Source: Microcaldota archaeon (GTDB lineage: Archaea; Micrarchaeota; Micrarchaeia; Micrarchaeales; CABMGC01). Taken from it: a stretch of DNA of 64,000 nucleotides. This document shows, piece by piece, positions 1-64,000 of the stretch. Position 1 is the first letter of the stretch. Every line of letters starts with the position of its first letter. Location: assembly GCA_021818925.1 (NCBI GenBank), contig JAKASU010000001.1, positions 132,036 through 196,035 of the forward strand, written 5' to 3'. A model generated the notes under the pieces. That model was not told where the DNA came from. It was given only the letters and a program-made list of their open reading frames with translations, and made no database searches. The position numbers were made by a program, and so were the translations under genes.

Positions 1-2
1 TG

Positions 3-386
3 AACGGCGGAAGGTTCTCCAGCATATACAAGAACACAGTGGACAACAACACCAACGGCATGGTGGTGAACAATGTCTCGCAGGTCAGCATCTACGACAA
101 CAACTTCTTCAACAACACGCTCAGCCTGTCGATGTTCAACAGCACTTTCTCCAGCCTGATAAACAACACCGCCGTGAACAGCGCGATAGGGCTGTACCTG
201 GACAACTCTACGCAGATAACGCTACAGAACAACGTCTTCCAGAACTCGAGCGTGAGCTCGATGGACTGCGTCGGATCGGCCGCGAACTACAGCACGAGCA
301 AGAGCACCGACGAGGGCGGAAACGTCTGCCAGAACGGCCAGACAACCTGCCAGTGGATGACGAACTCCGCTTCCTGCAAGCCGTAG
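3..386 (+). CDS. C-terminal part of a right-handed beta-helix surface protein
   Basis: The reading frame is open from the left edge and ends at TAG 384-386, so only the last ~127 residues are visible. The sequence is rich in Asn, Ser, Thr and Phe, with recurrent patterns such as DNNFFNNT, INNTAVNS and LQNNVFQNS. These resemble NosD/PbH1-type parallel beta-helix coils of about 22 residues. Two Cys pairs near the end (GGNVCQNGQTTCQ and a final SCKP) could form disulfides in an extracellular protein. The signal peptide and any anchor lie outside the window. The family is inferred from repeat texture, not from a catalytic motif. A polysaccharide-binding or adhesin role is possible but unproven. 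Confidence 0.6.
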   Translation, partial: NGGRFSSIYKNTVDNNTNGMVVNNVSQVSIYDNNFFNNTLSLSMFNSTFSSLINNTAVNSAIGLYLDNSTQITLQNNVFQNSSVSSMDCVGSAANYSTSKSTDEGGNVCQNGQTTCQWMTNSASCKP

Positions 387-399
387 CGAGCTCCGCTCA

Positions 400-410
400 T
401 ATTTATATAC
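400..410 (+). promoter_or_regulatory. TATA box of the MIP18-like gene
   Basis: TATTTATATAC lies about 28 nt ahead of the ATG at 433. That spacing predicts a transcript with almost no leader, a pattern repeated through this window. Confidence 0.5.
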
Positions 411-432
411 CTGAAAAGCAAAACAGTGTTAT

Positions 433-738
433 ATGTCGCAGCTGAAGATCGAGGACGTGACCAACGCGCTCAAGAACACTGTCGACCCCGAGATAGGAAT
501 AAACATAGTGGACCTTGGTTTGCTGTACGACATAAAGGTCGACAAGCAGAACGACGTGAACCTCAGGCTCACCATGACGAGCCCGATGTGCCCGGTCACG
601 AGCGTGATAATGGCGGACGTGCAGCTGAGGCTGGAGAACCTGCCCAACGTCGGAAAAGTTGCCCTTGACCTTGTCTGGGAACCAGCATGGAGCCCTGAGA
701 TGATAAGCGAGGAATATCGCGTTGCGATGGGCGCGTAA
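433..738 (+). CDS. MIP18/DUF59 family Fe-S assembly protein
   Basis: This 101-residue protein matches the MIP18 (DUF59, SufT/PaaD-like) family across its length. The DPEIGINIVDLGLLYDIKV segment is the family's N-terminal hallmark. The motif MTSPMCPVTSVIMADVQ contains the conserved Cys of the T-x-x-x-CP signature. Family members help mature iron-sulfur proteins, acting as targeting factors or assembly aids in the cytoplasm. The ATG at 433 follows a TATA box at ~400 with almost no leader. It is a single gene converging on the NDK-like gene. The family call is secure; its exact client proteins cannot be read from sequence. Confidence 0.85.
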   Translation: MSQLKIEDVTNALKNTVDPEIGINIVDLGLLYDIKVDKQNDVNLRLTMTSPMCPVTSVIMADVQLRLENLPNVGKVALDLVWEPAWSPEMISEEYRVAMGA

Positions 739-745
739 GCATCTG

Positions 746-1393
746 CTATCTTTCCTTCAGCGTCTCAAGGAATATGCCATAAAACCGTTCAAGCACATCT
801 CTGCTTATGTCGTTTGCCTCTTCCTTTATCTTATCGTGCAACGCCATTGTCGCGGTGCTGTCCACACTCTCCTTGCCTTTCACATCCCTGAGTATGCGAT
901 GAATCTCTTGTGTGTTGTCCATGCCGTCGGCGTATTTGGTGATATATTCCTCAGCATTGAAATTCAGCACACCTTCATGAAGCACTCCGTGTTCCTCCCA
1001 CAGCCTGATCTCGCGATCAGCCATCTCCTGCGATTCCGAGACATGCAGGCCATTCATGCCCGCAGTCAGCCCGTACTTACCCCTAAGCGAATTCTCATTA
1101 GCCTTTTCCACGAACGTATTTCCCAATATCTCCCTCGTCTTCTCCACTTGCACCTCGCTCTCCACAACGAAGACAAAGGCATCATACGAGGTGATGTAGC
1201 TTATTATCCATCTGAAGAACGGTTTGTCCTTCAGATGCACATAGTGTTCTTTCGCGAGTTCCTCGCCTATCTTTACCTTGTTTGACGCAACAACCCTGCT
1301 TTTCATGAATGCGAAGAATTCCCTTAGCATCTTCGCTCCAGGTCCTCTTCTTATCACCAAGTCCGGCTTGGCTATGACTAGTATCTTGCTCAT
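746..1393 (-). CDS. Nucleoside diphosphate kinase-like protein with C-terminal extension
   Basis: Residues 1-140 follow the NDK fold in order: LVIAKPDLVIRRG near the N-terminus, then EHYVHLKDKPFF, then YITSYDAFVFVVE. The active-site block SLRGKYGL...MNGLHVSESQEMADREIRLW follows. The His of MNGLH aligns with the catalytic phospho-histidine of NxxHGSDS, with Gly replaced by Val. NDKs transfer gamma-phosphate between nucleotides. The protein has 215 residues against ~150 for the family. The last ~70 residues form an unrecognised charged helical tail. The loop between the arginine and histidine is also shifted. It may be a functional NDK or a diverged relative. The ATG at 1393 is the first available start. 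Confidence 0.75.
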   Translation of the reverse strand: MSKILVIAKPDLVIRRGPGAKMLREFFAFMKSRVVASNKVKIGEELAKEHYVHLKDKPFFRWIISYITSYDAFVFVVESEVQVEKTREILGNTFVEKANENSLRGKYGLTAGMNGLHVSESQEMADREIRLWEEHGVLHEGVLNFNAEEYITKYADGMDNTQEIHRILRDVKGKESVDSTATMALHDKIKEEANDISRDVLERFYGIFLETLKER

Positions 1394-1491
1394 GACTAGG
1401 CACCTATTTATCTGCTTGAAGATTTCACATAAGAGTTCTTATAGATTGATATTCCTAATCTTATTATAATTCTTGTTCTGCGGTGATGCCC

Positions 1492-3240
1492 ATGATACGC
1501 CAACCCATAATAGTTGTGATGGGGCATGTAGACCACGGAAAAACCAGTTTACTTGACCGCATAAGGAGCAGCGTTGTGGCTAGCCGCGAGGCCGGAGGCA
1601 TAACGCAGCACATCGGCGCGAGCGAGGTGCCGCTCGGCATAATCGAGAAGGTGGCCGGACCGGTCCTAAAGCAGTTCGGAGCCAAGATAACCATACCCGG
1701 CCTTCTATTTATCGACACGCCGGGTCACGAGGCGTTCACCAACCTCAGGAAGCGCGGAGGCTCCGTGGCCGATCTCGCCATACTCGTAGTTGACATCTCG
1801 AAGAACTTCGAACCGCAGACATACGAGGCACTTGACATACTCAAGGAGTACAAGACGCCTTTCGTGCTCGCTGCCAATAAGATAGACCTAACAACAGGCT
1901 GGCGTGCTCAGAAGACGAGCAGCTTCGTCGAGTCGCTGTCAAAGCAGGAGAGGAACGTGCAGGACGCGCTCGAGGCCAAGCTCTACGAGCTTGTGGGCAA
2001 GCTCAGCGAGGCCGGCTTCTCGAGCGAGAGGTTCGACAGGATAAAGGACTTCAGGAAGGAGGTCGCGATACTGCCAGTAAGCGCCAAAACCGGCGAGGGC
2101 ATAGCAGAACTGCTGGTGTTCACGGCCGGCATAGCCCAGAAGTTCCTCGAGGCCAGGCTCAACATAGAGGTGAAGGGACCTGGGAAGGGCAGCATACTTG
2201 AGAAGAAGGAGGAGAAGGGGCTGGGCACCACCGTCGATGTCATACTGTACAACGGCACGTTGAATGTCAACGATACCGTCGCCTTCGCCACCACAACAGG
2301 CATAGCCAAAGCGAAGATACGCGCGCTGCTAAAGCCCAAAGCGCTGCAGGAGATGCGCGAGAGCAGCAGCAAGTTCTACTACGTCGACTCTGTCGCAGCG
2401 GCCTCGGGGGTGAAGATAAGCGGTGTTGGATTCGATGACGCGCTTCCCGGTTCGCTGATCATGTCTACTGAGGACAAGAGCTACGAGAAGGAGATCGGCG
2501 CGGAGATAAAGGACGTCTTCGCAACCGAGCAGAGTGGCATCGTGCTCAAAGCCGACACGATCGGCAGCCTGGAGGCGCTCTCCAGGCTGCTCGCCAACGA
2601 GGGCGTGAAGATAAGCAAGAAGGGCATAGGTACGGTGAACAAGCGCGACGTGCTAGACGCCTTCTCCATGCGCGCCATAGACCCTTACAACGCCGTGGTC
2701 CTCGCGTTCAACGTCTCTGCCGAAAGCGACGCAACGCAGGAGGCGGAATCGGCAAGCGTCAGGATAATAAGCCAGAACATAATCTACAAGATAATCGACG
2801 ATTACAAGGAATGGCTCGATGGCCAGAAGAAGCGCGAGCGCGATGATGCTGCAAAGTCGCTCAGCTTCCCATGCATGGTGAAGGTGTTGCCCAATACCGC
2901 CTTCCGCATCTCCCACCCTGCGATATTCGGCGTTGATATTGTCTCCGGCAGGCTCAAGTCCTCTGTGCTTCTGATGAACAAGCAGGGCGATACCGTAGGA
3001 CGTGTGCGCGAGCTCCAGAACAACGGGATGAGCGTGCCTGAGGCGAAGAAGGGAGAGAGCGTCGCCATATCGATAGACGGCATAACCTTCGGGCGCCAGG
3101 TCAAGGACAACGAGGTGCTCTATGCGCACATAAATGACGAGGAGGAGCAGCTGCTCAGGTCCAAGTTCAGCTACATGCTCAGCGACGAGGAGAAGGAGCT
3201 GCTCAACGAGATATCCTTCATCAAAAGAAGCGGGAGATAA
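1492..3240 (+). CDS. infB: Translation initiation factor aIF5B (archaeal IF-2)
   Basis: GTPase that promotes subunit joining and initiator tRNA positioning. G1 is GHVDHGKTSLLDRIR at the N-terminus. The switch region GGITQHIGASEVP, G3 DTPGHEAF and G4 NKIDLTTGW follow. The later domains include FGVDIVSGRL and end with RSKFSYMLSDEEKELLNEIS. At ~582 residues it matches the archaeal factor, which lacks the bacterial N-terminal extension. The track ORF starts at a GTG (1483). I prefer ATG 1492 because a GGTGAT Shine-Dalgarno sits 4 nt upstream and the conserved text begins at once (MIRQPIIVVMG). Downstream the regulator gene at 3242 converges with one base between stops. Confidence 0.95.
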   Translation: MIRQPIIVVMGHVDHGKTSLLDRIRSSVVASREAGGITQHIGASEVPLGIIEKVAGPVLKQFGAKITIPGLLFIDTPGHEAFTNLRKRGGSVADLAILVVDISKNFEPQTYEALDILKEYKTPFVLAANKIDLTTGWRAQKTSSFVESLSKQERNVQDALEAKLYELVGKLSEAGFSSERFDRIKDFRKEVAILPVSAKTGEGIAELLVFTAGIAQKFLEARLNIEVKGPGKGSILEKKEEKGLGTTVDVILYNGTLNVNDTVAFATTTGIAKAKIRALLKPKALQEMRESSSKFYYVDSVAAASGVKISGVGFDDALPGSLIMSTEDKSYEKEIGAEIKDVFATEQSGIVLKADTIGSLEALSRLLANEGVKISKKGIGTVNKRDVLDAFSMRAIDPYNAVVLAFNVSAESDATQEAESASVRIISQNIIYKIIDDYKEWLDGQKKRERDDAAKSLSFPCMVKVLPNTAFRISHPAIFGVDIVSGRLKSSVLLMNKQGDTVGRVRELQNNGMSVPEAKKGESVAISIDGITFGRQVKDNEVLYAHINDEEEQLLRSKFSYMLSDEEKELLNEISFIKRSGR

Positions 3241-3241
3241 C

Positions 3242-4312
3242 TCAAGCGAACGGCCTGGTCACCACAGGCTGCGAGTCAGGGATCCATCTTATCATGTTGA
3301 ATTCCTTTTTCGAATTCACATTTCTTAGCGGGAAATCTCCCAGAAGAGTGTCCTGCAGAGTAGCGTATGCGACTTTCACATTCTGCTTTTTGTACGTGTT
3401 CTTGTAGTACTTGATCAGCTTGTCGTATCCGACTTTTTCATTGTCATAGATTCCTGCAAAGAAGAAGTCATAGCTTCCAAGAAGCTGTATCGAGAACGGA
3501 TACCTGCTTATCAGCGGCATGTCGTCGTCTATCCAGCTTATCTCCTTTCGCATCTTCATTGACGCCTCTTCGAAGCCCTCCGATATCGTGTACTTTCCGA
3601 ACATAGCAATCGTTGTAGTCTCGGGAGGTTTGCTCACAACTATCGTAAACCTCTTTATGTAGCCCATCTTGACAAGCTTGTTGAAGTTGTACGCTACTGT
3701 ATTAAAGTGCATTCCGAGCTTCTGTGATATTTCGTGAAACGATAGGCGCGAGTTCTCGTTCAGCAACAGCAGCATGCTCTTGTACTTCTCCGGGAGATCA
3801 AGCTTCTCTATCAACGCGTTCCTGATCGGGCAGAATCCCAGATGTATGAAAGCCACACCGGAGGTCTGCCATTGTACCCCGTATTTTGCAAGCCGCACCT
3901 GCGTCGTTTTGTCCCAGAACACATAGTCCATCCTGTTTGCGGCGTTTGCATAAATCAGCAGGTCATAGTTGCCCCTGGCTTTCATAACGATCTGCGGCAT
4001 GTGGGACCCGGAAAGTATCTCACTCACCTCGCCGTAGTCAGGTTCCCTTGCGAACTTGACTGCTATGATGTGCGGGTTCGTTAGTCCTAGCGCCTCCTCA
4101 TTGAGCTCTAGCGTATACCTTATACCGAGCTCCTTCTCAACCTTCAGCATGCGTTCCTTTGTCGTGCGCCTCGAGAGGTTCAGTATCTTTGAAAGCTCAG
4201 AGATCGATATTCTTGCGTTTTCAGACAGTGCCCTCACTATCTTTCTGGTCGGCACGCTCATTTTCTCGTTGAATTCGCTGCTGAACCTGTAGTCCTCACC
4301 CATGACAGTCAT
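3242..4312 (-). CDS. Lrp/AsnC-type regulator with two winged-HTH units
   Basis: 356 residues built as a tandem duplication. The first AsnC-type HTH is at ~25-70 (IVRALSENARISISELSKILNLSRRTTKERMLKVEKELGI), followed by a RAM-like ligand domain. A second HTH at ~185-230 (LLLLNENSRLSFHEISQKLGMHFNTVAYNFNKLVKMGYIKRFTI) is followed by another RAM-like domain. Lrp/AsnC proteins bind promoter DNA and often sense amino acids. A duplicated architecture suggests an internal pseudo-dimer. A TATA-like TTATAAAT sits just upstream on the minus strand, so the ATG at 4303 (MGEDYR) may be the real leaderless start. It diverges from the DMT transporter, which is a plausible but unproven target. Confidence 0.8.
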   Translation of the reverse strand: MTVMGEDYRFSSEFNEKMSVPTRKIVRALSENARISISELSKILNLSRRTTKERMLKVEKELGIRYTLELNEEALGLTNPHIIAVKFAREPDYGEVSEILSGSHMPQIVMKARGNYDLLIYANAANRMDYVFWDKTTQVRLAKYGVQWQTSGVAFIHLGFCPIRNALIEKLDLPEKYKSMLLLLNENSRLSFHEISQKLGMHFNTVAYNFNKLVKMGYIKRFTIVVSKPPETTTIAMFGKYTISEGFEEASMKMRKEISWIDDDMPLISRYPFSIQLLGSYDFFFAGIYDNEKVGYDKLIKYYKNTYKKQNVKVAYATLQDTLLGDFPLRNVNSKKEFNMIRWIPDSQPVVTRPFA

Positions 4313-4431
4313 TGTACGCTAAAGCATTTATAACCTATTCTTCGCTTTCCGCATTTTAACAAACTTTCACACAGTTGTTGCTATTTTCGGAAGCGCTTTT
4401 AAGCAGAAGCAATCAATGTGAATCAGAGATA

Positions 4432-5685
4432 ATGGAGATAAAACTCAAGGCGTACGCTTATCTGGTAGCGTCGCTCATCATAGGCTCGTTCACTCCAGCG
4501 CTTCTAGTGCTCACGCAGGGCACAAACCCGTTTGAGCTCTTCATGCTTGCGGCGCTTGTAAGCATACCCTTCGGCCTGCTTCTCGTGGCAAGGAAGAAGA
4601 AGTTCGATAGCCTCCGGGCGCTGTTCAGGGACAGGAAGAAGCTGCTATACGTTGTGATTGCGAGCCTACTCATATACGTCACATACGAGTACGGCATAGC
4701 CTACGCAGAGCACTTCATCAGCTCATCGCTCACCACCGTTATCTTCAGGATCAACCCGTTGCTTATGCTTATGTTCCTGCCCATCTTCCTAAGAGAGAGA
4801 CTCAGCAAGAGGCAGGTCCTCGCACTGGGCCTGGCATTCGTCGGCATACTTATTGGGTTCAGCGGAGGCAACTTCTTAGGGATTTTCAACAACCCGAACG
4901 CGCCGATAATACTTCTTGCCCTGTTTCTGGCTTTGGGATATGCCCTGGCCAGCGTCATCATCAAGTGGCAGATGCTTGACAGCGACCTCTGGATTTCAGC
5001 CTCCGCGTTCGTGCTCGCCGCATTCTTCATGCTGCTTTTCGTAGGCACCGGTGCAAGATTTGCACCGCTGAGCGGAACCGATATAGGTATAGTGATCTAC
5101 ATCGGGTTGACTAACGTGTTCAGCTTCTACATGTACCTCTACGCGTTCAAGGCGCTCAAGACAACTGTTGTGACCAACATATTCTCCATATCGCCGTTTC
5201 TTACGATAGTATGGGCGTCACTGGTCTTTGGGGACCAGTTCCAGCTCTACTACCTGGCGATAGCGGGCCTGACGCTGGTCGGCGTGTACATACAGATGTC
5301 GGACAAGGTGGGCGGCAGCTATCTGGCAAAGAGGGACTCGAAGGCGCGCAATTTCACAATATTCGACATGAGCGGAGCATTTGCAGACACAGGCGAAGTC
5401 GCAATAGCTGCCGCTCTGAGAAACGGTGCGAGGGTTATGGCAGTCAAGCTGCCTTCAAGATACAGGAATACGGTGGAGAGACGGGTGAGGGAGGGCGGCC
5501 ACACCAAGGTATTCACCGGCGAGCACCCTAGTATAACAAACGAGGTAGGATTTATGAAGGACGTGATGGGCGCAAACCCCAACGACATGATACTCATGAA
5601 GGTTGGCAGTTTCGATGAGGGAGAGGCGTTCTTCGCCGACATGTCCGACCTCATAAATCACGAGATCCCAGAGTTTCCAAAATAA
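4432..5685 (+). CDS. EamA/DMT-family transporter with a unique C-terminal cytosolic domain
   Basis: The first ~300 residues contain about ten hydrophobic helices in two EamA repeats, as in drug/metabolite transporters. After the last helix (LTLVGVYIQM) comes a soluble tail of about 110 residues beginning DSKARNFTIFDMSGAF and ending INHEIPEFPK. I do not recognise this tail; it is not part of a normal EamA protein. The substrate is unknown. The ORF track extends upstream to 4375, but ATG 4432 (MEIKLKAYAYLVASLIIG) leads directly into the first membrane helix and is the better start. It is divergent from the AsnC-type regulator. Confidence 0.8.
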   Translation: MEIKLKAYAYLVASLIIGSFTPALLVLTQGTNPFELFMLAALVSIPFGLLLVARKKKFDSLRALFRDRKKLLYVVIASLLIYVTYEYGIAYAEHFISSSLTTVIFRINPLLMLMFLPIFLRERLSKRQVLALGLAFVGILIGFSGGNFLGIFNNPNAPIILLALFLALGYALASVIIKWQMLDSDLWISASAFVLAAFFMLLFVGTGARFAPLSGTDIGIVIYIGLTNVFSFYMYLYAFKALKTTVVTNIFSISPFLTIVWASLVFGDQFQLYYLAIAGLTLVGVYIQMSDKVGGSYLAKRDSKARNFTIFDMSGAFADTGEVAIAAALRNGARVMAVKLPSRYRNTVERRVREGGHTKVFTGEHPSITNEVGFMKDVMGANPNDMILMKVGSFDEGEAFFADMSDLINHEIPEFPK

Positions 5686-5749
5686 CAGCAATCTGTGTCA
5701 ATTCTGTGAAAATCAAAGAGGTATTTAAATAAGAAGCTACATATCTATA

Positions 5750-5842
5750 CTTGTGGATTTCGGTTATCAAATTCTCATGTTTGACGACTAAATCCCACCC
5801 CACCCAATAAAAGAGGCGCGCCGCAAGGCGGCCTCTTTTTCT
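5750..5842 (+). ncRNA. Candidate small RNA or tiny-ORF transcript ending in a strong hairpin
   Basis: A TATA-like GTATTTAAATA at 5721-5731 predicts initiation near 5750. A GNRA-capped hairpin followed by TTTTT lies ~60 nt further on. The interval has no real gene in any frame. It could hold only a 19-codon TTG-initiated ORF ending in TAA just before the hairpin. The arrangement promoter - short transcript - terminator suggests a small RNA. Alternatively the TATA is fortuitous and the hairpin only separates two convergent genes. Confidence 0.35.
5810..5842 (+). terminator. GNRA-capped hairpin terminator between convergent genes
   Basis: AAAGAGGC and GCCTCTTT pair, and CGCC-GCAA-GGCG pairs inside, with one unpaired G between. 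TTTTT follows on the plus strand and a T-rich run follows on the minus strand. It can therefore serve both the plus-strand transcript and gatE. Confidence 0.6.
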
Positions 5843-7676
5843 ATTTCAACAATCCTCTGAGCTCATCGCCATCGACGTTGAGCCTGTGCTTGCTCATTAC
5901 CTTCCTTATCGCCTCTTCCCTGTCCTCCTCCGACCCGCTCTCCTTTACCAGCTTCTCGAGCGCCCTGCCGCTTATCCTCTCTAGCTTCTCCGACTTTATC
6001 ATCTTGTCCACATCCTCAGGGCTCTCCGGCACATGCTTGACTATCTCCTCTATGCCTGCCTTTGTTATCCTGCCCTTCTTGTACTCTCCGAAGATGCGCA
6101 GCACGGCCTCTGCGCCGATCTTGTCGACGTCCTTGCCCATCCTCTTGGCCTGCGTCATCTTGTCCAGCAGCACCGAGGCCACAAGACCGCCGTCAACTCC
6201 TGTCTTCTCCACAACCTGCATGAACAGCCCGAGGCTTGTCGACCAGAGCATCTGCTCCTCAAGTTGCACGTTCTTTATCAGCCTCTTGAGCGTCCTTGAC
6301 ACCTTCTCCACGTCTACCGCCTTCCTCCTCGCCGCCGCGTAGACGTCGCTTCCAAGCGGTATCGGTCTCACGTCTGTCTCGGGGTACATCCTTGCCCCTC
6401 CTGGTAGCGGCCTGAGGAAGGTAGTTACGAGTTGCCTGGAGTCAACGCCTCGCGTCTCGTCGGGCACGCCAAGCGCGGCCTGCTGCGCCCTCGTGTTTGC
6501 CATCGCGAGCGCGCTTTCGCACGCCTCCTTGTCTCCTGCGACGAGCATGAACGCGTCGCCGTCCTTCATCCCAAGCATGCGTCTGAGTTCGGCGAGCTCC
6601 CCTCCCTGGAAGCCATACGCAGGGAGGTCCTCGTCGCTGTGTATTATACCTCCCACGCCTGCGAGCTTAGCGTAGCCGCTTATCTCGGTTCCGAGCCTCC
6701 TTCCGGGATTTATCTCCTTGCTGAGCATTCCCTCATATCCCTGTAGCCTTGACGCCATCACAGCGCCGCTCACGTCCTCCAGGTGCTTCCTGAGCGCGTT
6801 GACCTTCGTCTCTCCGAACACGCTTGTCACGTCCACTGGCGGGTGGACGCGCACGTCCCTCCTCTGCAGCTCTTTCTTTATCTCCAGCAGGTTCTCCTGC
6901 CGCTCCACCTCACTCTCAATTATCTTGTCCATGGTGTCGAGTTCCTGGAAGCCCTTTATCTCGACCCTCGCCCCCTCGCTTATCGAGACGTTGACATCCT
7001 GCCTTATCGATCCTATGCCTCTCTGCACTTTTCCGGTAAGCCTGAGCAGCAGTCCTATCCTCTTCGCCACCTCTTTCGCCTCTGCCGGATTCCTTATCTC
7101 CGGGTCGGTGTCTATCTCAATCAGCGGTATGGCAAGCCTGTCAACGTTGTATATGACAGCGCTGCTGTCGCTGTGCTCTATTCCGCTGGACTCCTCCTCC
7201 AGGAATATCGACGATATGCCAATGGTCTTTCCTGAGATCTCCATGCTGCCCCCGTGCCCCACCATCACGGTCCTCTGGAACGCGCTAGGATCGCTTCCGT
7301 CAACCACCTCCTTTCTCATCGGTTCCAGCTCGGCGGGCACCCATGCGCCGAAAGATGCTGCTATCTGCAACGCCGCATCGAGCGCTTCTCTGTTCAGCTC
7401 GTGCGGCGGCTCCTCGTCCACGTCCACCAGGCAGGTGGTGTGCCTGAACGTGTTGTATATGAACTTCCTTCCCCTCCTCGTTTCGAACGCCGCGGACAGA
7501 TCTATCCTCCCGAGCTCCCCGGCAACGGCCCTCTGCCTTCTCTCTATCTCCGCTATGGATACGTCGTTCGTCATCTGCGCGTCGCATGAGCAGAAGAGCT
7601 TGTGCTCGGTGGCCAGCCGCTGGTGTATCTCAAGTCCACACTTGAATCCGAGCTTTGCATAATCGTGTCCTGTCAT
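5841..7676 (-). CDS. gatE: Glu-tRNA(Gln) amidotransferase subunit E
   Basis: GatE is the archaeal tRNA-binding and kinase subunit that phosphorylates Glu on tRNA(Gln) and works with GatD. The N-terminus KLGFKCGLEIHQRL is diagnostic. The GatB-like core includes RQDVNVSISEGARVEIKGFQELD and DTDPEIRNPAEAKE. The C-terminal ~110 residues form the Yqey/tRNA-binding tail. At 611 residues it is the usual GatE length, with the AspRS-like insertion. Its ATG at 7676 is one base downstream of the gatD stop, so the two are cotranscribed. The pair implies that Gln-tRNA is made indirectly from Glu-tRNA(Gln). Confidence 0.95.
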   Translation of the reverse strand: MTGHDYAKLGFKCGLEIHQRLATEHKLFCSCDAQMTNDVSIAEIERRQRAVAGELGRIDLSAAFETRRGRKFIYNTFRHTTCLVDVDEEPPHELNREALDAALQIAASFGAWVPAELEPMRKEVVDGSDPSAFQRTVMVGHGGSMEISGKTIGISSIFLEEESSGIEHSDSSAVIYNVDRLAIPLIEIDTDPEIRNPAEAKEVAKRIGLLLRLTGKVQRGIGSIRQDVNVSISEGARVEIKGFQELDTMDKIIESEVERQENLLEIKKELQRRDVRVHPPVDVTSVFGETKVNALRKHLEDVSGAVMASRLQGYEGMLSKEINPGRRLGTEISGYAKLAGVGGIIHSDEDLPAYGFQGGELAELRRMLGMKDGDAFMLVAGDKEACESALAMANTRAQQAALGVPDETRGVDSRQLVTTFLRPLPGGARMYPETDVRPIPLGSDVYAAARRKAVDVEKVSRTLKRLIKNVQLEEQMLWSTSLGLFMQVVEKTGVDGGLVASVLLDKMTQAKRMGKDVDKIGAEAVLRIFGEYKKGRITKAGIEEIVKHVPESPEDVDKMIKSEKLERISGRALEKLVKESGSEEDREEAIRKVMSKHRLNVDGDELRGLLK

Positions 7677-7677
7677 C

Positions 7678-9003
7678 CTAATCCCAGTCTATCTCCGTTC
7701 TCTCAGTTATCTCGCCGGCGATGTTCTTCGCAAGCAGGTTTGCTGCCTCTGTCCTCTTGTGGTTGCCCAGGAGCCATCCCAGTTTCACGAGCGCGACCTC
7801 CGGGAGCATGTCCTCGCAGTATACCGCTCCCGTGCCTGAGATGAGCCTCAGGTTCCTGTAGACGTTGGCGTTGACCCTTCCGTTTAGGCACTGGGATGTC
7901 ATGCCGACGACCATCCCCGATTCCACGGCGCGCTTGATGTGTCCAAGCCACGAAAGCTTCCCGTCGGTCGGGGCTACGGCTACGTGCCCCATGCCCGTGC
8001 CCTCTATTATGATGCCCTTGTACCCCCTGTCTATGTAGAAATCTATTATCTCTGGATCGGAGTTTGGATAGAACTTGAGCAGCGCGACCCTCGGCTCGTA
8101 GCCTGGAACAACTCGCATTCGACCGCCTTCGCTTCTCCTCTTCCTGCTCTCGTCCATGTACTCGATGTTGCCGTGCGTGTCTACTCTTGCTATCGGCCTG
8201 CCGTTTACGCTTCTGAACGCGTCCCTGCGCGTCGTGTGCAGTTTCCTGACCTTTGTCCCGCGCATAAAGTTGCAGTAGCTATCGGAGGCGTTCGCGTGCA
8301 TGCATATGCCAACCTCTGCCACGTTGCCTTTTGCTGCCATGTGGGCTGAGCAAAGCAGGTTCATGAATGCATCGCTGGAACCCCTGTCAACGCTGCGTTG
8401 CGCTCCGGTGAGCACCACCGGGCCGTTCACGCCTTCAAGCATGAAGCTAAGCGCGGCTGCGGTGTAGTGCATCGTATCGGTGCCGTGCGTCACCATAACC
8501 CCGTGCGAGTCTGAGAGCGCCTTCGCAACGGCCCTTGCTATCTCCTGCCAGTTCTTGTAGGTCATGTCCTCGCTTGCGATGCGCATCGGGCTGACGACCT
8601 TGAAGTTTGCAACGTCTAGTATCTCCGGAACCTGCGCAAGCATCTCTTCCGGTTCGACGAGCATGTGCACCGCGCCGGTCACGTAGTCTACCTTGCTCTC
8701 TATCGTGCCGCCTGTGGACACGATGGCAACGTCGGGGAGCCCTTCTTTCTTCTCTAGTTTTACTCTCGGGAACGCGAACGACTCCTTCTCGCGCTGCAGC
8801 CTCTCTATCTTAGAGCCGCGCTTGAGCTCTAGACCTATGTTGTACCCGTTCTTGAGCTTGATCACTAGCGCGTCCTGGTCTCCGAACTCGGGTCTTGGAA
8901 GAAGCACGCCCTCGAAGCTCTTTCTGTTTGAGACGACCCTCACCGTGTCGCCGGGCACGATGCCCTTTTTCTGCAGCAGGGCCTCTATTTCCCTAGAATA
9001 CAT
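7678..9003 (-). CDS. gatD: Glu-tRNA(Gln) amidotransferase subunit D
   Basis: L-asparaginase-like subunit that releases ammonia for transamidation by GatE. A small N-terminal barrel (~1-75: GDTVRVVSNRKSFEGVLLPR) precedes the asparaginase fold. Catalytic segments VSTGGTIES and VTHGTDTMHYTAAAL carry the two threonines and the Asp. The conserved GIIIEGTGMGHV is also present. The ORF track starts at 9081, but ATG 9003 (MYSREIEALLQKKG) begins the family sequence, and an A/T-rich TTTAAAAT box lies just upstream on the minus strand. It forms a two-gene operon with gatE, one base apart. Confidence 0.95.
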   Translation of the reverse strand: MYSREIEALLQKKGIVPGDTVRVVSNRKSFEGVLLPRPEFGDQDALVIKLKNGYNIGLELKRGSKIERLQREKESFAFPRVKLEKKEGLPDVAIVSTGGTIESKVDYVTGAVHMLVEPEEMLAQVPEILDVANFKVVSPMRIASEDMTYKNWQEIARAVAKALSDSHGVMVTHGTDTMHYTAAALSFMLEGVNGPVVLTGAQRSVDRGSSDAFMNLLCSAHMAAKGNVAEVGICMHANASDSYCNFMRGTKVRKLHTTRRDAFRSVNGRPIARVDTHGNIEYMDESRKRRSEGGRMRVVPGYEPRVALLKFYPNSDPEIIDFYIDRGYKGIIIEGTGMGHVAVAPTDGKLSWLGHIKRAVESGMVVGMTSQCLNGRVNANVYRNLRLISGTGAVYCEDMLPEVALVKLGWLLGNHKRTEAANLLAKNIAGEITERTEIDWD

Positions 9004-9105
9004 GATGCAAACTACGTTTCTCCATTTTAAATTCCTTTTGCAGCCGTGGCTGAGATGTATTTTTATACCTTCACTGAGCAATGGATTGGTAAAAGGTCAG
9101 CTAGA

Positions 9106-9330
9106 ATGCGATGCGAAAAGTGCGGCCGTGATGTCTTCAAGTTCGTTGTATGCAACTACTGCGGCAGGAAGATAGGGCAGGAATGCATAAAGAGCTCTAA
9201 AAGGAAGAGCAAGGTGGTCAAGCTCGTGATCTGCAAGGACTGCTGGAGCATCTTGCCGAGGAGGAAGGCGTACAAGAACGCGGAACCTTCCGTTCCTGTA
9301 GTGCAGCCACAGGCGCAGCCGCAGCGTTGA
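9106..9330 (+). CDS. Small zinc-ribbon protein
   Basis: From ATG 9106 this gives 74 residues with three paired-Cys knuckles: CEKCGRD, CNYCGRK and a later C-KDCW. The pattern fits one or two zinc sites, with a basic linker (SSKRKSKVVK) and a Pro/Gln-rich tail (QPQAQPQR). Such proteins are common in archaea and usually bind nucleic acid or protein partners, but the family is unknown to me. The track start at 9046 overlaps the TATA box (TATTTTTATACC, ~9058-9069), so the internal ATG with AAAGGT upstream is preferred. The gene converges on ileS. Confidence 0.65.
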   Translation: MRCEKCGRDVFKFVVCNYCGRKIGQECIKSSKRKSKVVKLVICKDCWSILPRRKAYKNAEPSVPVVQPQAQPQR

Positions 9331-12300
9331 TCACAATTTCTCTATAGCCACCGTCAGCTTCTCGTCCTCTATGTCAAAGCTCTCGGGCCCGAGACCCTCC
9401 TTGACATGCTCGCGCAGTTCTACCGCGTTCACATCCCTCTTTATCTTCGCGTGGTTCTTCTTCACCACCTCCGCGAACTGAGGGCTCGCCTCGAAGAATA
9501 CGCCTATCCTGTCCTGCTTCTTCATCCCCTTCGACTTCCTGGCAAGCTGCACCCTCCTCTCAAACTCCCTGACCATTCCCTCCTCCCACAGCTCCCTGCT
9601 CATCTCCTTGTCCACGGAGGCGATGCCGTGCTTGAACACTATCGCATTCTCACCCTCAAGCTTCTGCACTATAACGAAGTGCTCCGCCTTTATGTCAACA
9701 AGCCCCTTGTCCGTGTGCAGCGAGTAGTGGCCGCTCTCCGAGACAGCATTCTCCAGCGCGTCTGCGTCCTCCTTCTTCAGCGCCTCTCCCACAGCTCCCG
9801 CCTTCTCCTTGAAGTCCGGCCCTATCCTTGCAAAGACCGGCCTTACCTCCTTGCCGAAGCTCTCTACCCTCTTCGTCTCGATCTTCTTGATGTTCGTGTA
9901 TTCTTCTATCAGCGGAGATAGCCTCTCCAGCGCTATCTGGGTCTTGTCGTCCTTGACCTCAAGGAGCCCTTTTGCGATCGGCCACCTGAGCTTTATGTTT
10001 GCCTTCTCCCTGCTGTTCAACAGCGCTGTCATCGCGTCTCTCGCGATCGCAAAATCCTCTTCAAGCGCCGCGTTCACTGCCCTGCGGTCCACCCTCGGCC
10101 AGTCCTCCATGGAGACGCTCTCCTCGGTCGCATACAGCTGCGTGTATATGTACTCAGTTGAGAACGGTATTATCGGAGCCGTGAGTACGCACACCGTCTT
10201 CAGCACGTACGCAACGAGGTTCGCTATCCTCTTCAGTTCCCCCTTCGTCGCCTCCGCGGCCCTTTTCTTCGCCAGCTTGAGGTAGAATCTGCTGAAATCC
10301 TCAACGAAGAAGCTCCTCGCCTCGTTCACGGCCGTGTCAAGGAGATACCTGTCGAAGTTCTCATTGAACTTCGCCACAAGGGTGTTGAGCCTTGAGAGTA
10401 TCCATGCGTCTTCGGGCGTGAGCGATGCCGCGCGCGGCTTCTTTACGTTCTTCATGTCAGCTCCGGATAGCGCGGCCAGCTCCTTCGCCAGCTCCGCTGT
10501 GTTGTAAAGCGTTATTATGTCCCTGTCCGCGTCGACCATCTCGTCCTTCTTCAGCTTAAGCTCCTGCCATCTCGGATGGCTCGAGCACCAGAGCCTGAAG
10601 CCGTCTGCGCTCGCTATAGTGAAAAGGTCGTTAGCGGTCACCGCGTTGCCGAGGTGCCTGTGCATCTCTCCGCCGAACTGGTCCTTCATCATTCCCCCTA
10701 TGACCACGTTCCTGAACGGAGTCTTGCCGTGATACGCGACGCTCGTGCGCATCAGCGTAGCGAACCAGCCCCTTAGCTGCTCGTTGCTCTCGGTGATCCA
10801 GTCTGCGGGGAAGAGCCTGCCGAACTCGACGCCGCTCAGGCTCGCGGTATGCGCGATCCCGGCGTCGTACCAGACGTCTATCACGTCGGGTATGCGGCGC
10901 ATCTCCCCCTGGCACTTCATGCACTTGAACCTCACCTCGTCTATGTGTGGCCTATGCAGGTCTTCTAGTTCTTTCTCGAGCTTCGCCCTTTCCATCAGCT
11001 CCCTCGCCGAGCCCATCACCTCTATCTCTCCGCAGGAAGCGCATTTCCATATAGGTATTGGCGTTCCCCAGTACCTCTGCCTGGTTATCGTCCAATCCGG
11101 AGAGCTGTTTATCGCCTCCGCGAACCACTCCCGCCCGGCCTCCGGCTGCCAACTGACCTTCTGGTTCTGCTTGAGCATCTTCTTCTTGATCCTCTGCACA
11201 TTCACGAACCATTGCTCGGTTGCGCGATAGATGAGCTTGGTGCCGCACCTCCAGCAGTGCGGGTAGCTGTGCTTTATCTCCCCCTGGCCTAGCAGCGCGC
11301 CCGCAGCTTTCAGATCCTCGAGCACGCGCGGATTTGCTTCCTGCGGGACCAGCAGCCCAGAGTACGCGCCCGCCTCTTCTGTGTACCTTGCGTGGACGTC
11401 AACTGGCGAGAAGATAGGCAGCCTGTGTGCCTTGCCAAGCTTCTCGTCCTCTATGCCATGCCCAGGGGCCACGTGCAGCAGCCCGCTTCCCTCCAAAACG
11501 GTAACGAAAGTTTCGCTCAGTATCACCTTATGGTACTTCCTCAGAGTCTTCTGCATCGGCACCTTGTCCTCCAGCGGGCTCAGGTACCTCACGCCCTCAA
11601 GCTCGCTGCCATAGAACTCCTTCAGCACCGCCGCGCTTGCCTTCATGACGCTTGCAAAGTCGTCAAGCCTCTCCTTTGCGAGAATGTAGTCCTTGCCGTC
11701 AATCTTTGCGAGCACGTACATCTCCTTCGGATTGGCCGCTATTGCGACGTTTGCGGGCAGCGTCCATGGCGTGGTCGTCCACACCACGAGATGCGTGTCG
11801 TGACCAATCTCGATCCTGTCGCCCTTGCTCCCGACCGCGGGGAAGGCGAGGAAGAGCGAAGGATCTGTGTCCTCCTGGTACTCCAGCTCTATGCTTCCTC
11901 CCGCAAGCACCGTTTCGCAATGCGGGCAGTATGCAAGCGGCTTCAGGCCGCTGTAGACAAGGCCCTTGTTGTATATGCTCTTGAATATCTCCCAGCCCTT
12001 GTTCATGTACTCCTTCTTGTACGGAAGGTAAACGTTCGCAAAGTCAAAAGACGCGCCTAGCCTCATTAGCGTCTGCGTATCCTTCTCTATGCCCTTGTCG
12101 ACAAGCTCCCTGCAAGCCTTCACGAAGCTGGCTATGCCCACCTTGTTCTCTATGTCCATCTTCGACTTTATGCCGAGGTTCTTCTCCACTTGGTTCTCGG
12201 TAGGCAGTCCATGTACATCAAACCCGTTCCTGTCGTGCACGCTGAACCTCCTCTGCTTCTTGTAGCGCACCACCATGTCCTTTATGGTCGTAACCCACAT

Positions 12301-12450
12301 GTGGTGCGAGGCGAGTTCGGAATAGGCGTACGGGGGGCCATCCAGGAAATAGAACTTCTTGCCCTTGCCAAGCGCCCTGACCTTGTTGTTCGTGTCGTGC
12401 TCCTTCCAATATTCGAGCATCTCCTCTTCGCGTCCCCTAAGATCCAGCAT
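9331..12450 (-). CDS. ileS: Isoleucyl-tRNA synthetase with altered HIGH and KMSKS motifs
   Basis: Class I synthetase for Ile-tRNA, ~1039 residues, the normal length. Family blocks are clear: DGPPYA near residue 40, GFDVHGLPTE, editing-domain WTTTPWTLPANVAIAANP, RQRYWGTPIPIWKC, GWFATLMRTSVAYHGKTPF and a zinc-type CPHC near the first insertion. The two ATP signatures are not canonical. The HIGH position reads ASHH (PYAYSELASHHMW) and the KMSKS position reads EMHRH (GGEMHRHLGN). Only the second His of HIGH and the downstream LGN remain. The DNA is unambiguous on both strands. It could be an active but diverged enzyme or an editing-type paralogue. The ATG at 12450 follows a TTG at 12453. Confidence 0.85.
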   Translation of the reverse strand: MLDLRGREEEMLEYWKEHDTNNKVRALGKGKKFYFLDGPPYAYSELASHHMWVTTIKDMVVRYKKQRRFSVHDRNGFDVHGLPTENQVEKNLGIKSKMDIENKVGIASFVKACRELVDKGIEKDTQTLMRLGASFDFANVYLPYKKEYMNKGWEIFKSIYNKGLVYSGLKPLAYCPHCETVLAGGSIELEYQEDTDPSLFLAFPAVGSKGDRIEIGHDTHLVVWTTTPWTLPANVAIAANPKEMYVLAKIDGKDYILAKERLDDFASVMKASAAVLKEFYGSELEGVRYLSPLEDKVPMQKTLRKYHKVILSETFVTVLEGSGLLHVAPGHGIEDEKLGKAHRLPIFSPVDVHARYTEEAGAYSGLLVPQEANPRVLEDLKAAGALLGQGEIKHSYPHCWRCGTKLIYRATEQWFVNVQRIKKKMLKQNQKVSWQPEAGREWFAEAINSSPDWTITRQRYWGTPIPIWKCASCGEIEVMGSARELMERAKLEKELEDLHRPHIDEVRFKCMKCQGEMRRIPDVIDVWYDAGIAHTASLSGVEFGRLFPADWITESNEQLRGWFATLMRTSVAYHGKTPFRNVVIGGMMKDQFGGEMHRHLGNAVTANDLFTIASADGFRLWCSSHPRWQELKLKKDEMVDADRDIITLYNTAELAKELAALSGADMKNVKKPRAASLTPEDAWILSRLNTLVAKFNENFDRYLLDTAVNEARSFFVEDFSRFYLKLAKKRAAEATKGELKRIANLVAYVLKTVCVLTAPIIPFSTEYIYTQLYATEESVSMEDWPRVDRRAVNAALEEDFAIARDAMTALLNSREKANIKLRWPIAKGLLEVKDDKTQIALERLSPLIEEYTNIKKIETKRVESFGKEVRPVFARIGPDFKEKAGAVGEALKKEDADALENAVSESGHYSLHTDKGLVDIKAEHFVIVQKLEGENAIVFKHGIASVDKEMSRELWEEGMVREFERRVQLARKSKGMKKQDRIGVFFEASPQFAEVVKKNHAKIKRDVNAVELREHVKEGLGPESFDIEDEKLTVAIEKL

Positions 12451-12529
12451 CAAAACTCAACCGAGCAATTAGGATTACCAATTGCATTGCTATTATTAAA
12501 AAGCTAATGTATTATACTCTCACGATTCG

Positions 12530-13141
12530 ATGAGAAATGCCGATGCGGTGTCGATTCTGCGCATACCGCTGCTGCTCCTCCTTGTGTACGCCATATCGGT
12601 AAGGGCAGACGCTGCAGCGTCGCTCGTCCTTCTCGCGATACTCTTCGTGTCAGACGCCGCCGACGGCTACCTTACCTTCGACGAGAAGCTTTCCATGTCG
12701 GATTTCGTGCACTATCTCTTTGAGGAGGCGCGACTCGCAAGGAAGAGGGAGCGCTCAAGGCCAAAGACGCCACGGTACGCCGCATTCCTCGACATAGGAG
12801 TCGACAGGTTGATAGAGTACGCGCTCTGGCTCACCTTTGTCCTGCTCTCCGTGACTCCCTGGTTCGTGCTCGCCATAGTGTTCCTCAGGAACACGATAGC
12901 GGATGCGCTCGTGCTGAGGAAGAGGAAGGCATTCTCCGAGATGCACACCGGTTTCGGAAGGATAGCATCATCGCACGTAAGCCGCGGCGCCTATGCGGTA
13001 CTGAAAGCTGTCAACTTCGCCTACCTTGTGCTCGTCGCTACCGCTGGATGGCCCATCTCGGCCGGCTACGCCCTGACCGCAGCCGTCGTGGTATTCTCCC
13101 TCTTCCGCGGCGTAGCGGAGATATACGAGGCTACGCGCTGA
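12530..13141 (+). CDS. CDP-alcohol phosphatidyltransferase-like membrane protein
   Basis: 203 residues with about five to six hydrophobic segments. The family signature DG-x2-AR-x8-G-x3-D-x3-D is recognisable but split. SDAADGYL supplies the first acidic pair and AAFLDIGVDRLIEY the second. About 45 mostly charged residues lie between them (FDEKLSMSDF...RKRERSRPKTPRY). The Gly before the second Asp pair is Ala. Family enzymes join a CDP-activated lipid to an alcohol such as glycerol phosphate or inositol phosphate. A role in polar-lipid synthesis is likely, but the substrate is unknown and the insertion may alter it. It has its own start at 12530 and lies ahead of the pilin-like gene. Confidence 0.6.
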   Translation: MRNADAVSILRIPLLLLLVYAISVRADAAASLVLLAILFVSDAADGYLTFDEKLSMSDFVHYLFEEARLARKRERSRPKTPRYAAFLDIGVDRLIEYALWLTFVLLSVTPWFVLAIVFLRNTIADALVLRKRKAFSEMHTGFGRIASSHVSRGAYAVLKAVNFAYLVLVATAGWPISAGYALTAAVVVFSLFRGVAEIYEATR

Positions 13142-13174
13142 TAGCCTAATAAACTCTTTTTCCTTATTCCAAGC

Positions 13175-13666
13175 ATGGCGATGAGGCTCCAGACCGCCAC
13201 GGAGTTCCTGGTGACATACGGCTGGGCGTTCACAATCATAGCGATAGTGTTGCTCGCGCTCTACACCAGCGGGTTCTTCAACCCCAGCACGTACTCTTCA
13301 CAGCAGTGCGTGCTCTCATCCGGCTTCAACTGCCTCAGTTTCTTCATGTCCACCAACGGCCTGCTCTCCGTCAACCTCCAACAGTCGCAGAACAACGCGA
13401 TAAACGTGACCGCGATAGGCTGCAACGTCAACGGCACGCTCACTCGAATGATCAAGCCCTACAATCCTCTCGCTCCCGCGAGCAACCAGGTCTTCATACC
13501 GATCGGCGGCAACTACACCTTCAACGTGCAGTGCTACGGCAACGGAGGCCCAGTGGCGGGCAACACGCTCAGCATTTTCACCGGAGTGCTCACACTGAAC
13601 TACACGAACGAAGTGACCCAGCTGCCCGGCACCTCGATAGGCAGGGTAATCGTCAAGGTTACTTAG
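13175..13666 (+). CDS. Type IV pilin-like single-pass surface protein
   Basis: 163 residues. A short basic N-terminus MAMRLQTATEFLVTYGWA leads into one long hydrophobic helix (FTIIAIVLLALYTSGFF), a layout typical of archaeal class III signal peptides and pilins. The remaining ~125 residues are extracellular-like, with NxS/T sites and three Cys. The next gene, 42 bp downstream, is a type II/IV secretion ATPase, which supports a pilus-like role. I see no exact class III peptidase site such as KG before QxxxE, so processing is uncertain. Confidence 0.6.
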   Translation: MAMRLQTATEFLVTYGWAFTIIAIVLLALYTSGFFNPSTYSSQQCVLSSGFNCLSFFMSTNGLLSVNLQQSQNNAINVTAIGCNVNGTLTRMIKPYNPLAPASNQVFIPIGGNYTFNVQCYGNGGPVAGNTLSIFTGVLTLNYTNEVTQLPGTSIGRVIVKVT

Positions 13667-13708
13667 TTTTAATAAATTGTAGTTATTCATATATTCGGCG
13701 CTGGTTTA

Positions 13709-15028
13709 ATGCTCGACCCCGACGATTTCTACGATTTCGAGTCAAGGATTTTCTCTGAGCTGGAGAGCAAGCTCAGCATAATACCCGACGATGCCGACAG
13801 GAACAGGTTCATCGAGACCATAGCAAAGACCATATCGCCCGCGGTTTCCCCGGATGACATAAAGAAGGTCATAGCCGATTCTAAGAATTTCGGAGTGCTC
13901 GAAAAGTTCCTTAATGACGAGAGCGTCGAGGACGTGATGATAAACAACACGAACAACATGTTCCTCTACCTGTCCGGCAGGGGCTATGAGAAATCAACGG
14001 TCAAGGTAGAGAGCAAGAAGGAGCTAGACCTTCTTGTAAGAAAGCTGAAGATGTATGCCACCACCGAAGTATCAAACAAGGAGATATTTGACGTCCACCT
14101 TCCCAACGGCTCGAGGGCCAACATCGTCGACTCGCCGCTCGGAGCAGACATAACGGTCAGGAACTTCAAGAAGTCGGCGCTAAGCATAATCGACCTGATA
14201 AACAACGGAGAGCTTAGCTACAACCTGGCCGGCAGGCTCTGGCTCTACACCGAGGGGCTGAAGGTCAGGCCGGCGAACCTTCTCATCGGCGGAATGCCGG
14301 CAAGCGGGAAGACGACGCTGCTCAACGCGATGTTCAGCTTCTTCAGACCGGAGCAGAGGATCGTGGTTATAGAAGAGACGTACGAGCTCAACACCGATAC
14401 TCAAGAGAACACCGTAAGGCTCGAGACGAGTCCAAGGCTGCCGATGGACGAGCTTGTAAAGAACGCGCTCAGGATGAGGCCCGACCTGATTATAATAGGA
14501 GAGGTGAGGGGCCCGGAGGCCAAGGACATGCTAACCGCGATGAACATCGGCAAGATATCCATGGGCACGATACACGCGAGCACCGCGCGAGACGTAATAA
14601 CGAGGCTGCAGCACACTCCGATGAACATAGAGATGGACATAATACCGCTAATAGATGCGATAATCATAGTGTCGCAGGTCAACGAGAACCAGAGGCCTGT
14701 GAGGAAGATAACGCAGGTATCTGAGATATCAGGGATAGAGACGCAGGTTCTCCTCTCGGATCTTTACAGCTACGACTACAAACTGCACAAGAGCTCAGAC
14801 GTTCTGCCGAGCGTGACCTACAGGGACACTCTGGCCAAGCTCACCGGATACACGCCCACCGAGATAGTCATCGAGGAACAGCGAAGGGGCAAGATACTTG
14901 AGAGGCTCAACAAGACCGGGGTCAGGGACCTCAAGGGGATAAGCGCGTTCGTCAGGGAGTACTACGATGACCAGAAGAAGGCGCTTGCGAAGTTAGACCT
15001 TGCAAACCTCGGAACGCTCCCTTGGTAG
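13709..15028 (+). CDS. Type II/IV secretion system ATPase (CpaF/TadA/FlaI family)
   Basis: Cytoplasmic hexameric ATPase powering pilus assembly or protein export. The N-terminal domain (~1-180) includes FLNDESVEDVMINNTNNMFLY, typical of CpaF. Walker A is GGMPASGKTTLLNAM. The Asp box is VVIEETYEL. Walker B is PDLIIIGEVRGPEA. A His box follows in SMGTIHASTARDVITRL. At 439 residues the length is normal. The upstream neighbour is a pilin-like gene. The expected TadC-type membrane partner is not adjacent, since the next gene, Top6A, is on the opposite strand. Confidence 0.9.
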   Translation: MLDPDDFYDFESRIFSELESKLSIIPDDADRNRFIETIAKTISPAVSPDDIKKVIADSKNFGVLEKFLNDESVEDVMINNTNNMFLYLSGRGYEKSTVKVESKKELDLLVRKLKMYATTEVSNKEIFDVHLPNGSRANIVDSPLGADITVRNFKKSALSIIDLINNGELSYNLAGRLWLYTEGLKVRPANLLIGGMPASGKTTLLNAMFSFFRPEQRIVVIEETYELNTDTQENTVRLETSPRLPMDELVKNALRMRPDLIIIGEVRGPEAKDMLTAMNIGKISMGTIHASTARDVITRLQHTPMNIEMDIIPLIDAIIIVSQVNENQRPVRKITQVSEISGIETQVLLSDLYSYDYKLHKSSDVLPSVTYRDTLAKLTGYTPTEIVIEEQRRGKILERLNKTGVRDLKGISAFVREYYDDQKKALAKLDLANLGTLPW

Positions 15029-16126
15029 TCAGGGCAGGTACTGCTCCTTGCTTATCTTCTCCTTTATGTAGTCGCCGACGAAGGTGAGGTTCGGGCCCTG
15101 CAGCGCATCCTGCTCAAGCTTTATCTTGCCCTTTATCATGCGCTCCAGCTCGACCACCCACTCCTTGTGCTTCTTTATCCACTCGTACTGCAGCATCTCC
15201 TGGGCGCGCTTCAAATCCACTTCGCTCGCCTTTATCGTCAGCTTGTTCAGGAACTTGTACTTGTCGAGGTCGGACATTGTCACGCCGATGAACCTCGCCT
15301 CCGGGGTCGCGACGTCGTTGCCTATGTACGCTAGGTTTATGCTCCCGGTCTTGATCGTCCAGTAAATGTACCAGCCCCAAGCATCGGAATCAGTGAACAC
15401 GAAAACGGGCAGCTTCTTGTCCGCGAGCTTGCGTATCAGCCTCCTAGTGCCCCTCGTAGCCTGGCCCTGCGGCGTAAGGAGTATGCAGTTCTCCTTCTTC
15501 CAGAACTTGTCCTCGTTGAGCCTCTGCCATATGGCGTCCTTCTCCACAACGAGCACGTACTTCGCCCTTATGTCAACGAAATCTATCTCGTTGTCCACGT
15601 CGCTCGGTATGGACCAGCCGGTCCTGCCTGTCTTGCTGCAGTCCATCTCGATACGCTCGCCTCCCGAAGTGTCCACCACTTTCATGTTGCCCGCGAGCAC
15701 TCCCCTCCTCGTGGCGTTGAGGTTGAGTTCCTCCCTCTTGACGTTTATCGCGACCTCGAGGTCCTCGATGAGCGGGTTGCTCTCCGCCTGCTCGCTGAAG
15801 ATGCTCTCGTCAACGTCCTCGCCAAGCGAGAACTTGAGCTGGTAGAAAAGCCCCCTTATGCTCGTGTGTAGATCCTCCTCAAGGAACTTGTGGCACTTCG
15901 CCGCTATCGCTATCGTCTGCATGAACTTCTTTGCCTGGGCGACGTTGATGAAGTTCCTCTCCTCCTTAGCGGCCCCCAGCCTGAGGTAGCCTTCCTTCTT
16001 GTCGAAAACTATGTTGCTCCTGGTTCGTGCAGCAGTCACGAACCTCGGGTTCTTGCCCTCTTCTATCTCTGACACGACGTCCTTGCCCAGCTGCTCCAGT
16101 TTCTTGAGCGCTGCCTTCTCCTGCAT
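15029..16126 (-). CDS. top6A: DNA topoisomerase VI subunit A
   Basis: Catalytic subunit of type IIB topoisomerase, which makes transient double-strand breaks and relaxes DNA. The WHD/5Y-CAP region carries the active tyrosine in SIRGLFYQLKFSLGE (usually YY; here FY). The TOPRIM domain shows VVEKDAIWQRL and the metal-binding FTDSDAWGWYIYWTIKTGS. At 365 residues it matches archaeal Top6A/Spo11. Its partner Top6B is not in the neighbourhood, whereas many archaea keep the two genes adjacent. It starts one base downstream of the lon stop, so it may be cotranscribed with lon. Confidence 0.93.
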   Translation of the reverse strand: MQEKAALKKLEQLGKDVVSEIEEGKNPRFVTAARTRSNIVFDKKEGYLRLGAAKEERNFINVAQAKKFMQTIAIAAKCHKFLEEDLHTSIRGLFYQLKFSLGEDVDESIFSEQAESNPLIEDLEVAINVKREELNLNATRRGVLAGNMKVVDTSGGERIEMDCSKTGRTGWSIPSDVDNEIDFVDIRAKYVLVVEKDAIWQRLNEDKFWKKENCILLTPQGQATRGTRRLIRKLADKKLPVFVFTDSDAWGWYIYWTIKTGSINLAYIGNDVATPEARFIGVTMSDLDKYKFLNKLTIKASEVDLKRAQEMLQYEWIKKHKEWVVELERMIKGKIKLEQDALQGPNLTFVGDYIKEKISKEQYLP

Positions 16127-16127
16127 G

Positions 16128-19100
16128 CTACTTCACCGCGGGCATGCCGCTCACAAGAAGCGGCGGCCTCTCCCTGGAGTCTGCGACGAAGTAGTGGCGC
16201 AGCTCCCCTATTATCGCGTTTCTCCTTGAGCTAGGTTTCAGAGAGTAGTTGAGAACGTCGGCTATGTTCCTCGCGTAAAGAAGCTTGACCTTCTTTGCCA
16301 TCCTGCTGTCCAGGTAAACGTCCTCCTTGTTGCTCTCCGGTATTATCACGTACCGTATCCCCGCATCTATCGCGGCCTTCACCTTAGCGGTAACGCCGCC
16401 AACTGGCAGCACCATGCCCCTTACTGAGAGCGAGCCGGTCATTGCAACATCCTGCTTGACCGGTATGCCTTCGAGTGCCGATATGACGCTGACCGCCACG
16501 GAAACGCTGGCGCTGTCTCCCTCGATGCCCGAGTACGTCTGTATGAACTGGACGTGTACGTCATAGCTGGACATGTCGCGGTGCATATGCCTTTTTATCA
16601 CGGCGCTGATGTTCTTCACCGCCTCCTGGGCTATCTTGCCGAGCTTTCCTGTGGCTATGAGCTTGCCCTCTGCACGCGAGCTGGCCGGCGTGACCTCGGC
16701 CGCTATCGGAGTAACGATGCCTGTCGCGGTGACGTTCGCGCCCATCACAGCGAGCCCGTTCACCTTGCCTATCGCATAGCCTTTGGTTGCGAAAACGCGG
16801 TAGTCCTTGGTGTACTCCAGCTCCTGTTCCGCGTACTGCGCCTCTATTGGCTTAGCGAACCCGAGCGCCTCAAGCACGTCCTCTCTCAACACCACCTTCC
16901 TTCCCCTCTCCATCGCTATGTCTCCCGCAGCCCTTACAAGGCCTCCGAGGTCCCTAAGTATGAGCGTGAGTCTGTGCTTCCTGCCCGCACGCCTCCTCGC
17001 GTCATTGATGAGCTCGAGGCACGCCGCATAGCTGAAAGGAGGTATTCGCGTGTCCTTCGCTATCTCCTGCGCTATGAATCTTATGATCTTCTCCCTGTTC
17101 GCTTCCGTGTCCGCCATCGTCGATTCCATGTACACCTCGTACCCATATCCTCGTATCCTGGACCTAAGCGCGGGGTGCATCCTTTCTATGTCCTGCAGGT
17201 TCCCTGCGGCAACAAGAAGGAAGTCCGCAGGCACCGGTTCCGTCCTGACTATCGCCCCGGAGCTGAGCTCGCTCTGGCCCGTAATCGAGTACTTCTTCTC
17301 CTGCATAGCGGTAAGGAGTTCCTGTTGCGACTTGGGCTCGAGGTCAGCAATCTCGTCTATGAATAGAACGCCCTTGTTCGCTCTGTGCACCGCGCCGCTC
17401 TCCACCCTGAGGTGTGCAGGGGTGCCCAGTCCGCCAGAGTTATGCGTGAGTATAAAATCTACCAGGTAGTTTCCACTCTCTGTTGTAAGGTTGTATACGA
17501 ATCCATCGTACTGTTCCTCCTCTATGCTCTCTATCTCATCGAACGCGTAATCTCCGTGGCCCAGCGCTTTCAGCCGTGTTACTCCCTCATCGTTTGCTCC
17601 TAGTTCTGAAAACCTGGCACTAATCTTATTGAGGAGATTCCTTGTCAGTCTTGTTTTTTCAACAGCGGGATTAATCGACCAGAAATCCCGATGTATTTTT
17701 TCTTTCGATACTCCGAGTTTCCCTCGTATACTATCAAGCATCGAGAAATCCAAAGGAATAACGTCATCAAAGCATTCTTTACCAAATCCAGTTTCAGCAA
17801 GATAGACGTCAAGATTGTCCCTGTGAATCCGATTCACCGTGCTCGCGTAGTACTGCTGTGACCATTCAAAGCTATTCCATCTGAGAGCATGCTGTAATAC
17901 GCCCCTCTCCTTGCCGTACCCTCTATCTACCCTTGTGTGGTATTTCGGATTCATTCCTAGAGTGAGGAAAAGTGCTCTTATCTGCTGCACATAGGTCTTG
18001 CTTGACGAGAGTATCTCGAACTGCCCCTGCTTGTTTACATAGCCGTCCAGCGACATCAATCTCGACAGAAAAATGATCTTCTTGGTACGAGTCTGCAAAA
18101 ACATAGCATCTGGAATTCTTTTCTCCTTATTTTCAGTCACCCCAAGCGCCCGCAATTCTTTGCACAAAGATGCCGAGTTCAAACTTATCTGCGTGGCGCC
18201 GTCAGGCCTGGTCTTAATCTTCGGTGCATAGCCAAGTTTCTCTATATCTGTCTTAATCTGGTCGATTTTAAACTGGCGCTTGAAATTGAATTCTATGTGC
18301 CTCTCACCAATGTAGCCGTCCGCCAGGAGGTCGGCAATGAAGACTATCATTGCATCGTCGATGGCCTTCCCATCACCTGTGCCTATCCTCTCAGGGATGA
18401 TGAGCCTGCAATCGGCAGCGATGTTTCCCGCTTCCGAATACTCTATCGCGCCATCCTTGCCTAGAAAAGCCATCGGGTGGTTCGGCGTAACCCTTATGCT
18501 GCTGCCGCTTCTCGTCCTTATCTTCAATATCCTACCTGCATATTTTCGTCTGTATGCCCTAATGACAGAAGCCGGAGCAAGTTTGAATTCGCTGTCGAAT
18601 CCTCCCAAAACCTTTGTGCTATTATGGTCCAGCTCGACTTCGCCGCTCACGCCATCGGCGAAGCATGGGTCAACGAGCTTCTCTATCGGCAAAATATTGC
18701 CATTACCTAGCACGATTTTTTCTCCTGGCAAAATACACTGCAACGGGTCGTGCTTCACGTCGCCGAGCAGCGCACCGGCGCGAGATCCCGTCGCGTCGAC
18801 GAAAGGAGCGTGCGTCATGCCCGTGTTGTCAACTATGAGCTTTGGCTCGTTCGACTCGAAGAAGCCAGGGAACATGCCCACCCTCCTGAAGCTTCCCACA
18901 AAAACGACAGCGGACGAGAAGATAAGCACACCAAGAATCAGCGCAGCGAACACGAGTATCTGATAGCCGGAAAGGAAGCTGCTGAGCGCGAAGACCACAA
19001 GCAGTATGATTATCAGCGCGGTTATCGGAACTATACTGCTCCTTCCCTGCGTTGTGTCTATCTTGCCGTGCAGTTTCTCGCGCTGCACTATCTGCCTGCC

Positions 19101-19421
19101 CTGGCCGTCTCCCAAAGGCTTCGGCGTCTCTCCCGGCTTTGTCTCAACCTTCGGGTAGGTCTTGACCGACTTGACCACGGGCCTGTTCTCGTCATTCGGG
19201 TTCTTGTATACAAGGACGTCCTCAAGGTCGGTGACGGGCATCAGCTCCGCCATCGCCTGCGCAAGCATCGTCTTGCCGGTTCCAGGCTGACCGATCAAAA
19301 GCACATTGCGATGCTGTTTTGCCGCCTTCTTGACTATGTCTACTGCGCGCTCCTGCCCTATCACCTGGTCGACGAGCTTGTTTGGCAACTTTATTTCCGC
19401 TGTGGTGGCAAATCTCTTCAT
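16128..19421 (-). CDS. lonB: Membrane-anchored LonB protease with intein
   Basis: Archaeal ATP-dependent protease. N-terminal AAA+ Walker A is LLIGQPGTGKTMLAQ (~42-55). Two membrane helices at ~130-180 (VPITALIIILLVVFAL and ILVFAALILGVLIF) anchor it. A 433-residue intein begins at residue 229 (DPLQ|CILPGEK) and ends LTHN|SGGLGTP. The extein resumes with Walker B GVLFIDEIADL. The Lon protease domain contains the Ser of IEGDSASVSVAVS and the Lys of GGVTAKVKAAID. Without the intein the protein is ~664 residues, the usual LonB size. Expression depends on splicing because the intein separates Walker A from Walker B. It diverges from tyrS. Confidence 0.95.
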   Translation of the reverse strand: MKRFATTAEIKLPNKLVDQVIGQERAVDIVKKAAKQHRNVLLIGQPGTGKTMLAQAMAELMPVTDLEDVLVYKNPNDENRPVVKSVKTYPKVETKPGETPKPLGDGQGRQIVQREKLHGKIDTTQGRSSIVPITALIIILLVVFALSSFLSGYQILVFAALILGVLIFSSAVVFVGSFRRVGMFPGFFESNEPKLIVDNTGMTHAPFVDATGSRAGALLGDVKHDPLQCILPGEKIVLGNGNILPIEKLVDPCFADGVSGEVELDHNSTKVLGGFDSEFKLAPASVIRAYRRKYAGRILKIRTRSGSSIRVTPNHPMAFLGKDGAIEYSEAGNIAADCRLIIPERIGTGDGKAIDDAMIVFIADLLADGYIGERHIEFNFKRQFKIDQIKTDIEKLGYAPKIKTRPDGATQISLNSASLCKELRALGVTENKEKRIPDAMFLQTRTKKIIFLSRLMSLDGYVNKQGQFEILSSSKTYVQQIRALFLTLGMNPKYHTRVDRGYGKERGVLQHALRWNSFEWSQQYYASTVNRIHRDNLDVYLAETGFGKECFDDVIPLDFSMLDSIRGKLGVSKEKIHRDFWSINPAVEKTRLTRNLLNKISARFSELGANDEGVTRLKALGHGDYAFDEIESIEEEQYDGFVYNLTTESGNYLVDFILTHNSGGLGTPAHLRVESGAVHRANKGVLFIDEIADLEPKSQQELLTAMQEKKYSITGQSELSSGAIVRTEPVPADFLLVAAGNLQDIERMHPALRSRIRGYGYEVYMESTMADTEANREKIIRFIAQEIAKDTRIPPFSYAACLELINDARRRAGRKHRLTLILRDLGGLVRAAGDIAMERGRKVVLREDVLEALGFAKPIEAQYAEQELEYTKDYRVFATKGYAIGKVNGLAVMGANVTATGIVTPIAAEVTPASSRAEGKLIATGKLGKIAQEAVKNISAVIKRHMHRDMSSYDVHVQFIQTYSGIEGDSASVSVAVSVISALEGIPVKQDVAMTGSLSVRGMVLPVGGVTAKVKAAIDAGIRYVIIPESNKEDVYLDSRMAKKVKLLYARNIADVLNYSLKPSSRRNAIIGELRHYFVADSRERPPLLVSGMPAVK
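17439..18737 (-). mobile_element. LonB intein with LAGLIDADG homing endonuclease
   Basis: 433 residues, inserted in frame at HDPLQ|SGG. The first residue is Cys (CILPGEKIVLGNGN, block A). Block B is near RVTPNHPMAF. The C-terminus is FILTHN, followed by Ser as the +1 nucleophile. Two LAGLIDADG helices are seen: VFIADLLADGYIGE and FLSRLMSLDGYVNK, both keeping the acidic catalytic residue. The DNA is visibly more AT-rich than the flanking lon sequence and uses more AAA/TTT/ATT-type codons. Both endonuclease acids and all splice-junction residues are present, so it may be active in splicing and homing. Confidence 0.93.
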
Positions 19422-19542
19422 GGAACCATTATAGTATGTATAATACGTGCCTGGGTTTAATATTTCTAACTATCCTTTAGACGAGGTTTTTCCATCGGGA
19501 AGTTAGCGGATTAGCGGAACTGAGAAAAAGTTTGAGCGGGAG

Positions 19543-19587
19543 GCGTTTAGAGGGTGGGGAATAACGGGTAAAATACGCTCTAAACGC
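19543..19587. repeat. 10-bp perfect inverted repeat in the lonB-tyrS intergenic region
   Basis: GCGTTTAGAG (19543-19552) and CTCTAAACGC (19578-19587) are exact complements separated by 25 nt. They lie between divergent lonB and tyrS, ~25 bp ahead of a tyrS TATA box (TATTTATATA at 19611-19620). A tandem TTAGCGGA pair lies nearby at ~19503-19518. Either an operator or an RNA hairpin would fit. Confidence 0.55.
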
Positions 19588-19620
19588 TCTATAATATAAA
19601 GTGAGTAAAATATTTATATA

Positions 19621-19771
19621 ACTTTCCAGAAATCCCGCCGCACATCTCCGAAAGCGGGACGTTTTGTCGACGTATCGTTATAACTCTGTTATCAAACCCT
19701 TCAGATTGCGCGAAGGATCGCAATCGTAGATAAGGATTAAAAGATGGCCTGCGCCAATAGTTGCGAAAGGC
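19621..19771 (+). promoter_or_regulatory. Structured leader ahead of tyrS (or an embedded small RNA)
   Basis: A TATA box at 19611-19620 implies a start near 19642 and a leader of about 130 nt, long for this genome. It can fold TCCCGC/GCGGGA, ATAAC-TCT-GTTAT and GATTGCG/CGCAATC hairpins. The last is followed by AGATAA, which fits an H-box pattern. A leader control element or an H/ACA-like guide RNA are both possible. I see no known riboswitch. Confidence 0.35.
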
Positions 19772-20830
19772 ATGGATGTCGAAGGCAAGATAGAGCTTAT
19801 CAAGGAAGAGCCGCTCGAGGAGATTATAACAGAGCCGGAGCTTCGCGAGGTGCTTGAGACAAACACAAAGCCGAAACACTACATAGGCCTGGAGATAAGC
19901 GGCATGCCGCACATCGGACACTTGCTCTTCGCAGGCAAGAAGATAAACGACTTCGCAAAGGCGGGCATAGAGACGCAGATACTGCTCGCTGACTGGCACA
20001 CGGTCGCGAACAACAAGCTTGGTGGCGACTGGGAGAAGATAAAGCAGGTGTCAAAGTTCTACCGCGACCTCTTCAGCCTCTTCTGCCCAAAGGCGAGGAT
20101 AGTGTTGGGCTCAGACCTCTACCCGCAGACCAAGAACTACTGGGAAACGCTCATTCAGGTCTCCAGGAGGACAACCATGGCGCGCGCTACACGCATGCTT
20201 GTGATAGAGGGCAGGAGCGAGAAGGAATCGCTACACGTATCGCAGTACATATATCCGATAATGCAGACCACTGACATATGGGCTCTCGATGTTGACCTCC
20301 CGCACGCCGGGATGGACCAGAGGCGTGTCCACGTCTTCGCCAAGGAGGTGTTCAAGGAGATGAGGATGAAGAAGATAGTGCCTCTCCATCACCATCTGAT
20401 GCCGTCGCTCGTCGAACCGCCGCAGTTCAAGGCCGACATGCCGAAAGAGGAGCAGGTGGCAGCGCTGAAGATGAGCAAGTCAAAGCCCGGTTCCTTCATA
20501 TCGGTCCTCGCCACGGAGAGCGAGGTGAAGGATACGATGAACAAAGCGTGGTGCCCGGAGGGCGTCGTTGAAAACAACCCCGTTCTCCTACTTGACAAGT
20601 ATGTGGTTCTGCCCATGCTCGGCGAACTGCGTGTGGAGAGGAAGGCAGAGCACGGAGGCGATGTAGATTACACAAGTTACGAGCAGCTGGAGAACGATTA
20701 CCACGCGAAGAAGCTTCACCCATTGGACCTCAAGGCCGCAACAGCAAGCTCGCTCTCTGATATACTTAAGCCGGTTACGCAGAAGCTCGGAGGCCAGCGC
20801 CTTTCGTTATCAAAGCTGCTCGCATCGTAG
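19772..20830 (+). CDS. tyrS: Tyrosyl-tRNA synthetase
   Basis: Class I synthetase of the archaeal/eukaryotic type, 352 residues. The sequence lines up with the methanogen enzyme. HYIGLEISGMPHIGHLL contains HIGH and the Tyr-binding tyrosine. LLADWHTVANNK, YPIMQTTDIWALDVDLPHAGMDQRRVH and ALKMSKSKPGSFI (canonical KMSKS) follow. The C-terminal LHPLDLKAATASSLSDILKPV is typical. TrpRS was considered, but the DQR and ADWH text fits TyrRS. It has its own TATA at 19611 and an unusually long structured leader. Its intact signatures contrast with the altered IleRS in the same genome. Confidence 0.93.
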   Translation: MDVEGKIELIKEEPLEEIITEPELREVLETNTKPKHYIGLEISGMPHIGHLLFAGKKINDFAKAGIETQILLADWHTVANNKLGGDWEKIKQVSKFYRDLFSLFCPKARIVLGSDLYPQTKNYWETLIQVSRRTTMARATRMLVIEGRSEKESLHVSQYIYPIMQTTDIWALDVDLPHAGMDQRRVHVFAKEVFKEMRMKKIVPLHHHLMPSLVEPPQFKADMPKEEQVAALKMSKSKPGSFISVLATESEVKDTMNKAWCPEGVVENNPVLLLDKYVVLPMLGELRVERKAEHGGDVDYTSYEQLENDYHAKKLHPLDLKAATASSLSDILKPVTQKLGGQRLSLSKLLAS

Positions 20831-21163
20831 TCAGCTCAGGCCTATCAGCACAGTGCCAACCGTTATGATTAGTATTCCGTCCCAGCGGAGCGTCGGTATT
20901 GTTTCTCCAAGCAGGAAGAACGCGATGATGCTGGCGAATATGTAGCTCAAGCCAGTAAAGCCGTACGCCCAGCTCAGGTGGGTACGGCTGAGCACATAGA
21001 AGTATACCACTGTCGAGGCCCCGTACGCGATCACGCCGAGGGCCACGAACGCCACGAGCTCTGTGAGGCTGCCTGTCACCCCTATCTTGAAGAACACCTG
21101 TCCCATCGCCCCGAGCAGCGTGCTGACGAGGAGAAGCGCCGCAAATGCTGCTTTTCCTCTCAT
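20831..21163 (-). CDS. Four-helix EamA/SMR-like half-transporter (downstream of pair)
   Basis: 110 residues with four predicted membrane helices, ending in GILIITVGTVLIGLS. It resembles one EamA half or a small multidrug resistance subunit. The EmrE-type Glu in helix 1 is absent (LLLVSTLLGAMGQVFFKIG). It lies 8 bp downstream of a second gene of the same size and topology, suggesting a heterodimer. Candidate cargos include lipid-linked sugars, as for ArnE/ArnF pairs, but nothing here fixes the substrate. Confidence 0.7.
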   Translation of the reverse strand: MRGKAAFAALLLVSTLLGAMGQVFFKIGVTGSLTELVAFVALGVIAYGASTVVYFYVLSRTHLSWAYGFTGLSYIFASIIAFFLLGETIPTLRWDGILIITVGTVLIGLS

Positions 21164-21171
21164 CTTCGCAC

Positions 21172-21534
21172 CTATAGCGTCACCGATATCACCGCTATTC
21201 CGGCGAGTATCAGCGCCATTCCGAGCACCCTGTGCAGGTTGACGCGCTCATGAAACACCACCTTGGAGATGAGGAGCACGAAGACGAAGGTGCTTGCGAA
21301 TATCGGATAGACGAACGAGATGAGCGGCGCGCTGTCAAGCGCGTAGAGGTACACCGCAAGGCTCACCAGATAGAGCGCACCACCGAGCAGTATGTCCCTC
21401 TTCTTGAACTCCCTTATTATATCGCGAACGCTGAACCGGAACTCCTTCAGGCTGCGCTTGTAGAAGTACTGCGCCACCGCAGCTATCAGGGCCGCTGACA
21501 GCGTTATGCCTATGATTTCCGGCGCGCCAAGCAT
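21172..21534 (-). CDS. Four-helix EamA/SMR-like half-transporter (upstream of pair)
   Basis: 120 residues, four hydrophobic helices and a charged cytoplasmic loop (SLKEFRFSVRDIIREFKKRD) between helices 1 and 2. The helix text YLYALDSAPLISFVYPIFASTFVFVLLISKVVFHERV is EamA-like. It is the first gene of a two-gene minus-strand operon with the half-transporter at 20831. The two differ enough in sequence that an obligate heterodimer is more likely than a recent duplication. Substrate unknown. Confidence 0.7.
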   Translation of the reverse strand: MLGAPEIIGITLSAALIAAVAQYFYKRSLKEFRFSVRDIIREFKKRDILLGGALYLVSLAVYLYALDSAPLISFVYPIFASTFVFVLLISKVVFHERVNLHRVLGMALILAGIAVISVTL

Positions 21535-21605
21535 CAGAACACAAGTGGGATGCGCTGCGAAGCCTTATAATTTTTAGCCTGTATAAGAAACTGTCTCGTG
21601 ATTCC

Positions 21606-21848
21606 ATGCAGCTAAACTTCGATTTCCTGGAAAACCAGCACGAGATGCAGGCATTCGCATACTCGATAGGTGTCATAGTGCTCAGCATTTTCGCGGTAGC
21701 AGCGTTCATACTCTCAGGCAGCAGCATAATCTTCTACGCTTTTGCGGTGCTCGCGGTGGCGCTCGGCCTCTACATGGCCTACCACATGTCCAAGACGCCA
21801 GCCTCGCACGCCTCGCCGTCTTCTGTAAAAAGGAAAAGCAGGCGTTAG
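21606..21848 (+). CDS. Small two-helix membrane protein
   Basis: 80 residues with two adjacent hydrophobic stretches (FAYSIGVIVLSIFAVAAFIL and IIFYAFAVLAVALGLYMAY) and a basic Ser-rich tail ending KRKSRR. No family is recognised. It sits 8 bp upstream of topA on the same strand and probably shares its transcript, so a link to topA expression is possible but unsupported. Confidence 0.6.
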   Translation: MQLNFDFLENQHEMQAFAYSIGVIVLSIFAVAAFILSGSSIIFYAFAVLAVALGLYMAYHMSKTPASHASPSSVKRKSRR

Positions 21849-21856
21849 CTGATCTG

Positions 21857-24055
21857 ATGCGCAATCTCATAGTAGCTGAAAAACCAAGTGTAGCGCTGCG
21901 CATAGCGCTCGCGTTGGGGAACGGCAGGCCGCTCAGGAAGAGCATGGGAGGTGTGAGCTACTTCGAGCTTTACAGGGACGGGGACACGCTGTACGTTGTC
22001 GCTGCGGCCGGACACCTCTTTACCCTGTCGCAGAAAGGGGCGAGCAAGACGCTGCCCATATTCGACCTCGAATGGACGCCATCGTTCAAGGTAAACAAGG
22101 AAGCCTATTTCACGAAGAAGTACCTTGACGCCATAAAGGACGTGAGCAGGAGCTGCGACGCGTTCACCAACGCCTGCGACTACGACGTCGAAGGCACTGT
22201 CATCGGAACGAACATCATAAAGTACGTCAAGACCAACGATGTCAACAAGGAGCCGGGCTGGGAGAACGTGAGGCGCATGCACTTCTCCACGACCACGAAC
22301 CAGGACCTTCTCGCCTCGTACGAAAAGAGGGAGGCGTTCGACAAGGGGAACTTCGACGCCGGAGAGACGCGCCACATGCTTGACTGGATGTGGGGCATCA
22401 ACCTGAGCAGGGCGCTCATGCATGCGCTCTCATCATCGGGCGAGAGGAAGACGATGAGCATAGGCAGGGTGCAGGGCCCGACTCTCGCAATACTTGCTGA
22501 AAGGGAGAAGGAGATCAAGGCCTTCAAGCCCCAGGACTACTGGAACGTCTTTATACTTGTGAACGGCACCGAGTTCCTGAACAAGCGCGGCGCCATTTTC
22601 GAGGAGCATGCGGCTGAAAAACTTGTGAAGGAGGCAACCGGCGCGGTCGCGCACGTGGATGCTGTAGAAGTGAGGGAGTCGAAGCTCTTCCCGTTCCCGC
22701 CCTTCGACCTCACATCGCTGCAGCTAGAGGCGAGCAGGACGCTCGGCCTCGACCCTTCGAGGACACTGCAACTAGCGCAGACTCTCTACGAGCGCTCCTA
22801 CATCTCGTACCCGAGAACCTCATCGCAGAAACTTCCCTACTCTCTGAACCTCCCAAGGATACTCAACGCCCTTGCCGGAAACCCGAAGTACAAGGAGATG
22901 GCTGACGCGCTGGTCAAGGCGCAGAGGTTCAGGCCGATCGAGGGCAGGAAGGAGGACGAGGCGCATCCCGCAATATATCCCACTGGGGAGAAGCCCGCAA
23001 AGCTGAGCGACGAGGAGGAGAAGCTGTACGATCTTATTGTGAAACGCTTCCTGTCTGTATTCGCAGAGCCTGCTGTGATCGAGCATACAGATGTCGCACT
23101 CTCTGTGGGCCAGGAGAGGTATGAGGCCAAGGGCAGCAGGACCGTGACGAGCGGATGGCTCAACTACTACACTTACTACAGACCGCAGGAGGCGAAGATG
23201 CCCGCATTCAAGCACGGCACAAGCGAGAGGGTGGAGAAGGCTCAGTCCAAGAAGCTTGTAACTAAACCTCCTGACAGGTTCAACAAAGCGAGCCTGATAG
23301 CGCTCCTCGAGAGCAAGGATCTAGGAACGAAGGCTACCAGGGCCGCTATAGTCGATACGCTCTTCAACCGCGGGTACATAGGCAACAAGCGCATCGAGGT
23401 GACCGCATACGGCATGAGCGTGTACGAGGCGCTGAAGCAGCACGTTCCCCCGATACTCGACCAGGCCCTGACAAGGAAGCTCGAGATGGACATGGACGAG
23501 ATAGCAAGAGGCAAGACAACTGAGCAGGCCGTGATAAACGAGGGCAAGGAGATGATAGTGCAGATGATCGGCATGTTCGAGAAGAACGAGAAGGAGATAG
23601 GGGCGAGCCTAGGTAAGGGACTGGAAAAAACGAACCAATCGAACATACTTGGCAAATGCCTCAAGGACGGCGGCAACCTCGTTGTAAGGTACTCGAGGGC
23701 AGGAAAGCAGTTCGTGGGCTGCGCCAACTGGCCGAAATGCAATCAGACGTATCCGCTCCCGCAATATGCGAAGATAGTGCCCACAAGCAAGGTCTGTCCC
23801 CTGTGCCACACCCCGATAGTGAAGGTCTTCAGGAAGGGAAAGGTCTTCGAGATGGACCTAGATCCGAACTGCGAGACGAAGAAGGACTGGGGCAAGAAGA
23901 AAGAGGAAAAGGCCGAATCGGCGAAGACGATGCCCGCGGCGCAGAAGGCATCGGTGATTAAGAAGGCGACGGTTGCAAATAAGACAGTGAAGACTGCGAA
24001 GAAGGTTGCGAAGACAAAGAAGCGAGTCAATGTTCATCTACCCGAAAGTGTATAG
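21857..24055 (+). CDS. topA: DNA topoisomerase I (type IA)
   Basis: Relaxes negative supercoils by single-strand passage. The TOPRIM domain begins at the N-terminus (LIVAEKPSVALRIALALGN) and contains NACDYDVEGTVIG. The catalytic tyrosine lies in ERSYISYPRTSSQKLP at ~315. After the core comes a zinc ribbon-like region (GKQFVGCANWPKCNQTYPLP and CPLCHTPIVKVF). A Lys/Ala-rich tail of ~60 residues (KKATVANKTVKTAKKVAKTKKR) resembles histone-like DNA-binding tails. At 732 residues it is near the archaeal norm. Its 3' end overlaps the next gene by 26 nt. Confidence 0.95.
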   Translation: MRNLIVAEKPSVALRIALALGNGRPLRKSMGGVSYFELYRDGDTLYVVAAAGHLFTLSQKGASKTLPIFDLEWTPSFKVNKEAYFTKKYLDAIKDVSRSCDAFTNACDYDVEGTVIGTNIIKYVKTNDVNKEPGWENVRRMHFSTTTNQDLLASYEKREAFDKGNFDAGETRHMLDWMWGINLSRALMHALSSSGERKTMSIGRVQGPTLAILAEREKEIKAFKPQDYWNVFILVNGTEFLNKRGAIFEEHAAEKLVKEATGAVAHVDAVEVRESKLFPFPPFDLTSLQLEASRTLGLDPSRTLQLAQTLYERSYISYPRTSSQKLPYSLNLPRILNALAGNPKYKEMADALVKAQRFRPIEGRKEDEAHPAIYPTGEKPAKLSDEEEKLYDLIVKRFLSVFAEPAVIEHTDVALSVGQERYEAKGSRTVTSGWLNYYTYYRPQEAKMPAFKHGTSERVEKAQSKKLVTKPPDRFNKASLIALLESKDLGTKATRAAIVDTLFNRGYIGNKRIEVTAYGMSVYEALKQHVPPILDQALTRKLEMDMDEIARGKTTEQAVINEGKEMIVQMIGMFEKNEKEIGASLGKGLEKTNQSNILGKCLKDGGNLVVRYSRAGKQFVGCANWPKCNQTYPLPQYAKIVPTSKVCPLCHTPIVKVFRKGKVFEMDLDPNCETKKDWGKKKEEKAESAKTMPAAQKASVIKKATVANKTVKTAKKVAKTKKRVNVHLPESV

Positions 24056-24602
24056 AAAGCTGAGGCGCGGCCCGCAGGTGATACTGCCGAAGGACATAGG
24101 CATGATCATCGCCTACTCTGGAGTCGATAGGGAGAGCGTCTGTGTGGATGCCGGCACAGGAAGCGGATGGCTCACGGTAAGCCTTGCAAGAATTGCGAAA
24201 CACGTCTACGGCTACGATGTCCGCGACGACTTCCTGAAGATAACGAAGCACAACGTTGACCTTGTGGGCGCAGAGAACGTCACGCTGAAGAACCAGGACA
24301 TCACGAAGAAGATCGACGAGAAAAATGTGGATCTGGTTACCCTTGACCTTCCAAGCTCGGAGAAGGCGCTGAAGAACGCAAAGAAGGCGCTGAGGCCCGG
24401 AGGCTGCGTCGTCGGCTACTTCCCTAACATCGAGCAGGCGAAGAAGTACGTCGAAACACTTGAGAAGCTGGGATTCGTAGACGTCTACACTATCGAGAGC
24501 ATTGTCAGGGACATACTTATCAGGAAGGAAGGCTCCAGGCCATCGACAAAAGGATTGTGGCACACCGGTTATCTGACTTTCGCCAGAAGCCCCGTCATGT
24601 GA
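24030..24602 (+). CDS. trmI: TrmI-like tRNA (adenine-N1) methyltransferase
   Basis: From ATG 24030, 190 residues. N-terminal RRGPQVILPKDIGMIIAYSGV is the TrmI-type lead into a Rossmann methyltransferase. The SAM motif is CVDAGTGSGWLTVSLA, then YDVRDDF, and catalytic-region VDLVTLDLPSSEKALKNA. The C-terminus includes TKGLWHTGYLTFAR. Family members methylate A57/A58 in the T-loop. It is shorter than typical TrmI (~250), lacking most of the N-terminal beta-domain. The track start at 24006 lies deep in topA. The chosen ATG still overlaps topA by 26 nt, indicating translational coupling. Confidence 0.85.
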   Translation: MFIYPKVYRKLRRGPQVILPKDIGMIIAYSGVDRESVCVDAGTGSGWLTVSLARIAKHVYGYDVRDDFLKITKHNVDLVGAENVTLKNQDITKKIDEKNVDLVTLDLPSSEKALKNAKKALRPGGCVVGYFPNIEQAKKYVETLEKLGFVDVYTIESIVRDILIRKEGSRPSTKGLWHTGYLTFARSPVM

Positions 24603-26912
24603 CTACTTCTTCTCTATGAGCGCAAGATTTGCCAGCATCGCCTCCAACTGTATGCGCTCGTTCGCGCCCTCCACTATGCGGAAGTTGTACTCTCCGATGG
24701 ACCTGACGAGGCTGAGCTTGAGGTGATCACCGACAGGCAGGTTGAGCGCCTCCCTGTAGCACTGTAGCAGTATGTCCTCTCCGCTCATGCCGTAGTTCAG
24801 CATCAGCGTGTTGAGTTCGTTCCTCGCCTTCACGAAGTCGCCCTCAATCGCGTACCTGAGCATCGAAGTCACCTCCTTCGGCCTCGCCCTCGACGCAATA
24901 TCGTAAATTGAGCGCTCGCCTATTTTCGGGCCTAGCACCGCGGCGCTCTGGAGCACGTTCGTTAGCTTCCTCAGGTCGCCTTCGCTCACATAGACAAGGG
25001 CCTCCACCGCCTTCTCGTCTATCTCAAGTCCTTCGCCCTTCTCTACCCTCTTTACGTACTTCTTGACCTCCTCCTCGTTGAGCGGCTTGAACCTTAGCAC
25101 TACGCACCTGCTCTGTATCGGCTCGATTATCTTGCTGGCGTAGTTGGCGCTGAAGATGAACCTGGTTGTGGCCGAGTATCTTTCCATCGTCCTCCTGAGT
25201 GCGTGCTGCGCCTCCGGAGTTAAAGCGTCTGCTTCGTCAAGGAAGACGATCTTCACAAGCCCGCTCGTGAGCGGCAGCGTCCTGGCGAACTCCTTTACCT
25301 TTCCCCTTATCACGTCGATGCCCCTGGCATCGCTATTGTGAAGTAGCACCGGGCAGGTGCCGCCCCAAAACATTTCGCTCTCTGGTACAGAAACATCGTA
25401 TACATAGCCATCATAGTCCTGGATTTCGATATTCTTTATCTTTACGGCGTATATGTCAGAGTCTATCAACTTTTTCAACGTTTTGAGCTCATTTTCGCTT
25501 ACTCCAGCGTCTACAAGCTTCTCAATTATCTCTTTTACTGCATCCTTTCGTATCCTATCCGATTTCTTGTGATAAAGCTGGTGTCTTAGTAAGTGCTTCC
25601 AATTCAGGTTGGGGCGGATTCTCTCAAGTTCGTTTATTATGGGCTCTTTCGGTAGCAGTTCGCTTATGGAATAAAACGACGAACTCTTTTCCCATACCAA
25701 CCTGGCTTCCCTGTTAAAGCACGAGCTTTCAATGTCCGAGAGTTTAGCAAGCCACACAATATCCACCAGAAGAGCCTGAGAAACTGAGCAGTAACGCATA
25801 TAGTCCGACCACTCCCCAGTGGCGTCCCCTGCATAGCCTTTAAGAAATGCTTCTCTTACTCCGATCTGGGCGCCGAACATGAAGCTCGGCACTCTTTTAC
25901 TGTGCGCAGTCTTACTTTCGGCTTCCACATTGTAAAAGTTTGCTCTGAAAAACCGTGCTAGCTGAGTGGAAGATACAGTAAGCTGAACTCCAGATTCCCT
26001 GTGGCTACTGCCTGACACAATTGTGTGGAGATGAACATTAAACCCAAGTCCCGTAATTATTTTAGATGCCGTTTCTACTGTCGGCATTTCTTCTGGATAT
26101 CTGTAGGTAAATACCGACACTCCGCTTGTTTCGCCTCTGAAACCAGTAACCCCTTCTGCAGTGTAGCTCCCAAAAAGCCAAGCAATGTCGCTATCCACGT
26201 TTATCTTGTTCAACACAGTTCCTACTTTGGGGTTCAAGACAAACTCAACCATATTTCCGCGCCTCAGCTTAACCATCATGTTTGGTGAGAGGGACGAAAC
26301 ATCTAACTCAATTTTAGCACCCTCCATTAACGTTTTAAACGATACAAGCATGTCCCCGGGCTTCAGATTAGACGCTCTAACCGCTTTCAGGTCGCCGGTT
26401 TCACTAATCGTGATTACTGAGTGGTTCTGGCTTGTGCGCACCTTGCCTCCTTCAAAACTGATCTGAAGCACCTTGTCTACTTTATGCCTCGATATGTTTG
26501 CAACACCCGAGAACCTGGTTTTCAACGTGTTCTTTTCTATTGACAGCACTTCAAGCTCTTCAGGATAGGCATACTTTGCCACATCATCCGAGAAGCATTT
26601 TTTGGCAACTTCCCCAAAACTTACTCTTTCAATCTTCCCTTTTTGCCTTATCAGGACCGGTGTCTCTGGCGTTACGCTCGCGTTCAGTTCCTGGAAAGCC
26701 TCGTTTATGTTGTCGCCGTAAAGTTCTTTCGCCAGCGCAATGGCCGAGGTGGTCTTGCCCACTCCTGCGGGTCCGGCGAATATCATGTTAGGAAAGCTCT
26801 TTGACTTGACAAAGGCCTTTAGTCGCTGTGCTATCGCGTCCTGACCGATTACCTCGTCAATCTTTGAGGGCCTGTACTTCTCAGTCCAGGCTATATCTTC
26901 TATGCTGACCAT
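24603..26912 (-). CDS. rfcS: Replication factor C small subunit with intein
   Basis: Clamp-loader ATPase subunit that opens PCNA. The N-terminus WTEKYRPSKIDEVIGQD and Walker A FAGPAGVGKTTSAIALAKELYG are canonical. The host motif ELNASDARGID is split by a 448-residue intein (ELNA|SVTPET...LLHN|SDARG). Walker B FLDEADALTPEAQHALRR and the SRC motif SANYASKIIEPIQSRCVVLRF follow. Extein length is ~321, normal for RfcS. The ATG at 26912 is preferred over an upstream TTG at 26918. The gene converges with the TrmI-like gene with no gap. Both inteins of this window sit in DNA-metabolism or quality-control ATPases. Confidence 0.95.
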   Translation of the reverse strand: MVSIEDIAWTEKYRPSKIDEVIGQDAIAQRLKAFVKSKSFPNMIFAGPAGVGKTTSAIALAKELYGDNINEAFQELNASVTPETPVLIRQKGKIERVSFGEVAKKCFSDDVAKYAYPEELEVLSIEKNTLKTRFSGVANISRHKVDKVLQISFEGGKVRTSQNHSVITISETGDLKAVRASNLKPGDMLVSFKTLMEGAKIELDVSSLSPNMMVKLRRGNMVEFVLNPKVGTVLNKINVDSDIAWLFGSYTAEGVTGFRGETSGVSVFTYRYPEEMPTVETASKIITGLGFNVHLHTIVSGSSHRESGVQLTVSSTQLARFFRANFYNVEAESKTAHSKRVPSFMFGAQIGVREAFLKGYAGDATGEWSDYMRYCSVSQALLVDIVWLAKLSDIESSCFNREARLVWEKSSSFYSISELLPKEPIINELERIRPNLNWKHLLRHQLYHKKSDRIRKDAVKEIIEKLVDAGVSENELKTLKKLIDSDIYAVKIKNIEIQDYDGYVYDVSVPESEMFWGGTCPVLLHNSDARGIDVIRGKVKEFARTLPLTSGLVKIVFLDEADALTPEAQHALRRTMERYSATTRFIFSANYASKIIEPIQSRCVVLRFKPLNEEEVKKYVKRVEKGEGLEIDEKAVEALVYVSEGDLRKLTNVLQSAAVLGPKIGERSIYDIASRARPKEVTSMLRYAIEGDFVKARNELNTLMLNYGMSGEDILLQCYREALNLPVGDHLKLSLVRSIGEYNFRIVEGANERIQLEAMLANLALIEKK
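25335..26678 (-). mobile_element. RfcS intein with LAGLIDADG endonuclease
   Basis: 448 residues inserted at ELNA|SDARG. It begins with Ser (SVTPETPVLIRQKGK) and ends VLLHN, followed by Ser +1. Block B resembles VRTSQNHSVITI. Two endonuclease helices are visible: IAWLFGSYTAEGVTGF, where Glu replaces the usual Asp, and FLKGYAGDATGEW. The DNA is much more AT-rich than the surrounding rfcS sequence. The Ser-type N-terminal nucleophile differs from the Cys of the Lon intein, so the two are independent acquisitions. Confidence 0.93.
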
Positions 26913-26973
26913 GGACAAAAATCCCCCAGGATTAAGCCGCTAATAATTGGGCTAAAAAAGTTTATTAACACAA

Positions 26974-28074
26974 TCAGTTCGGCACTATGTTGTCTACGAC
27001 GAACTTCGGGTCGTATGGCATGAGATCCGTGTACTTCTCTCCGGTCCCGAAGTAGAGGACCGGAACGCTCGTGTCGCTGAGTATGGAGAGCGTGTTGCCG
27101 CCCTTCGCGTCAACGTCCAGCTTCGTGAGTATTACTCCGTCCAGTTTCGCAGCGGCGTCGAACCGCTTCACCTGCTCGAGCAGCGAGTTGCCCGCTATTC
27201 CTTCTCCGATGAATATGCACATATCGGGTTTGTTGACCCTGACCATTTTCTTCAGCTCCTCTATCAGGCTCTTGTTTGTCTCCTGCCTGCCTGCGCTGTC
27301 TATTAGCACCACATCTATATTGCGGGCCTTTGCATACGCCACAGCGTCGAACGCTATGCTTGCCGGATCGGCTCCGTACACGCCCTTTATCACATCCACG
27401 CCAAGCCTCTTTGCGTGTATAGCCGACTGTTCTATCGCCGCGGCCCTGAAGGTGTCGCTGGCCGATATCACGCAGCTTATTCCTTCCGTCTTCAGCATGT
27501 GCGCCACTTTCGCAATAGTTGTTGTCTTGCCTGCGCCGTTCGGACCCAGGAAGAGCACCTTGAATGGCCCCTCGCCCTTCTGCTTCTTCTCCTTTGCTCT
27601 CTGGAGCACGTCAATGCCGCTGTTCTTCGTCAGCGTCTGCATGAGCGAGCTCCTTATCTCATTCTTTATCTCCTTCTGCAGCTCTCCGGTGCCTATCTCC
27701 TTCCCCACGAGGTTCTCGTGCAGCCTGCCAACGAGTTTCTCGGCAACGTCGTAGTTGACATCGTTCTGCAGCAACGCTACCCTGAGCTGCTCGAGGAACG
27801 GGTCAGCGTCCTTCTCGCTCACCCTGACCTTTCCAAGAAAGGCCCCCTTGATCTTGGTTGTGAGTGTGACATCCGGGGCCTTGCGCCTTTCTTCCCTCCT
27901 CTCTCCGTGCCTTTCCTCCCTCCTTTCCTCGCGAACCTGCGTCTTCCCTTCTTCCTTTTTCGGTTCGGCCTTCTTCTCCTCCGCCTTTTCCTCCGCTCGC
28001 TCCTCTTCAATCTTTTCCTTCTTGCTGAGGCCTTCAACAAAATCAGAGAACTTCTTCTTCAGCCCTTCAAACAT
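26974..28074 (-). CDS. ftsY: Signal recognition particle receptor FtsY
   Basis: SRP-type GTPase that docks ribosome-SRP complexes at the membrane. The N-terminal ~70 residues form a highly charged, repetitive Glu/Lys/Arg domain (EERAEEKAEEKKAEPKKEE, REERREERHGERREERRK). The NG domain follows, with G1 FLGPNGAGKTTTIAKVAHML, DSAGRQETNKSL and TKLDVDAKGGNTLS, ending MPYDPKFVVDNIVPN. I place the start at ATG 28074 (MFEGLKKKFSDF). The track start 28098 would overlap the small ORF ending at 28080, whereas 28074 leaves a 5-bp gap. It is the last gene of the aIF6-pfdA-ftsY cluster. Confidence 0.93.
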   Translation of the reverse strand: MFEGLKKKFSDFVEGLSKKEKIEEERAEEKAEEKKAEPKKEEGKTQVREERREERHGERREERRKAPDVTLTTKIKGAFLGKVRVSEKDADPFLEQLRVALLQNDVNYDVAEKLVGRLHENLVGKEIGTGELQKEIKNEIRSSLMQTLTKNSGIDVLQRAKEKKQKGEGPFKVLFLGPNGAGKTTTIAKVAHMLKTEGISCVISASDTFRAAAIEQSAIHAKRLGVDVIKGVYGADPASIAFDAVAYAKARNIDVVLIDSAGRQETNKSLIEELKKMVRVNKPDMCIFIGEGIAGNSLLEQVKRFDAAAKLDGVILTKLDVDAKGGNTLSILSDTSVPVLYFGTGEKYTDLMPYDPKFVVDNIVPN

Positions 28075-28079
28075 GCGGC

Positions 28080-28241
28080 TCACTTTGCGTTCAGCCACTC
28101 TGCGAACGCGCCATCCTTGCGCACCAGCCTTTCAATCCTTTCACCCAGAGCCTTTTTCGTTTCTTCGGACAACGACTCGGCGGTTTTGAGTAAGCCGTCT
28201 TCTAAGACGGCCCCTTGTTTCATCTTCGCTCTGCCAAACAT
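28080..28241 (-). CDS. 53-residue conserved-position small protein between pfdA and ftsY
   Basis: This ORF is too short for the supplied track. Translation begins MFGRAKMKQGAVLEDGLL and ends EWLNAK, followed by TGA at 28080-28082. Its ATG lies one base after the pfdA stop, and its stop lies 5 bp before the preferred ftsY ATG. It therefore fills exactly the space between two cotranscribed genes, strong positional evidence for a real gene. The protein is a charged, likely helical peptide with no recognised domain. Many archaea place ribosomal protein LX near pfdA, but this sequence does not resemble LX. Confidence 0.65.
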   Translation of the reverse strand: MFGRAKMKQGAVLEDGLLKTAESLSEETKKALGERIERLVRKDGAFAEWLNAK

Positions 28242-28242
28242 C

Positions 28243-28668
28243 CTACTGACCCTGCTGCATGGCGTCTATCGCGTACTGTATGCGCATTATCTCGGTTTCG
28301 AGTTTCTGTTTCTCATCAAGCAGCTTGGCTATGGCGCCCCTGCTCTTCTCTATGCTCTTCTTGATGAACTCCTTTGCGCCTTCGATGTCCTTCTCAACAA
28401 GGTAGCCCGCTCCGACATACGTCATCACCTTCTTCACGTCCTTGACGCTTGCTTCAAAGTAGGTGCCGCCCTCGCCGCTCACGAGAATACTGGAGTTCTT
28501 GAGGCTGTCTTTCTTGTCAAGAAGCGCGAGGTTCCTATCCAGCGCACCCTCAGCGACGCTCATGGTCGTAAGCTCGCTCATCAGCGCCTCGTACTGCTGG
28601 TTGTAGAGGCTCTGGAGGTAGAACAGCCTGTTTACCCCATCCTCCTGCTTGCCTTTATCGTCAGCCAT
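28243..28668 (-). CDS. pfdA: Prefoldin alpha subunit
   Basis: 141 residues with the prefoldin layout. An N-terminal coiled coil (LFYLQSLYNQQYEALMSELTTM) leads to a short beta-hairpin region with SSILVSGEGGTYFEASV and VMTYVGAGYLVEKDIEGAKEFI. A C-terminal coiled coil (EKQKLETEIMRIQYAIDAM) follows. Prefoldin captures unfolded polypeptides and passes them to the chaperonin. The position between aIF6 and ftsY is the usual archaeal context, here interrupted by a plus-strand gene at 28754. Confidence 0.9.
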   Translation of the reverse strand: MADDKGKQEDGVNRLFYLQSLYNQQYEALMSELTTMSVAEGALDRNLALLDKKDSLKNSSILVSGEGGTYFEASVKDVKKVMTYVGAGYLVEKDIEGAKEFIKKSIEKSRGAIAKLLDEKQKLETEIMRIQYAIDAMQQGQ

Positions 28669-28712
28669 ATTATCAACGCGCGCCTAGTCGCGCAGTTCTA
28701 ATTGCATATCAA

Positions 28713-28723
28713 TATTTATATAC
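28713..28723 (+). promoter_or_regulatory. TATA box of the membrane protein at 28754
   Basis: TATTTATATAC lies ~36 nt ahead of ATG 28754 and predicts a start near 28744. It supports the plus-strand ORF over the antisense track ORF at 28684-29232. Confidence 0.5.
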
Positions 28724-28753
28724 CCAGAAAAGCCAGAGAGTGCTTGTGAATGA

Positions 28754-29248
28754 ATGCCAGAACAAATGCTTGGCAAGAGCAGCGAAACCGGAAAACAGAC
28801 AATAAATGCTGAACCGTTCAAGACCGCTGTCAGGTCTGCGGGCGAAGCGCCTAAAAGCGACAGGTTCACACTATTCGAACGCTTCACGTTGAGATTGCCC
28901 AAGACAAGACAGAGCGCAATGGAATTGGGGGAGCTGGCGGAGAAAAAGCCCGAAAGACATTCGATTACTACCAAGCAGGCGCTTCTGACAGGCATCGGGG
29001 CCACCGCCGTTTCTTTCGGAATCCAGGCAGCCATATTCGCTTCACAGAACCCGTTCGTGGGCGGGACATCAAGCTTCTTCGTCAACGCAACCGCGCAGGC
29101 TCTGGGCCTTGCGCATAATCTCGTGCCAGCCGCCAGCCCGGTGCTGGTAGGTGTAGAAGGAATGCTTCTTTCCCTTGGGATAGGAGCAGCAACAACCACC
29201 GTGCTGACATACCTGGCGCACAGGAATTCCAAGAAGAGCTCTGAGTAA
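28754..29248 (+). CDS. Unrecognised two- to three-helix membrane protein
   Basis: 164 residues. The first ~80 are soluble and basic. Then come hydrophobic segments at TGIGATAVSFGIQAAIFA and VLVGVEGMLLSLGIGAATTTVLTYLA, with a moderately hydrophobic stretch between. No family is recognised. It has its own TATA box at 28713 and interrupts the minus-strand aIF6-pfdA cluster, so it probably inserted into an ancestral operon. An ORF on the opposite strand (28684-29232) is a shadow. Confidence 0.6.
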   Translation: MPEQMLGKSSETGKQTINAEPFKTAVRSAGEAPKSDRFTLFERFTLRLPKTRQSAMELGELAEKKPERHSITTKQALLTGIGATAVSFGIQAAIFASQNPFVGGTSSFFVNATAQALGLAHNLVPAASPVLVGVEGMLLSLGIGAATTTVLTYLAHRNSKKSSE

Positions 29249-29265
29249 CGGCCGATGGGTTCCTG

Positions 29266-29943
29266 TCAGAGGTTCAGGGCTTCGGCGACCCTTGAGAGTT
29301 CGAAGCCTGTCGTAGTCTCTCCGACTACCAGTCCCTTCGAGTTCGCTGCGACGCAGAGGCCTATGTTCACAGAGCCAAGGTTTGCGGTCGACTGCTCTGA
29401 TTTCATTCCGACGAACTTTTCGATCGCCTCTTTCTCGTGTTCTGTAGCCCTGTTGTTCACCACAAGCCCAGCATTGGTGAGTATGTTGTTTGCTCCAACA
29501 GTCTTGAATCCGCCGGTTGAGGCCCTCAGCACTTCCACATTGAGTGCGTCGGCGATCACCTTCTCCTCGCCCTTTCCGTACTCGGGGTTGACCACCGCGA
29601 ACTTGTCGTTTACAAGTATGTTGTTCTTGAGCGCGTTGTAATCCGTATGCAGCACCTCCACCCTGAACCCGTGCAGCTTCTCCTTGAGCTCCGATAACTC
29701 ACGCTCATCTACGCCCGATGGAAGCAGAATGCCGTTTGAGTTCGCGACAACGTACACCCCGACAAATCCGGAATTGTTCACGCTCGCCCTTATTCCCTCC
29801 ACGCCGAGCGCATCGCTCAGTATTCGCTCCTCGCCCCTGCTGGCGTCGTTTCCAATCAGGAAGAATTTGTCAGTGGCGGTGACCCAGGCACCGATGTAGT
29901 CGTTGCCCAGTATCTCGAGCTTCTCGATGCCCATCTCAATCAT
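29266..29943 (-). CDS. tif6: Translation factor aIF6
   Basis: Anti-association factor that binds the large ribosomal subunit. It shows the pseudo-fivefold repeat pattern: GNDYIGAWVTATDKFFLIG, NSGFVGVYVVANSNGILLPSGV, TDYNALKNNILVNDKFAVVNPEY, FKTVGANNILTNAGLVVNN and GSVNIGLCVAANSKGLVVGETTTGFEL. At 225 residues it is the family length. Its ATG overlaps the L31e stop as ATGA (29940-29943), showing tight translational coupling in the L39e-L31e-aIF6 order common to archaea. Confidence 0.95.
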   Translation of the reverse strand: MIEMGIEKLEILGNDYIGAWVTATDKFFLIGNDASRGEERILSDALGVEGIRASVNNSGFVGVYVVANSNGILLPSGVDERELSELKEKLHGFRVEVLHTDYNALKNNILVNDKFAVVNPEYGKGEEKVIADALNVEVLRASTGGFKTVGANNILTNAGLVVNNRATEHEKEAIEKFVGMKSEQSTANLGSVNIGLCVAANSKGLVVGETTTGFELSRVAEALNL

Positions 29944-30371
29944 GCTTGCTTCTGCTGCCTAGGCTCCTTAGTCTCCTTGGGTTTCTGCTTCGCCTCTGTC
30001 TCTGCCTTCTTCTGGGGCTTCTTCTCTTCGGTTTTCTTCTGCTCCGCCTTTGCCGCTGCAGCTGGAGCCGCCACCTGAGCCTTCTGGCCGTAGATCTTCG
30101 CTTCCACCCTGTCAGCAGATTTCTCCACGTTTATCTTCAGCTTCGCCCACAGGAAAGAAGCGCCGCTCGCGTTCTTCGCTATGAACTCGCTGAGCTCCCT
30201 GTTTATGACCACCGTCTCCGGGTCGGACTTCGAGAACCTTGCCACCGCCTCCCTTACGAGTCCCGCCGCCCTCTTCCTCCTCCTTGCGGTGTGCAGCCTG
30301 AGAAGGCTCTTCCTCAGGTTTATCGTCATAGTCTGCGTCGTTGGTTGTGTTGCGCCCTGCGCCATATTCAT
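29940..30371 (-). CDS. rpl31e: Ribosomal protein L31e with Lys/Ala-rich tail
   Basis: Core residues ~15-95 match L31e: TINLRKSLLRLHTARRRKRAAGLVREAVARF, VVINRELSEFIAKNASG, FLWAKLKINVEKSADRVEAKIY. L31e lies by the peptide exit tunnel. The protein has 143 residues against 80-100 for the family. The extra ~50 residues are a low-complexity Ala/Lys/Glu/Gln tail (AAPAAAAKAEQKKTEEKKPQKK). Such tails occur in some archaeal ribosomal proteins; the role here is unknown. Confidence 0.93.
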   Translation of the reverse strand: MNMAQGATQPTTQTMTINLRKSLLRLHTARRRKRAAGLVREAVARFSKSDPETVVINRELSEFIAKNASGASFLWAKLKINVEKSADRVEAKIYGQKAQVAAPAAAAKAEQKKTEEKKPQKKAETEAKQKPKETKEPRQQKQA

Positions 30372-30403
30372 GCACCCTTGATCTTATTTCCAAGGCTTAC
30401 GCA

Positions 30404-30589
30404 CTAAAGGCCAAGCCTCTTCTTCTTGTGCCAGGTGTTGAGCTTGAGCTTCCTGTGCCTCCAGTCTCTCGCGAACTTGTTGAACTGCAGCTTCCTGTGC
30501 GTCCTCACCATCGCGAGTATCGGCATTCTCCTGTTCCGCTTAAGCCTCTTTCCCAGCATCTGCTTCTTCTTGAAACTTTTCTTTCCCAT
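30404..30589 (-). CDS. rpl39e: Ribosomal protein L39e
   Basis: 61 residues, highly basic. The family text is visible: KKQMLGKRLKRNRRMPILAMVRT, then RDWRHRKLKLNTWHKK. L39e lines the exit tunnel of the large subunit. It is slightly longer than the usual ~51 residues because of a C-terminal WHKKKRLGL. It lies between the PDCD5-like gene and L31e on the minus strand, a standard archaeal order. Confidence 0.92.
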   Translation of the reverse strand: MGKKSFKKKQMLGKRLKRNRRMPILAMVRTHRKLQFNKFARDWRHRKLKLNTWHKKKRLGL

Positions 30590-30593
30590 CTGA

Positions 30594-30917
30594 TCACTTG
30601 TGCTTGAACTCTATCCTGGATTCCGGCTTGAACGTGAGGCGCGAGAGCAGGTCACGCAGCTGCGGTTCCGTTATCGTGCCCGTTACCCTGTTTCCTCTTG
30701 CCATCGCGATCAGCAGGTCGAGAAGCTGCGCGTAAAGCTCGTAGTTTGCGACGCGCACATTCATGAGGCGCTCATAGGCCTCCGGCGTCATCAACCTCTT
30801 TACAGTTGCCTTCTTCTCCTGCTCTATCTGCATCTCCCGCAGGCGTCTGTTCACTTCCTTTCTCATTTTTGCCTGCGCTTCGTTGTCATCCTGTGAAGCA
30901 TCCTTTGCCAATTTCAA
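30594..30917 (-). CDS. PDCD5/TFAR19-like DNA-binding protein
   Basis: 107 residues. An N-terminal charged helix (EAQAKMRKEVNRRLREMQIEQEKKATVKRLMTPEAYERLMNVRV) leads into the PDCD5 three-helix core (YAQLLDLLIAMARGNRVTGTITEPQLRDLLSRL). Archaeal members bind double-stranded DNA and are routinely encoded next to S19e. The start overlaps the S19e stop by 4 bp, so the two are coupled. Confidence 0.9.
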   Translation of the reverse strand: MKLAKDASQDDNEAQAKMRKEVNRRLREMQIEQEKKATVKRLMTPEAYERLMNVRVANYELYAQLLDLLIAMARGNRVTGTITEPQLRDLLSRLTFKPESRIEFKHK

Positions 30918-31330
30918 GCACCGCGGACTATCTCGTTCGCTATCTTGTCAAGGAATGATTTGCCGCTGGCCGTTATCTCCCTTCCCTGCTTGCCCTTCTT
31001 GACGTAGCCTGCCTTCTCCAGCGCGTTGAGCGCGTCTGTTATCATGCTACCACCCGCGCGCATATGGTGGTGCCTTGTAACAACATGGCCCTTCCGGCTC
31101 CCGTACCTCGTCCTCAGCCTCGAGACGCCGACAGGCCCGCTCACATACACCTGCCTCAGCAGCGACGCGCTGCGTATGTACCAGAAGTCCTTCTGCGATG
31201 GTATCCTCTCCTTGCTCGGGCCCGTCTTAACGTAGTCGGCGTAAACAGGCTTCGCTATTCCCTTCTCCTTCAGCCTCTGCGCCGCTACGCCTACCAGTTT
31301 GCCCGAATCCACCTCATAGACATTAGCCAT
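30914..31330 (-). CDS. rps19e: Ribosomal protein S19e
   Basis: 138 residues that match S19e throughout: FWYIRSASLLRQVYVSGPVGVSRLRTRYGSRK, then the basic turn HHHMRAGGSMITDALNALEKAGYVKK and GREITASGKSFLDKIANEI. It is a small-subunit head protein. It heads the S19e-PDCD5-L39e-L31e-aIF6 operon and diverges from rpoL. Confidence 0.95.
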   Translation of the reverse strand: MANVYEVDSGKLVGVAAQRLKEKGIAKPVYADYVKTGPSKERIPSQKDFWYIRSASLLRQVYVSGPVGVSRLRTRYGSRKGHVVTRHHHMRAGGSMITDALNALEKAGYVKKGKQGREITASGKSFLDKIANEIVRGA

Positions 31331-31369
31331 TCTGAAAACCTAAAATAGCGAATATAATGATATGTTAAG

Positions 31370-31380
31370 CTATAAATATG
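31370..31380 (+). promoter_or_regulatory. TATA box of rpoL
   Basis: CTATAAATATG lies ~45 nt ahead of the rpoL ATG at 31419, in the short A/T-rich gap that separates it from divergent rps19e. Confidence 0.4.
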
Positions 31381-31418
31381 TAAGGATAGCAATAAAATAG
31401 CTTATTGTAGTTGGTCGC

Positions 31419-31691
31419 ATGCAGATAAAAGTGAACGTTATCGAGGATGAGAGCAAGAGCTTCGTCGCCGAGCTTGTCGGCGCCGACAGGAGCTTCGTAG
31501 ACCTGATAAAGGAGAAGCTGTCGGAAAACAAGGACGTAGAGTTCTCGAGCGTTGAGAAGGACCACCCCGAAACCGGCGACCCGAGACTTATCGTGAAGTC
31601 CTCGAAGAACGCAAGGGGCCTGGTGCTCAAGGCGATAGAGTCGCTGGAGGACGACCTGAAGGAGCTGGAAGGCGAGATACCAAAGAAGTAA
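31419..31691 (+). CDS. rpoL: RNA polymerase subunit L (Rpo11)
   Basis: 90 residues. The alpha-like fold text is FVAELVGADRSFVDLIKEKLSENKDVEFSSVEKDHPETGDPRLIVKSSKNARGLVLKAIESLEDDLKEL. The DHP and the paired C-terminal helix are the Rpo11 hallmarks, and Rpo11 pairs with Rpo3 in enzyme assembly. The usual DHTLGNLL segment is replaced by DRSFVDLI, so the family call is good but diverged. It is followed 4 bp later by a DUF99 gene, presumably cotranscribed. Confidence 0.85.
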   Translation: MQIKVNVIEDESKSFVAELVGADRSFVDLIKEKLSENKDVEFSSVEKDHPETGDPRLIVKSSKNARGLVLKAIESLEDDLKELEGEIPKK

Positions 31692-31695
31692 TAGG

Positions 31696-32253
31696 ATGCC
31701 GGTAAAGCAGGGCATACGCATACTCGCGATAGACGATTCCTCATTCAGCAAGAAGGATAAAGAGGCGCTGGTTGTCGGCGTCGTCGGCAGGCAGGACCTG
31801 ATCGAAGGCGTGCTCTCTTTTCATGTGAAGGTAGACGGCAGCGACGCAACAGGCAAGATAATCAGCAAGGTGAAGCGCTCTCACTTCCGCGACCAGATAA
31901 AGCTCGTTGCGCTGCACGGCGTGACCCTTGCGGGTCTCAACATGGTCGACCTGAGGAGGGTGAGCGGAGAGCTGAAGACACCTGTGGTGAGCATTATACG
32001 CAGGAAGCCGCACGCCGATGAGCTCGAGAAAGCGATAAAGTCCGCGGGCAGAGGCGCCTCAAAGCGGCTCGCGCTTCTGAAGGAGATGAACGCAATGATG
32101 CCGATACGCAGACATGCAGGTTTCTACGTGCAGCACGCCGGCATAAAGGCCGATGATTTCGCAAAACTTCAGGAGAATGCGATTCGGTTCCTCAGGCTTG
32201 CGCACATGATAGCCAACGGGGTATCTTCCGGGGAATCCAAAGGCAGGATATAG
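31696..32253 (+). CDS. DUF99 / endonuclease dU-like protein
   Basis: 185 residues matching DUF99: IRILAIDDSSFSKKDKEALVVGVVGR, then IEGVLSFHVKVDGSDATGKI, FRDQIKLVALHGVTLAGLNMVDLRRV and PVVSIIRRKPHADELEKAIK. Conserved acids DDS and DG-D-T suit an RNase H-like metal site. Some family members cut deoxyuridine-containing DNA. It follows rpoL after 4 bp. The family assignment is strong; the activity is by analogy only. Confidence 0.85.
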   Translation: MPVKQGIRILAIDDSSFSKKDKEALVVGVVGRQDLIEGVLSFHVKVDGSDATGKIISKVKRSHFRDQIKLVALHGVTLAGLNMVDLRRVSGELKTPVVSIIRRKPHADELEKAIKSAGRGASKRLALLKEMNAMMPIRRHAGFYVQHAGIKADDFAKLQENAIRFLRLAHMIANGVSSGESKGRI

Positions 32254-32256
32254 GGC

Positions 32257-32676
32257 CTAGTATCTCAGGTTGATCTGGAGCGCGACCACAGCGTTGAACT
32301 TCCCGAGCGCCAGTTTCTTCCTCCTCAGGCTTTCGCTCTTGTACGCCCTCTTTGATTCTACCGCGTACTTCTCGTACAAGCCGTGAAGCAGTTCTTTGAC
32401 CCTGCGCCTGCTTATGCTGTCGTTTTCCAGCGCGTTCACGCTAACAGTGTCTTCAAACCAGAGGCTTTCGCTGTCCAACCCTTTCTTGAACGCCATTACC
32501 TCCAACGCCACTCCCGACCTTTCGGCAATCTCGCGAAGCGCAGCCATTGCACCTTCCGATTCCGTATCATTCTTGACCCGCATGCGCCACTCAGCCCCCC
32601 TTGCAAGGCCGTCAAGGGTCATCACAAGCTCTCCTCTCGTGATAAACGCCCTGTCCTTCTCCAGTATCGACGCCAT
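32257..32676 (-). CDS. Unrecognised basic 139-residue protein next to 16S rRNA
   Basis: Alpha/beta-like sequence with a basic second half (RRRVKELLHGLYEKYAVESKRAYKSESLRRKKLALGKF). No family is recognised. It has proper coding texture and a clear promoter: the palindrome-like TATA at 32705-32712 reads TTTATATA on this strand and sits ~32 bp from the ATG at 32676, predicting a near-leaderless mRNA. The same TATA can drive the 16S gene in the other direction. It converges on DUF99 with 3 bp between stops. Confidence 0.6.
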   Translation of the reverse strand: MASILEKDRAFITRGELVMTLDGLARGAEWRMRVKNDTESEGAMAALREIAERSGVALEVMAFKKGLDSESLWFEDTVSVNALENDSISRRRVKELLHGLYEKYAVESKRAYKSESLRRKKLALGKFNAVVALQINLRY

Positions 32677-32704
32677 TTTCTCCCCAGCCTAATTCGAAGG
32701 CAAG

Positions 32705-32712
32705 TATATAAA
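32705..32712. promoter_or_regulatory. TATA element upstream of 16S rRNA, usable in both directions
   Basis: TATATAAA on the plus strand precedes the pre-16S start by ~26 nt (predicted near 32735). On the minus strand the site reads TTTATATA ~32 nt ahead of ATG 32676. A TCCTGCAT direct repeat lies just downstream (~32718-32743). Confidence 0.5.
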
Positions 32713-32793
32713 CCATTTCCTGCATATACTTATCCTGCATTTAGGGGGTTTTCTAACTCCTCAGATGCTTCTGTGAAAATTGCTTTGGCAATT

Positions 32794-32826
32794 AGATTTA
32801 GTCTTGAGGAATGCAAGTAGTTGCGA
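32794..32826 (+). promoter_or_regulatory. 5' half of the pre-16S bulge-helix-bulge processing stem
   Basis: AGATTTAGTCTTGAGGA pairs with the downstream TCCTCAAGACTAGATCT (17 bp with one G-U). ATGC (32811-32814) pairs with GCAT (34400-34403). AAG (32815-32817) is the 3-nt bulge. TAGTTGCGA pairs with TCGCAACTA. This is exactly the 3-nt bulge, 4-bp helix, 3-nt bulge recognised by archaeal splicing endonuclease. Confidence 0.85.
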
Positions 32827-32866
32827 ACTCGCAAATTGCTCGCGGAAATAAACACACCAGCCATTG

Positions 32867-34356
32867 ATACCAGTCGATGCTGCTGGAGGACACTGCTATC
32901 AGATTTCGACAGCCATGCAAGTTTGCTCACCGGCTTCGGTGGGCGGCGCACGGCTCAGTAACGCGTAGTCAATCTAACCTCGAGAGGGGCATAACGTTGG
33001 GAAACTGACGCTAATATCACATAGGCCAGGGACTCTGGAATGGAATCTTGGTCGAAATCGCTATGGAAATTGCACCATGGCGGCTCGAGGATGGGACTGC
33101 GTCGGATCAGGCAGATGGCGGGGTAACGGCCCACCATACCTTTGACCCGTAGGGGCTATGGAAGTAGAAGCCCCGAGAAGGGCACTGAGACAAGGGCCCT
33201 AGCGCTACGGCGTGCAGCAGGCGCGAAACCTCTACAATGCGCGAAAGCGTGATAGGGGGAGTCTGAGTGGCGCACTTCGGTGTGCCTTTTGCCAAGTCTA
33301 AATCGCTTGGCGAATAAGTGCTGGGTAAGACCGGTGGCAGCCGCCACGGTAATACCGGCGGCACAAGTGGTGTCCGCGATTATTGGGCTTAAAGGGCCAG
33401 TAGCCTGTTGGAACCGTCCCAAGTGAAATGTCAGCGCTCAACGTTGACGCCGGCTTGGGATACCTTCCGACTAGGGAGTGGGAGAGGTCAGGGGTACTTA
33501 TGGGGTAGGGGTAAAATCCTGTAATCCTATAAGGACCACCGGTGGCGAAGGCGCCTGACCAGAACACATCCGACGGTGAGTGGCTAAGGCTAGGAGAACG
33601 AATCGGATTAGATACCCGAGTAGCCCTAGCAGTAAATTATGCAGACTCAGGTGTTGCACCACTTTTTAGTGGCGCAGTACCGTAGGGAAACTGATAAGTC
33701 TGCCGCCTGGGGAGTACGGCCGCAAGGTTGAAACTTAAAGCAATTGGCGGGGGAGCACCACAAGGGGTGGATGCTGCGGTTTAATTTGATTCAACGCGCG
33801 AAATATCACCTGGAGCGACGGCAGGATGAAGGTCAGACTGAAGATCTTGCCCAACGAGCCGAGAGGTGGTGCATGGTGATCGTCAGCTCGTGGTGTGAAC
33901 TGTCCGGTTAAGTCCGGTAACGAGCGAGACCCTCATGAACAGTTGCAACCGGCGAAGAGATTCGCTGGGCACTCTGTTTGGACCGCCTCCGTTTAAGGAG
34001 GAGGAAGGAGAGGGCGACGGTACGTCAGTATGCCCCGAATCTCCAGGGCTACACGCGGCATACAGAGGCTGCCACAATGGGTTGCGACGCCGAAAGGCGG
34101 AGCTAATCCCCCAAAAGCAGTCAAAGTCCGGATTGAGGGCTGAAACTCGCCCTCATGAAGCTGGAATCCCTAGTAATCTCTTGTCACTATCGAGAGGTGA
34201 ATGTGTCCCCGCTCCTTGCACACACCGCCTGTCAAGTCACCCAAGCGAGGCTCTAGTGAGGCAGCGTCTTTAAGGCGCTTTCGAACTAGTGCTCTGTGAG
34301 GGGGGCTAAGTCATAACAAGGTATCCGTAGGGGAACCTGCGGATAGATCACCTCGG
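32867..34356 (+). rRNA. rrs: 16S ribosomal RNA
   Basis: Full-length small-subunit RNA, ~1490 nt. The 5' end TACCAGTCGATGCTGCTGGA corresponds to the archaeal TTCCGGTTGATCCTGCCGGA with changes. Universal landmarks follow: GCTCAGTAACGCG, CTGGGTAAGACCGGTGGCAG, ATTAGATACCCGAGTAG, CAACGCGCGAAATATC, GCACACACCGCCTGTC and GGGGAACCTGC, ending in GATCACCTCG. The 530-loop reads GTGGCAGCCGCCACGGTAA. No intron is evident from length. Ends are placed by homology and are accurate to a few nucleotides. It is not followed by tRNA-Ala, 23S or 5S. Confidence 0.95.
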
Positions 34357-34390
34357 AACATTATGTTTCGTCAAGCAGGGCATTTTGCTC

Positions 34391-34423
34391 TCGCAACTAG
34401 CATTAATCCTCAAGACTAGATCT
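34391..34423 (+). promoter_or_regulatory. 3' half of the pre-16S bulge-helix-bulge processing stem
   Basis: TCGCAACTA, GCAT, bulge TAA (34404-34406) and TCCTCAAGACTAGATCT complement the 5' half at 32794-32826. A T-rich run (TTCCTTTTTTTGTCC) directly follows, which could serve as a termination signal for the pre-16S transcript. Confidence 0.85.
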
Positions 34424-34485
34424 TCCTTTTTTTGTCCTTCTCATAGCGCAAGCCAAGTTAAATCTTTATCCTAGCTAACAATATC

Positions 34486-34974
34486 ATGCGCTTCAAGCCA
34501 ACGCCAGAACTGTGCTATCTCGCCGGACTGGCCGGAAGGAGCAACGAGCCCGAGCAGAGCATTGTCGGAGTAAGGACGCAGAACGAGGAGATAGAGCAGA
34601 GGTTCGTACAGTACGCGATAAAGCTCGGCACAGACACGAAGAAGATACTCATAGAAGAGAGTGAAGGCGGCTTCAGGCACGTATACACATACAATTCCAA
34701 ACTTGCAAAGATGATAAGGGAGATAATGAAAGAGCGAGCCTCTCTGGCGAGAAAGAGGGGGAACCTTGCTGCGGCGTTCATAGCCGGCACCTTCGACGCG
34801 AACGGCCACGTATCAAACGGCGCCCTGACAATAAGGAAGCTCGAGAAGGGAGACGAGCTGCTTCTCGAACTGCTTGGAGTTCATTCTGTGAACTCAAAGA
34901 TAATGAACATACGCGGGTTCCTATCGCTCATCAAAAAGGACAGCATCTTGGCCGACAGCGTGAAGCTCGGCTAA
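34486..34974 (+). CDS. Free-standing LAGLIDADG-like protein downstream of 16S rRNA
   Basis: 162 residues with two LAGLIDADG-like helices. ELCYLAGLAGRSNEPE starts at residue ~8; it is degenerate because the final acidic residue is shifted. LAAAFIAGTFDANGHV at ~98 is well kept with Asp in place. Each is followed by a beta-rich segment ending in paired helices, as in single-chain homing endonucleases or LAGLIDADG-derived RNA maturases. It is short for a two-motif enzyme. It is not inside an intron or intein. Its start is ~60 bp after the pre-16S BHB stem, so transcription with or just after the rRNA is possible. Confidence 0.7.
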   Translation: MRFKPTPELCYLAGLAGRSNEPEQSIVGVRTQNEEIEQRFVQYAIKLGTDTKKILIEESEGGFRHVYTYNSKLAKMIREIMKERASLARKRGNLAAAFIAGTFDANGHVSNGALTIRKLEKGDELLLELLGVHSVNSKIMNIRGFLSLIKKDSILADSVKLG

Positions 34975-34975
34975 T

Positions 34976-35239
34976 CTATTCCCGCTTCGCCTCTGGCAGA
35001 AACAGAAGTATTCCCATCTCCTTCGCATATTCCCGCACCTCCCGGCTCGCCGAAACGCCCACGACCCCGAAGTTGTATCCCCTGAACTGCTTTTCGAGGT
35101 CAATCTTTATGGCTTTCGCACTCACAACATCTTCTATCTTGATGCCGCGCTTAAAAACTGTCGTTGTTAGCAGTTTGTCATCAGTATGCAAGCCTACGTC
35201 GTGCTCAGCGCCGCTTTCACCTTTGATCTTTATGGTCAT
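34976..35239 (-). CDS. Small unrecognised protein with nuclease-like C-terminal segment
   Basis: 87 residues. The C-terminal part FGVVGVSASREVREYAKEMGILLFLPEAKRE loosely resembles the strand-helix end of restriction-endonuclease-like folds (x-VT-x-S-x-x-A-x-x-YA-x-x-GI-x-L). The catalytic D-ExK core is not evident, so function is not assigned. It converges on the LAGLIDADG-like gene with one base between stops. Start ATG 35239. Confidence 0.55.
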   Translation of the reverse strand: MTIKIKGESGAEHDVGLHTDDKLLTTTVFKRGIKIEDVVSAKAIKIDLEKQFRGYNFGVVGVSASREVREYAKEMGILLFLPEAKRE

Positions 35240-35310
35240 GTAATCAATCTGTCTTTTGATGCCCGCTTAAAATAGCTTTGCCTGTGATTTGTTTGGTCGA
35301 GAAGCCTTCC

Positions 35311-35595
35311 TCACTCTCTCTTGAGCGGGCGCAGCCTCATCTCGATTCCGTTCCTGTTCATGTTCCACATCCTTGCCTCGGCACCGTGCGTTATTCCAGG
35401 ACCGGCCAGCACGATCCTGAACCCGTCAAACCTTATTCCCTGAGCCCACAGGATCTGCTCCGCGAAGAGCACGTCATACTCAGTTATCTCCTTGGCGAAC
35501 CTCACTTCCATGTCCTTTTCCATGTCGTCTATGTACGTTACGTGTGCGTTGTAGTACGTTGCATACGCAGGATCTATGCTTCTCCTCATCGTCAT
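35311..35595 (-). CDS. Unrecognised 95-residue protein
   Basis: From ATG 35595 the protein reads MTMRRSIDPAYATYYNAHVTYIDDMEKD and ends MRLRPLKRE. It has a mixed alpha/beta pattern with no membrane segment or metal motif. No family is recognised; a hot-dog-like fold was considered but no signature supports it. A TTTAAAAT box ~22 bp upstream on the minus strand makes ATG 35595 or 35589 better than the track start at 35604. It diverges from the DUF488 gene. Confidence 0.5.
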   Translation of the reverse strand: MTMRRSIDPAYATYYNAHVTYIDDMEKDMEVRFAKEITEYDVLFAEQILWAQGIRFDGFRIVLAGPGITHGAEARMWNMNRNGIEMRLRPLKRE

Positions 35596-35649
35596 CTTTA
35601 CCAAAGCAAGGTATTTTAAAGTTCAAGCAGAATGCTAAACAGGTATCTG

Positions 35650-36000
35650 ATGCTTCTGGGCGTAAAGAGAATCTACGAAAAGAGGGCCGTCTCTGACGGA
35701 AAACGCATCCTTGTCGATAGGCTGTGGCCCAGGGGGGTGAAGAAAGGCACGCAGAACCTCGACGAGTGGATGAGGGACGTGGCGCCCAGCGACGAGCTGA
35801 GGAAATGGTTCGCCCACGACCCCACGAAATGGGGCGAGTTCAAGAGCAGGTACAGGAAGGAGCTTTCCCATAACAGGAAGTTCAACGAGCTTGTAGAGAA
35901 GGCGAAGAGCACGGACATAACGCTTGTCTATTCTGCCACCGACACCGAACACAACAACGCCGTGGCTCTGGCCGAATTCATAAAAGAAGCGACCGCCTAG
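35650..36000 (+). CDS. DUF488 family protein (YeaO-like)
   Basis: The family core is intact: GVKRIYEKRAVSDGKRILVDRLWPRGVKKGTQNLDEWMRDVAPSDELRKWFAHDPTKWGEFKSRYRKEL. It ends in ITLVYSATDTEHNNAVALAEFI. The family function is unsettled. TATA GTATTTTAAA at 35611-35620 makes the ATG at 35650 (MLLGVKRIY) a near-leaderless start; the track's 35632 start is also possible. It overlaps the end of S3Ae by 4 bp. Confidence 0.88.
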   Translation: MLLGVKRIYEKRAVSDGKRILVDRLWPRGVKKGTQNLDEWMRDVAPSDELRKWFAHDPTKWGEFKSRYRKELSHNRKFNELVEKAKSTDITLVYSATDTEHNNAVALAEFIKEATA

Positions 36001-36560
36001 AACTCGACCTTCCTTATCTCTACCTTGGCCACCGGAGCTATCGCGCCGAACTTCTTCGTGGCCTCGGACTGCAGGTCGTTTGATACAAGAGCCTTCAGGA
36101 AATCCTCACGCGTCATCCTGCTGACGTATTCGACAACGAATGTGTGCACCGCCATCCTTATCGCGCTCTTCAGCCTCTGCGCGATCTTGATCCTTGTTGT
36201 CACGAGCAGCTTAAGCGTTATCTGGTTGCCCTCTTTGTCCTTGACTATGTCGTAGGTGTAGACGGCATCTGCCCTGCGCTTTACCAGCGAGTGCAGGTAG
36301 CTGTACTGCTGTGCCAGGTAGTCCACTTCGGTGTTGGCGACGCTTCCGTTCGCGTTCGTTATCTTCAGGCCCACTGTTGCGAAGGCGTGGTTTGGATTGT
36401 GCGTTATCCAGTTGAGGCTCACTTTCATTATCCTGCCGGTCACGCTCTTCTCATCGGCCGCAGGTATGCTGCCGATGACCTCCGTGGAGATGGCCTTCGG
36501 CGCGTAGACGTCGAACCACTGCTTCGTCTTCCACTTTTCAGCTCCTTTTTGAACGGCCAT
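35997..36560 (-). CDS. rps3ae: Ribosomal protein S3Ae (S1e)
   Basis: 187 residues, archaeal/eukaryotic small-subunit protein. It has KWKTKQWFDVYAPKAISTEVIGSIPAADEKSVTGRIMKVSL near the N-terminus. LVKRRADAVYTYDIVKDKEG and MTREDFLKALVSNDLQSEATKKFGAIAPVAKVEIRKVEF follow. It lies 6 bp after S15 in a two-gene operon, the standard archaeal arrangement without the RecJ-like gene sometimes found between them. Confidence 0.95.
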   Translation of the reverse strand: MAVQKGAEKWKTKQWFDVYAPKAISTEVIGSIPAADEKSVTGRIMKVSLNWITHNPNHAFATVGLKITNANGSVANTEVDYLAQQYSYLHSLVKRRADAVYTYDIVKDKEGNQITLKLLVTTRIKIAQRLKSAIRMAVHTFVVEYVSRMTREDFLKALVSNDLQSEATKKFGAIAPVAKVEIRKVEF

Positions 36561-36566
36561 AAATCA

Positions 36567-37022
36567 TCATGCCTGCTTTATGATCAGCGCTGCCTGCTCC
36601 GGATCGTACTTCCAATCGACCGGCAGCCTTCCCGATTTCCTGTAGTACTTGCCCAGCCTCCAGATCTTCGATTCTACCCTGTGCAGTCTCGTTGTGTTGT
36701 GAACGTCTTTGTGGTTGGCGGTGAGGTGCTTCCTCAGGTTTACCGCTTTCCTCATGAGGTCAAGAAGGTCTGCTGGTATATCGCTCTTGAACCCCTTCTC
36801 CTCAAGCAGCACGTTGAGCCTCTTTCCAAGGAGAGGCTTGAGGTAGCCCGCCTTCTTCTCATCCTTGAGCTTCTGTCCTATCATGGCGCCCTTCATGCCC
36901 TGCTTGGCGTATGCGACTATTTCCTTCTCTATCTCCTCCCTGCCGGTCTCGGTCTTCGCCTCGCTCTCCATCGGCTTCCTGGACTTCGACCTGCCGTGCT
37001 TCCTGGTGTGTAACCTTGCCAT
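36567..37022 (-). CDS. rps15: Ribosomal protein S15 (S13e type)
   Basis: From ATG 37022 it begins MARLHTRKHGRSKSRKP, the expected archaeal S15 N-terminus. It ends RVESKIWRLGKYYRKSGRLPVDWKYDPEQAALIIKQA. The track ORF extends to 37070 with MLSRIYYRFSCF, which is not family sequence. The length of 151 is normal. It is a primary binder of 16S helix regions. A minus-strand TTATAAATG ~45 bp upstream may be its TATA box. Confidence 0.95.
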   Translation of the reverse strand: MARLHTRKHGRSKSRKPMESEAKTETGREEIEKEIVAYAKQGMKGAMIGQKLKDEKKAGYLKPLLGKRLNVLLEEKGFKSDIPADLLDLMRKAVNLRKHLTANHKDVHNTTRLHRVESKIWRLGKYYRKSGRLPVDWKYDPEQAALIIKQA

Positions 37023-37144
37023 TAACCTCACATAAAAGCAAGAAAAGCGATAGTATATCCTAGATAACATTTATAACCATTATCTCGCCGGGGCGACGTA
37101 TCTGTACGGAAAGAAGAAAAACAAGCGCATCATATGGCTCTCTC

Positions 37145-37651
37145 ATGCGTGAAAGAACACTGGCTGTCCAGTCGGAGCCGCCGCTCTTGAGCGAGAGAGC
37201 AGAACTTGCGGCTGTCAGAAGGGTGCACGACGATTACCTCAAGCACGTGTACGGAAAGTACAAGCTAATAGGCGTGAATCACCTGCAGGCAGACGGCGAA
37301 GACATAAGGTGCGTTTTTCTATCGTCGAAGGGGCGCTATTACAAAACCAATAGCCAGCATCTGGGCTACTCCTACGGGCACGCCGAGCCTGAGGATAGGA
37401 CTGCATTCATAAACCTGACCAAGAAGAACACGAAGAAGGAGATAGGCCACTGGTTCGAGGACAGATTTACGCTGTTCTACAACACGCCAGAGCTCTCTCT
37501 CACAATTATTCATGAGTTCCTGCACCTGTTTGTCGAGAAAGAGCTGCTCGCTGCCAGGCGGAGAACGGGCCAGGATGAGGAAACGATGATAGTGACCATG
37601 GAGAAGATTCTCAGGAGGTCGACACCATACACGCTTCTAGTTGTCGACTGA
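37145..37651 (+). CDS. Putative HExxH zinc metallopeptidase-like protein
   Basis: 168 residues, soluble. The segment LTIIHEFLHLFVEKELLAARRR contains HEFLH, matching the HExxH zinc motif of zincins, with a Glu 5 residues after the second His (HLFVEKE). The region before it is beta-rich (IRCVFLSSKGRYYKTNSQHLGYSYGH...FINLTKKN), as expected for the strands preceding a minimal gluzincin helix. No exact family is recognised, so activity is inferred from the motif alone. It sits alone between S15 (divergent) and TFB. Confidence 0.6.
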   Translation: MRERTLAVQSEPPLLSERAELAAVRRVHDDYLKHVYGKYKLIGVNHLQADGEDIRCVFLSSKGRYYKTNSQHLGYSYGHAEPEDRTAFINLTKKNTKKEIGHWFEDRFTLFYNTPELSLTIIHEFLHLFVEKELLAARRRTGQDEETMIVTMEKILRRSTPYTLLVVD

Positions 37652-37672
37652 CCATTTTAGACGACAAGAAAC

Positions 37673-37688
37673 CGAAAGGTTTAAATAT
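37673..37688 (+). promoter_or_regulatory. BRE plus TATA ahead of tfb
   Basis: CGAAAGGTTTAAATAT resembles a purine-rich BRE followed by a strong TATA. A second TATA-like AGATTTAAAAG lies at ~37724, nearer the GTG start at 37766. The gene could have two promoters. Confidence 0.4.
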
Positions 37689-37765
37689 CTAATTGATTAC
37701 AATTCTACTGCTTGTTTTAGTAAAGATTTAAAAGATTTACCCAGAGTTTGCAGAAAAACTGAACG

Positions 37766-38902
37766 GTGAATGAATTGGCAAAGTCAAGGAATAGCGGAGG
37801 TTCAAAAAAGGGTGCAAAAATGAGAAAGACCACAACTACGACTAAGAGCATGGCAAAGAGAAAACCAGCAGGAATGGCGCAGAGAAGCCCAAGCGGCCCG
37901 GTTGCGCAGATGGCTGAACCTCAGCAGGAGTTCACCAGGGCAACAATGCCAAACATGGGAGTGGTGCACGGCGAGGAAGGGCCCAAGGTCATCGAGAGTG
38001 TAAAGCACTGCCCGAGCTGCGGCAGCGGCGACATAATCTTTGACAGCGAGAGGGGAGAGTACGTGTGCAACAACTGCGGCCTTGTTATCGAGGAGAACGT
38101 TACCGACGTAGGGCCGGAATGGAGGGCGTTCGACGCTGATCAGAGGAACGCGAGGGCGAGAACAGGAGCCCCGATCAAGTACATGAAGCCAAACAAGGGC
38201 CTCGTGACAGAGATAGACATGTATAACAAGGACATAAGGGGCGCGAAGCTTCCGAGCAAGCGACAGGCACAGCTGTACAGGATAAGGAAGTGGCACAAGA
38301 GGGCAAGCATAGCGAGCTCGAGCGAGAGGAACTACCTGGTAGCTCTTCCGGAGCTCAACAGGGTAGCGAGCTACCTCGGACTCCCGGACAACATAAGGGA
38401 GAGCGCTGCGCTTCTGTACAGGCAGTGCGTAAAGAACAACCTGATAAGGGGCAGGCCTATAGAGACGGTGGTCAACGCTGCGCTCTACGCCACGTGCAGG
38501 CAGTCCGGCATGCCAAGGACGCTTGACGAGATATCCCAGATATCAGGAGTGCCAAAGAAGGAGATAGGGAGGACATACAGGGTGATAGCCCACGAGCTCA
38601 ACCTTCGAATACCGCTGACGGATCCGGTGGCATACGTGCCAAGATACGTCGCTGCGCTGAAGCTCAGCGGCGAGGCCCAGGAGAAGTCGATACAGCTGCT
38701 CAAGCAGGCGATGAAGAAGGGCCTTGTAAGCGGAAGGAGCCCGACAGGGGTTTCGGCCGCAGCCGTCTACATAGCCAGCGCGCTTGTCGGAGAGAGAAGG
38801 ACGCAGAAGGAGGTCGCCGAGGTGGCTGGCGTCACCGAGGTTACCATAAGGAACAGGTACAGGGAGCTGAAGAAGGAGCTCAACATAGACGTCAACCTGT
38901 AG
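37766..38902 (+). CDS. tfb: Transcription initiation factor B (TFB)
   Basis: Bridges TBP-bound promoter DNA to RNA polymerase. An unusual ~60-residue low-complexity basic N-terminus (MRKTTTTTKSMAKRK...) precedes the zinc ribbon CPSCGSGDIIFDSERGEYVCNNCGLVIEENV. The B-reader/linker follows (GPEWRAFDADQRNARARTGAP). Two cyclin repeats come next (VASYLGLPDNIRESAALLYRQC... and AALKLSGEAQEKSIQLLKQAM...GRSPTGVSAAAVYIAS). The end is VTIRNRYRELKKELNI. The start is GTG 37766; ATG 37820 (MRKTTTTT) is an alternative. A second TFB-related mini-protein lies at 44533. Confidence 0.95.
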   Translation: MNELAKSRNSGGSKKGAKMRKTTTTTKSMAKRKPAGMAQRSPSGPVAQMAEPQQEFTRATMPNMGVVHGEEGPKVIESVKHCPSCGSGDIIFDSERGEYVCNNCGLVIEENVTDVGPEWRAFDADQRNARARTGAPIKYMKPNKGLVTEIDMYNKDIRGAKLPSKRQAQLYRIRKWHKRASIASSSERNYLVALPELNRVASYLGLPDNIRESAALLYRQCVKNNLIRGRPIETVVNAALYATCRQSGMPRTLDEISQISGVPKKEIGRTYRVIAHELNLRIPLTDPVAYVPRYVAALKLSGEAQEKSIQLLKQAMKKGLVSGRSPTGVSAAAVYIASALVGERRTQKEVAEVAGVTEVTIRNRYRELKKELNIDVNL

Positions 38903-38903
38903 C

Positions 38904-39302
38904 ATGAAGGCATCGCTCCTCGCGTTCGCGCTCTCTGTCTCTTTTGCGATAGCGGTCGCTGGGGCGCAGTCTCAGATAGCCAATCCCACGGTGGCGTACG
39001 CGAACCAGACGGTAAGCAACGCCGCCTACTACATCTCGCAGGTCAACGAGAGCGGCTACCTGATCTTCTATCCCAACCTTACGCAGTCATACTCCTATCT
39101 CGCAAAGGCGCAGAGCCTGTACAACAGCTCGCCTGCCGCCGCCGTGATATACGCAAACAAGGCAACCAGCGAGGCGGTAGCGCAGTACGCCAGGATAAGC
39201 TCGTACAAGAGCGAATCCATAGTGGTGATGGCCGCCTTTACCATCTTCTTCGCCCTGCTCCTCGGACGTGTGATGAGGCCTGTAGGCAAGAAGGGCAAGT
39301 AG
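38904..39302 (+). CDS. Secreted, C-terminally membrane-anchored small protein
   Basis: 132 residues. An N-terminal signal peptide (KASLLAFALSVSFAIAVAGAQS) is followed by ~75 extracellular residues with many NxS/T sites and helical Ala/Tyr-rich text (AQSLYNSSPAAAVIYANKATSEAVAQYARI). A C-terminal helix (SIVVMAAFTIFFALLLGRVM) and a basic tail follow. No family is recognised. Its ATG is one base after the tfb stop, so it is cotranscribed with tfb. Confidence 0.65.
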   Translation: MKASLLAFALSVSFAIAVAGAQSQIANPTVAYANQTVSNAAYYISQVNESGYLIFYPNLTQSYSYLAKAQSLYNSSPAAAVIYANKATSEAVAQYARISSYKSESIVVMAAFTIFFALLLGRVMRPVGKKGK

Positions 39303-39391
39303 CATGATAACAGCATTTCTCCCTTATTTTGTAATTTAAATCAACCTATTTATAGGTGGAAAAGTAAATCCAATTCATCGTATTGGGTTCT

Positions 39392-39721
39392 ATGTCCGCG
39401 AAACGGAAGGAAGACAGAAGGGTCCCGGAATGGGACAGGCCTAACATAAGACCATTGTCAGCCGAGGCGCCGGTTTTAGCAACGGAGCTGAACAGAATCT
39501 CGAAAGGGATAGGCAACATAGACAGCGCGTTGGAAGACGCACTTGGCAAGAGCCTTGACAAGGACGGGAGCGAGGCCAGTATCGAAGAGCTCAGGGCAGT
39601 GAACAAGAGGCTTAGCAAGATGCTTGGCTCATTCAAGAGGGGGGTTGAGGACATCGAGGGCATAGACAAGATAGCCAAGCAGGCCGCAAGGGACCGGGAC
39701 CAAGGAGCCGTCAGGTCATAG
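39392..39721 (+). CDS. Unrecognised soluble coiled-coil-like protein
   Basis: 109 residues from ATG 39392. The N-terminus is charged (SAKRKEDRRVPEWDRPN). The rest is helical with heptad-like spacing (ATELNRISKGIGNIDSALEDAL, VNKRLSKMLGSFKRGVEDIEGIDKIAKQAARD). No family is recognised. A TATA-like CTATTTATAG lies ~35 bp upstream. Its end overlaps the convergent permease by 6 bp. Confidence 0.55.
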   Translation: MSAKRKEDRRVPEWDRPNIRPLSAEAPVLATELNRISKGIGNIDSALEDALGKSLDKDGSEASIEELRAVNKRLSKMLGSFKRGVEDIEGIDKIAKQAARDRDQGAVRS

Positions 39722-41038
39722 TCTCCTGATCCTCTTTCTCTCTATGAAGACGAGCAGTCCGACGAAGAGCATGATTGCACCTAGCTCCAAGACGCCCGGC
39801 TGGCTGAAGTACACGCCGAGAAGCACAATCGAGCTCAGACCCGCGATTACCGGTGTTACCCGCGTGTGAAGCACGTCAAGCTTGCCTCCGGAGCTCTTGA
39901 TCAGTTTCAGCGTGGCGAAAGAGGTGAGCATGTATGGTATCAGGGTGAACATAACGGCAAGCGCCGCCAGCGCAACGAAATTCGTCACGGTATAGCTAAG
40001 CACCAGAGCCAGTGCCGTCTGGATGATGAGGGACATGTAGGGGGTCTTGCGCGAGGGGTGTATCTTCGAGAAGACCTTAGGGAAAAGACGGTCCCTTGAC
40101 ATGGCGAACGATATCCTCGCGGTGCCGAGTATCACAGCGTTCAGCGACCCTATTATCGATATGAGGCCTCCGACGGTGACGATTATGCCGCCCAGCTGTG
40201 AGTGTGTGACTGCGGTGAAGAGGTCTGAGAGCGGGGACTGCGAGGATGTGAAGTTTGTCCATCTTGAAGCGCCCAGGAACACCACGACCACCACAAGATA
40301 GATGAGCATCGTCGACACTGCGGCAATCAGCACCGCTTTTGGGACTGTCTTCTTCGCGTTCTTTATCTCCTCGTCAGGCACCGTTATTATCTCCTCGCCC
40401 AGATACGCGTAGAGCACCACTATTGTCGATGCGCCTACAGCTGAAAGTATCGCGAAAATGCCTGTGTTTCCAGCAGTGCTCACGGTGCTCGGGAGCAGAG
40501 GGTAGAAGTTGATTATCTTGAAGAAGAGCGCAGCGCCGATTACAAACACTGCTAGCGCGAGCAGCTTCCCGACAGTAAGCCAGTCCCCCACCTTCCCGCC
40601 TGTAGACACACCCCTGAAGTTCAGGTACGTGAGCACGAAGCCGGTGAGCACACCGACCGTGACCCTTATAATCAGCGACACCTGAGGGAGAAAGAACTGC
40701 AGGTACCAGCCGAGCGCCCACTGCTCTGCAGCTATTGTTATGACGTAGCCGATCCAGAACGTCCAGCCCGCGAAGAAGCCGGCGGCGTCTCCGAACGCCT
40801 TGTGCGCGTACGTGTAGAGCCCTCCAGCCTTCCTTATCTTTATTGCGCATTCGGCGAAGCACAGGCCCGTCAGCACCTGGTATATGCCGCCCAGCACCCA
40901 CGCAAGTATCGAGTACGTGCCCGAAGCCTCAGCGGCCACAAGAGGCATTATGAATATGCCAGACCCGACTATGAACCCGATGCCGAGCATCACCGAGTCG
41001 AAGAAGCCCATGCCGCGTATGAGATGTATCCTTCTCAT
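39716..41038 (-). CDS. APC-superfamily amino acid permease
   Basis: 440 residues with 12 predicted membrane helices. Helix 1 carries the family's unwound motif GFIVGSGIFIMPLVAAEA. AWVLGGIYQVLTGLCFAECAIKIRKAGGLYTYAHKAFGDAAGFFAGW follows, typical of APC transporters. ILSAVGASTIVVLYAYLGEEIITVPDEEIKNAKKTVPKA marks the middle. Substrate is unknown; amino acid uptake would suit a host-dependent or scavenging lifestyle. The ATG at 41038 is the first good start. Confidence 0.9.
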   Translation of the reverse strand: MRRIHLIRGMGFFDSVMLGIGFIVGSGIFIMPLVAAEASGTYSILAWVLGGIYQVLTGLCFAECAIKIRKAGGLYTYAHKAFGDAAGFFAGWTFWIGYVITIAAEQWALGWYLQFFLPQVSLIIRVTVGVLTGFVLTYLNFRGVSTGGKVGDWLTVGKLLALAVFVIGAALFFKIINFYPLLPSTVSTAGNTGIFAILSAVGASTIVVLYAYLGEEIITVPDEEIKNAKKTVPKAVLIAAVSTMLIYLVVVVVFLGASRWTNFTSSQSPLSDLFTAVTHSQLGGIIVTVGGLISIIGSLNAVILGTARISFAMSRDRLFPKVFSKIHPSRKTPYMSLIIQTALALVLSYTVTNFVALAALAVMFTLIPYMLTSFATLKLIKSSGGKLDVLHTRVTPVIAGLSSIVLLGVYFSQPGVLELGAIMLFVGLLVFIERKRIRRL

Positions 41039-41130
41039 GCACTTTCGCTGGAATAAGGACTCTGCATATTAAAAGGGCTCTCCCAGGCGCCAGAACGCAT
41101 AACGTCAAACTATTTAAGCACCTGAAACAG

Positions 41131-41454
41131 ATGTCCCTTATGAGCGTCATCGATACGATCAGGAAGAACTACAACCCTGAGCTTGCCAAGCTGCTAATCG
41201 GTGATTACGTGGTCTGGACAGGGTCCGGGCTTACGAAGAGAGCCGAGAGGTTTGCAAACGCGGTCTCCGACAAAGAGCAGATAAGAATTGCAAGGCAGAT
41301 TGGGGGAGACGAGAAGGGCAGGCAGGCCGTCAGGAAAGTGGTTTTGCTTAGGACAGAGCCCGACGCATCACTGCTTAAGGCCGCAGAGAGGGCCAAGGCC
41401 TATATGCAGATTGACGAGAAGACGGCAAGGGTATTCGCTCTGCGAAAAGATTAA
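41131..41454 (+). CDS. Unrecognised small soluble protein
   Basis: 107 residues; starts MSLMSVIDTIRKNYNPELAKLLIGDYVVWTGSGLTKRAERF. Alpha/beta-like, no membrane segment, no metal motif. A TATA-like ACTATTTAAG lies ~24 bp ahead, predicting a nearly leaderless mRNA. It is followed 24 bp later by a DUF5678-like gene on the same strand. Confidence 0.55.
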   Translation: MSLMSVIDTIRKNYNPELAKLLIGDYVVWTGSGLTKRAERFANAVSDKEQIRIARQIGGDEKGRQAVRKVVLLRTEPDASLLKAAERAKAYMQIDEKTARVFALRKD

Positions 41455-41478
41455 AAGGCTGAAACGCTGATTCTCGGC

Positions 41479-41775
41479 ATGGCTTGGCGCATAAGCATCG
41501 ACCAGGAAAGCGACAAGGACATGGTTGCAAGGACATTTGCCATCGCCTCTAACAAGGCGAAGATAGAGGAGGACAGGGAGGCGCTGGCCGCCAAATACGG
41601 CAACGACACGTATGTGGCGTACTTCGGGGGCAAGGAGATTGACCACGACAAGAGCATCGAGGCGCTCAGAAAGAGGCTGGCTGAAAGGTACCCCGAAAAG
41701 ATAAAGAGCATGGCCGTCGAGCGCGTGGGCGGAGAGAAAATCCCGCAAACCGATAAGTTCTGGCTCAGGTCGTAG
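41479..41775 (+). CDS. DUF5678-like small protein
   Basis: 98 residues. The middle segment ALAAKYGNDTYVAYFGGKEIDHDKSIEALRKRLAERYPEK resembles DUF5678, in which a short beta-hairpin (YVAV-NG-KVVAHG) is followed by a helix. The ends are unrecognised. Function is unknown. It is probably cotranscribed with the gene at 41131 and converges on the EF-Tu domain II-like gene with one base between stops. Confidence 0.55.
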   Translation: MAWRISIDQESDKDMVARTFAIASNKAKIEEDREALAAKYGNDTYVAYFGGKEIDHDKSIEALRKRLAERYPEKIKSMAVERVGGEKIPQTDKFWLRS

Positions 41776-41776
41776 C

Positions 41777-42106
41777 CTAGCCCAGCTTGTATACGCTGCT
41801 GCCTCTCTTCACGGGCACGCTGACCTTTATGCCCACGTCGTCTCCGGATGACGCGGAATCCACGTCCTTCCTGTCTATCTGCATGCTCGAGACACGCTGC
41901 CTTAGTGTGTACTCTTCATTCTCAATCTCTATGGTGTCGCCGACAGCGAGCGTGTCGCTCAGTCTTATGGCGGCCACGTTAAGGTTGTCGAAAAAGCGAT
42001 CTACCTCGCCAACCAGGGCGCGACCCGCAGAGGCCACATGAGCCGATGCGCCCTTCTTCGCCTCCATAGCGTCCAGAACGTCCATTACGTTGTCAAGGTC
42101 GTCCAT
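41777..42106 (-). CDS. Small protein with EF-Tu domain II-like barrel
   Basis: 109 residues from ATG 42106. The C-terminal ~75 residues match the barrel seen in translation-factor domain II: VGEVDRFFDNLNVAAIRLSDTLAVGDTIEIENEEYTLRQRVSSMQIDRKDVDSASSGDDVGIKVSVPVKRGSSVYKL. The VxSMQ-x-x-x-x-x-V-x-x-A-x-x-G-x-x-V pattern is characteristic. No GTPase domain is present. Similar ~85-residue stand-alone barrels occur in archaea, often next to unrelated enzymes. It starts 4 bp after the msrB stop and is translated with it. Confidence 0.7.
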   Translation of the reverse strand: MDDLDNVMDVLDAMEAKKGASAHVASAGRALVGEVDRFFDNLNVAAIRLSDTLAVGDTIEIENEEYTLRQRVSSMQIDRKDVDSASSGDDVGIKVSVPVKRGSSVYKLG

Positions 42107-42110
42107 CTTC

Positions 42111-42497
42111 TCACTTCTTTTTATCGTCATTCGGTATGAACCTAAGCGATATCGAGTTTACGCAGTGCCTTACGTTCTTGAGCGTGTACATCTCGCCCGT
42201 GAAGACGTGGCCAAGGTGGGCGCCGCAGTTCGCGCACTCTATCTCTGTGCGCACGCCATCGGGATCCGGCATGCGCTTGACCGCGCCCTCTATCTCCTGG
42301 TCGAAGCTTGGCCAGCCGCAATGGGCGTCGAACTTGTCCTCCGACTTGTATAGCGGCGCGCCGCACCTCTTGCAGACGTATGTGCCAGGCTTGAAGTTGC
42401 TCTCGTACTCGCCGCTGAACGGGGCCTCGGTGCCCTTGTGCACGATCACGGCCTCTTCCTCCTTGGTAAGCTTGTTCAGCTTTAGCTTTTCTCCCAC
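42111..42497 (-). CDS. msrB: Peptide methionine-(R)-S-oxide reductase
   Basis: 128 residues with all MsrB hallmarks. Zinc pairs are CKRCGAPLY and CANCGAHLG. Substrate text is SEDKFDAHCGWPSFDQEI. The catalytic Cys is in RHCVNSISLRF. The enzyme repairs oxidised methionine in the cytosol. The family length is normal. It heads a two-gene operon with the EF-Tu domain II-like protein, suggesting an oxidative-stress link for that partner, though this is inference. Confidence 0.95.
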   Translation of the reverse strand: MGEKLKLNKLTKEEEAVIVHKGTEAPFSGEYESNFKPGTYVCKRCGAPLYKSEDKFDAHCGWPSFDQEIEGAVKRMPDPDGVRTEIECANCGAHLGHVFTGEMYTLKNVRHCVNSISLRFIPNDDKKK

Positions 42498-42593
42498 GCA
42501 ACCCCGATCCCATTACCCACCGCAAATATTTAATAATGCAAGAAACGGCCACGTGCGGATGGCAGGATACATTATACTGTAAAGATAACTAAA

Positions 42594-42620
42594 TTAAACT
42601 AACAGTTAAACTTAAATATC
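42594..42620 (+). promoter_or_regulatory. Direct repeat and TATA ahead of vapBC
   Basis: TTAAACT occurs at 42594-42600 and 42606-42612, a 12-bp period, directly before TTAAATATC. AbrB-type antitoxins often autoregulate at such repeats; here it is only positional evidence. Confidence 0.35.
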
Positions 42621-42631
42621 CTTGTGCACAA

Positions 42632-42844
42632 ATGGAAACCATGGAAGAACAGGAAGTCGTAGTCAAGGCCCGCAAGCTCGGCGGGTCATTGGTAGTGAGG
42701 ATACCGAAAGAGGTAGTTGAAGAAGAGGGCATAACGGCAGGCTCTTCTGTTAAGCTCAAGATAAAGAAACTGAAGAAAAGCTGGTTCGGTGCGCTCAGGG
42801 GTGTTGGCTCTTTTACCAAGGAGGATGAGTTTGACGAGCACTAA
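42632..42844 (+). CDS. vapB: AbrB-type antitoxin (VapB)
   Basis: 70 residues. The swapped-hairpin DNA-binding domain reads VVVKARKLGGSLVVRIPKEVVEEEGITAGSSVKLKIKKL. The C-terminal tail (FGALRGVGSFTKEDEFDEH) is the likely toxin-binding segment. It neutralises the downstream PIN toxin and probably represses the operon. Overlap with vapC is 20 bp. The pair lies at the edge of a more AT-rich, likely accessory region. Confidence 0.9.
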   Translation: METMEEQEVVVKARKLGGSLVVRIPKEVVEEEGITAGSSVKLKIKKLKKSWFGALRGVGSFTKEDEFDEH

Positions 42845-43223
42845 ATACGTCATAGATGCGTGGGCCTGGCTGGAATATCTGGACGGGACAGCAGCCGGTA
42901 CAAAGATAGATGAGTACCTAAAGAAAGGAGAGGCGTTCACAAACACGGTAACGATAGCAGAGGTTGTGTCCAGGGTGCAGAGAAGAGGCATGGATGCTAA
43001 CGTAGCGCTGACCGCCATCGGCTCGCTTTCCAGGATAGTTGGCATAAACACGCTGTTTGCCAAGGAAGTCGGACTGCTGCATGCCGCAATGAAGAAAAAT
43101 AGGCCAAACTTCAGTTTCGGAGATTCATTTGCGCTGTACACAGCAAAAAGCATCCGGGCCAAAGTCCTAACAGTCGATCCTGATTTCAAAGGATTGCGAG
43201 AAGCTGAAATGATAAAGTCCTAG
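42825..43223 (+). CDS. vapC: PIN-domain toxin (VapC)
   Basis: 132 residues from ATG 42825. PIN acids are present: D in YVIDAWAWLEYLDG, E in VTIAEVVSRV, D in FGDSFALYTAKS and D in VLTVDPDFKGL. Family toxins cut RNA, usually tRNA or rRNA. The track start 42789 lies well inside vapB; the chosen ATG overlaps vapB by 20 bp, the common TA arrangement. It appears complete, with no frameshift. Confidence 0.9.
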   Translation: MSLTSTKYVIDAWAWLEYLDGTAAGTKIDEYLKKGEAFTNTVTIAEVVSRVQRRGMDANVALTAIGSLSRIVGINTLFAKEVGLLHAAMKKNRPNFSFGDSFALYTAKSIRAKVLTVDPDFKGLREAEMIKS

Positions 43224-43304
43224 AATTTCCACAACATTGTTGGAAAAACGAAATGTCAGAAAGATGTATATACCTGATCGCATAGAAGAAATTAAGGGGT
43301 TAGA

Positions 43305-43559
43305 ATGAATAGAACTCTAGGAATAATAGGACTGACAGCAGCGCTGGTGACAGTGATGGCTGGAATTGTTGGAGCAACAACCGGGCAGAACCAATATGGC
43401 TCTGGATTTCCAATAGGACCATGCGGTTACATACACGGGGCGTTCGCAAACACGAACGGGAACTTTGGGATAGTGGGGCATGACCACGTCTCCCAGGTAA
43501 ATACGGGAGACAACAATGCCGATGCCTCTGCGTTCTGCGTTGCGCAGATGGGCCACTGA
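43305..43559 (+). CDS. Small secreted protein with its own promoter and terminator
   Basis: 84 residues. The signal peptide is NRTLGIIGLTAALVTVMAGIVGATT. The mature part is ~58 residues rich in Gly, Asn and His, with two Cys (GPCGYIHGAFANT and ASAFCVAQMGH) that could form one disulfide. No family is recognised. TATATA lies at 43267-43272 and an AAGGGGT ribosome site ahead of ATG. A strong hairpin terminator ends the transcript, so it is a stand-alone, possibly highly expressed gene. Confidence 0.7.
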   Translation: MNRTLGIIGLTAALVTVMAGIVGATTGQNQYGSGFPIGPCGYIHGAFANTNGNFGIVGHDHVSQVNTGDNNADASAFCVAQMGH

Positions 43560-43576
43560 TAGGCTGTTGGCCTTTT

Positions 43577-43606
43577 GGCGTCAGGAACCTTCCTGACGCC
43601 CTTTTT
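43577..43606 (+). terminator. Hairpin terminator of the small secreted protein gene
   Basis: GGCGTCAGGA (43577-43586) and TCCTGACGCC (43591-43600) are perfect 10-bp complements with a 4-nt loop, followed by CTTTTT. This is a bacterial-style intrinsic terminator, unusual for its clarity in an archaeon. Confidence 0.75.
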
Positions 43607-44007
43607 ACTATATTTTCCATTTACCTGAAATTCAATGCACAGTCTAACTGAGTACCTAAAGTTTCATCATTACGGAACGATATTTTAATCTTTGAAAAGC
43701 TTACGTTCCGCGCTTATGGAAAAAAAGGGCTCTTGGCCACACCCCCTGCATTGAGCCAGAAACTCGGCATGAAAGAACGACTTTCCTCGTGAGGCGTTTT
43801 ATTGCGCCATATGGATGGAAAACAAGCATGCTATGTTCATAGTGTTGAAAACTATTTTCCTACTATCTAAATAAGGGCCAGGAGCGGCCTCCGTCGTAAA
43901 AACTTGCGCATAATTGGGCTAGGTGGGCAGATTGCTATCTCATTGATAGATTATCAGCATGCGGATACTGCTCAGCAGCGACGCGTTTAAGAGGTTTTTA
44001 GTTTTGC
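43607..44007. other. 400-bp AT-rich gap without a recognised gene
   Basis: No convincing ORF in six frames. Local inverted repeats exist: CGGAACG/CGTTCCG around ~43674-43712, GGCG/CGCC around ~43795 and GTTTAAG/CTTAAAC at ~43985-44012. None matches a tRNA, SRP RNA or RNase P core that I can recognise. Decayed mobile DNA or an unrecognised RNA are both possible. Confidence 0.4.
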
Positions 44008-44436
44008 TTAAACCTTCTTAGTCTTTATTGTACCAGGGCCTGCATCCGCTCCTGCTTTGGCTCTCCGTGCCTTATCAAACAGCGAGAATAGTTCGCCCAA
44101 TCCCGCCCTCTCTCTTGACTTGGTCAGGTCTCCTACCAAAGATTTAAGCTCGAATTTTGTTTGCAGGGCTAAGGCCGCTTTTCTGACATCTTCAGGCATT
44201 CCCCTAGAATCCAGGTTCGCAATGCTGCTTGGAGTGATACGAAGCACAACGTTCTCGCCTTTTTCCCTTCCAGTTAACGGCATTTCAAAATTTACAAAAA
44301 CATACTCCTCGCTGCTCCGAAGTTCCGTTACCTCATCTATGACCTTCAGGACTTTGTTAAAAGGCACGTCGAGCAGGGCGGTTGCTTCCATCATTCTTTC
44401 AATTTCAGGGTCGTACATGCTCTTTGAGCCGTACAT
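44008..44436 (-). CDS. Unrecognised soluble protein
   Basis: 142 residues; begins MYGSKSMYDPEIERMMEATALLDVPFNKVLKVIDEV and ends in a basic Lys-rich tail. Mixed alpha/beta, no membrane helix. No family is recognised. A TTATAAAG box at ~44466 predicts a start near 44440, so ATG 44436 is leaderless. It is the only gene between the secreted protein and the TFB-like gene. Confidence 0.55.
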   Translation of the reverse strand: MYGSKSMYDPEIERMMEATALLDVPFNKVLKVIDEVTELRSSEEYVFVNFEMPLTGREKGENVVLRITPSSIANLDSRGMPEDVRKAALALQTKFELKSLVGDLTKSRERAGLGELFSLFDKARRAKAGADAGPGTIKTKKV

Positions 44437-44508
44437 AAAATCACATTTCGCTTTTGCTTTACAGCTTTATAAGCATTATCACATGCTCGTTTTGCTAAGA
44501 TAAAGTTG

Positions 44509-44534
44509 GAAAAACCAAGAGAGTTTTCGCTCTC
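44509..44534 (-). terminator. Hairpin terminator of the TFB-like gene
   Basis: On the minus strand GAGAG-CGAAAA-CTCTC begins inside the stop codon of the gene at 44533 and is followed by TTGGTTTTT. Short stem, so moderate confidence. Confidence 0.45.
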
Positions 44535-44958
44535 AGTCCCTCTTCCTTCCTTTCAATTCTGCACTATGATGAAGAATAAGATCAAGCCTCAGGTCCGCCT
44601 TCCTATCGAACACTATCTTGTTGCTTCTGATCGCTTCCTCTATGCCTTCCGAGAATTCGCGCGCGTTGCGGCTCATCGTGAGCGGGAACACTCTAGTGGT
44701 CATGTACATTACATGCTGGCTGACGCGCCTTCTCGGCTCAAGCCTGCCGACCATCCATGTCAGCGTTGCCGCGATTGCGGTTGGCGCCCTTCCGGAGACC
44801 ATGTCGAGATCCTCGACCCACGAGAGCATCCTCTCGGCGAACCTCTTCGTGTCGTCGCTAAGGCCGACTGAGTCGCAGTAGTCGTTGAGCAGCTTCAGCC
44901 TCCTCTCGTCAAGCGTGAGCTGTTCTCTCACCAGCGTTGCGGTCCCGTCTCCATCCAT
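44533..44958 (-). CDS. TFB-like protein with a single cyclin repeat
   Basis: 141 residues. GLSDDTKRFAERMLSWVEDLDMVSGRAPTAIAATLTWMVGRLEPRRRVSQHVM follows the TFB/TFIIB cyclin repeat, especially the GR-x-P-x-x-x-AA signature. There is no zinc ribbon and no second repeat. It may be a truncated TFB paralogue that regulates transcription, or a cyclin-fold protein of other function. Full TFB is at 37766, so this is an additional factor. A C-terminal basic tail (AELKGRKRD) is present. Confidence 0.6.
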   Translation of the reverse strand: MDGDGTATLVREQLTLDERRLKLLNDYCDSVGLSDDTKRFAERMLSWVEDLDMVSGRAPTAIAATLTWMVGRLEPRRRVSQHVMYMTTRVFPLTMSRNAREFSEGIEEAIRSNKIVFDRKADLRLDLILHHSAELKGRKRD

Positions 44959-45010
44959 TCGTCTCGACCAGATTGCATGTAGGTTGTTGGAAAACCTAAA
45001 GTTTTGAGAA

Positions 45011-45883
45011 TCAGCGCTTCTGCCTGAGCAGCTCCTCAGCGTGCACCTCGTCTCTCACAAACTCCAGATATTCAGGAGGCACATTTCCTTCAAGGTACTC
45101 CTCCTTGCCTACCTTCAAGTACATCTTCACTATCTCCTTCTTGAACTCGTCGACGTTTTCAACGCTCTCGCGCGCCTTCCCCCCGTAAGCATCAGGCTTC
45201 TTTATCAGTCCCCGGGCCACGTAGTCGCGGATCGTCTGCCTCCATCTTTCGATGAAAGCGTCTATCTTGTTGTCGTACTGGTCCCCCATTATGTTTATGA
45301 AGTCTAGGGCGTCCTTGCCCTGAGGCGTTGCGGCTTCGCCCCTGTCGACCCAGGTGTTGAACTTCATGATAAGTATGACGCCGGGGGCCGCCACGTCGAA
45401 GTTGACCTTTGAGGTGCCTGTCTTATCCTCCATTATCGCTATGTCCCTGCTCGTGCTTACCGCTGTGCCTAGTATGTCCTTTATCGGCACGCCGCTCAGC
45501 GGAGCCATGCCCTTGTGATATACGTCGAACTTGATCTGCGTCCTCTTGTCTATCAGGCGTATGCCGGGCGCTCCCTTCTCCCTGTTGTACGTATCCTCGG
45601 TCTCAAAGCCCTCGGATTCTGCAAGCTTCACGAAGCCCTCGAGCTCTCCCGCAAACGCGTCTACTATCACATCCACGTCCGACGAGCGCCTTGTGCTCTC
45701 GTTTGTGTGCAGGTTGACCGCCCTGCCGCCTGTTATAACAACCTTCCTTTCAGCGAAGGCGCTCTTCAACCTAAGGTAGGCGTCGGCAAAGCTTGGCAGT
45801 TCTATGTCGAAGTTCTTTCTGCTCTCTGCTGAGCGATGTTCCTCCATCAAAATTCGGCTCTGCGCCTCCTTCTGAGCCTCCAT
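45011..45883 (-). CDS. Nucleotidyltransferase-fold protein (AbiEii-like)
   Basis: 290 residues from ATG 45883. The N-terminal third carries the NTase site KVVITGGRAVNLHTNESTRRSSDVDVIVDAF (GG-x10-S-x-D-x-D). Distal segments include TQIKFDVYH (third acid), and FNTWVDRGEAATPQGKDALDFI resembles the K-x-x-x-R...D-x-x-D region of AbiEii-type toxins. Whether it adds nucleotides to tRNA or another target is unknown. A TTATAAAT box ~25 bp upstream supports the leaderless ATG 45883 rather than the track start 45916. No partner antitoxin gene is adjacent. Confidence 0.7.
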   Translation of the reverse strand: MEAQKEAQSRILMEEHRSAESRKNFDIELPSFADAYLRLKSAFAERKVVITGGRAVNLHTNESTRRSSDVDVIVDAFAGELEGFVKLAESEGFETEDTYNREKGAPGIRLIDKRTQIKFDVYHKGMAPLSGVPIKDILGTAVSTSRDIAIMEDKTGTSKVNFDVAAPGVILIMKFNTWVDRGEAATPQGKDALDFINIMGDQYDNKIDAFIERWRQTIRDYVARGLIKKPDAYGGKARESVENVDEFKKEIVKMYLKVGKEEYLEGNVPPEYLEFVRDEVHAEELLRQKR

Positions 45884-45946
45884 GTTATAATTAGTTCTTC
45901 CCCCATTTATAAGCATTGGTTTGGGTACTTTTGGGCGAGGAAACCG

Positions 45947-46636
45947 CTACCTTCTCCTGCGTCTTGAAGTTCTCTTCGGGGAGGTGCGTCTTCCGCTCTT
46001 CTTTTTGGCGGTTTTCTTTGCGGCGCGTCTTACCGGAGCCCTTCTGACCGCTTTGGCGATATGCCTCTTGGGCTTTCTGATCGCCTTAAAGTAATAAAGG
46101 CCTCCTGCCGCCGCCGCGCCGGCAGCTATGGCTACTCCTGCTATCGCATAATCTATAAGAGGCAATGGCAGAGGGGGTAACGCAGTTATGTTGAATACCT
46201 TTACCACGCCTACTGAGAGCGTGGCTCCGCCGTTTGGCGCGGATACGTTGCTTGACTCCTCAACAGCCACGCCAGCGTGCCAGAGCGTGCCAGGAGTAGC
46301 GTTGTACGGCATATGCACGGTTATGTTGATGAAAAGGTTCTGCTTTGCGAGCAGGATGCCATTTTTGGGATGTACAATCACGCTTGGGGAGATCACGTTA
46401 GCCACCGGGTTCACCTGTGAAACCGTAGTGAAGTACATGGACTGATTCTGGCAGCTGTTGAACACCTGCATCGGAATGGTCTCGTTCGTGCCCGCGCTGA
46501 CGTTGAATGATATCTTGCCCGCGACTTCACCTATGCACGCGGAGCCTATTCCTGGAAGGACAGAGAGAAGCAGCAGTAGGATTATGACTGATGCCGAACT
46601 GATGCCCAACTTTCTATTCACAAAACCCAACTTCAA
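45947..46636 (-). CDS. Surface protein with NEW3-like domain, membrane anchor and basic tail
   Basis: 229 residues. An N-terminal hydrophobic segment (VIILLLLLSVLPGIGSA) is a signal peptide. A beta-rich domain of ~110 residues (IPMQVFNSCQNQSMYFTTV...VHPKNGILLAKQNLFINITVHMPYNATPGTLWHAGV) resembles NEW3/COG1470. A second helix (YAIAGVAIAAGAAAAGGLYYF) is followed by a strongly basic cytoplasmic tail of ~45 residues (KKTAKKKSGRRTSPKRTSRRRRR). It is the last gene of the pilin-like cluster. Tail composition suggests binding to an acidic partner or nucleic acid. Confidence 0.6.
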   Translation of the reverse strand: MKLGFVNRKLGISSASVIILLLLLSVLPGIGSACIGEVAGKISFNVSAGTNETIPMQVFNSCQNQSMYFTTVSQVNPVANVISPSVIVHPKNGILLAKQNLFINITVHMPYNATPGTLWHAGVAVEESSNVSAPNGGATLSVGVVKVFNITALPPLPLPLIDYAIAGVAIAAGAAAAGGLYYFKAIRKPKRHIAKAVRRAPVRRAAKKTAKKKSGRRTSPKRTSRRRRR

Positions 46637-46644
46637 ATAGCGAA

Positions 46645-47250
46645 CTAGCAGGACATTGAAATTGTTATGCCTTGAGTGTAAGTTCCTGCAGGCTGCCCAA
46701 CCGGCACGTTCAATCCGAAGTACACATCTTGGGAGCTGCCCACACTAAGGGTCACTTGGGTGTCTGCCGCAGAGCCTATTGTAAACGATGTTGTTAGCTG
46801 GTTGCCGTTGTTGGCCGTGTCGCTCTTCAGGTCCCACAGGGTGTTGCCCACAAGGAAGTTGCCTACCCCTCCATCTATCCAGTTGCCGTTAGAGGCAGGC
46901 CCTGATCTGGAGTAGATGAGTATGTTGGCCGCTACAGATCCGGAGCCGGAGTTCCCGACCAATTCCGCGTTGGCCGTAGGCGCGTAGAAGCCAGACTGCA
47001 CGTAGTTGACTCCTGGGCCCTGCGCAAAGGCGATTACCGAATTCGAGATCGTGGGTATGCAGACTCCTGAGACCTGAACCTCTGACGTTATCTCGTTGAC
47101 CGTGTTTATCGTAGCTGCAGACACTATGGCCACGGGGCTTAGTATCGCTATGAGCGTGATTGCTATGACTGCTGATACCACCAGGAAGGCCAGGGCTGAC
47201 TCGATGCTGTCCCGTCTCTTCCTTGATATTGAGTTGTTCTTTCCTAGCAT
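46645..47250 (-). CDS. Pilin-like surface protein carrying the FLVGNTLWD domain
   Basis: 201 residues. A basic N-terminus and one helix (RRDSIESALAFLVVSAVIAITLIAIL) resemble archaeal pilins. The extracellular part carries a ~130-residue domain bounded by Cys (GVCIPTISNSVIAF...ITISMSC), with the core NFLVGNTLWDLKSDTANNGNQL and YFGLNVPVGQPAGTYTQGI. The same domain occurs in the two neighbouring genes. Two bounding Cys may form a disulfide. It overlaps the upstream gene by 7 bp. Confidence 0.7.
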   Translation of the reverse strand: MLGKNNSISRKRRDSIESALAFLVVSAVIAITLIAILSPVAIVSAATINTVNEITSEVQVSGVCIPTISNSVIAFAQGPGVNYVQSGFYAPTANAELVGNSGSGSVAANILIYSRSGPASNGNWIDGGVGNFLVGNTLWDLKSDTANNGNQLTTSFTIGSAADTQVTLSVGSSQDVYFGLNVPVGQPAGTYTQGITISMSC

Positions 47251-47777
47251 GATAGCATCACGTTTAGAGTCGTAGTGTACGAGCTGGAGCCGCTCGGCGG
47301 AGTGCCCGCAGGCACATTAATCCCAAAGTATATTGTTCCTTTGCCTCCGTTGGCGGTTAATTGTATCTGTGTGTCCGCTCCAACGATTCCATTTACCACC
47401 TGGTTGCCGTTGTTGGCCGTGTCGGATTTCGCGTCCCACAGGGTGTTGCCCACAAGGAACGAGTTGGACAGGTATACGTAGTTGCCGCCCTCAACGAAGA
47501 TGTTGCTCTCATAGTTGCCAAAGTTGGTGACAGTTTCGGCATTGGCTGTGTCCTGATAGCTGCCTGCCGGAGTCGAGCCAAAGTTGATTACAGCGTTGCT
47601 TGCGATCGGAATGCATGTGTTGGGTATGACGACGTTGCCGCCTATGGAGTTAGAGTACGATGCTGCACGAACAACGGTCACAAAGGGGCTGAGCAGGGAG
47701 TAAAGCACCACTGCTGTGAGCGCAGAAACAATTGCGAAAGCTAGCGCAGACAGAACTAGCTCGTTGTTTCTTCCCAT
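47244..47777 (-). CDS. Pilin-like surface protein, first gene of the cluster
   Basis: 177 residues with the same plan as its downstream neighbour. A single helix (VLSALAFAIVSALTAVVLYSLLSPFV) precedes the Cys-bounded domain (NTCIPIASNAVINFGS...TLNVMLSC) containing SNSFLVGNTLWDAKSDTANNGNQV and YFGINVPAGTPPSG. It is likely a subunit of the same structure. A TTTAAATA box at ~47819-47826 on the minus strand probably drives the three-gene unit. Confidence 0.7.
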   Translation of the reverse strand: MGRNNELVLSALAFAIVSALTAVVLYSLLSPFVTVVRAASYSNSIGGNVVIPNTCIPIASNAVINFGSTPAGSYQDTANAETVTNFGNYESNIFVEGGNYVYLSNSFLVGNTLWDAKSDTANNGNQVVNGIVGADTQIQLTANGGKGTIYFGINVPAGTPPSGSSSYTTTLNVMLSC

Positions 47778-48063
47778 TCTTAGTCGCCGTCTTGATTTGG
47801 TAGTATGTCAGTAGCAAGATATTTAAAGATACGTTTTTTTGCGGAAGAGCCTGGAACGCGCAGCACGATCGCAAGGATTTTGAGCCAGTCAATTACGTCA
47901 TCGCGCGGACCTTCAACGCGTTCAACGGCCAGGCACGCATGCCTGACATGCCCGGCTGATAGAGTGCGAGGAAGGGCGCATGGCGCTGACATACGACAGC
48001 AAGAACGTGTTCAAATCAACAGGTAGGCAGTGGAGCGCATGCGACTCTCGGTTTTGTTTCCGC

Positions 48064-51000
48064 CTAGGCCACGGATCCGAAGGTCACGCTCGGCATAATG
48101 CCGTTAGGAGGATATTCGCGGGTGCGAAGCCATTGGTACACGGTGTTGTGCTGGTATGTGCCGCCGCTGTCGATGTACCCGACATAGTAATTACCGTACG
48201 TTACGGTCGAGTCTGAGGCCGAGACCTCCTGCACGTAATTCACATCGAGCGCTTCCGAGCCTGTGGCGAGCCACTGGTTTGTGAGAGCGAAAGGAGCGCT
48301 CGCACCCGACGTACTTGTTATCCCAGTTAACCCCCCGAGAGAATTAACTGAGTAAATTTCCATCCCTGATGAAAACGTGCCAGCGTATCCGTCTAAGTAT
48401 CCGTCAAAGTAGTATCCGAATGATGAGAGAGTGTTTGAGGTCGACAATTCCAAACCCGCGGTTGGTGTCCCTCCAGATACTGTGTCTGATTTTACAAGGG
48501 TGTCTACGAGCAACGGCGATGTCAACGCGGTTTCGTACTGAACGCCTACTGTCGTTGATCCAGTCCCGATACCGACCTGCAGATAGTTTGACACAGCGTA
48601 GTCTGTTGGGTCTGCACCGGTTGAGCTCCATCCAGCCGGCAGGCTCGTCCCCTCAAAATTCCAGTAGTTGGCAAACACGCTGGCGCCGTTGTCGTACTGC
48701 GCGTAACTCGTCTGCTCGCAGCCGCTGGCGCAGTAGAGTTGCGGCGCGTAGCCCGTGTACCCGTTTGTCACGGGCGAGCTGCTGCCCATGAAGTTCATGT
48801 ATATGATGACGTTGGAGCTGATGCCTATTGTGTCAGTACCCATGTTGACCCAGAAGGTAGAGCTTGACGCGCTGTTTGAGCAGCCGGATTCGCACCATGC
48901 GTTTAGCACAGTTCCCGTGCCTCCGCTTCCTGTCGTGAATTCAACGTTGCTCAGGTTAGAGTTGGCGTAGCTGCTATAGCTGCTGCCGCTGAACGTGATC
49001 TGTTGCTGGAAGTCGGAGGGTGTGGCTGAGTTCTGGGAGTTGGACAGCGTAATCGGGACGTAGTTTATTGCAGAGCTTGATCCGCACGAGAGCGCCACGG
49101 TTATGCCCTGCGTGTACGTGCCAGACGGCTGCCCCGCAGGCACGTTGAGTCCGAAGTAGAGGTCTGCGGCATCGCCTGCGCCGAGGGAGTTGAAAGTATC
49201 TGTTGTTATAGAGTTGGTGAGCTGGTTGCCGTTGTTGGCCGACCTACTGCGCAGGTCCCAAAGCGTGTTTCCAACCAGGAAGCTGTTGCTTAAGTAGACC
49301 CAGTTGCCTGTTGTGCCGCTCGTGGAGTAGATTATTATGTTGCCCGCGCCAGTGCCTACGTTATTTATCTGCACGGCGTTGGCTGTGGGGGCGAAGCCGC
49401 CTGCCTGCACGCTTCCGAAGTTCACAAGCGTGTTGCTTATGCTTGGTATGCAGGTTGCTTGCGACTCGACTATCATCGTGTTTGTTATCAGCACGTTGTT
49501 GGGGCTGCTCGCGCTGTCGAGCACGTTGCCCGTGAGCGTGAGAGTGCCTACGGCGTTGGCGTTCTGCGACGATGTTGGTATGGTGAAGGTCAGGACGTCG
49601 TTGGTAGCGCTTACCCCTGTCGTGATGCTGTTGTACACTATATTGACCGGAGTGACGAACGTATTTGTCACAAGGAAGTCATACGTATACGTAGGGTCGC
49701 CACCGGTGACAATCATGTTGAGAGTAACAGGGCTGCCCTGCGCAGGGCTAGGAGAGGAGGTTATCGCAACAGGGTAGAAGGCGTTGTAGGCGGTGAACGT
49801 GGTGCTCGCGAGGGCGTTGTACGCTGGCACAGATGAGTCCAGCACATTTGCGGTGAAGGTGAGCTTTCCTATGTCGTTGGCCGCCTCGGGCAGACGGAAC
49901 GTTATCGTATTGCTGGTGGACGAGCTGCTCTGAATGGAGCTGAATATCACGTTGCTTGTCTGCGAGTTCGTGACAAGGAAGTTGTACGAGTAGGGGGTTG
50001 TGGTGCCTTGCGCGCTTATGGATATGCTGAGCTTCTCGTACTGGTCCTGGTCAGCGACGGAGTTGGAGACCGTGGCCGATGTTATGGACATCCCGGCCAC
50101 CGTGTAGGTCAGCGTGTTTGTCACGGTGTTGGTGGGGGTCGTCGTAGAGTCTGTCACTATAAGGTTGGCGGTGAAGGTGCCGGTACCCCATGAGCTCTGC
50201 TGCGTGTACGCGAAGGTGTTGGTTGTGGAGGCGACGCCCGTGTAGAGGGCGTTTGTCACCTGCCCCACGGAATTGCTAACTATATAGTTGTACGTGTACG
50301 GCGACAGGCCGTTGCTGACCGTCGCCGTCAGCGTTTGCGTTGCTCCCTCGGAAATGGGGTTCGTGGAGGCGCTGAACCCAGTGGACTGCGGTTGCTCCAG
50401 CACCACTATGGGAGCGCTCGTGCCGAAGCTGAACGTCACAGCCACGCCGTTGCCTCCGCTGCCTCCGGGGTCGGTTGCGCCGCTGCCCCCAGCACCGCCG
50501 GTTACCGTGCTTGTGCCCGCGGTCAGGCCTCCGGCTCCGTATGAGAGTATTATGACACCGCCACCACCTCCTCCTCCGCTGCTGCTTGCGGGTTTCCCAT
50601 TTGCCGATGCGCCTCCTGCTCCTCCGGACAGGGTGCCTGTCCCGTCATACGTGTTCCCTCCTGCGCCTCCCGTGCCTTTTGTGCTTCCTGAGGATGCGGT
50701 ACCGGCCACCCCGGTTGTGCTGACTGTGCCCTCGACTATCTTGTTGGCCTGCATGTAAATGCCGTAGCTTCCAGAGCCTCCGGCGTCGCCGTTAGGGTCA
50801 GATCCGCCGCCTGCGCCCTCCAGGTAGGTCTGTATGGCAAGGCCCCCGCTGCCATACCACGTTTGTATGTTTGCATTTGACACAGGTACGTTGGCTGCCA
50901 GGTTTTCGCCTCCGTTCCCTCCGGAATTGTGATCGCCGCCCCCTCCGCCGCCCGAGCCTCCGTACGCGCTTGTTTCGCTCGTGCCTCCTGTTCCAGCGCC

Positions 51001-52407
51001 GGTGCCTCCGTTCCCTGGGTTGTTCGTTGTTCCTCCTGACGAGATGGTGCCGCTGTTTGTTATGGTGCCGTTGCACAGTATGCTGTAGCCTGCGGTGATC
51101 AGGGTGTTGCCCGAACTTACTGTAAGCGAGCCGCAGATCAGGTCGCTGGCAAGCACAGTGCCGCTCGGCAGGTTCACGTTGGAGTTGGCTGTGGTGTACT
51201 CGACATATATGGTAGGGTCAACCGCAGTATAGTTGGAGTTGCCCTGCGCGTCGAAGACGATCTTTGTCGGCTGGCTTATTGGCACGTTGTCCAGACTGAA
51301 CGTTTTGCTTATAGCGTTTCCAGCGCTCGAACCTACGGCCCTGAGGGAGCCGCCGGTGTAGATCGAGTACGAGAAATTGAGCGTGTTGTTGCCGAGTAGG
51401 GAGCTGCTGAGCACGGGGCTCACCGAATAGGAGCTCTTCGGGTATATGCGCGGCACCCCGTTGACCACAATCTTGCTGTACACGGACCGCACCAGCGTCA
51501 TGTTGCCCATTGATGAATTGGTGGTGAAGTTTCCTATCCTCACGTGAAGATCCGGAACTCTTTTCCCGACGCTTACCGCATACTCCGTTGCGCTGTCGTT
51601 CCCATTGTACTCGACGTAGTAGAGCTTGTTGCCCGCGCCCACAATCCTGCCTCCCTGCGACACCGAGCCGTAGCTCAGGTTGAGCTGCCGGTGATTCACG
51701 CGTATTCCCATGCCAGACAGTTTAATGGTGACTGTATTGAGTTGGTTGATGTTTAGAGCTGCGGTTGCATTAAACTGACTGCCCGCGGCGCTGTTGATCA
51801 GGTTCGACGTGTAGAAAGACAAGAGGCTCGAGACCGCCGAAGCGTTTACGAAGGATTGCACTGACTTGGTCGATGATGCGGGTGTGTTTGTTGTTTGCTG
51901 TTGCCTGATGGCGTTGACGGTTATGGCGCCGGTTCCGAGCACGTTTGCGCCGGTGGAGTCTGCGACGTTTGCGGTAAACCTCAACTGGCCGACGTCGTTT
52001 GCCTCGATGGGAAGCACAAATGACACAGAGTTGCCCGGAAGCGAGTTGGTGGTTTGCGCACCGAACAGCACGTTGCCCGTGAGCGAGTTGCTTATCAGGA
52101 AGCTGTATGAGTATGGAGGGACTCCGCCGGTCACGTTAACTGTAAGCTGCTCAGTCTGGTTCTGCGTGGCCGTGGAATTGGAAGCCTTGGCAGAAACCAG
52201 CGAGAGCGATGGCGCGTTGACCGTTGTTGTGGACGCCGTGGTTGAGGTTGATGATGTCGATGCTGAAGAGGTCGATGTTGAAGCCGCGCTTGTCGTCTGC
52301 GTTGTCGTGCTGATGGTCGTGTTCGCCGCCTCAGAGATTATTGAGAACGCAACTATGCCGCAGAGCGATAGAACTACAAGGAATGCGGCAAGCTCTTGGT
52401 GTTGCAT
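48064..52407 (-). CDS. Giant multidomain surface protein with DUF2341-like end
   Basis: 1447 residues. In order: N-terminal signal/anchor helix (AAFLVVLSLCGIVAFSII), a Ser/Thr-rich linker (~30-65) likely glycosylated, an Ig-like repeat (PPYSYSFLISNS...), a long beta region, a Gly-rich stretch at ~450-660 (GGSGGGGGGDHNSGGNGG), and three more Ig-like repeats (SPYTYNYIVSNS, TPYSYNFLVTNS, PTYTYDFLVTNT). The FLVGNTLWD domain follows (SNSFLVGNTLWDLRSRSANNGNQL). A DUF2341-like C-terminus (VPITLSNSQNSATPSDFQQQITF...FWVNMGTDTIGISSNVIIYMNF) has two CxxGC-type pairs. Probably an adhesin or stalk anchored at its N-terminus. Confidence 0.75.
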   Translation of the reverse strand: MQHQELAAFLVVLSLCGIVAFSIISEAANTTISTTTQTTSAASTSTSSASTSSTSTTASTTTVNAPSLSLVSAKASNSTATQNQTEQLTVNVTGGVPPYSYSFLISNSLTGNVLFGAQTTNSLPGNSVSFVLPIEANDVGQLRFTANVADSTGANVLGTGAITVNAIRQQQTTNTPASSTKSVQSFVNASAVSSLLSFYTSNLINSAAGSQFNATAALNINQLNTVTIKLSGMGIRVNHRQLNLSYGSVSQGGRIVGAGNKLYYVEYNGNDSATEYAVSVGKRVPDLHVRIGNFTTNSSMGNMTLVRSVYSKIVVNGVPRIYPKSSYSVSPVLSSSLLGNNTLNFSYSIYTGGSLRAVGSSAGNAISKTFSLDNVPISQPTKIVFDAQGNSNYTAVDPTIYVEYTTANSNVNLPSGTVLASDLICGSLTVSSGNTLITAGYSILCNGTITNSGTISSGGTTNNPGNGGTGAGTGGTSETSAYGGSGGGGGGDHNSGGNGGENLAANVPVSNANIQTWYGSGGLAIQTYLEGAGGGSDPNGDAGGSGSYGIYMQANKIVEGTVSTTGVAGTASSGSTKGTGGAGGNTYDGTGTLSGGAGGASANGKPASSSGGGGGGGVIILSYGAGGLTAGTSTVTGGAGGSGATDPGGSGGNGVAVTFSFGTSAPIVVLEQPQSTGFSASTNPISEGATQTLTATVSNGLSPYTYNYIVSNSVGQVTNALYTGVASTTNTFAYTQQSSWGTGTFTANLIVTDSTTTPTNTVTNTLTYTVAGMSITSATVSNSVADQDQYEKLSISISAQGTTTPYSYNFLVTNSQTSNVIFSSIQSSSSTSNTITFRLPEAANDIGKLTFTANVLDSSVPAYNALASTTFTAYNAFYPVAITSSPSPAQGSPVTLNMIVTGGDPTYTYDFLVTNTFVTPVNIVYNSITTGVSATNDVLTFTIPTSSQNANAVGTLTLTGNVLDSASSPNNVLITNTMIVESQATCIPSISNTLVNFGSVQAGGFAPTANAVQINNVGTGAGNIIIYSTSGTTGNWVYLSNSFLVGNTLWDLRSRSANNGNQLTNSITTDTFNSLGAGDAADLYFGLNVPAGQPSGTYTQGITVALSCGSSSAINYVPITLSNSQNSATPSDFQQQITFSGSSYSSYANSNLSNVEFTTGSGGTGTVLNAWCESGCSNSASSSTFWVNMGTDTIGISSNVIIYMNFMGSSSPVTNGYTGYAPQLYCASGCEQTSYAQYDNGASVFANYWNFEGTSLPAGWSSTGADPTDYAVSNYLQVGIGTGSTTVGVQYETALTSPLLVDTLVKSDTVSGGTPTAGLELSTSNTLSSFGYYFDGYLDGYAGTFSSGMEIYSVNSLGGLTGITSTSGASAPFALTNQWLATGSEALDVNYVQEVSASDSTVTYGNYYVGYIDSGGTYQHNTVYQWLRTREYPPNGIMPSVTFGSVA

Positions 52408-52483
52408 GCTTAGTGTTTTGCACGCAAAGCTATTAAAAACTCGGAGAATGGCGAAGCCGCATTGCTTAGTTAGAAAATGCCAT

Positions 52484-53464
52484 CTATCTTCTTCTTTTTG
52501 TCTTACGCCGTGTGCGCGCCTTCTTCCCCCTGCCGCGCATTAATCCCTTTGCCGTCTTCCTGCCACCGGCAGGCGCTCTACCGGTGCGTCCAGACTCCTT
52601 CTCGAGCGTTTCTGCCACACGGACCAGCCTTGTTTCTTCCTCTTTCCTTATAGCTGCCTGCGACATCTTGCCCTGGCGCTTCTCGCCCTTCTCCTTCGAT
52701 GCGGCAAGCGCCCTCTTCCAGTTGTTGAACTGCGGCCCGCGCTTTGAGGCGCGCTCAGCCCTTGAGACGAACATGGAAGCGAGCCTCTTCACCGATGACG
52801 TGAACGGAGAGCTGCCGCTGCTGAGCGACGCCGGTATGCGCGCTGCCAGGCTCTCGCTGACGAGCAGGTCTTCAGGAAGCGCCGCGGCCACCTTCCCTCC
52901 CCACGCGTCCTCTATCTCTCCTGTGCGCAGCTCATAGCTTTTTCCGGTCACCCTGTTTAGCGCGAGGGAGTACTTCTCCCTCAAGCTCTTCAGCTCCTCG
53001 CCGAGCCTGAGCGCGCTGGTCAGCGCCGGCAGGTCAGGAGTTGCAACAATCAGAGCATCATCGAACGGCATGGAGTCCTCCTCCTTCTGCAGCCCCGGAG
53101 CCGTGTCAACCACAACGAAGTCGTAGTTGCAGTTCTCAACCTGCTTGAAGAGAGCCTCAACGTGCCTGCTTGTTATCATGAAAGGCCTCGTACGCAGCGT
53201 GCCGAGCACGCAGTGCAGCCCGCTTGATCCGTGTATTGACACGACGCTCGCGAGCTTCGCGTCTTTTGTGACGAGGTCCTCGAAGCCCACGTTGGTGCCC
53301 TCCATTCCCAGGTGCAGCCCCACCGTAGGGTTGTCTGTGTCTGCATCGATTATGAGGACTCGCTTGTTCTGCAGCTTGAGCGCTATCGCAAGATTCACCG
53401 ATACCGTGGTCTTGCCGACTCCGCCCTTCTGGCTCAGCACCCCTATGATATAAGGTCTCAGCAA
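52484..53464 (-). CDS. ParA/MinD-type ATPase with basic tail
   Basis: 326 residues. Deviant Walker A GVLSQKGGVGKTTVSVNLAIAL, switch I IIDADTDNPTVGLHLG and Walker B FVVVDTAPGLQKEED are canonical for MinD/ParA. The C-terminal ~90 residues are highly basic (KGEKRQGKMSQAAIRKEEE...GRGKKARTRRKTKRRR), replacing the usual amphipathic MinD helix. It starts with TTG one base after the upstream surface-protein stop, so it is cotranscribed. The context suggests positioning of surface machinery or chromosome rather than plasmid partition; no ParB-like gene is near. Confidence 0.88.
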   Translation of the reverse strand: MLRPYIIGVLSQKGGVGKTTVSVNLAIALKLQNKRVLIIDADTDNPTVGLHLGMEGTNVGFEDLVTKDAKLASVVSIHGSSGLHCVLGTLRTRPFMITSRHVEALFKQVENCNYDFVVVDTAPGLQKEEDSMPFDDALIVATPDLPALTSALRLGEELKSLREKYSLALNRVTGKSYELRTGEIEDAWGGKVAAALPEDLLVSESLAARIPASLSSGSSPFTSSVKRLASMFVSRAERASKRGPQFNNWKRALAASKEKGEKRQGKMSQAAIRKEEETRLVRVAETLEKESGRTGRAPAGGRKTAKGLMRGRGKKARTRRKTKRRR

Positions 53465-53465
53465 A

Positions 53466-55751
53466 TCATTCGCCCCCCTTCTTTATCCTCTCGCTTATCT
53501 CTTTGAGCCTGCTCATAGAGTCACCGCCATAGTCGTTGGCCGTCTTCTGCCCCTGCGGCTGCTGCGCGCGCTGCTTCGTTCCGCCAAGCGAGACCATCTG
53601 CTTTATGCTTTTGAGGCTCTCCGAGACCACAGGCCTTCTCTCGCGCGACTCCGATGCGCTCCCGCCCCCGCCTCCAGAAGGCGTTGGGGCCCCGGCCTGC
53701 GACTGCTTGAAGCGCCGCATCCTGAACGACGGAGCGATGCGCGAGATAATCAAGATTGCAACCATTATAAATACAATAGTGAGCACCAGAGTCGACTGCG
53801 CGCCAACCTGCCCCGAGATTGCTGCCAACGGGCTCTGGGAAAGCACTATGATCGGTAAGGTCTGCGTTATCGTGTAGTTGTCAGCGCTTATTGTGAGCGT
53901 GAGCAGCTTTGTGCCCGTGTTGGAGCTGACCATCGGGAAGCTGGCCGAGACGACCTGGTTTGGCGTAACGTTGAAGTACTGGACCGGGTGGCTTATCACT
54001 GTATCGGACGGCCCGGAGAGGCTTACCGTCATCTGCGTCGGCGACGCATCGGTGAAGAGCACCTGGATGTTGACGCTGTTCTTCTGGTTCTGGTAGAAGG
54101 TTGGCAGGTTGAGGTTAGTTATATGGAGTATCTGCTCGGCCGTCACCTGCGTCGGCGCGACGAAGGAGGTCTGCACGTACTTCAGCAGGGATTGGTGGTC
54201 CGGATTGGAGATAGTGTAGTAGCCGTACACCGACTGCCCCTTCGGTATGTACGAGATATACCAGTCGATGAAGAACGCGCCGTTAGACTTGGTCACGTTT
54301 GCCCTAAGCCCGAAGGTCGTTATCTGCGAGGCGTTGGTCACTATTCCTGGCGGTATCATCGTCTGCATGTAGACGTCGCTGAGGTTGCCGCTCGCGGGAG
54401 CCGTTATCTGGATTATGCCGGACACGGTCTGCGTGTTGTTTATCACGTTCATCTGGTTTATCATGTAGGGCTGCGTCGCGTTCTTCGCGTATATCGTGGA
54501 GGAGATGTACTCCGTCTGGTTGACCGTCCTGCCGTTGGCCGTGTAGCTGAGGTTGAGCGGTATCACGTAGGTGCCGAGGGTGTAGTTAGACGGAGCGCTG
54601 AGAGCAAGGTTGATGTTGATCGACTGCCCCGGAGCGAGCACCATGCTTGTGGCTGAAAGGCCCAGGAGGTTGGCGAACGAATGCGGCACGCCGAGCTTTA
54701 TGTCCTCGGTGGCCGAGCCTATGTTCTGCAAGCCTATGTTAGAGAGCGTGGTGGAGCCCTTGAGCAGCGTGACGAAGAGCGGTATGTAGGTTATGTAGAG
54801 CTGGGGAAGGCTGCTGATGTACGGAGGGAGGTTGGACTCGTTCTCGATGAGAGCGACGGTTGGGTCATTGCTGTCAATCGCGAAATTGACCGAGCAGGTC
54901 TGCGGGCTGACGGTGAACGGGGATATCAGCGCCCATTTGCCGTTAACAAGCGTGTATGGCTGTACGGTCCCGGAAGATATCGTGCATGCGTATTTTGACG
55001 TTATGTTGAGCAGCAGGGTTGCGGATGAGGTTACGTTTATGTCTGTGGAGCTTATCTTCCTGTATCCGACCCCCACTCCCGGCGAGGTGCACGAGGCGTT
55101 TTGTACGCTAACGATTGCGGGCGTGGGCACCGACGTGCTTGCTGAAGCGAGTATGGTTGTTTGCGTGCTTGCATACTTTATCGTGCCGCTGAGCTGCGAC
55201 GAGACGTTGAACACGTAGAGCGTTGGGGGAACCGTTGTGCATGTCGGCACTCCCACTCCAACGCCACCGCCTCCGCCACCGCCGCCCCCTCCGCCGCCAC
55301 TGCTGCTTGACACCACAGTGTACGCGAGCTGCTGCGAATTTGTGAAATGCCTTACCGAGTTGCTCTCGAGGTAGTTTCCTGCTATGTTGGCTGTGTAGCT
55401 GCCTGTGGATTCTGTTGCGTTGTTGAGCGTTATGACCACGTTGGCGGTCTGCAGGCTTGCAAGCCCCGAGTACTGCTGTGAGAACGCCGCTGGTGTTGGC
55501 CCCGTTATGTTTAGCTGCACAATTATGTTGCCGCTCGCCTCTGCGCCGTTGTTGTTGAGCGTGGCGTAGAAGGTCATTGGAGAGCCCTGCGTTACCTGCG
55601 TGGCTGAAGAGCTGAAGCCGTTTATGAAAACGTTTGCGCTTGGCAGGACTATCGTCACACTCGCGGAGATTGTGTTCGAGCCGGCGCTTACTAGCGAGGC
55701 TGAAAACATCAATACTAGAAGTACTAACGCTAGATGCGGTCTGAATCGCAT
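53466..55751 (-). CDS. Large membrane-anchored surface protein (NEW3-type)
   Basis: 761 residues. A signal peptide (LALVLLVLMFSASLVSAGS), beta-rich extracellular region, a poly-Gly linker of ~12 Gly, and two NEW3-like blocks (IGLQNIGSATEDIKLGVPHSFANLLGLSATSMVLAPGQSININLAL; later FTDASPTQMTVSLSGPSDTVI) follow. A C-terminal helix is STLVLTIVFIMVAILIISRI. A ~85-residue cytoplasmic tail is charged and Gln-rich (QQPQGQKTANDYGGDSMSRLKEISERIKKGGE). Directly followed by the MinD-like gene, one base apart. The tail could contact that ATPase. Confidence 0.7.
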   Translation of the reverse strand: MRFRPHLALVLLVLMFSASLVSAGSNTISASVTIVLPSANVFINGFSSSATQVTQGSPMTFYATLNNNGAEASGNIIVQLNITGPTPAAFSQQYSGLASLQTANVVITLNNATESTGSYTANIAGNYLESNSVRHFTNSQQLAYTVVSSSSGGGGGGGGGGGGVGVGVPTCTTVPPTLYVFNVSSQLSGTIKYASTQTTILASASTSVPTPAIVSVQNASCTSPGVGVGYRKISSTDINVTSSATLLLNITSKYACTISSGTVQPYTLVNGKWALISPFTVSPQTCSVNFAIDSNDPTVALIENESNLPPYISSLPQLYITYIPLFVTLLKGSTTLSNIGLQNIGSATEDIKLGVPHSFANLLGLSATSMVLAPGQSININLALSAPSNYTLGTYVIPLNLSYTANGRTVNQTEYISSTIYAKNATQPYMINQMNVINNTQTVSGIIQITAPASGNLSDVYMQTMIPPGIVTNASQITTFGLRANVTKSNGAFFIDWYISYIPKGQSVYGYYTISNPDHQSLLKYVQTSFVAPTQVTAEQILHITNLNLPTFYQNQKNSVNIQVLFTDASPTQMTVSLSGPSDTVISHPVQYFNVTPNQVVSASFPMVSSNTGTKLLTLTISADNYTITQTLPIIVLSQSPLAAISGQVGAQSTLVLTIVFIMVAILIISRIAPSFRMRRFKQSQAGAPTPSGGGGGSASESRERRPVVSESLKSIKQMVSLGGTKQRAQQPQGQKTANDYGGDSMSRLKEISERIKKGGE

Positions 55752-55853
55752 GATGGGGATGCTGATTTAATGCTTATTATACCTTTCATTGCGTGAAATG
55801 CCGACCATCTAAGTGGGTTTTATATATGCAATCCGGATATTACTCCTGATAGC

Positions 55854-56105
55854 GTGATAGATGCAATAGTGACATCGCTCGACAAGGAGAACCTGCTCGT
55901 TACTCCTAACGGCGATGTCAATTTCTCATCTCTGGTGGGAAAGCGGGTCAGGTACAGGGACAACAGCGACAGGATATGGACGGGGAGGGTGGTGGCCGTG
56001 GAGGAACCTTACGCAACGGTGAAGTTCGACGCCTTTCCTACGGGCCTGGGACAGGGCCAGATCCTGCAGATACTTGAGGACAGCGAGAATGTAGACGCGG
56101 AGTGA
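55854..56105 (+). CDS. Small beta-barrel-like protein of unknown function
   Basis: 83 residues, leaderless GTG start at 55854 with TTATATATG ~30 bp ahead. LVGKRVRYRDNSDRIWTGRVVAVEEPYATVKFDAFPTGLGQGQILQIL has the strand spacing of an SH3-like barrel. Gar1-type and KOW-type barrels were considered, but neither signature is complete. It is followed 16 bp later by the spermidine-synthase-like gene and may be cotranscribed with it. Confidence 0.55.
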   Translation: MIDAIVTSLDKENLLVTPNGDVNFSSLVGKRVRYRDNSDRIWTGRVVAVEEPYATVKFDAFPTGLGQGQILQILEDSENVDAE

Positions 56106-56121
56106 GCCGCGGACGGATCCG

Positions 56122-56865
56122 ATGTCGTTGCTAGACATCTTCAAGAAGAAAGAGGCCGAGGGCACCGAGGACGAAAGCGCCTTCAGCGTTGAGGACCGGG
56201 GCTATGAGCGCGTGCTGAAGTACGGAAGCATAACCTATTCCAAGCTCAAGGGAGAGAGCGTATACACGGGCGAGTACTGGGACTACTTCCTGCCCGCGGC
56301 GTGCATCAGCAGAAACAGGAGCGCGCTGCTGATCGGGCTAGGCGGAGGAACGGTCGCCTTCCAGCTGTCGGCTCTGTTTGTAGACGCACTTAGTCTCGAT
56401 GTCGTGGAGCTGAGCAAGCGCGTCATAGAGATGGCGCGAAAGTTCGCGCCGAAGATGAAGGCGAACATAGTTGCGGGAGAAGGCGCCGCTTATGTGGCTA
56501 CCACCAACAAGCGATACGGCGCAATGCTGCTCGATGCGTATGTGTCATCAAAGATACCGGAGCAGTTCCTGCAGAGGAAGTTCATAGAGGATGCGCACAG
56601 GGTGCTGTCAGAGGATGGCGTGCTCGCCGTCAACTATGCGATGAGCATGATGGGCGCGCTGCGGTACAGGGACTACGTCTCAAAACTTAAAGAGCGCTTC
56701 ATTGTCTTCAAGGTAAGTGCCGCGATGTTCGAGGGCAACGTGATAATACTCTGTTCCAAGAGACTTGGCAAGGACGAGCTGCTGGACAGGATAGAGGCGA
56801 ACATGCCGAAGAGCAGGGAGAGCGAGCCGGTACTGCGCAACTACTACAACATGATGCCACTGTAG
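56122..56865 (+). CDS. Spermidine synthase-like methyltransferase-fold protein
   Basis: 247 residues. The N-terminal segment (DRGYERVLKYGSITYSKLKGESVYTGEYWDYFLPA) and motif I ALLIGLGGGTVAFQLSALF match the polyamine aminopropyltransferase fold. LDVVELSKRVIEMARKF and AMLLDAYVSSKIPEQFLQRKFIEDAHRVLSEDGVLAVN follow. The usual catalytic Asp motif (DSTDP) is replaced by DAYVSS, so polyamine synthesis is not assured. It ends one base before the convergent aldo/keto reductase. Confidence 0.75.
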   Translation: MSLLDIFKKKEAEGTEDESAFSVEDRGYERVLKYGSITYSKLKGESVYTGEYWDYFLPAACISRNRSALLIGLGGGTVAFQLSALFVDALSLDVVELSKRVIEMARKFAPKMKANIVAGEGAAYVATTNKRYGAMLLDAYVSSKIPEQFLQRKFIEDAHRVLSEDGVLAVNYAMSMMGALRYRDYVSKLKERFIVFKVSAAMFEGNVIILCSKRLGKDELLDRIEANMPKSRESEPVLRNYYNMMPL

Positions 56866-57774
56866 TCACTTTTTGTTTCCGGCACTGGAAAGCCATGTCA
56901 GAGCACGGGTCACGAACGGGTGGCTGTTAATCGCCGGCTTGGCGACACTGGCCAGAGACCTGCGGCTATAGTCTGACAAAAAATCGTTTATTGATGAGAC
57001 CTCGTTCTTGCTGAGCCTCCAGCCCGCAGACCCGACAAGATCAGCAACATGCTTCTTGCTGCTCGCCTTCGGTATGGGGATGACGTTGCCCTTGCAGATC
57101 AGCCAGTTTATCGCAACCTGCGCCACGTCCTTCCCGTGCCTCTCTCCGATGCCTGCAAGGAACTTCGTGAGTTCGGCGTACTTGGGTTCGAATATGTGCG
57201 CGCGTGAGAGCGGGCTGTAGGCTATGACGCTTATGCCTTCTTTCTTGCAGAACGGAAGCAGCTCGTCGCCTATGTCCCTTACAAGCATGCTGTACTCTAT
57301 CTGGTCCGAGACTATCTCGTACTTCTTGAGCGCAGCCTGCGCCTCCTCCAGCTCTCTGATTGAGAAGTTGCTGACCCCGATGTGCCTTATCCTGCCGTCA
57401 TCCACGAGCCGCTCCATCGCGCCCATGGTCTCATGTATGGGCACGTTCTTGTTCGGCCAGTGCAGCTGGTAGAGGTCGATTGTCTTGATCCCGAGCCTCT
57501 GAAGGCTGCCCTCGCACGCGCGGATCACCTCGTCGTGCCTGAAGTGCGTGGGAGAGACCTTGGTGGCGATGAATGTGTCTTTACTCTTCCTTATCGCCTT
57601 CGCGACGAGCGGCTCGGTGCCGTACATCTCAGCAGTGTCGATGAAGTTTATCCCGGAATCAAGCCCGTACTCGAGCGCCTCGATCTCCTTCTTCTCGTCG
57701 ACGCCGAGCTTCCAGGTCCCGAGCCCTATCTCGCTCAGCCTCTCGCCTGTCTTTCCGAGACTGATGTAATCCAT
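56866..57774 (-). CDS. Aldo/keto reductase
   Basis: 302 residues from ATG 57774 (MDYISLGKTGERLSEIGLGTWKLG), the true family start. The catalytic tetrad is in place: Asp and Tyr in NFIDTAEMYGTEP, Lys in FIATKVSP, His in LYQLHWPN. NADPH-binding text is NWLICKGNVIPIPKASSKKHV. It reduces aldehydes or ketones; substrate unknown. The 5' region shares an A/T-rich divergent promoter space with the glycosyltransferase. Confidence 0.9.
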   Translation of the reverse strand: MDYISLGKTGERLSEIGLGTWKLGVDEKKEIEALEYGLDSGINFIDTAEMYGTEPLVAKAIRKSKDTFIATKVSPTHFRHDEVIRACEGSLQRLGIKTIDLYQLHWPNKNVPIHETMGAMERLVDDGRIRHIGVSNFSIRELEEAQAALKKYEIVSDQIEYSMLVRDIGDELLPFCKKEGISVIAYSPLSRAHIFEPKYAELTKFLAGIGERHGKDVAQVAINWLICKGNVIPIPKASSKKHVADLVGSAGWRLSKNEVSSINDFLSDYSRRSLASVAKPAINSHPFVTRALTWLSSAGNKK

Positions 57775-57865
57775 GAAGTCACTTGCACGCCCAACTATTA
57801 AAATGTGCTTTGCGCTGCATGCAAGCATTAAAAATCTTGTATAAGAATAGCACTTGCCGAATCAC

Positions 57866-58528
57866 ATGGACTACTCAGACACAACAGTACTCATACCCGT
57901 GAAGGACGAGCCCGCAGCGGGTCAGGTGGCCAGGGAGGTGTTGTCGAAACTGGCAGGGGCTAAGGTTATGGTCGTGTACAAGGGAGAGAGGGGCGCGATG
58001 AACCTCAACTTCACCGACCCGAACATGAGCACAGTGGAGCAGACAGACTCAGGCAAGGGCACCGCGGTTCGCAGGGCCATCGGGCAGATAGGCACTCCTA
58101 TCTTCTGCCTGATTGACGGCGATGCCACGTACAGCGTTGACGATCTCCCAAAGGTCATAGGCATGGTCAGGGACGGAGCTGACATGGCGCTAGGCAACAG
58201 GTTCGCGCATCTGGACAGGAAGGCGATGCCGTTCTTCATAGAGCTCGGCAACAGGATAATAACGATGGTGGCAAACCTCCTCTATGGCATGCACCTCCAC
58301 GACTCGCAGACCGGACTCCGCGCTATAAGGAAGGGCTCGATAGAGAGGCTTGAACTACGCGAGAGCGGGTTCGGGATCGAGTCTGAGCTGAACATAAGGG
58401 CGAGGAAGGCTGGGTTGAGAATCGAGGAGACGCCGATAAGCTACGCTGTGCGCGTAGGGGCGTCGAAGCAGATGAAGCTCGTCGATGGCATCAAGCTGCT
58501 GCTGCTCGATTTCAAGTTCCTATTCTAG
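57866..58528 (+). CDS. Family 2 glycosyltransferase (dolichyl-phosphate mannosyltransferase-like)
   Basis: 220 residues. GT-A fold text: TTVLIPVKDEPAAGQVAREVL, then KGTAVRRAIGQIGTPIFCLIDGDATYSVDDLPKV (DGDATY is the DxD metal site), and MALGNRFAHLDRKAMPFFIELGNRIITMVANLLYGMHLHDSQTGLRAIRK. Such enzymes load sugars on lipid phosphates for glycosylation. There is no C-terminal membrane segment. The track start is TTG 57854; the ATG 57866 fits the predicted start from ATTAAAAATC better. Surface proteins here are rich in NxS/T, fitting a glycosylation role. Confidence 0.9.
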   Translation: MDYSDTTVLIPVKDEPAAGQVAREVLSKLAGAKVMVVYKGERGAMNLNFTDPNMSTVEQTDSGKGTAVRRAIGQIGTPIFCLIDGDATYSVDDLPKVIGMVRDGADMALGNRFAHLDRKAMPFFIELGNRIITMVANLLYGMHLHDSQTGLRAIRKGSIERLELRESGFGIESELNIRARKAGLRIEETPISYAVRVGASKQMKLVDGIKLLLLDFKFLF

Positions 58529-58932
58529 CCGCTTATCTCATAGAGCGAGATGGCGAGCAGCGCTGCGGTGCAGATGTGCACGATGGTGCAGTAGACGCAG
58601 ATGCTGCCAAGCACGTACTCTGCGTGCACAAAGTAGATGACAAAACCTATTCCTATTGCGTTGAGCACGGCGAGCGGCTCCGCCCTCTTCAGGTAGATGA
58701 GCGCCAGCACAGCAGCAAAGAAGAGCACGCCCAGGTAGCCGTTTGGTATGCCGAAGGTCTTAGCATAGACGCTGTTCAGCACTGCGCCGCAGTTGATTAC
58801 TCCGGCCGTAGGGCATGCGACCTGGACGTCGAACGCAGCCGAATAGGAGAGGTATACTGAGGAGAGCAGGCCTATTATCGCGAGCGCGATGCGCGCGTAC
58901 CAGAGCCTTTTGCCCAGATCCCTTGCGTGCAT
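58525..58932 (-). CDS. Vitamin K epoxide reductase-family disulfide carrier
   Basis: 135 residues, four membrane helices. Cys pairs are in place: ACPTAGVINCGAVLNS (loop pair) and SICVYCT (CxxC, quinone side). VKOR passes electrons from a thioredoxin-like partner to quinone to form disulfides in secreted proteins. It lies one base downstream of a DUF929 thioredoxin-like gene, its likely partner. Its 3' end overlaps the glycosyltransferase stop by 4 bp. Confidence 0.92.
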   Translation of the reverse strand: MHARDLGKRLWYARIALAIIGLLSSVYLSYSAAFDVQVACPTAGVINCGAVLNSVYAKTFGIPNGYLGVLFFAAVLALIYLKRAEPLAVLNAIGIGFVIYFVHAEYVLGSICVYCTIVHICTAALLAISLYEISG

Positions 58933-58933
58933 G

Positions 58934-59806
58934 CTAGCCCAGCTGCGCCTCTATGCCTTTGATGTACTGCTGGCCGCACACGCTCGCCGGCGTGTTGTTG
59001 TCGATAATGCATATCTGCGCCGTAACGAGGTTGGCGCTGCCTACAAGCGCCTGAGCCTGCGGGCTGCCCGGGTTGTGGAGATCGCTCGCTATACTGCTCC
59101 AGTTCATCCCGTCTATCACAGTAGGGTCGCCGAAGTTTCCTCCCACCTCTGTGGAATAGTTTGCGTAGTCGATGAAAGGTATGCTGCCTCCTGGGTTGTA
59201 CTTCGCGAAAATGGACTGCTCTGACGCGTTAAGCGTCTCGAGATTGGGATAGCCGCCTATGCTCGAGTTGTACTTGTTCGTTGTCAGTTCCCTTGCTACG
59301 AAGACTATATATGGGCTGCTATACGTGGCGTTGGCAAACGTGAATGTAGGTGTGTTTGCATAGACGTCTGTGGCGCTGCTGGTCATGTACTCTAGACCGT
59401 TGAACGTGCCGAACCTCATCAGGGCTATGATGAGCGGCCACCTCTGCACCGCGCAGTAGGGGCAGTACTCAGCGCCAATGTATAGTATCTCGGGCTTGCC
59501 GCCTATTGCGAGCTTCGTTGCGTTGGCCTTTGTCGGGAAGTTGGTCGCAAACCCTGTGTATATCGCGGCACTCACGTTGTTTGGCACTGCGAGCTGCGCG
59601 AGCACGGATTGCGGGACCGGCTGCCCGTCGAACTGTGCTAGCTGCGCGCCCGTGCTGCCGCCGCCTCCGCCCCCTGTCAGGGTCAGGGCAGCCACCACTA
59701 TTATTATCACCGCTATTATGCCGCCGTAGAGCGCCTTCTTGTTGGAAAGGATCGAAGGCTTGCCAGTTGGCTGCTGCTGCGGCTGCTGTTGTTCTGCTCC
59801 CTCCAT
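58934..59806 (-). CDS. DUF929 membrane-anchored thioredoxin-like protein
   Basis: 290 residues from ATG 59806. A Gln/Pro-rich cytoplasmic start precedes one helix (ALYGGIIAVIIIVVAALTL). The external domain carries YIGAEYCPYCAVQRWPL (CPYC redox site) and a second distal Cys pair (AQICIIDNN...ASVCGQ). DUF929 proteins are DsbA-like partners of VKOR. CTTAAATAC ~26 bp upstream makes ATG 59806 a leaderless start; the track's 59821 TTG is less likely. The pair would oxidise the Cys-bearing surface proteins nearby. Confidence 0.88.
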   Translation of the reverse strand: MEGAEQQQPQQQPTGKPSILSNKKALYGGIIAVIIIVVAALTLTGGGGGGSTGAQLAQFDGQPVPQSVLAQLAVPNNVSAAIYTGFATNFPTKANATKLAIGGKPEILYIGAEYCPYCAVQRWPLIIALMRFGTFNGLEYMTSSATDVYANTPTFTFANATYSSPYIVFVARELTTNKYNSSIGGYPNLETLNASEQSIFAKYNPGGSIPFIDYANYSTEVGGNFGDPTVIDGMNWSSIASDLHNPGSPQAQALVGSANLVTAQICIIDNNTPASVCGQQYIKGIEAQLG

Positions 59807-59851
59807 GTTGTTAAAGCTCAAAAAAAGTATTTAAGACTAGTGTAGCGTGTA

Positions 59852-59875
59852 GCAGGCCCTTCCGCGCGGGCCTGC
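59852..59875 (-). terminator. 8-bp GC hairpin after the small gene at 59886
   Basis: GCAGGCCC and GGGCCTGC pair with an 8-nt loop. On the minus strand it follows the stop at 59886. A T-rich run appears only ~25 nt later, so it may be a terminator or a folding block before the DUF929 promoter. Confidence 0.4.
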
Positions 59876-59885
59876 CGCCGTCGGT

Positions 59886-60149
59886 TCAGTCGCCTTGCAG
59901 CATTTCCAGCATGCTTACAGTCATTATCGCGGTTATTGCCTTGCTCGCTGCGCCAGCCGCCCTCCCATTCTGCTGCGTTGCGATGCATTCCTCTAGGGCA
60001 CGTATGATGCTCGCCCTCCTGTCAGGAGCGTCCATCGCCTCGCTTTTCAGCTGGGCTATCTGTCTCGTGCTTGTGCTGGTGGTTCTCCCAGGTCTCTGCA
60101 GGTCAGCGTCGGCTATTTGCTGTACGCTCAGGCTTGCTTTTTCTCCCAT
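59886..60149 (-). CDS. Unrecognised 87-residue helical protein
   Basis: From ATG 60149 (MGEKASLSVQQIADADLQRPGRTTSTSTRQI), helical and polar, ending AITAIMTVSMLEMLQGD. A strong purine ribosome-binding site (GGAGGGTGGGG) lies 6 nt ahead of this ATG and decides it over the track start 60212. No family is recognised. It lies between the HMG-CoA synthase and DUF929 genes, each with separate promoters. Confidence 0.6.
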   Translation of the reverse strand: MGEKASLSVQQIADADLQRPGRTTSTSTRQIAQLKSEAMDAPDRRASIIRALEECIATQQNGRAAGAASKAITAIMTVSMLEMLQGD

Positions 60150-60254
60150 TTTTTCCCCACCCTCCTGTGAATGTGTTATGCCTTTCTTCCTATTTAAACG
60201 TATGCCTGACAAACGTCTATCACAGTAGTGAAACGGCGATTGTCGTCTATGATT

Positions 60255-61907
60255 TTATGTTCGCACTCTTAACTTCTCCGGCTCCGTGACCCCGTAGTTT
60301 CTCTTCCCGTCACGATAGACTGCTGTGAGGAACACCTTCTTTCCCGGATTTCCTATCTCAGGAACGGGCTCTCTCAGCTCTCCCCTGTGCAGCTTCTCGA
60401 ACGTGCCAACGCTTATCGGGGTGCCATTCAAGACGAACGACATGTCGGTGCTGTTCGCGTACTCGACCACGCCGTCCTGTATAGTGCCAAGCATTCCCTT
60501 GCCTCCCGCCCCACTGCCGAAACCGAGTATGAGCATCTTCTCTCCTATTATCTGCGCTCCGCTCTTCGAGTAGTCGCTGGTCAGCGTCGACTGTATGCTG
60601 AAGAACACGGCGCCGGTGTACGTATTGCCTATGAACCCGGATGTGACCTGGCTGTTCGCTGCCTTCCTTGCGAACTCAGCCTTGTAGTGGCTCGTTTCCT
60701 GCATCGCCCTTACGAAAGCGGTCCTCCTCTCTCCAAAGCTCACCACCTCCTCCCCAAATCCTGCGAGCGCGGCGTTTATCTCCTTGTTCGAGTACCTGTC
60801 GAAATCCCTCACTATCTCGGTAAGTTCGCGGTGTGTCCATCCCATGCCGAGCCGTGACTCGAGCACCTCCAGATCATGCTTCAGCGACTGCCTGTCATGG
60901 TTCGCCCCGCGGACGATCTCCGAGTCCTCCCTCGTCAGTTTTGTTTTGGCGCGCCTGTATGTGAGTATGATCTCCTCAGATTCGTGGAGGTTGCCGGATC
61001 CAGGCATCAGCGGCTCCCCGGTAAACGGCAGGTTCATGCCTGCCAGTTCCTTCAGCGTTTCCTGCCACTCCTCCGGATGATAATTCTTCAGATTGTGTCT
61101 TACCACATCGGCAAAAGGATCCTGGATCTTGCTTTTGTACGGCAGGTGCACGGCGATGTGTCTCACCTCGTCCAGCAGGCTCCTGCCGAGCTCCTCTTCG
61201 ATCTGCCTGTAGACCTTGTAGTAGATGTAGTCGTAAACGAGGTTGGAGTGCTTCCCGTCGTATAGCGGCATGTCGCTCCCTATAATCTTGCTGCCGTCAG
61301 CGTTCGGGAACTTTGGTTTGTAGAAGTCGTACTCGTTTATCGTGTACTCCTTCATCATCATAGGATCGATGGCTATCAGCCTCGGGTTCGGTTCAACTAG
61401 AGTCGCGGTGGCTCCTGACCCCGAGGTCGCCTCTCCCGGAGAGTTTAGCGGATATTTCGCATGATCTGTGGTTACAACGATGGTGCGCTCGCCTGTCGCG
61501 ACAGCGGCGCACAGCGCGTCGCCTAGCGCATCGAGCCCGGCCACGCAGGCGAACTTGTGCTCAACCGGCAGCGCGTAATTGAACGTCTTGCCGTAGTACA
61601 TCTCCAGCGCGTCGTAGACGAATGTTATCGTGGGCTTCGAATCGTCTATCGCGCTCTCCGTGGCGAACTTCAGCTTCACCTTGTGCGGGTCTATGCCGTT
61701 CCTGTCAACAATCTTTATGATGGCGTTGGCTGCCATCGTTGCCGCATCCTCGTCCGTGTTGGGCACAGCGAACGTCTCCACTCCAAGGTTTCTGGTGAAG
61801 CTGTCTCTCTTCCTTCCCCTTGCCATGGCGAGCTCTTCTGCATTGACCCTAAGTATTGGAGCGTATGTCTGCAGGTCGCTTATACCTACCACTAGTGTGT
61901 TGGACAT
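60255..61907 (-). CDS. mvaS: Hydroxymethylglutaryl-CoA synthase, long form
   Basis: Condenses acetoacetyl-CoA and acetyl-CoA to HMG-CoA for isoprenoid lipid synthesis. Catalytic Glu lies in KFATESAIDDSKP, the acyl Cys in HKFACVAGLDAL, and the His in HIAVHLPYKSK. At 550 residues it is far longer than the ~350 typical of archaeal enzymes. It resembles the bacterial/eukaryotic-type layout, with extra sequence between His and C-terminus (EEWQETLKELAGMNLPFTG...GWTHRELTEIV). Horizontal acquisition is possible. It is a single gene with ATG 61907. Confidence 0.85.
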   Translation of the reverse strand: MSNTLVVGISDLQTYAPILRVNAEELAMARGRKRDSFTRNLGVETFAVPNTDEDAATMAANAIIKIVDRNGIDPHKVKLKFATESAIDDSKPTITFVYDALEMYYGKTFNYALPVEHKFACVAGLDALGDALCAAVATGERTIVVTTDHAKYPLNSPGEATSGSGATATLVEPNPRLIAIDPMMMKEYTINEYDFYKPKFPNADGSKIIGSDMPLYDGKHSNLVYDYIYYKVYRQIEEELGRSLLDEVRHIAVHLPYKSKIQDPFADVVRHNLKNYHPEEWQETLKELAGMNLPFTGEPLMPGSGNLHESEEIILTYRRAKTKLTREDSEIVRGANHDRQSLKHDLEVLESRLGMGWTHRELTEIVRDFDRYSNKEINAALAGFGEEVVSFGERRTAFVRAMQETSHYKAEFARKAANSQVTSGFIGNTYTGAVFFSIQSTLTSDYSKSGAQIIGEKMLILGFGSGAGGKGMLGTIQDGVVEYANSTDMSFVLNGTPISVGTFEKLHRGELREPVPEIGNPGKKVFLTAVYRDGKRNYGVTEPEKLRVRT

Positions 61908-61976
61908 TGGATCACTTGGTCAATGAGTGTCACCAAATCCTTTTAAACGACGTCAAGCGGTTAGACGATGGGCGAA

Positions 61977-63527
61977 TTAAGAAAGCCTTGTCTGGGCATC
62001 GTGCAACGCGCGCCTAGCCAGATCCCTGTTTATCTCGTTTATCAGGAACAGCATCTTCTTCTCCCTCGCCGCAGATACACGAAGATAGATCTCGTCCTTG
62101 GTGCCCTGCGCCACCAGTATGTAGACGTCTCCGGCCCTGAATCTCGCTGTGCGGCCCTTCCTCTGTATGTTCCTTATCTCGTTGGGTATAGGCTCGTAGA
62201 AGATGACGAGGTCGACGCTTGGTATGTCGAGCCCCTCCTCGCCTATCGAGCTGGCGACGAGAACGCTGAACTTTCCGGCCCTGAAGTCCTCTATCACCTT
62301 CTTCTGCTTCTCCTGCGTCACGCCCTCCTTCTTGCCCACGAAGGCCATTGCGTCTATGCCGTTATGAACGAACACGTCAACAAGCATCTTTATCGTTGAG
62401 CGGTACTGCGCAAAGACGATCGCACTCTTGCCTTTGTACTCGCGCAGTATCGACATGGCGTACTTCACCTTCTCGTGCTCCTCGCCTCGCTTCATCGCGT
62501 CCTTGGCCATCACGACCGCCTCTTTCACGTTATTGTTGGCGAGCAGGTTCTCAACGGCACGACTCTTCTCCTCGCGCTCCGACAGGGAATCGAAGTAGGC
62601 GCTGAACGGATAGATGCCCTCTGTTGTGAGGAGGTCATAGGCATGGGAGGCGTTCAGCAACTTTATGTAACTGAAGAACGCGCCGAACCTGAAGCCTGGC
62701 GCGTTTATCTTCTTTATCTCGTTGCCCAGCGCTATGAGCACGCCCTTCGGCACGCGCTCGAAGTTCTTCGCGTTCATGAGGCCCATCTTGTTCAGGCTGG
62801 CGAGGCTCTCTTCAGCCACCGGCTTGATCAGATTGCCTATGCTCTTGATCGTCGTGCTCTGCGGCACGCTCACAACGTGCATGTACTTGGGCATAACGTA
62901 GGAAACGACGTCAGCATCGGTTGAGATCCTGGCCTCTATATGATGTACGTTAAGAGTCTCAACGAGTTGCGTTATCTTCTCCTTCTTGCTTCCCGGCGAA
63001 GCCGTCAGGCCGAGCACCAGGGAGTTGCGCACGGCGAGCTCGTTCGCTATGTATGTGTATGCGTACTTGCCAACGGCCCTGTGGCACTCGTCGAAAACCG
63101 CGACCCCGAAGTCCTCAAGGGAGAAGTTTCCGGATTTGAGATCGTTGGCAATTGTCTGCGGTGTGGCGATTATCAGCTTCGCGCTCTGTTCCAGCTCTTT
63201 TCTCTGCTTCTTGCCTACGGATCCGAGCAGTAGGGCGATGCTCTCCTCTGGCAGCCTCACCATCTGCACTACGGTAGCATAATGCTGCTCCGAGAGCGGG
63301 CGCGTGGGCGCGAGCAGGAGCGCGCGCCTGCCCTGCGCTATCTCGCTCGAGATTACAGCAAGGCCGATAAGCGTCTTGCCAAGCCCGGTAGGCAGCACGA
63401 CCAGCGTGCTCCCGTGCTCGAGTATCGAGTTGATTATGTTGAACTGGTACTCGCGGAACTCCACGCCGTCGAGGTTGAGCAGCTCAGCTGTTGAGCCGAG
63501 CTTGAGCCATCTTTCATCGACAGTCAT
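61977..63527 (-). CDS. Hef/FANCM-type DEAD-like helicase without nuclease domain
   Basis: 516 residues, superfamily 2. Motif I LVVLPTGLGKTLIGLAVI, motif Ib LLLAPTRPLSEQHYATV, motif II FDECHRAVGKYAYTYIA, motif III LGLTASPGSKKEKI and motif VI EPIPNEIRNIQRKGRTARF are all present. The ~100-residue helical insert between the two RecA folds matches Hef. The XPF-like nuclease half found in many euryarchaeal Hef proteins is absent. It remodels forks and joint molecules. Its promoter is shared with tRNA-Phe through a palindromic TATA. Confidence 0.9.
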   Translation of the reverse strand: MTVDERWLKLGSTAELLNLDGVEFREYQFNIINSILEHGSTLVVLPTGLGKTLIGLAVISSEIAQGRRALLLAPTRPLSEQHYATVVQMVRLPEESIALLLGSVGKKQRKELEQSAKLIIATPQTIANDLKSGNFSLEDFGVAVFDECHRAVGKYAYTYIANELAVRNSLVLGLTASPGSKKEKITQLVETLNVHHIEARISTDADVVSYVMPKYMHVVSVPQSTTIKSIGNLIKPVAEESLASLNKMGLMNAKNFERVPKGVLIALGNEIKKINAPGFRFGAFFSYIKLLNASHAYDLLTTEGIYPFSAYFDSLSEREEKSRAVENLLANNNVKEAVVMAKDAMKRGEEHEKVKYAMSILREYKGKSAIVFAQYRSTIKMLVDVFVHNGIDAMAFVGKKEGVTQEKQKKVIEDFRAGKFSVLVASSIGEEGLDIPSVDLVIFYEPIPNEIRNIQRKGRTARFRAGDVYILVAQGTKDEIYLRVSAAREKKMLFLINEINRDLARRALHDAQTRLS

Positions 63528-63552
63528 TGCAACGATAAAGTATGGAATTGGC

Positions 63553-63562
63553 TTTATATAAA
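63553..63562. promoter_or_regulatory. Palindromic TATA shared by hef-like gene and tRNA-Phe
   Basis: TTTATATAAA reads the same on both strands. Its centre is ~26 bp from the tRNA first base (63584) and ~30 bp from the helicase ATG (63527), placing both starts at archaeal TATA spacing. Confidence 0.6.
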
Positions 63563-63583
63563 TTGCATACCGAGTGTACGCAA

Positions 63584-63657
63584 GCCGCAGTAACTCAATC
63601 CGGGAGAGTGTCCCGCTGAAGACGGGAATGTTGCTGGTTCAAATCCGGCCTGCGGCA
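63584..63657 (+). tRNA. tRNA-Phe (anticodon GAA)
   Basis: 74 nt. Acceptor GCCGCAG pairs with CTGCGGC, discriminator A, no encoded CCA. D-arm ACTC/GAGT. Anticodon stem TCCCG/CGGGA with loop CTGAAGA (GAA). T-arm GCTGG-TTCAAAT-CCGGC. No intron. It is transcribed from the palindromic TATA at 63553-63562. Confidence 0.95.
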
Positions 63658-63722
63658 TCAGCCTGCTTGAAACAGCCCCATTATATGATTTGTACCGAGT
63701 AGGCTTCATTTGTGAGTTTATG

Positions 63723-63746
63723 AAAGTTATATATTTATATAACTTT
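63723..63746. repeat. 24-bp near-perfect palindrome at the AbiEii-type promoter
   Basis: AAAGTTATATA-TT-TATATAACTTT, arms of 11 bp around a 2-bp centre, includes the TATA of the gene at 63763. The sequence TATTTATATAACTTT also occurs at the tyrS promoter (19611-19625). Confidence 0.6.
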
Positions 63747-63762
63747 GGTTGATTAATAAATT

Positions 63763-64000
63763 ATGGACATACCACTCGAAGTCGCGCTCTCTGGCAAAAG
63801 GCTCGACATAGCGCGCATGCAAGACCTGCTGATAGACCTGATATACGATTACGTGCAGCCCAACGCGATTCTGTACGGTGGCACGGCAATCTGGCGTTGC
63901 TTAGGTGGCGGCAGGTTTTCTGAAGATATCGACATATATGTAAACGCTCGTTTTCAGAGTAAACATGAGGCTGTACTGAAGCAAAATGGGCTAGAGATAA
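63763..64000 (+). CDS. AbiEii-type nucleotidyltransferase, N-terminal part
   Basis: Runs off the right edge after ~79 residues, so the ORF track misses it. It begins MDIPLEVALSGKRLDIARMQDLLIDLIYDYVQ. The NTase site ILYGGTAIWRCLGGGRFSEDIDIYVN gives GG...R-x-S-x-D-x-D, the AbiEii/DUF1814 signature. Such proteins are often toxins of type IV abortive-infection systems paired with AbiEi. No AbiEi-like gene is seen between it and tRNA-Phe. A palindromic promoter precedes it. Confidence 0.8.
   Translation, partial: MDIPLEVALSGKRLDIARMQDLLIDLIYDYVQPNAILYGGTAIWRCLGGGRFSEDIDIYVNARFQSKHEAVLKQNGLEI

Follow-up and report, generated by a model that had tools for sequence, protein, structure and literature searches.

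The stretch of DNA analysed here (the window; 64,000 nucleotides, positions 132036–196035 of its contig) belongs to a Micrarchaeota-type genome of 760,734 bases, the close relatives of which, where they bear names, are mostly Micrarchaeota MAGs. On its minus strand lies ileS (9331–12453), encoding an isoleucyl-tRNA synthetase (IleRS) of 1039 amino acids when read from the ATG at 12450; a TTG at 12453, the codon immediately before, is an alternative start, and the ATG agrees with the upper coordinate given for the gene in a preliminary description of this DNA. The gene is flanked by one for an asparaginase/GatD-type protein (7678–9081, minus strand), also found beside ileS in loci L007–L009 and L015, and by one for a CDP-alcohol phosphatidyltransferase-like protein (12530–13141, plus strand), with a like neighbour at ileS in L007, L008, L015 and L019; both were named by reading the sequence. 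The ileS product matched TIGR00392 over its full length with 750.6 bits (cut-off 621.4) and its AlphaFold2 model had a mean pLDDT of 93.4. The best solved fold matches were 8c8v and 8c8w, the Priestia megaterium type 2 IleRS (PmIleRS2), of which 8c8w is the GVHH mutant, and the fold also matched the Thermus and Priestia IleRS structures used in the alignments below.

Class I synthetases are classically recognised by two motifs, HxGH (the HIGH motif) and KMSKS, neither of which is present in this protein. The HIGH position is occupied by A47-S48-H49-H50 (12301–12312, minus strand; coordinates computed from a residue numbering that sets M1 at 12450), that is, by HxGH with positions 1 and 3 swapped, and the KMSKS position by E595-M596-H597-R598-H599 (10654–10668, minus strand), in which R598 replaces Lys. 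Both replacements had been pointed out in the preliminary description and were borne out by phmmer alignments and fold matches: ASHH aligned with HVGH or GVHH and EMHRH with KMSKS of the Thermus and Priestia enzymes, and the flanking GPP, KD, GN and RGW blocks were in register, ruling out a frameshift or misalignment. Neither the fourth His of HIGH (His50) nor the Met of KMSKS has changed, and Arg598 retains a positive charge. The same description held every other family block to be intact, which proved almost correct. The CP1 editing core from the TTT block (T225-T227) to the GHG.ED block (D335; 11446–11778, minus strand) shows little or no variation in the family and is intact here, including N234 and H326, and adenylate-pocket residues D78, E554, Q558, W562, K57 and D58 are likewise intact. 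Among the pocket residues checked, only two changes were observed outside the motifs, namely G585 (10696–10698, minus strand) in place of the His present in most archaeal IleRSs at −10 from KMSKS, and S555 (10786–10788, minus strand) in place of the Gly or Ala found elsewhere beside the conserved Glu554. By alignment these map to H581 and G551 of Thermus IleRS, which we take to flank the adenylate pocket.

A search for another ileS, as the preliminary description advised, found no second IleRS in the genome, which is 97.55% complete, and relatives carrying the swapped motif gave one IleRS match each. Genes for tRNA-Ile(GAT) and tRNA-Ile(TAT) are present. ARAGORN calls in the same genome (L231–L270) included several intron-bearing tRNAs and odd anticodons, for example tRNA-Pro(AGG) and a tRNA-Asp(ATC) with a 494-base intron; some of these calls are probably false. 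A sequencing error is ruled out, since three congeneric genomes carry ASHH or AAHH together with EMHRH at 75–82% protein identity. Between ileS genes of congeners (74–82% identity) dS is approximately 1 and pN/pS 0.19–0.29, a sign of purifying selection. The TyrRS in the window keeps HIGH and KMSKS, from which the absence of genome-wide drift had been argued, and a pattern scan agreed with this since the signatures of LeuRS, MetRS, CysRS and TrpRS were also recognisable (the scan did not pick out ArgRS or GluRS). The ValRS of the same genome (L247; G000:C3:121823-124186, minus strand) has HTGH and PMHKS, with the first Lys and the Ser of KMSKS replaced and the Lys at position 4 kept.

IleRS sequences were aligned (225 in all) and 218 of these were placed in trees with the motif columns left out. 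Of the 218, 33 IleRSs, all from one archaeal order and all bearing [A/G]x[H/Y]H, formed a single clade with support of 100 in the 218-sequence tree and again in a 68-row IQ-TREE analysis, and forcing this swap clade together with the bacterial-type swap enzymes was rejected (AU test, p=1.3e-57). These results exclude transfer of a bacterial G/AxHH IleRS2 and demonstrate that the HIGH swap in this archaeal order has an independent origin. An IleRS with GIHH and TMSKS from a record titled Diapherotrites archaeon (L056) grouped with a minor bacterial-type swap clade (L096, L097), possibly through cross-domain transfer or a binning error. Of the genomes of the phylum that gave no IleRS match, ten contained nothing but ValRS- and LeuRS-like hits scoring under the IleRS cut-off, for which assembly gaps are the simplest explanation.

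Changes in the two motifs were fully coupled, the swap and an Arg at position 4 of KMSKS occurring together in 33/33 members of the clade versus 0/84 other IleRSs of the order; the Fisher p value is tiny, although all changes map to a single ancestral branch, so that the coupling represents one event without an independent replicate. The 84 other IleRSs of the order all retain the first His and Gly or Ala at position 3 of HxGH as well as the Lys at position 4 of KMSKS, and this Lys is kept in 185/185 IleRSs outside the clade, including 39/39 bacterial-type swap enzymes, the restriction of Arg to the clade thus being a statement about the 218 sequences in the tree. Further markers of the clade are P626-R627 (10570–10575, minus strand; 33/33), which is diagnostic for it, G585 (33/33) and S555 (32/33). 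His50, Arg598 and Arg627 are invariant (33/33), Arg627 being unique to the clade and the fourth His of HIGH being variable (Q, T, G, A) in relatives. Position 3 of HxGH is His in 28/33 members; in the remaining five (L016, L023, L132, L135 and L195) the motif is GxYH, with no His at position 1 or 3, in the only matched IleRS of each genome. At least four His/Tyr changes at this position were counted on the tree, Tyr always accompanying Gly at position 1, and the third His is therefore usual but not obligatory. The xMHK form of KMSKS, with the first Lys lost and Ser changed to His, is more widespread than the clade, being found throughout the order as well as in Desulfurococcaceae (L042) and ValRS; it is probably older than the swap, with the first Lys and Ser already lost in the ancestor of the order.

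Four pairings of the motifs were observed in the order, HPGQ with EMHKK/S/H, H[ML]GH with AMHKS, HP[GA][HQ] with KMSKS, and [A/G]x[H/Y]H with [E/Q]xHR[H/S/N], while related families of the same class mostly have HPGT with KMSKS. Most other IleRSs of the order (L020–L035, L129–L203) show the first of these pairings, with HLGG, HPGA and HIGG also seen and the fourth His lost, and one KMSKS subclade sits nested and looks like a reversion. The congeneric genomes G002 and G007 carry HPGQ-type IleRSs. In G007 the gene lies between GatD-type and CDP-alcohol phosphatidyltransferase-like genes, the same neighbours as in the window, and in G002 it adjoins the CDP-alcohol phosphatidyltransferase-like gene. 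HPGQ/EMHKK-R (L015, L019) and ASHH/EMHRH (L006–L009) thus share one gene neighbourhood within one genus which, together with the tree, suggests that one IleRS type has taken over the locus of another.

The sequence of this IleRS, its register, fold and sole-copy status, the clade, the covariation and the purifying selection are established, whilst that it is catalytically active, and what each residue does, is what we infer. It is probable that this protein is the sole working IleRS of the organism, with a rebuilt ATP-phosphate site in which His49 serves for the first His, Arg598 serves for Lys, and G585, S555 and R627 compensate. With Ala or Gly at the first position of HxGH and His in place of the third-position Gly, His49 would do the job of the first His, leaving that of His50 unchanged. 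Arg598 would substitute for the catalytic second Lys of the KMSKS loop, retaining a positive charge for pyrophosphate. The adenine, next to the bulky residue at position 3, is probably accommodated or repositioned by Gly585 and Ser555, and Arg627 is a probable support for the altered KMSKS loop. The sole copy, the tRNA-Ile genes, the 33/33 covariation, the intact pocket, the pN/pS values, the PmIleRS2 folds and the activity of ALHH and GVHH enzymes are all consistent with an active, rebuilt IleRS. Rewiring of the ATP site in this lineage had been among the possibilities first raised, and the 33-member clade, the fully correlated changes and the purifying selection support it. The assignment to His49 and Arg598 is less comfortable with the bacterial swap enzymes, which keep the Lys at position 4 so that their precedent leaves the Arg uncovered, and with the five Tyr-bearing members.

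The Tyr-bearing members and Arg627 would be compatible with a reassignment that goes deeper, in which the residue at position 3, whether His or Tyr, does no more than shape the adenine pocket and His50, Arg598 and Arg627 hold the phosphates, a new constellation instead of a first His that has moved. The recurrence of His-to-Tyr changes within the clade, each time together with Gly at position 1, and the invariance of these three residues, one of them confined to the clade and another variable outside it, fit such a scheme; yet position 3 remains His in 28/33 members and the GVHH crystal structure offers a simple role for that residue (PMC10485003), and we regard this reading as unlikely. More tentatively than our preferred account of a rebuilt phosphate site, both class I ATP motifs could have been rebuilt as one coupled set in a constellation not seen before, comprising Arg at position 4 of KMSKS, the clade-specific Arg627 and GxYH lacking His at positions 1 and 3, which would free phosphate activation from the textbook His and Lys. 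That the protein is instead dead for activation and retained for editing or tRNA binding, as the preliminary description had allowed, with another enzyme charging isoleucine, is very improbable. Both signature motifs do differ, and alanine mutants of these motifs lower catalysis in LeuRS (PMC10450160), but a sole IleRS accompanied by tRNA-Ile genes and kept under purifying selection leaves no place for an editing-only protein beside a second IleRS. In addition, the motif residues covary and the checked pocket residues are conserved except for Ser555 and Gly585. As to origin, analogy with bacteria makes a natural inhibitor of IleRS resembling mupirocin a possible, though doubtful, selective agent, which would be compatible with either mechanism. 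The motif swap alone changes the mupirocin Ki about 200–800 fold in three bacterial enzymes (PMC10485003), and one genus seems to have traded one IleRS type for another at the same locus, as can happen with resistance genes; in sister lineages, however, the fourth His and KMSKS change freely without the swap, which fits drift or compensation equally well.

The HIGH half of these changes is already known from bacterial IleRS2 enzymes in which HxGH positions 1 and 3 are exchanged (G/AxHH); these are active and hyper-resistant to mupirocin, up to 1000-fold, since the work of the first His is done by the third (PMC10485003). For Deinococcus IleRS2 (ALHH) the kcat is 45.5 per s and the Ki for mupirocin 6.6 mM, and an engineered GVHH IleRS2 is active, its crystal structure placing the third His in the functional position of the first (PMC10485003; PDB 8c8w). 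The altered chemistry suggested in the preliminary description is consequently only partly needed, applying to the Lys-to-Arg change at position 4 of KMSKS and the Tyr versions, for which no precedent was found in the literature searchable. In LeuRS the HxGH and KMSKS motifs are energetically coupled, with the hydrophobic residue of the motif and the Met packing against the anticodon-binding domain (PMC10450160), and joint change of both motifs in IleRS is thus reasonable. The non-canonical motif was described for IleRS2 only, with 41 archaeal IleRSs counted apart; no report of it among these 41 was found in the text of that study, from whose survey sequences lacking the catalytic motif were removed (PMC10485003). 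The open literature yielded no paper on a Micrarchaeota IleRS. The observation is real and conserved, and the literature searched explains only half of it, the G/AxHH swap, and offered no precedent for the accompanying change in KMSKS. New are the separate archaeal swap clade, extending the motif swap, possibly with tied resistance, to an independent archaeal origin, the paired Lys-to-Arg change, the Pro626-Arg627, Gly585 and Ser555 markers and the Tyr variants. The natural series within one archaeal order (HPGH/KMSKS, HPGQ/EMHKK, AxHH/EMHRH and GxYH/EMHRH) provides a test bed for how both motifs change without loss of an essential enzyme, and cautions against calling such enzymes dead or excluding 'motif-less' sequences from surveys, as was done previously (PMC10485003).

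Compared with canonical class Ia IleRS (TIGR00392; Thermus 1ile), the enzyme shares the fold, the editing site and most adenylate-pocket residues but differs in both signature motifs, in the His at −10 and in the Gly beside the conserved Glu. With other IleRSs of its order (HPGQ/EMHKK, HMGH/AMHKS, HPGH/KMSKS) it has in common the gene slot in congeners and, with most, the loss of the first Lys and the Ser of KMSKS (xMHK in those relatives), whereas the first His, the Gly or Ala at position 3 and the Lys at position 4 are retained in all 84 of them. The closest parallel is bacterial G/AxHH IleRS2 (Deinococcus ALHH, Streptomyces), since ASHH likewise has Gly or Ala at position 1 and His at positions 3 and 4, in a full-length protein of type-2-like fold. 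It differs from these enzymes in having Arg598 where 39/39 swap enzymes outside the clade have Lys, and in belonging to an archaeal clade, some members of which carry Tyr at position 3, that is placed apart from IleRS2.
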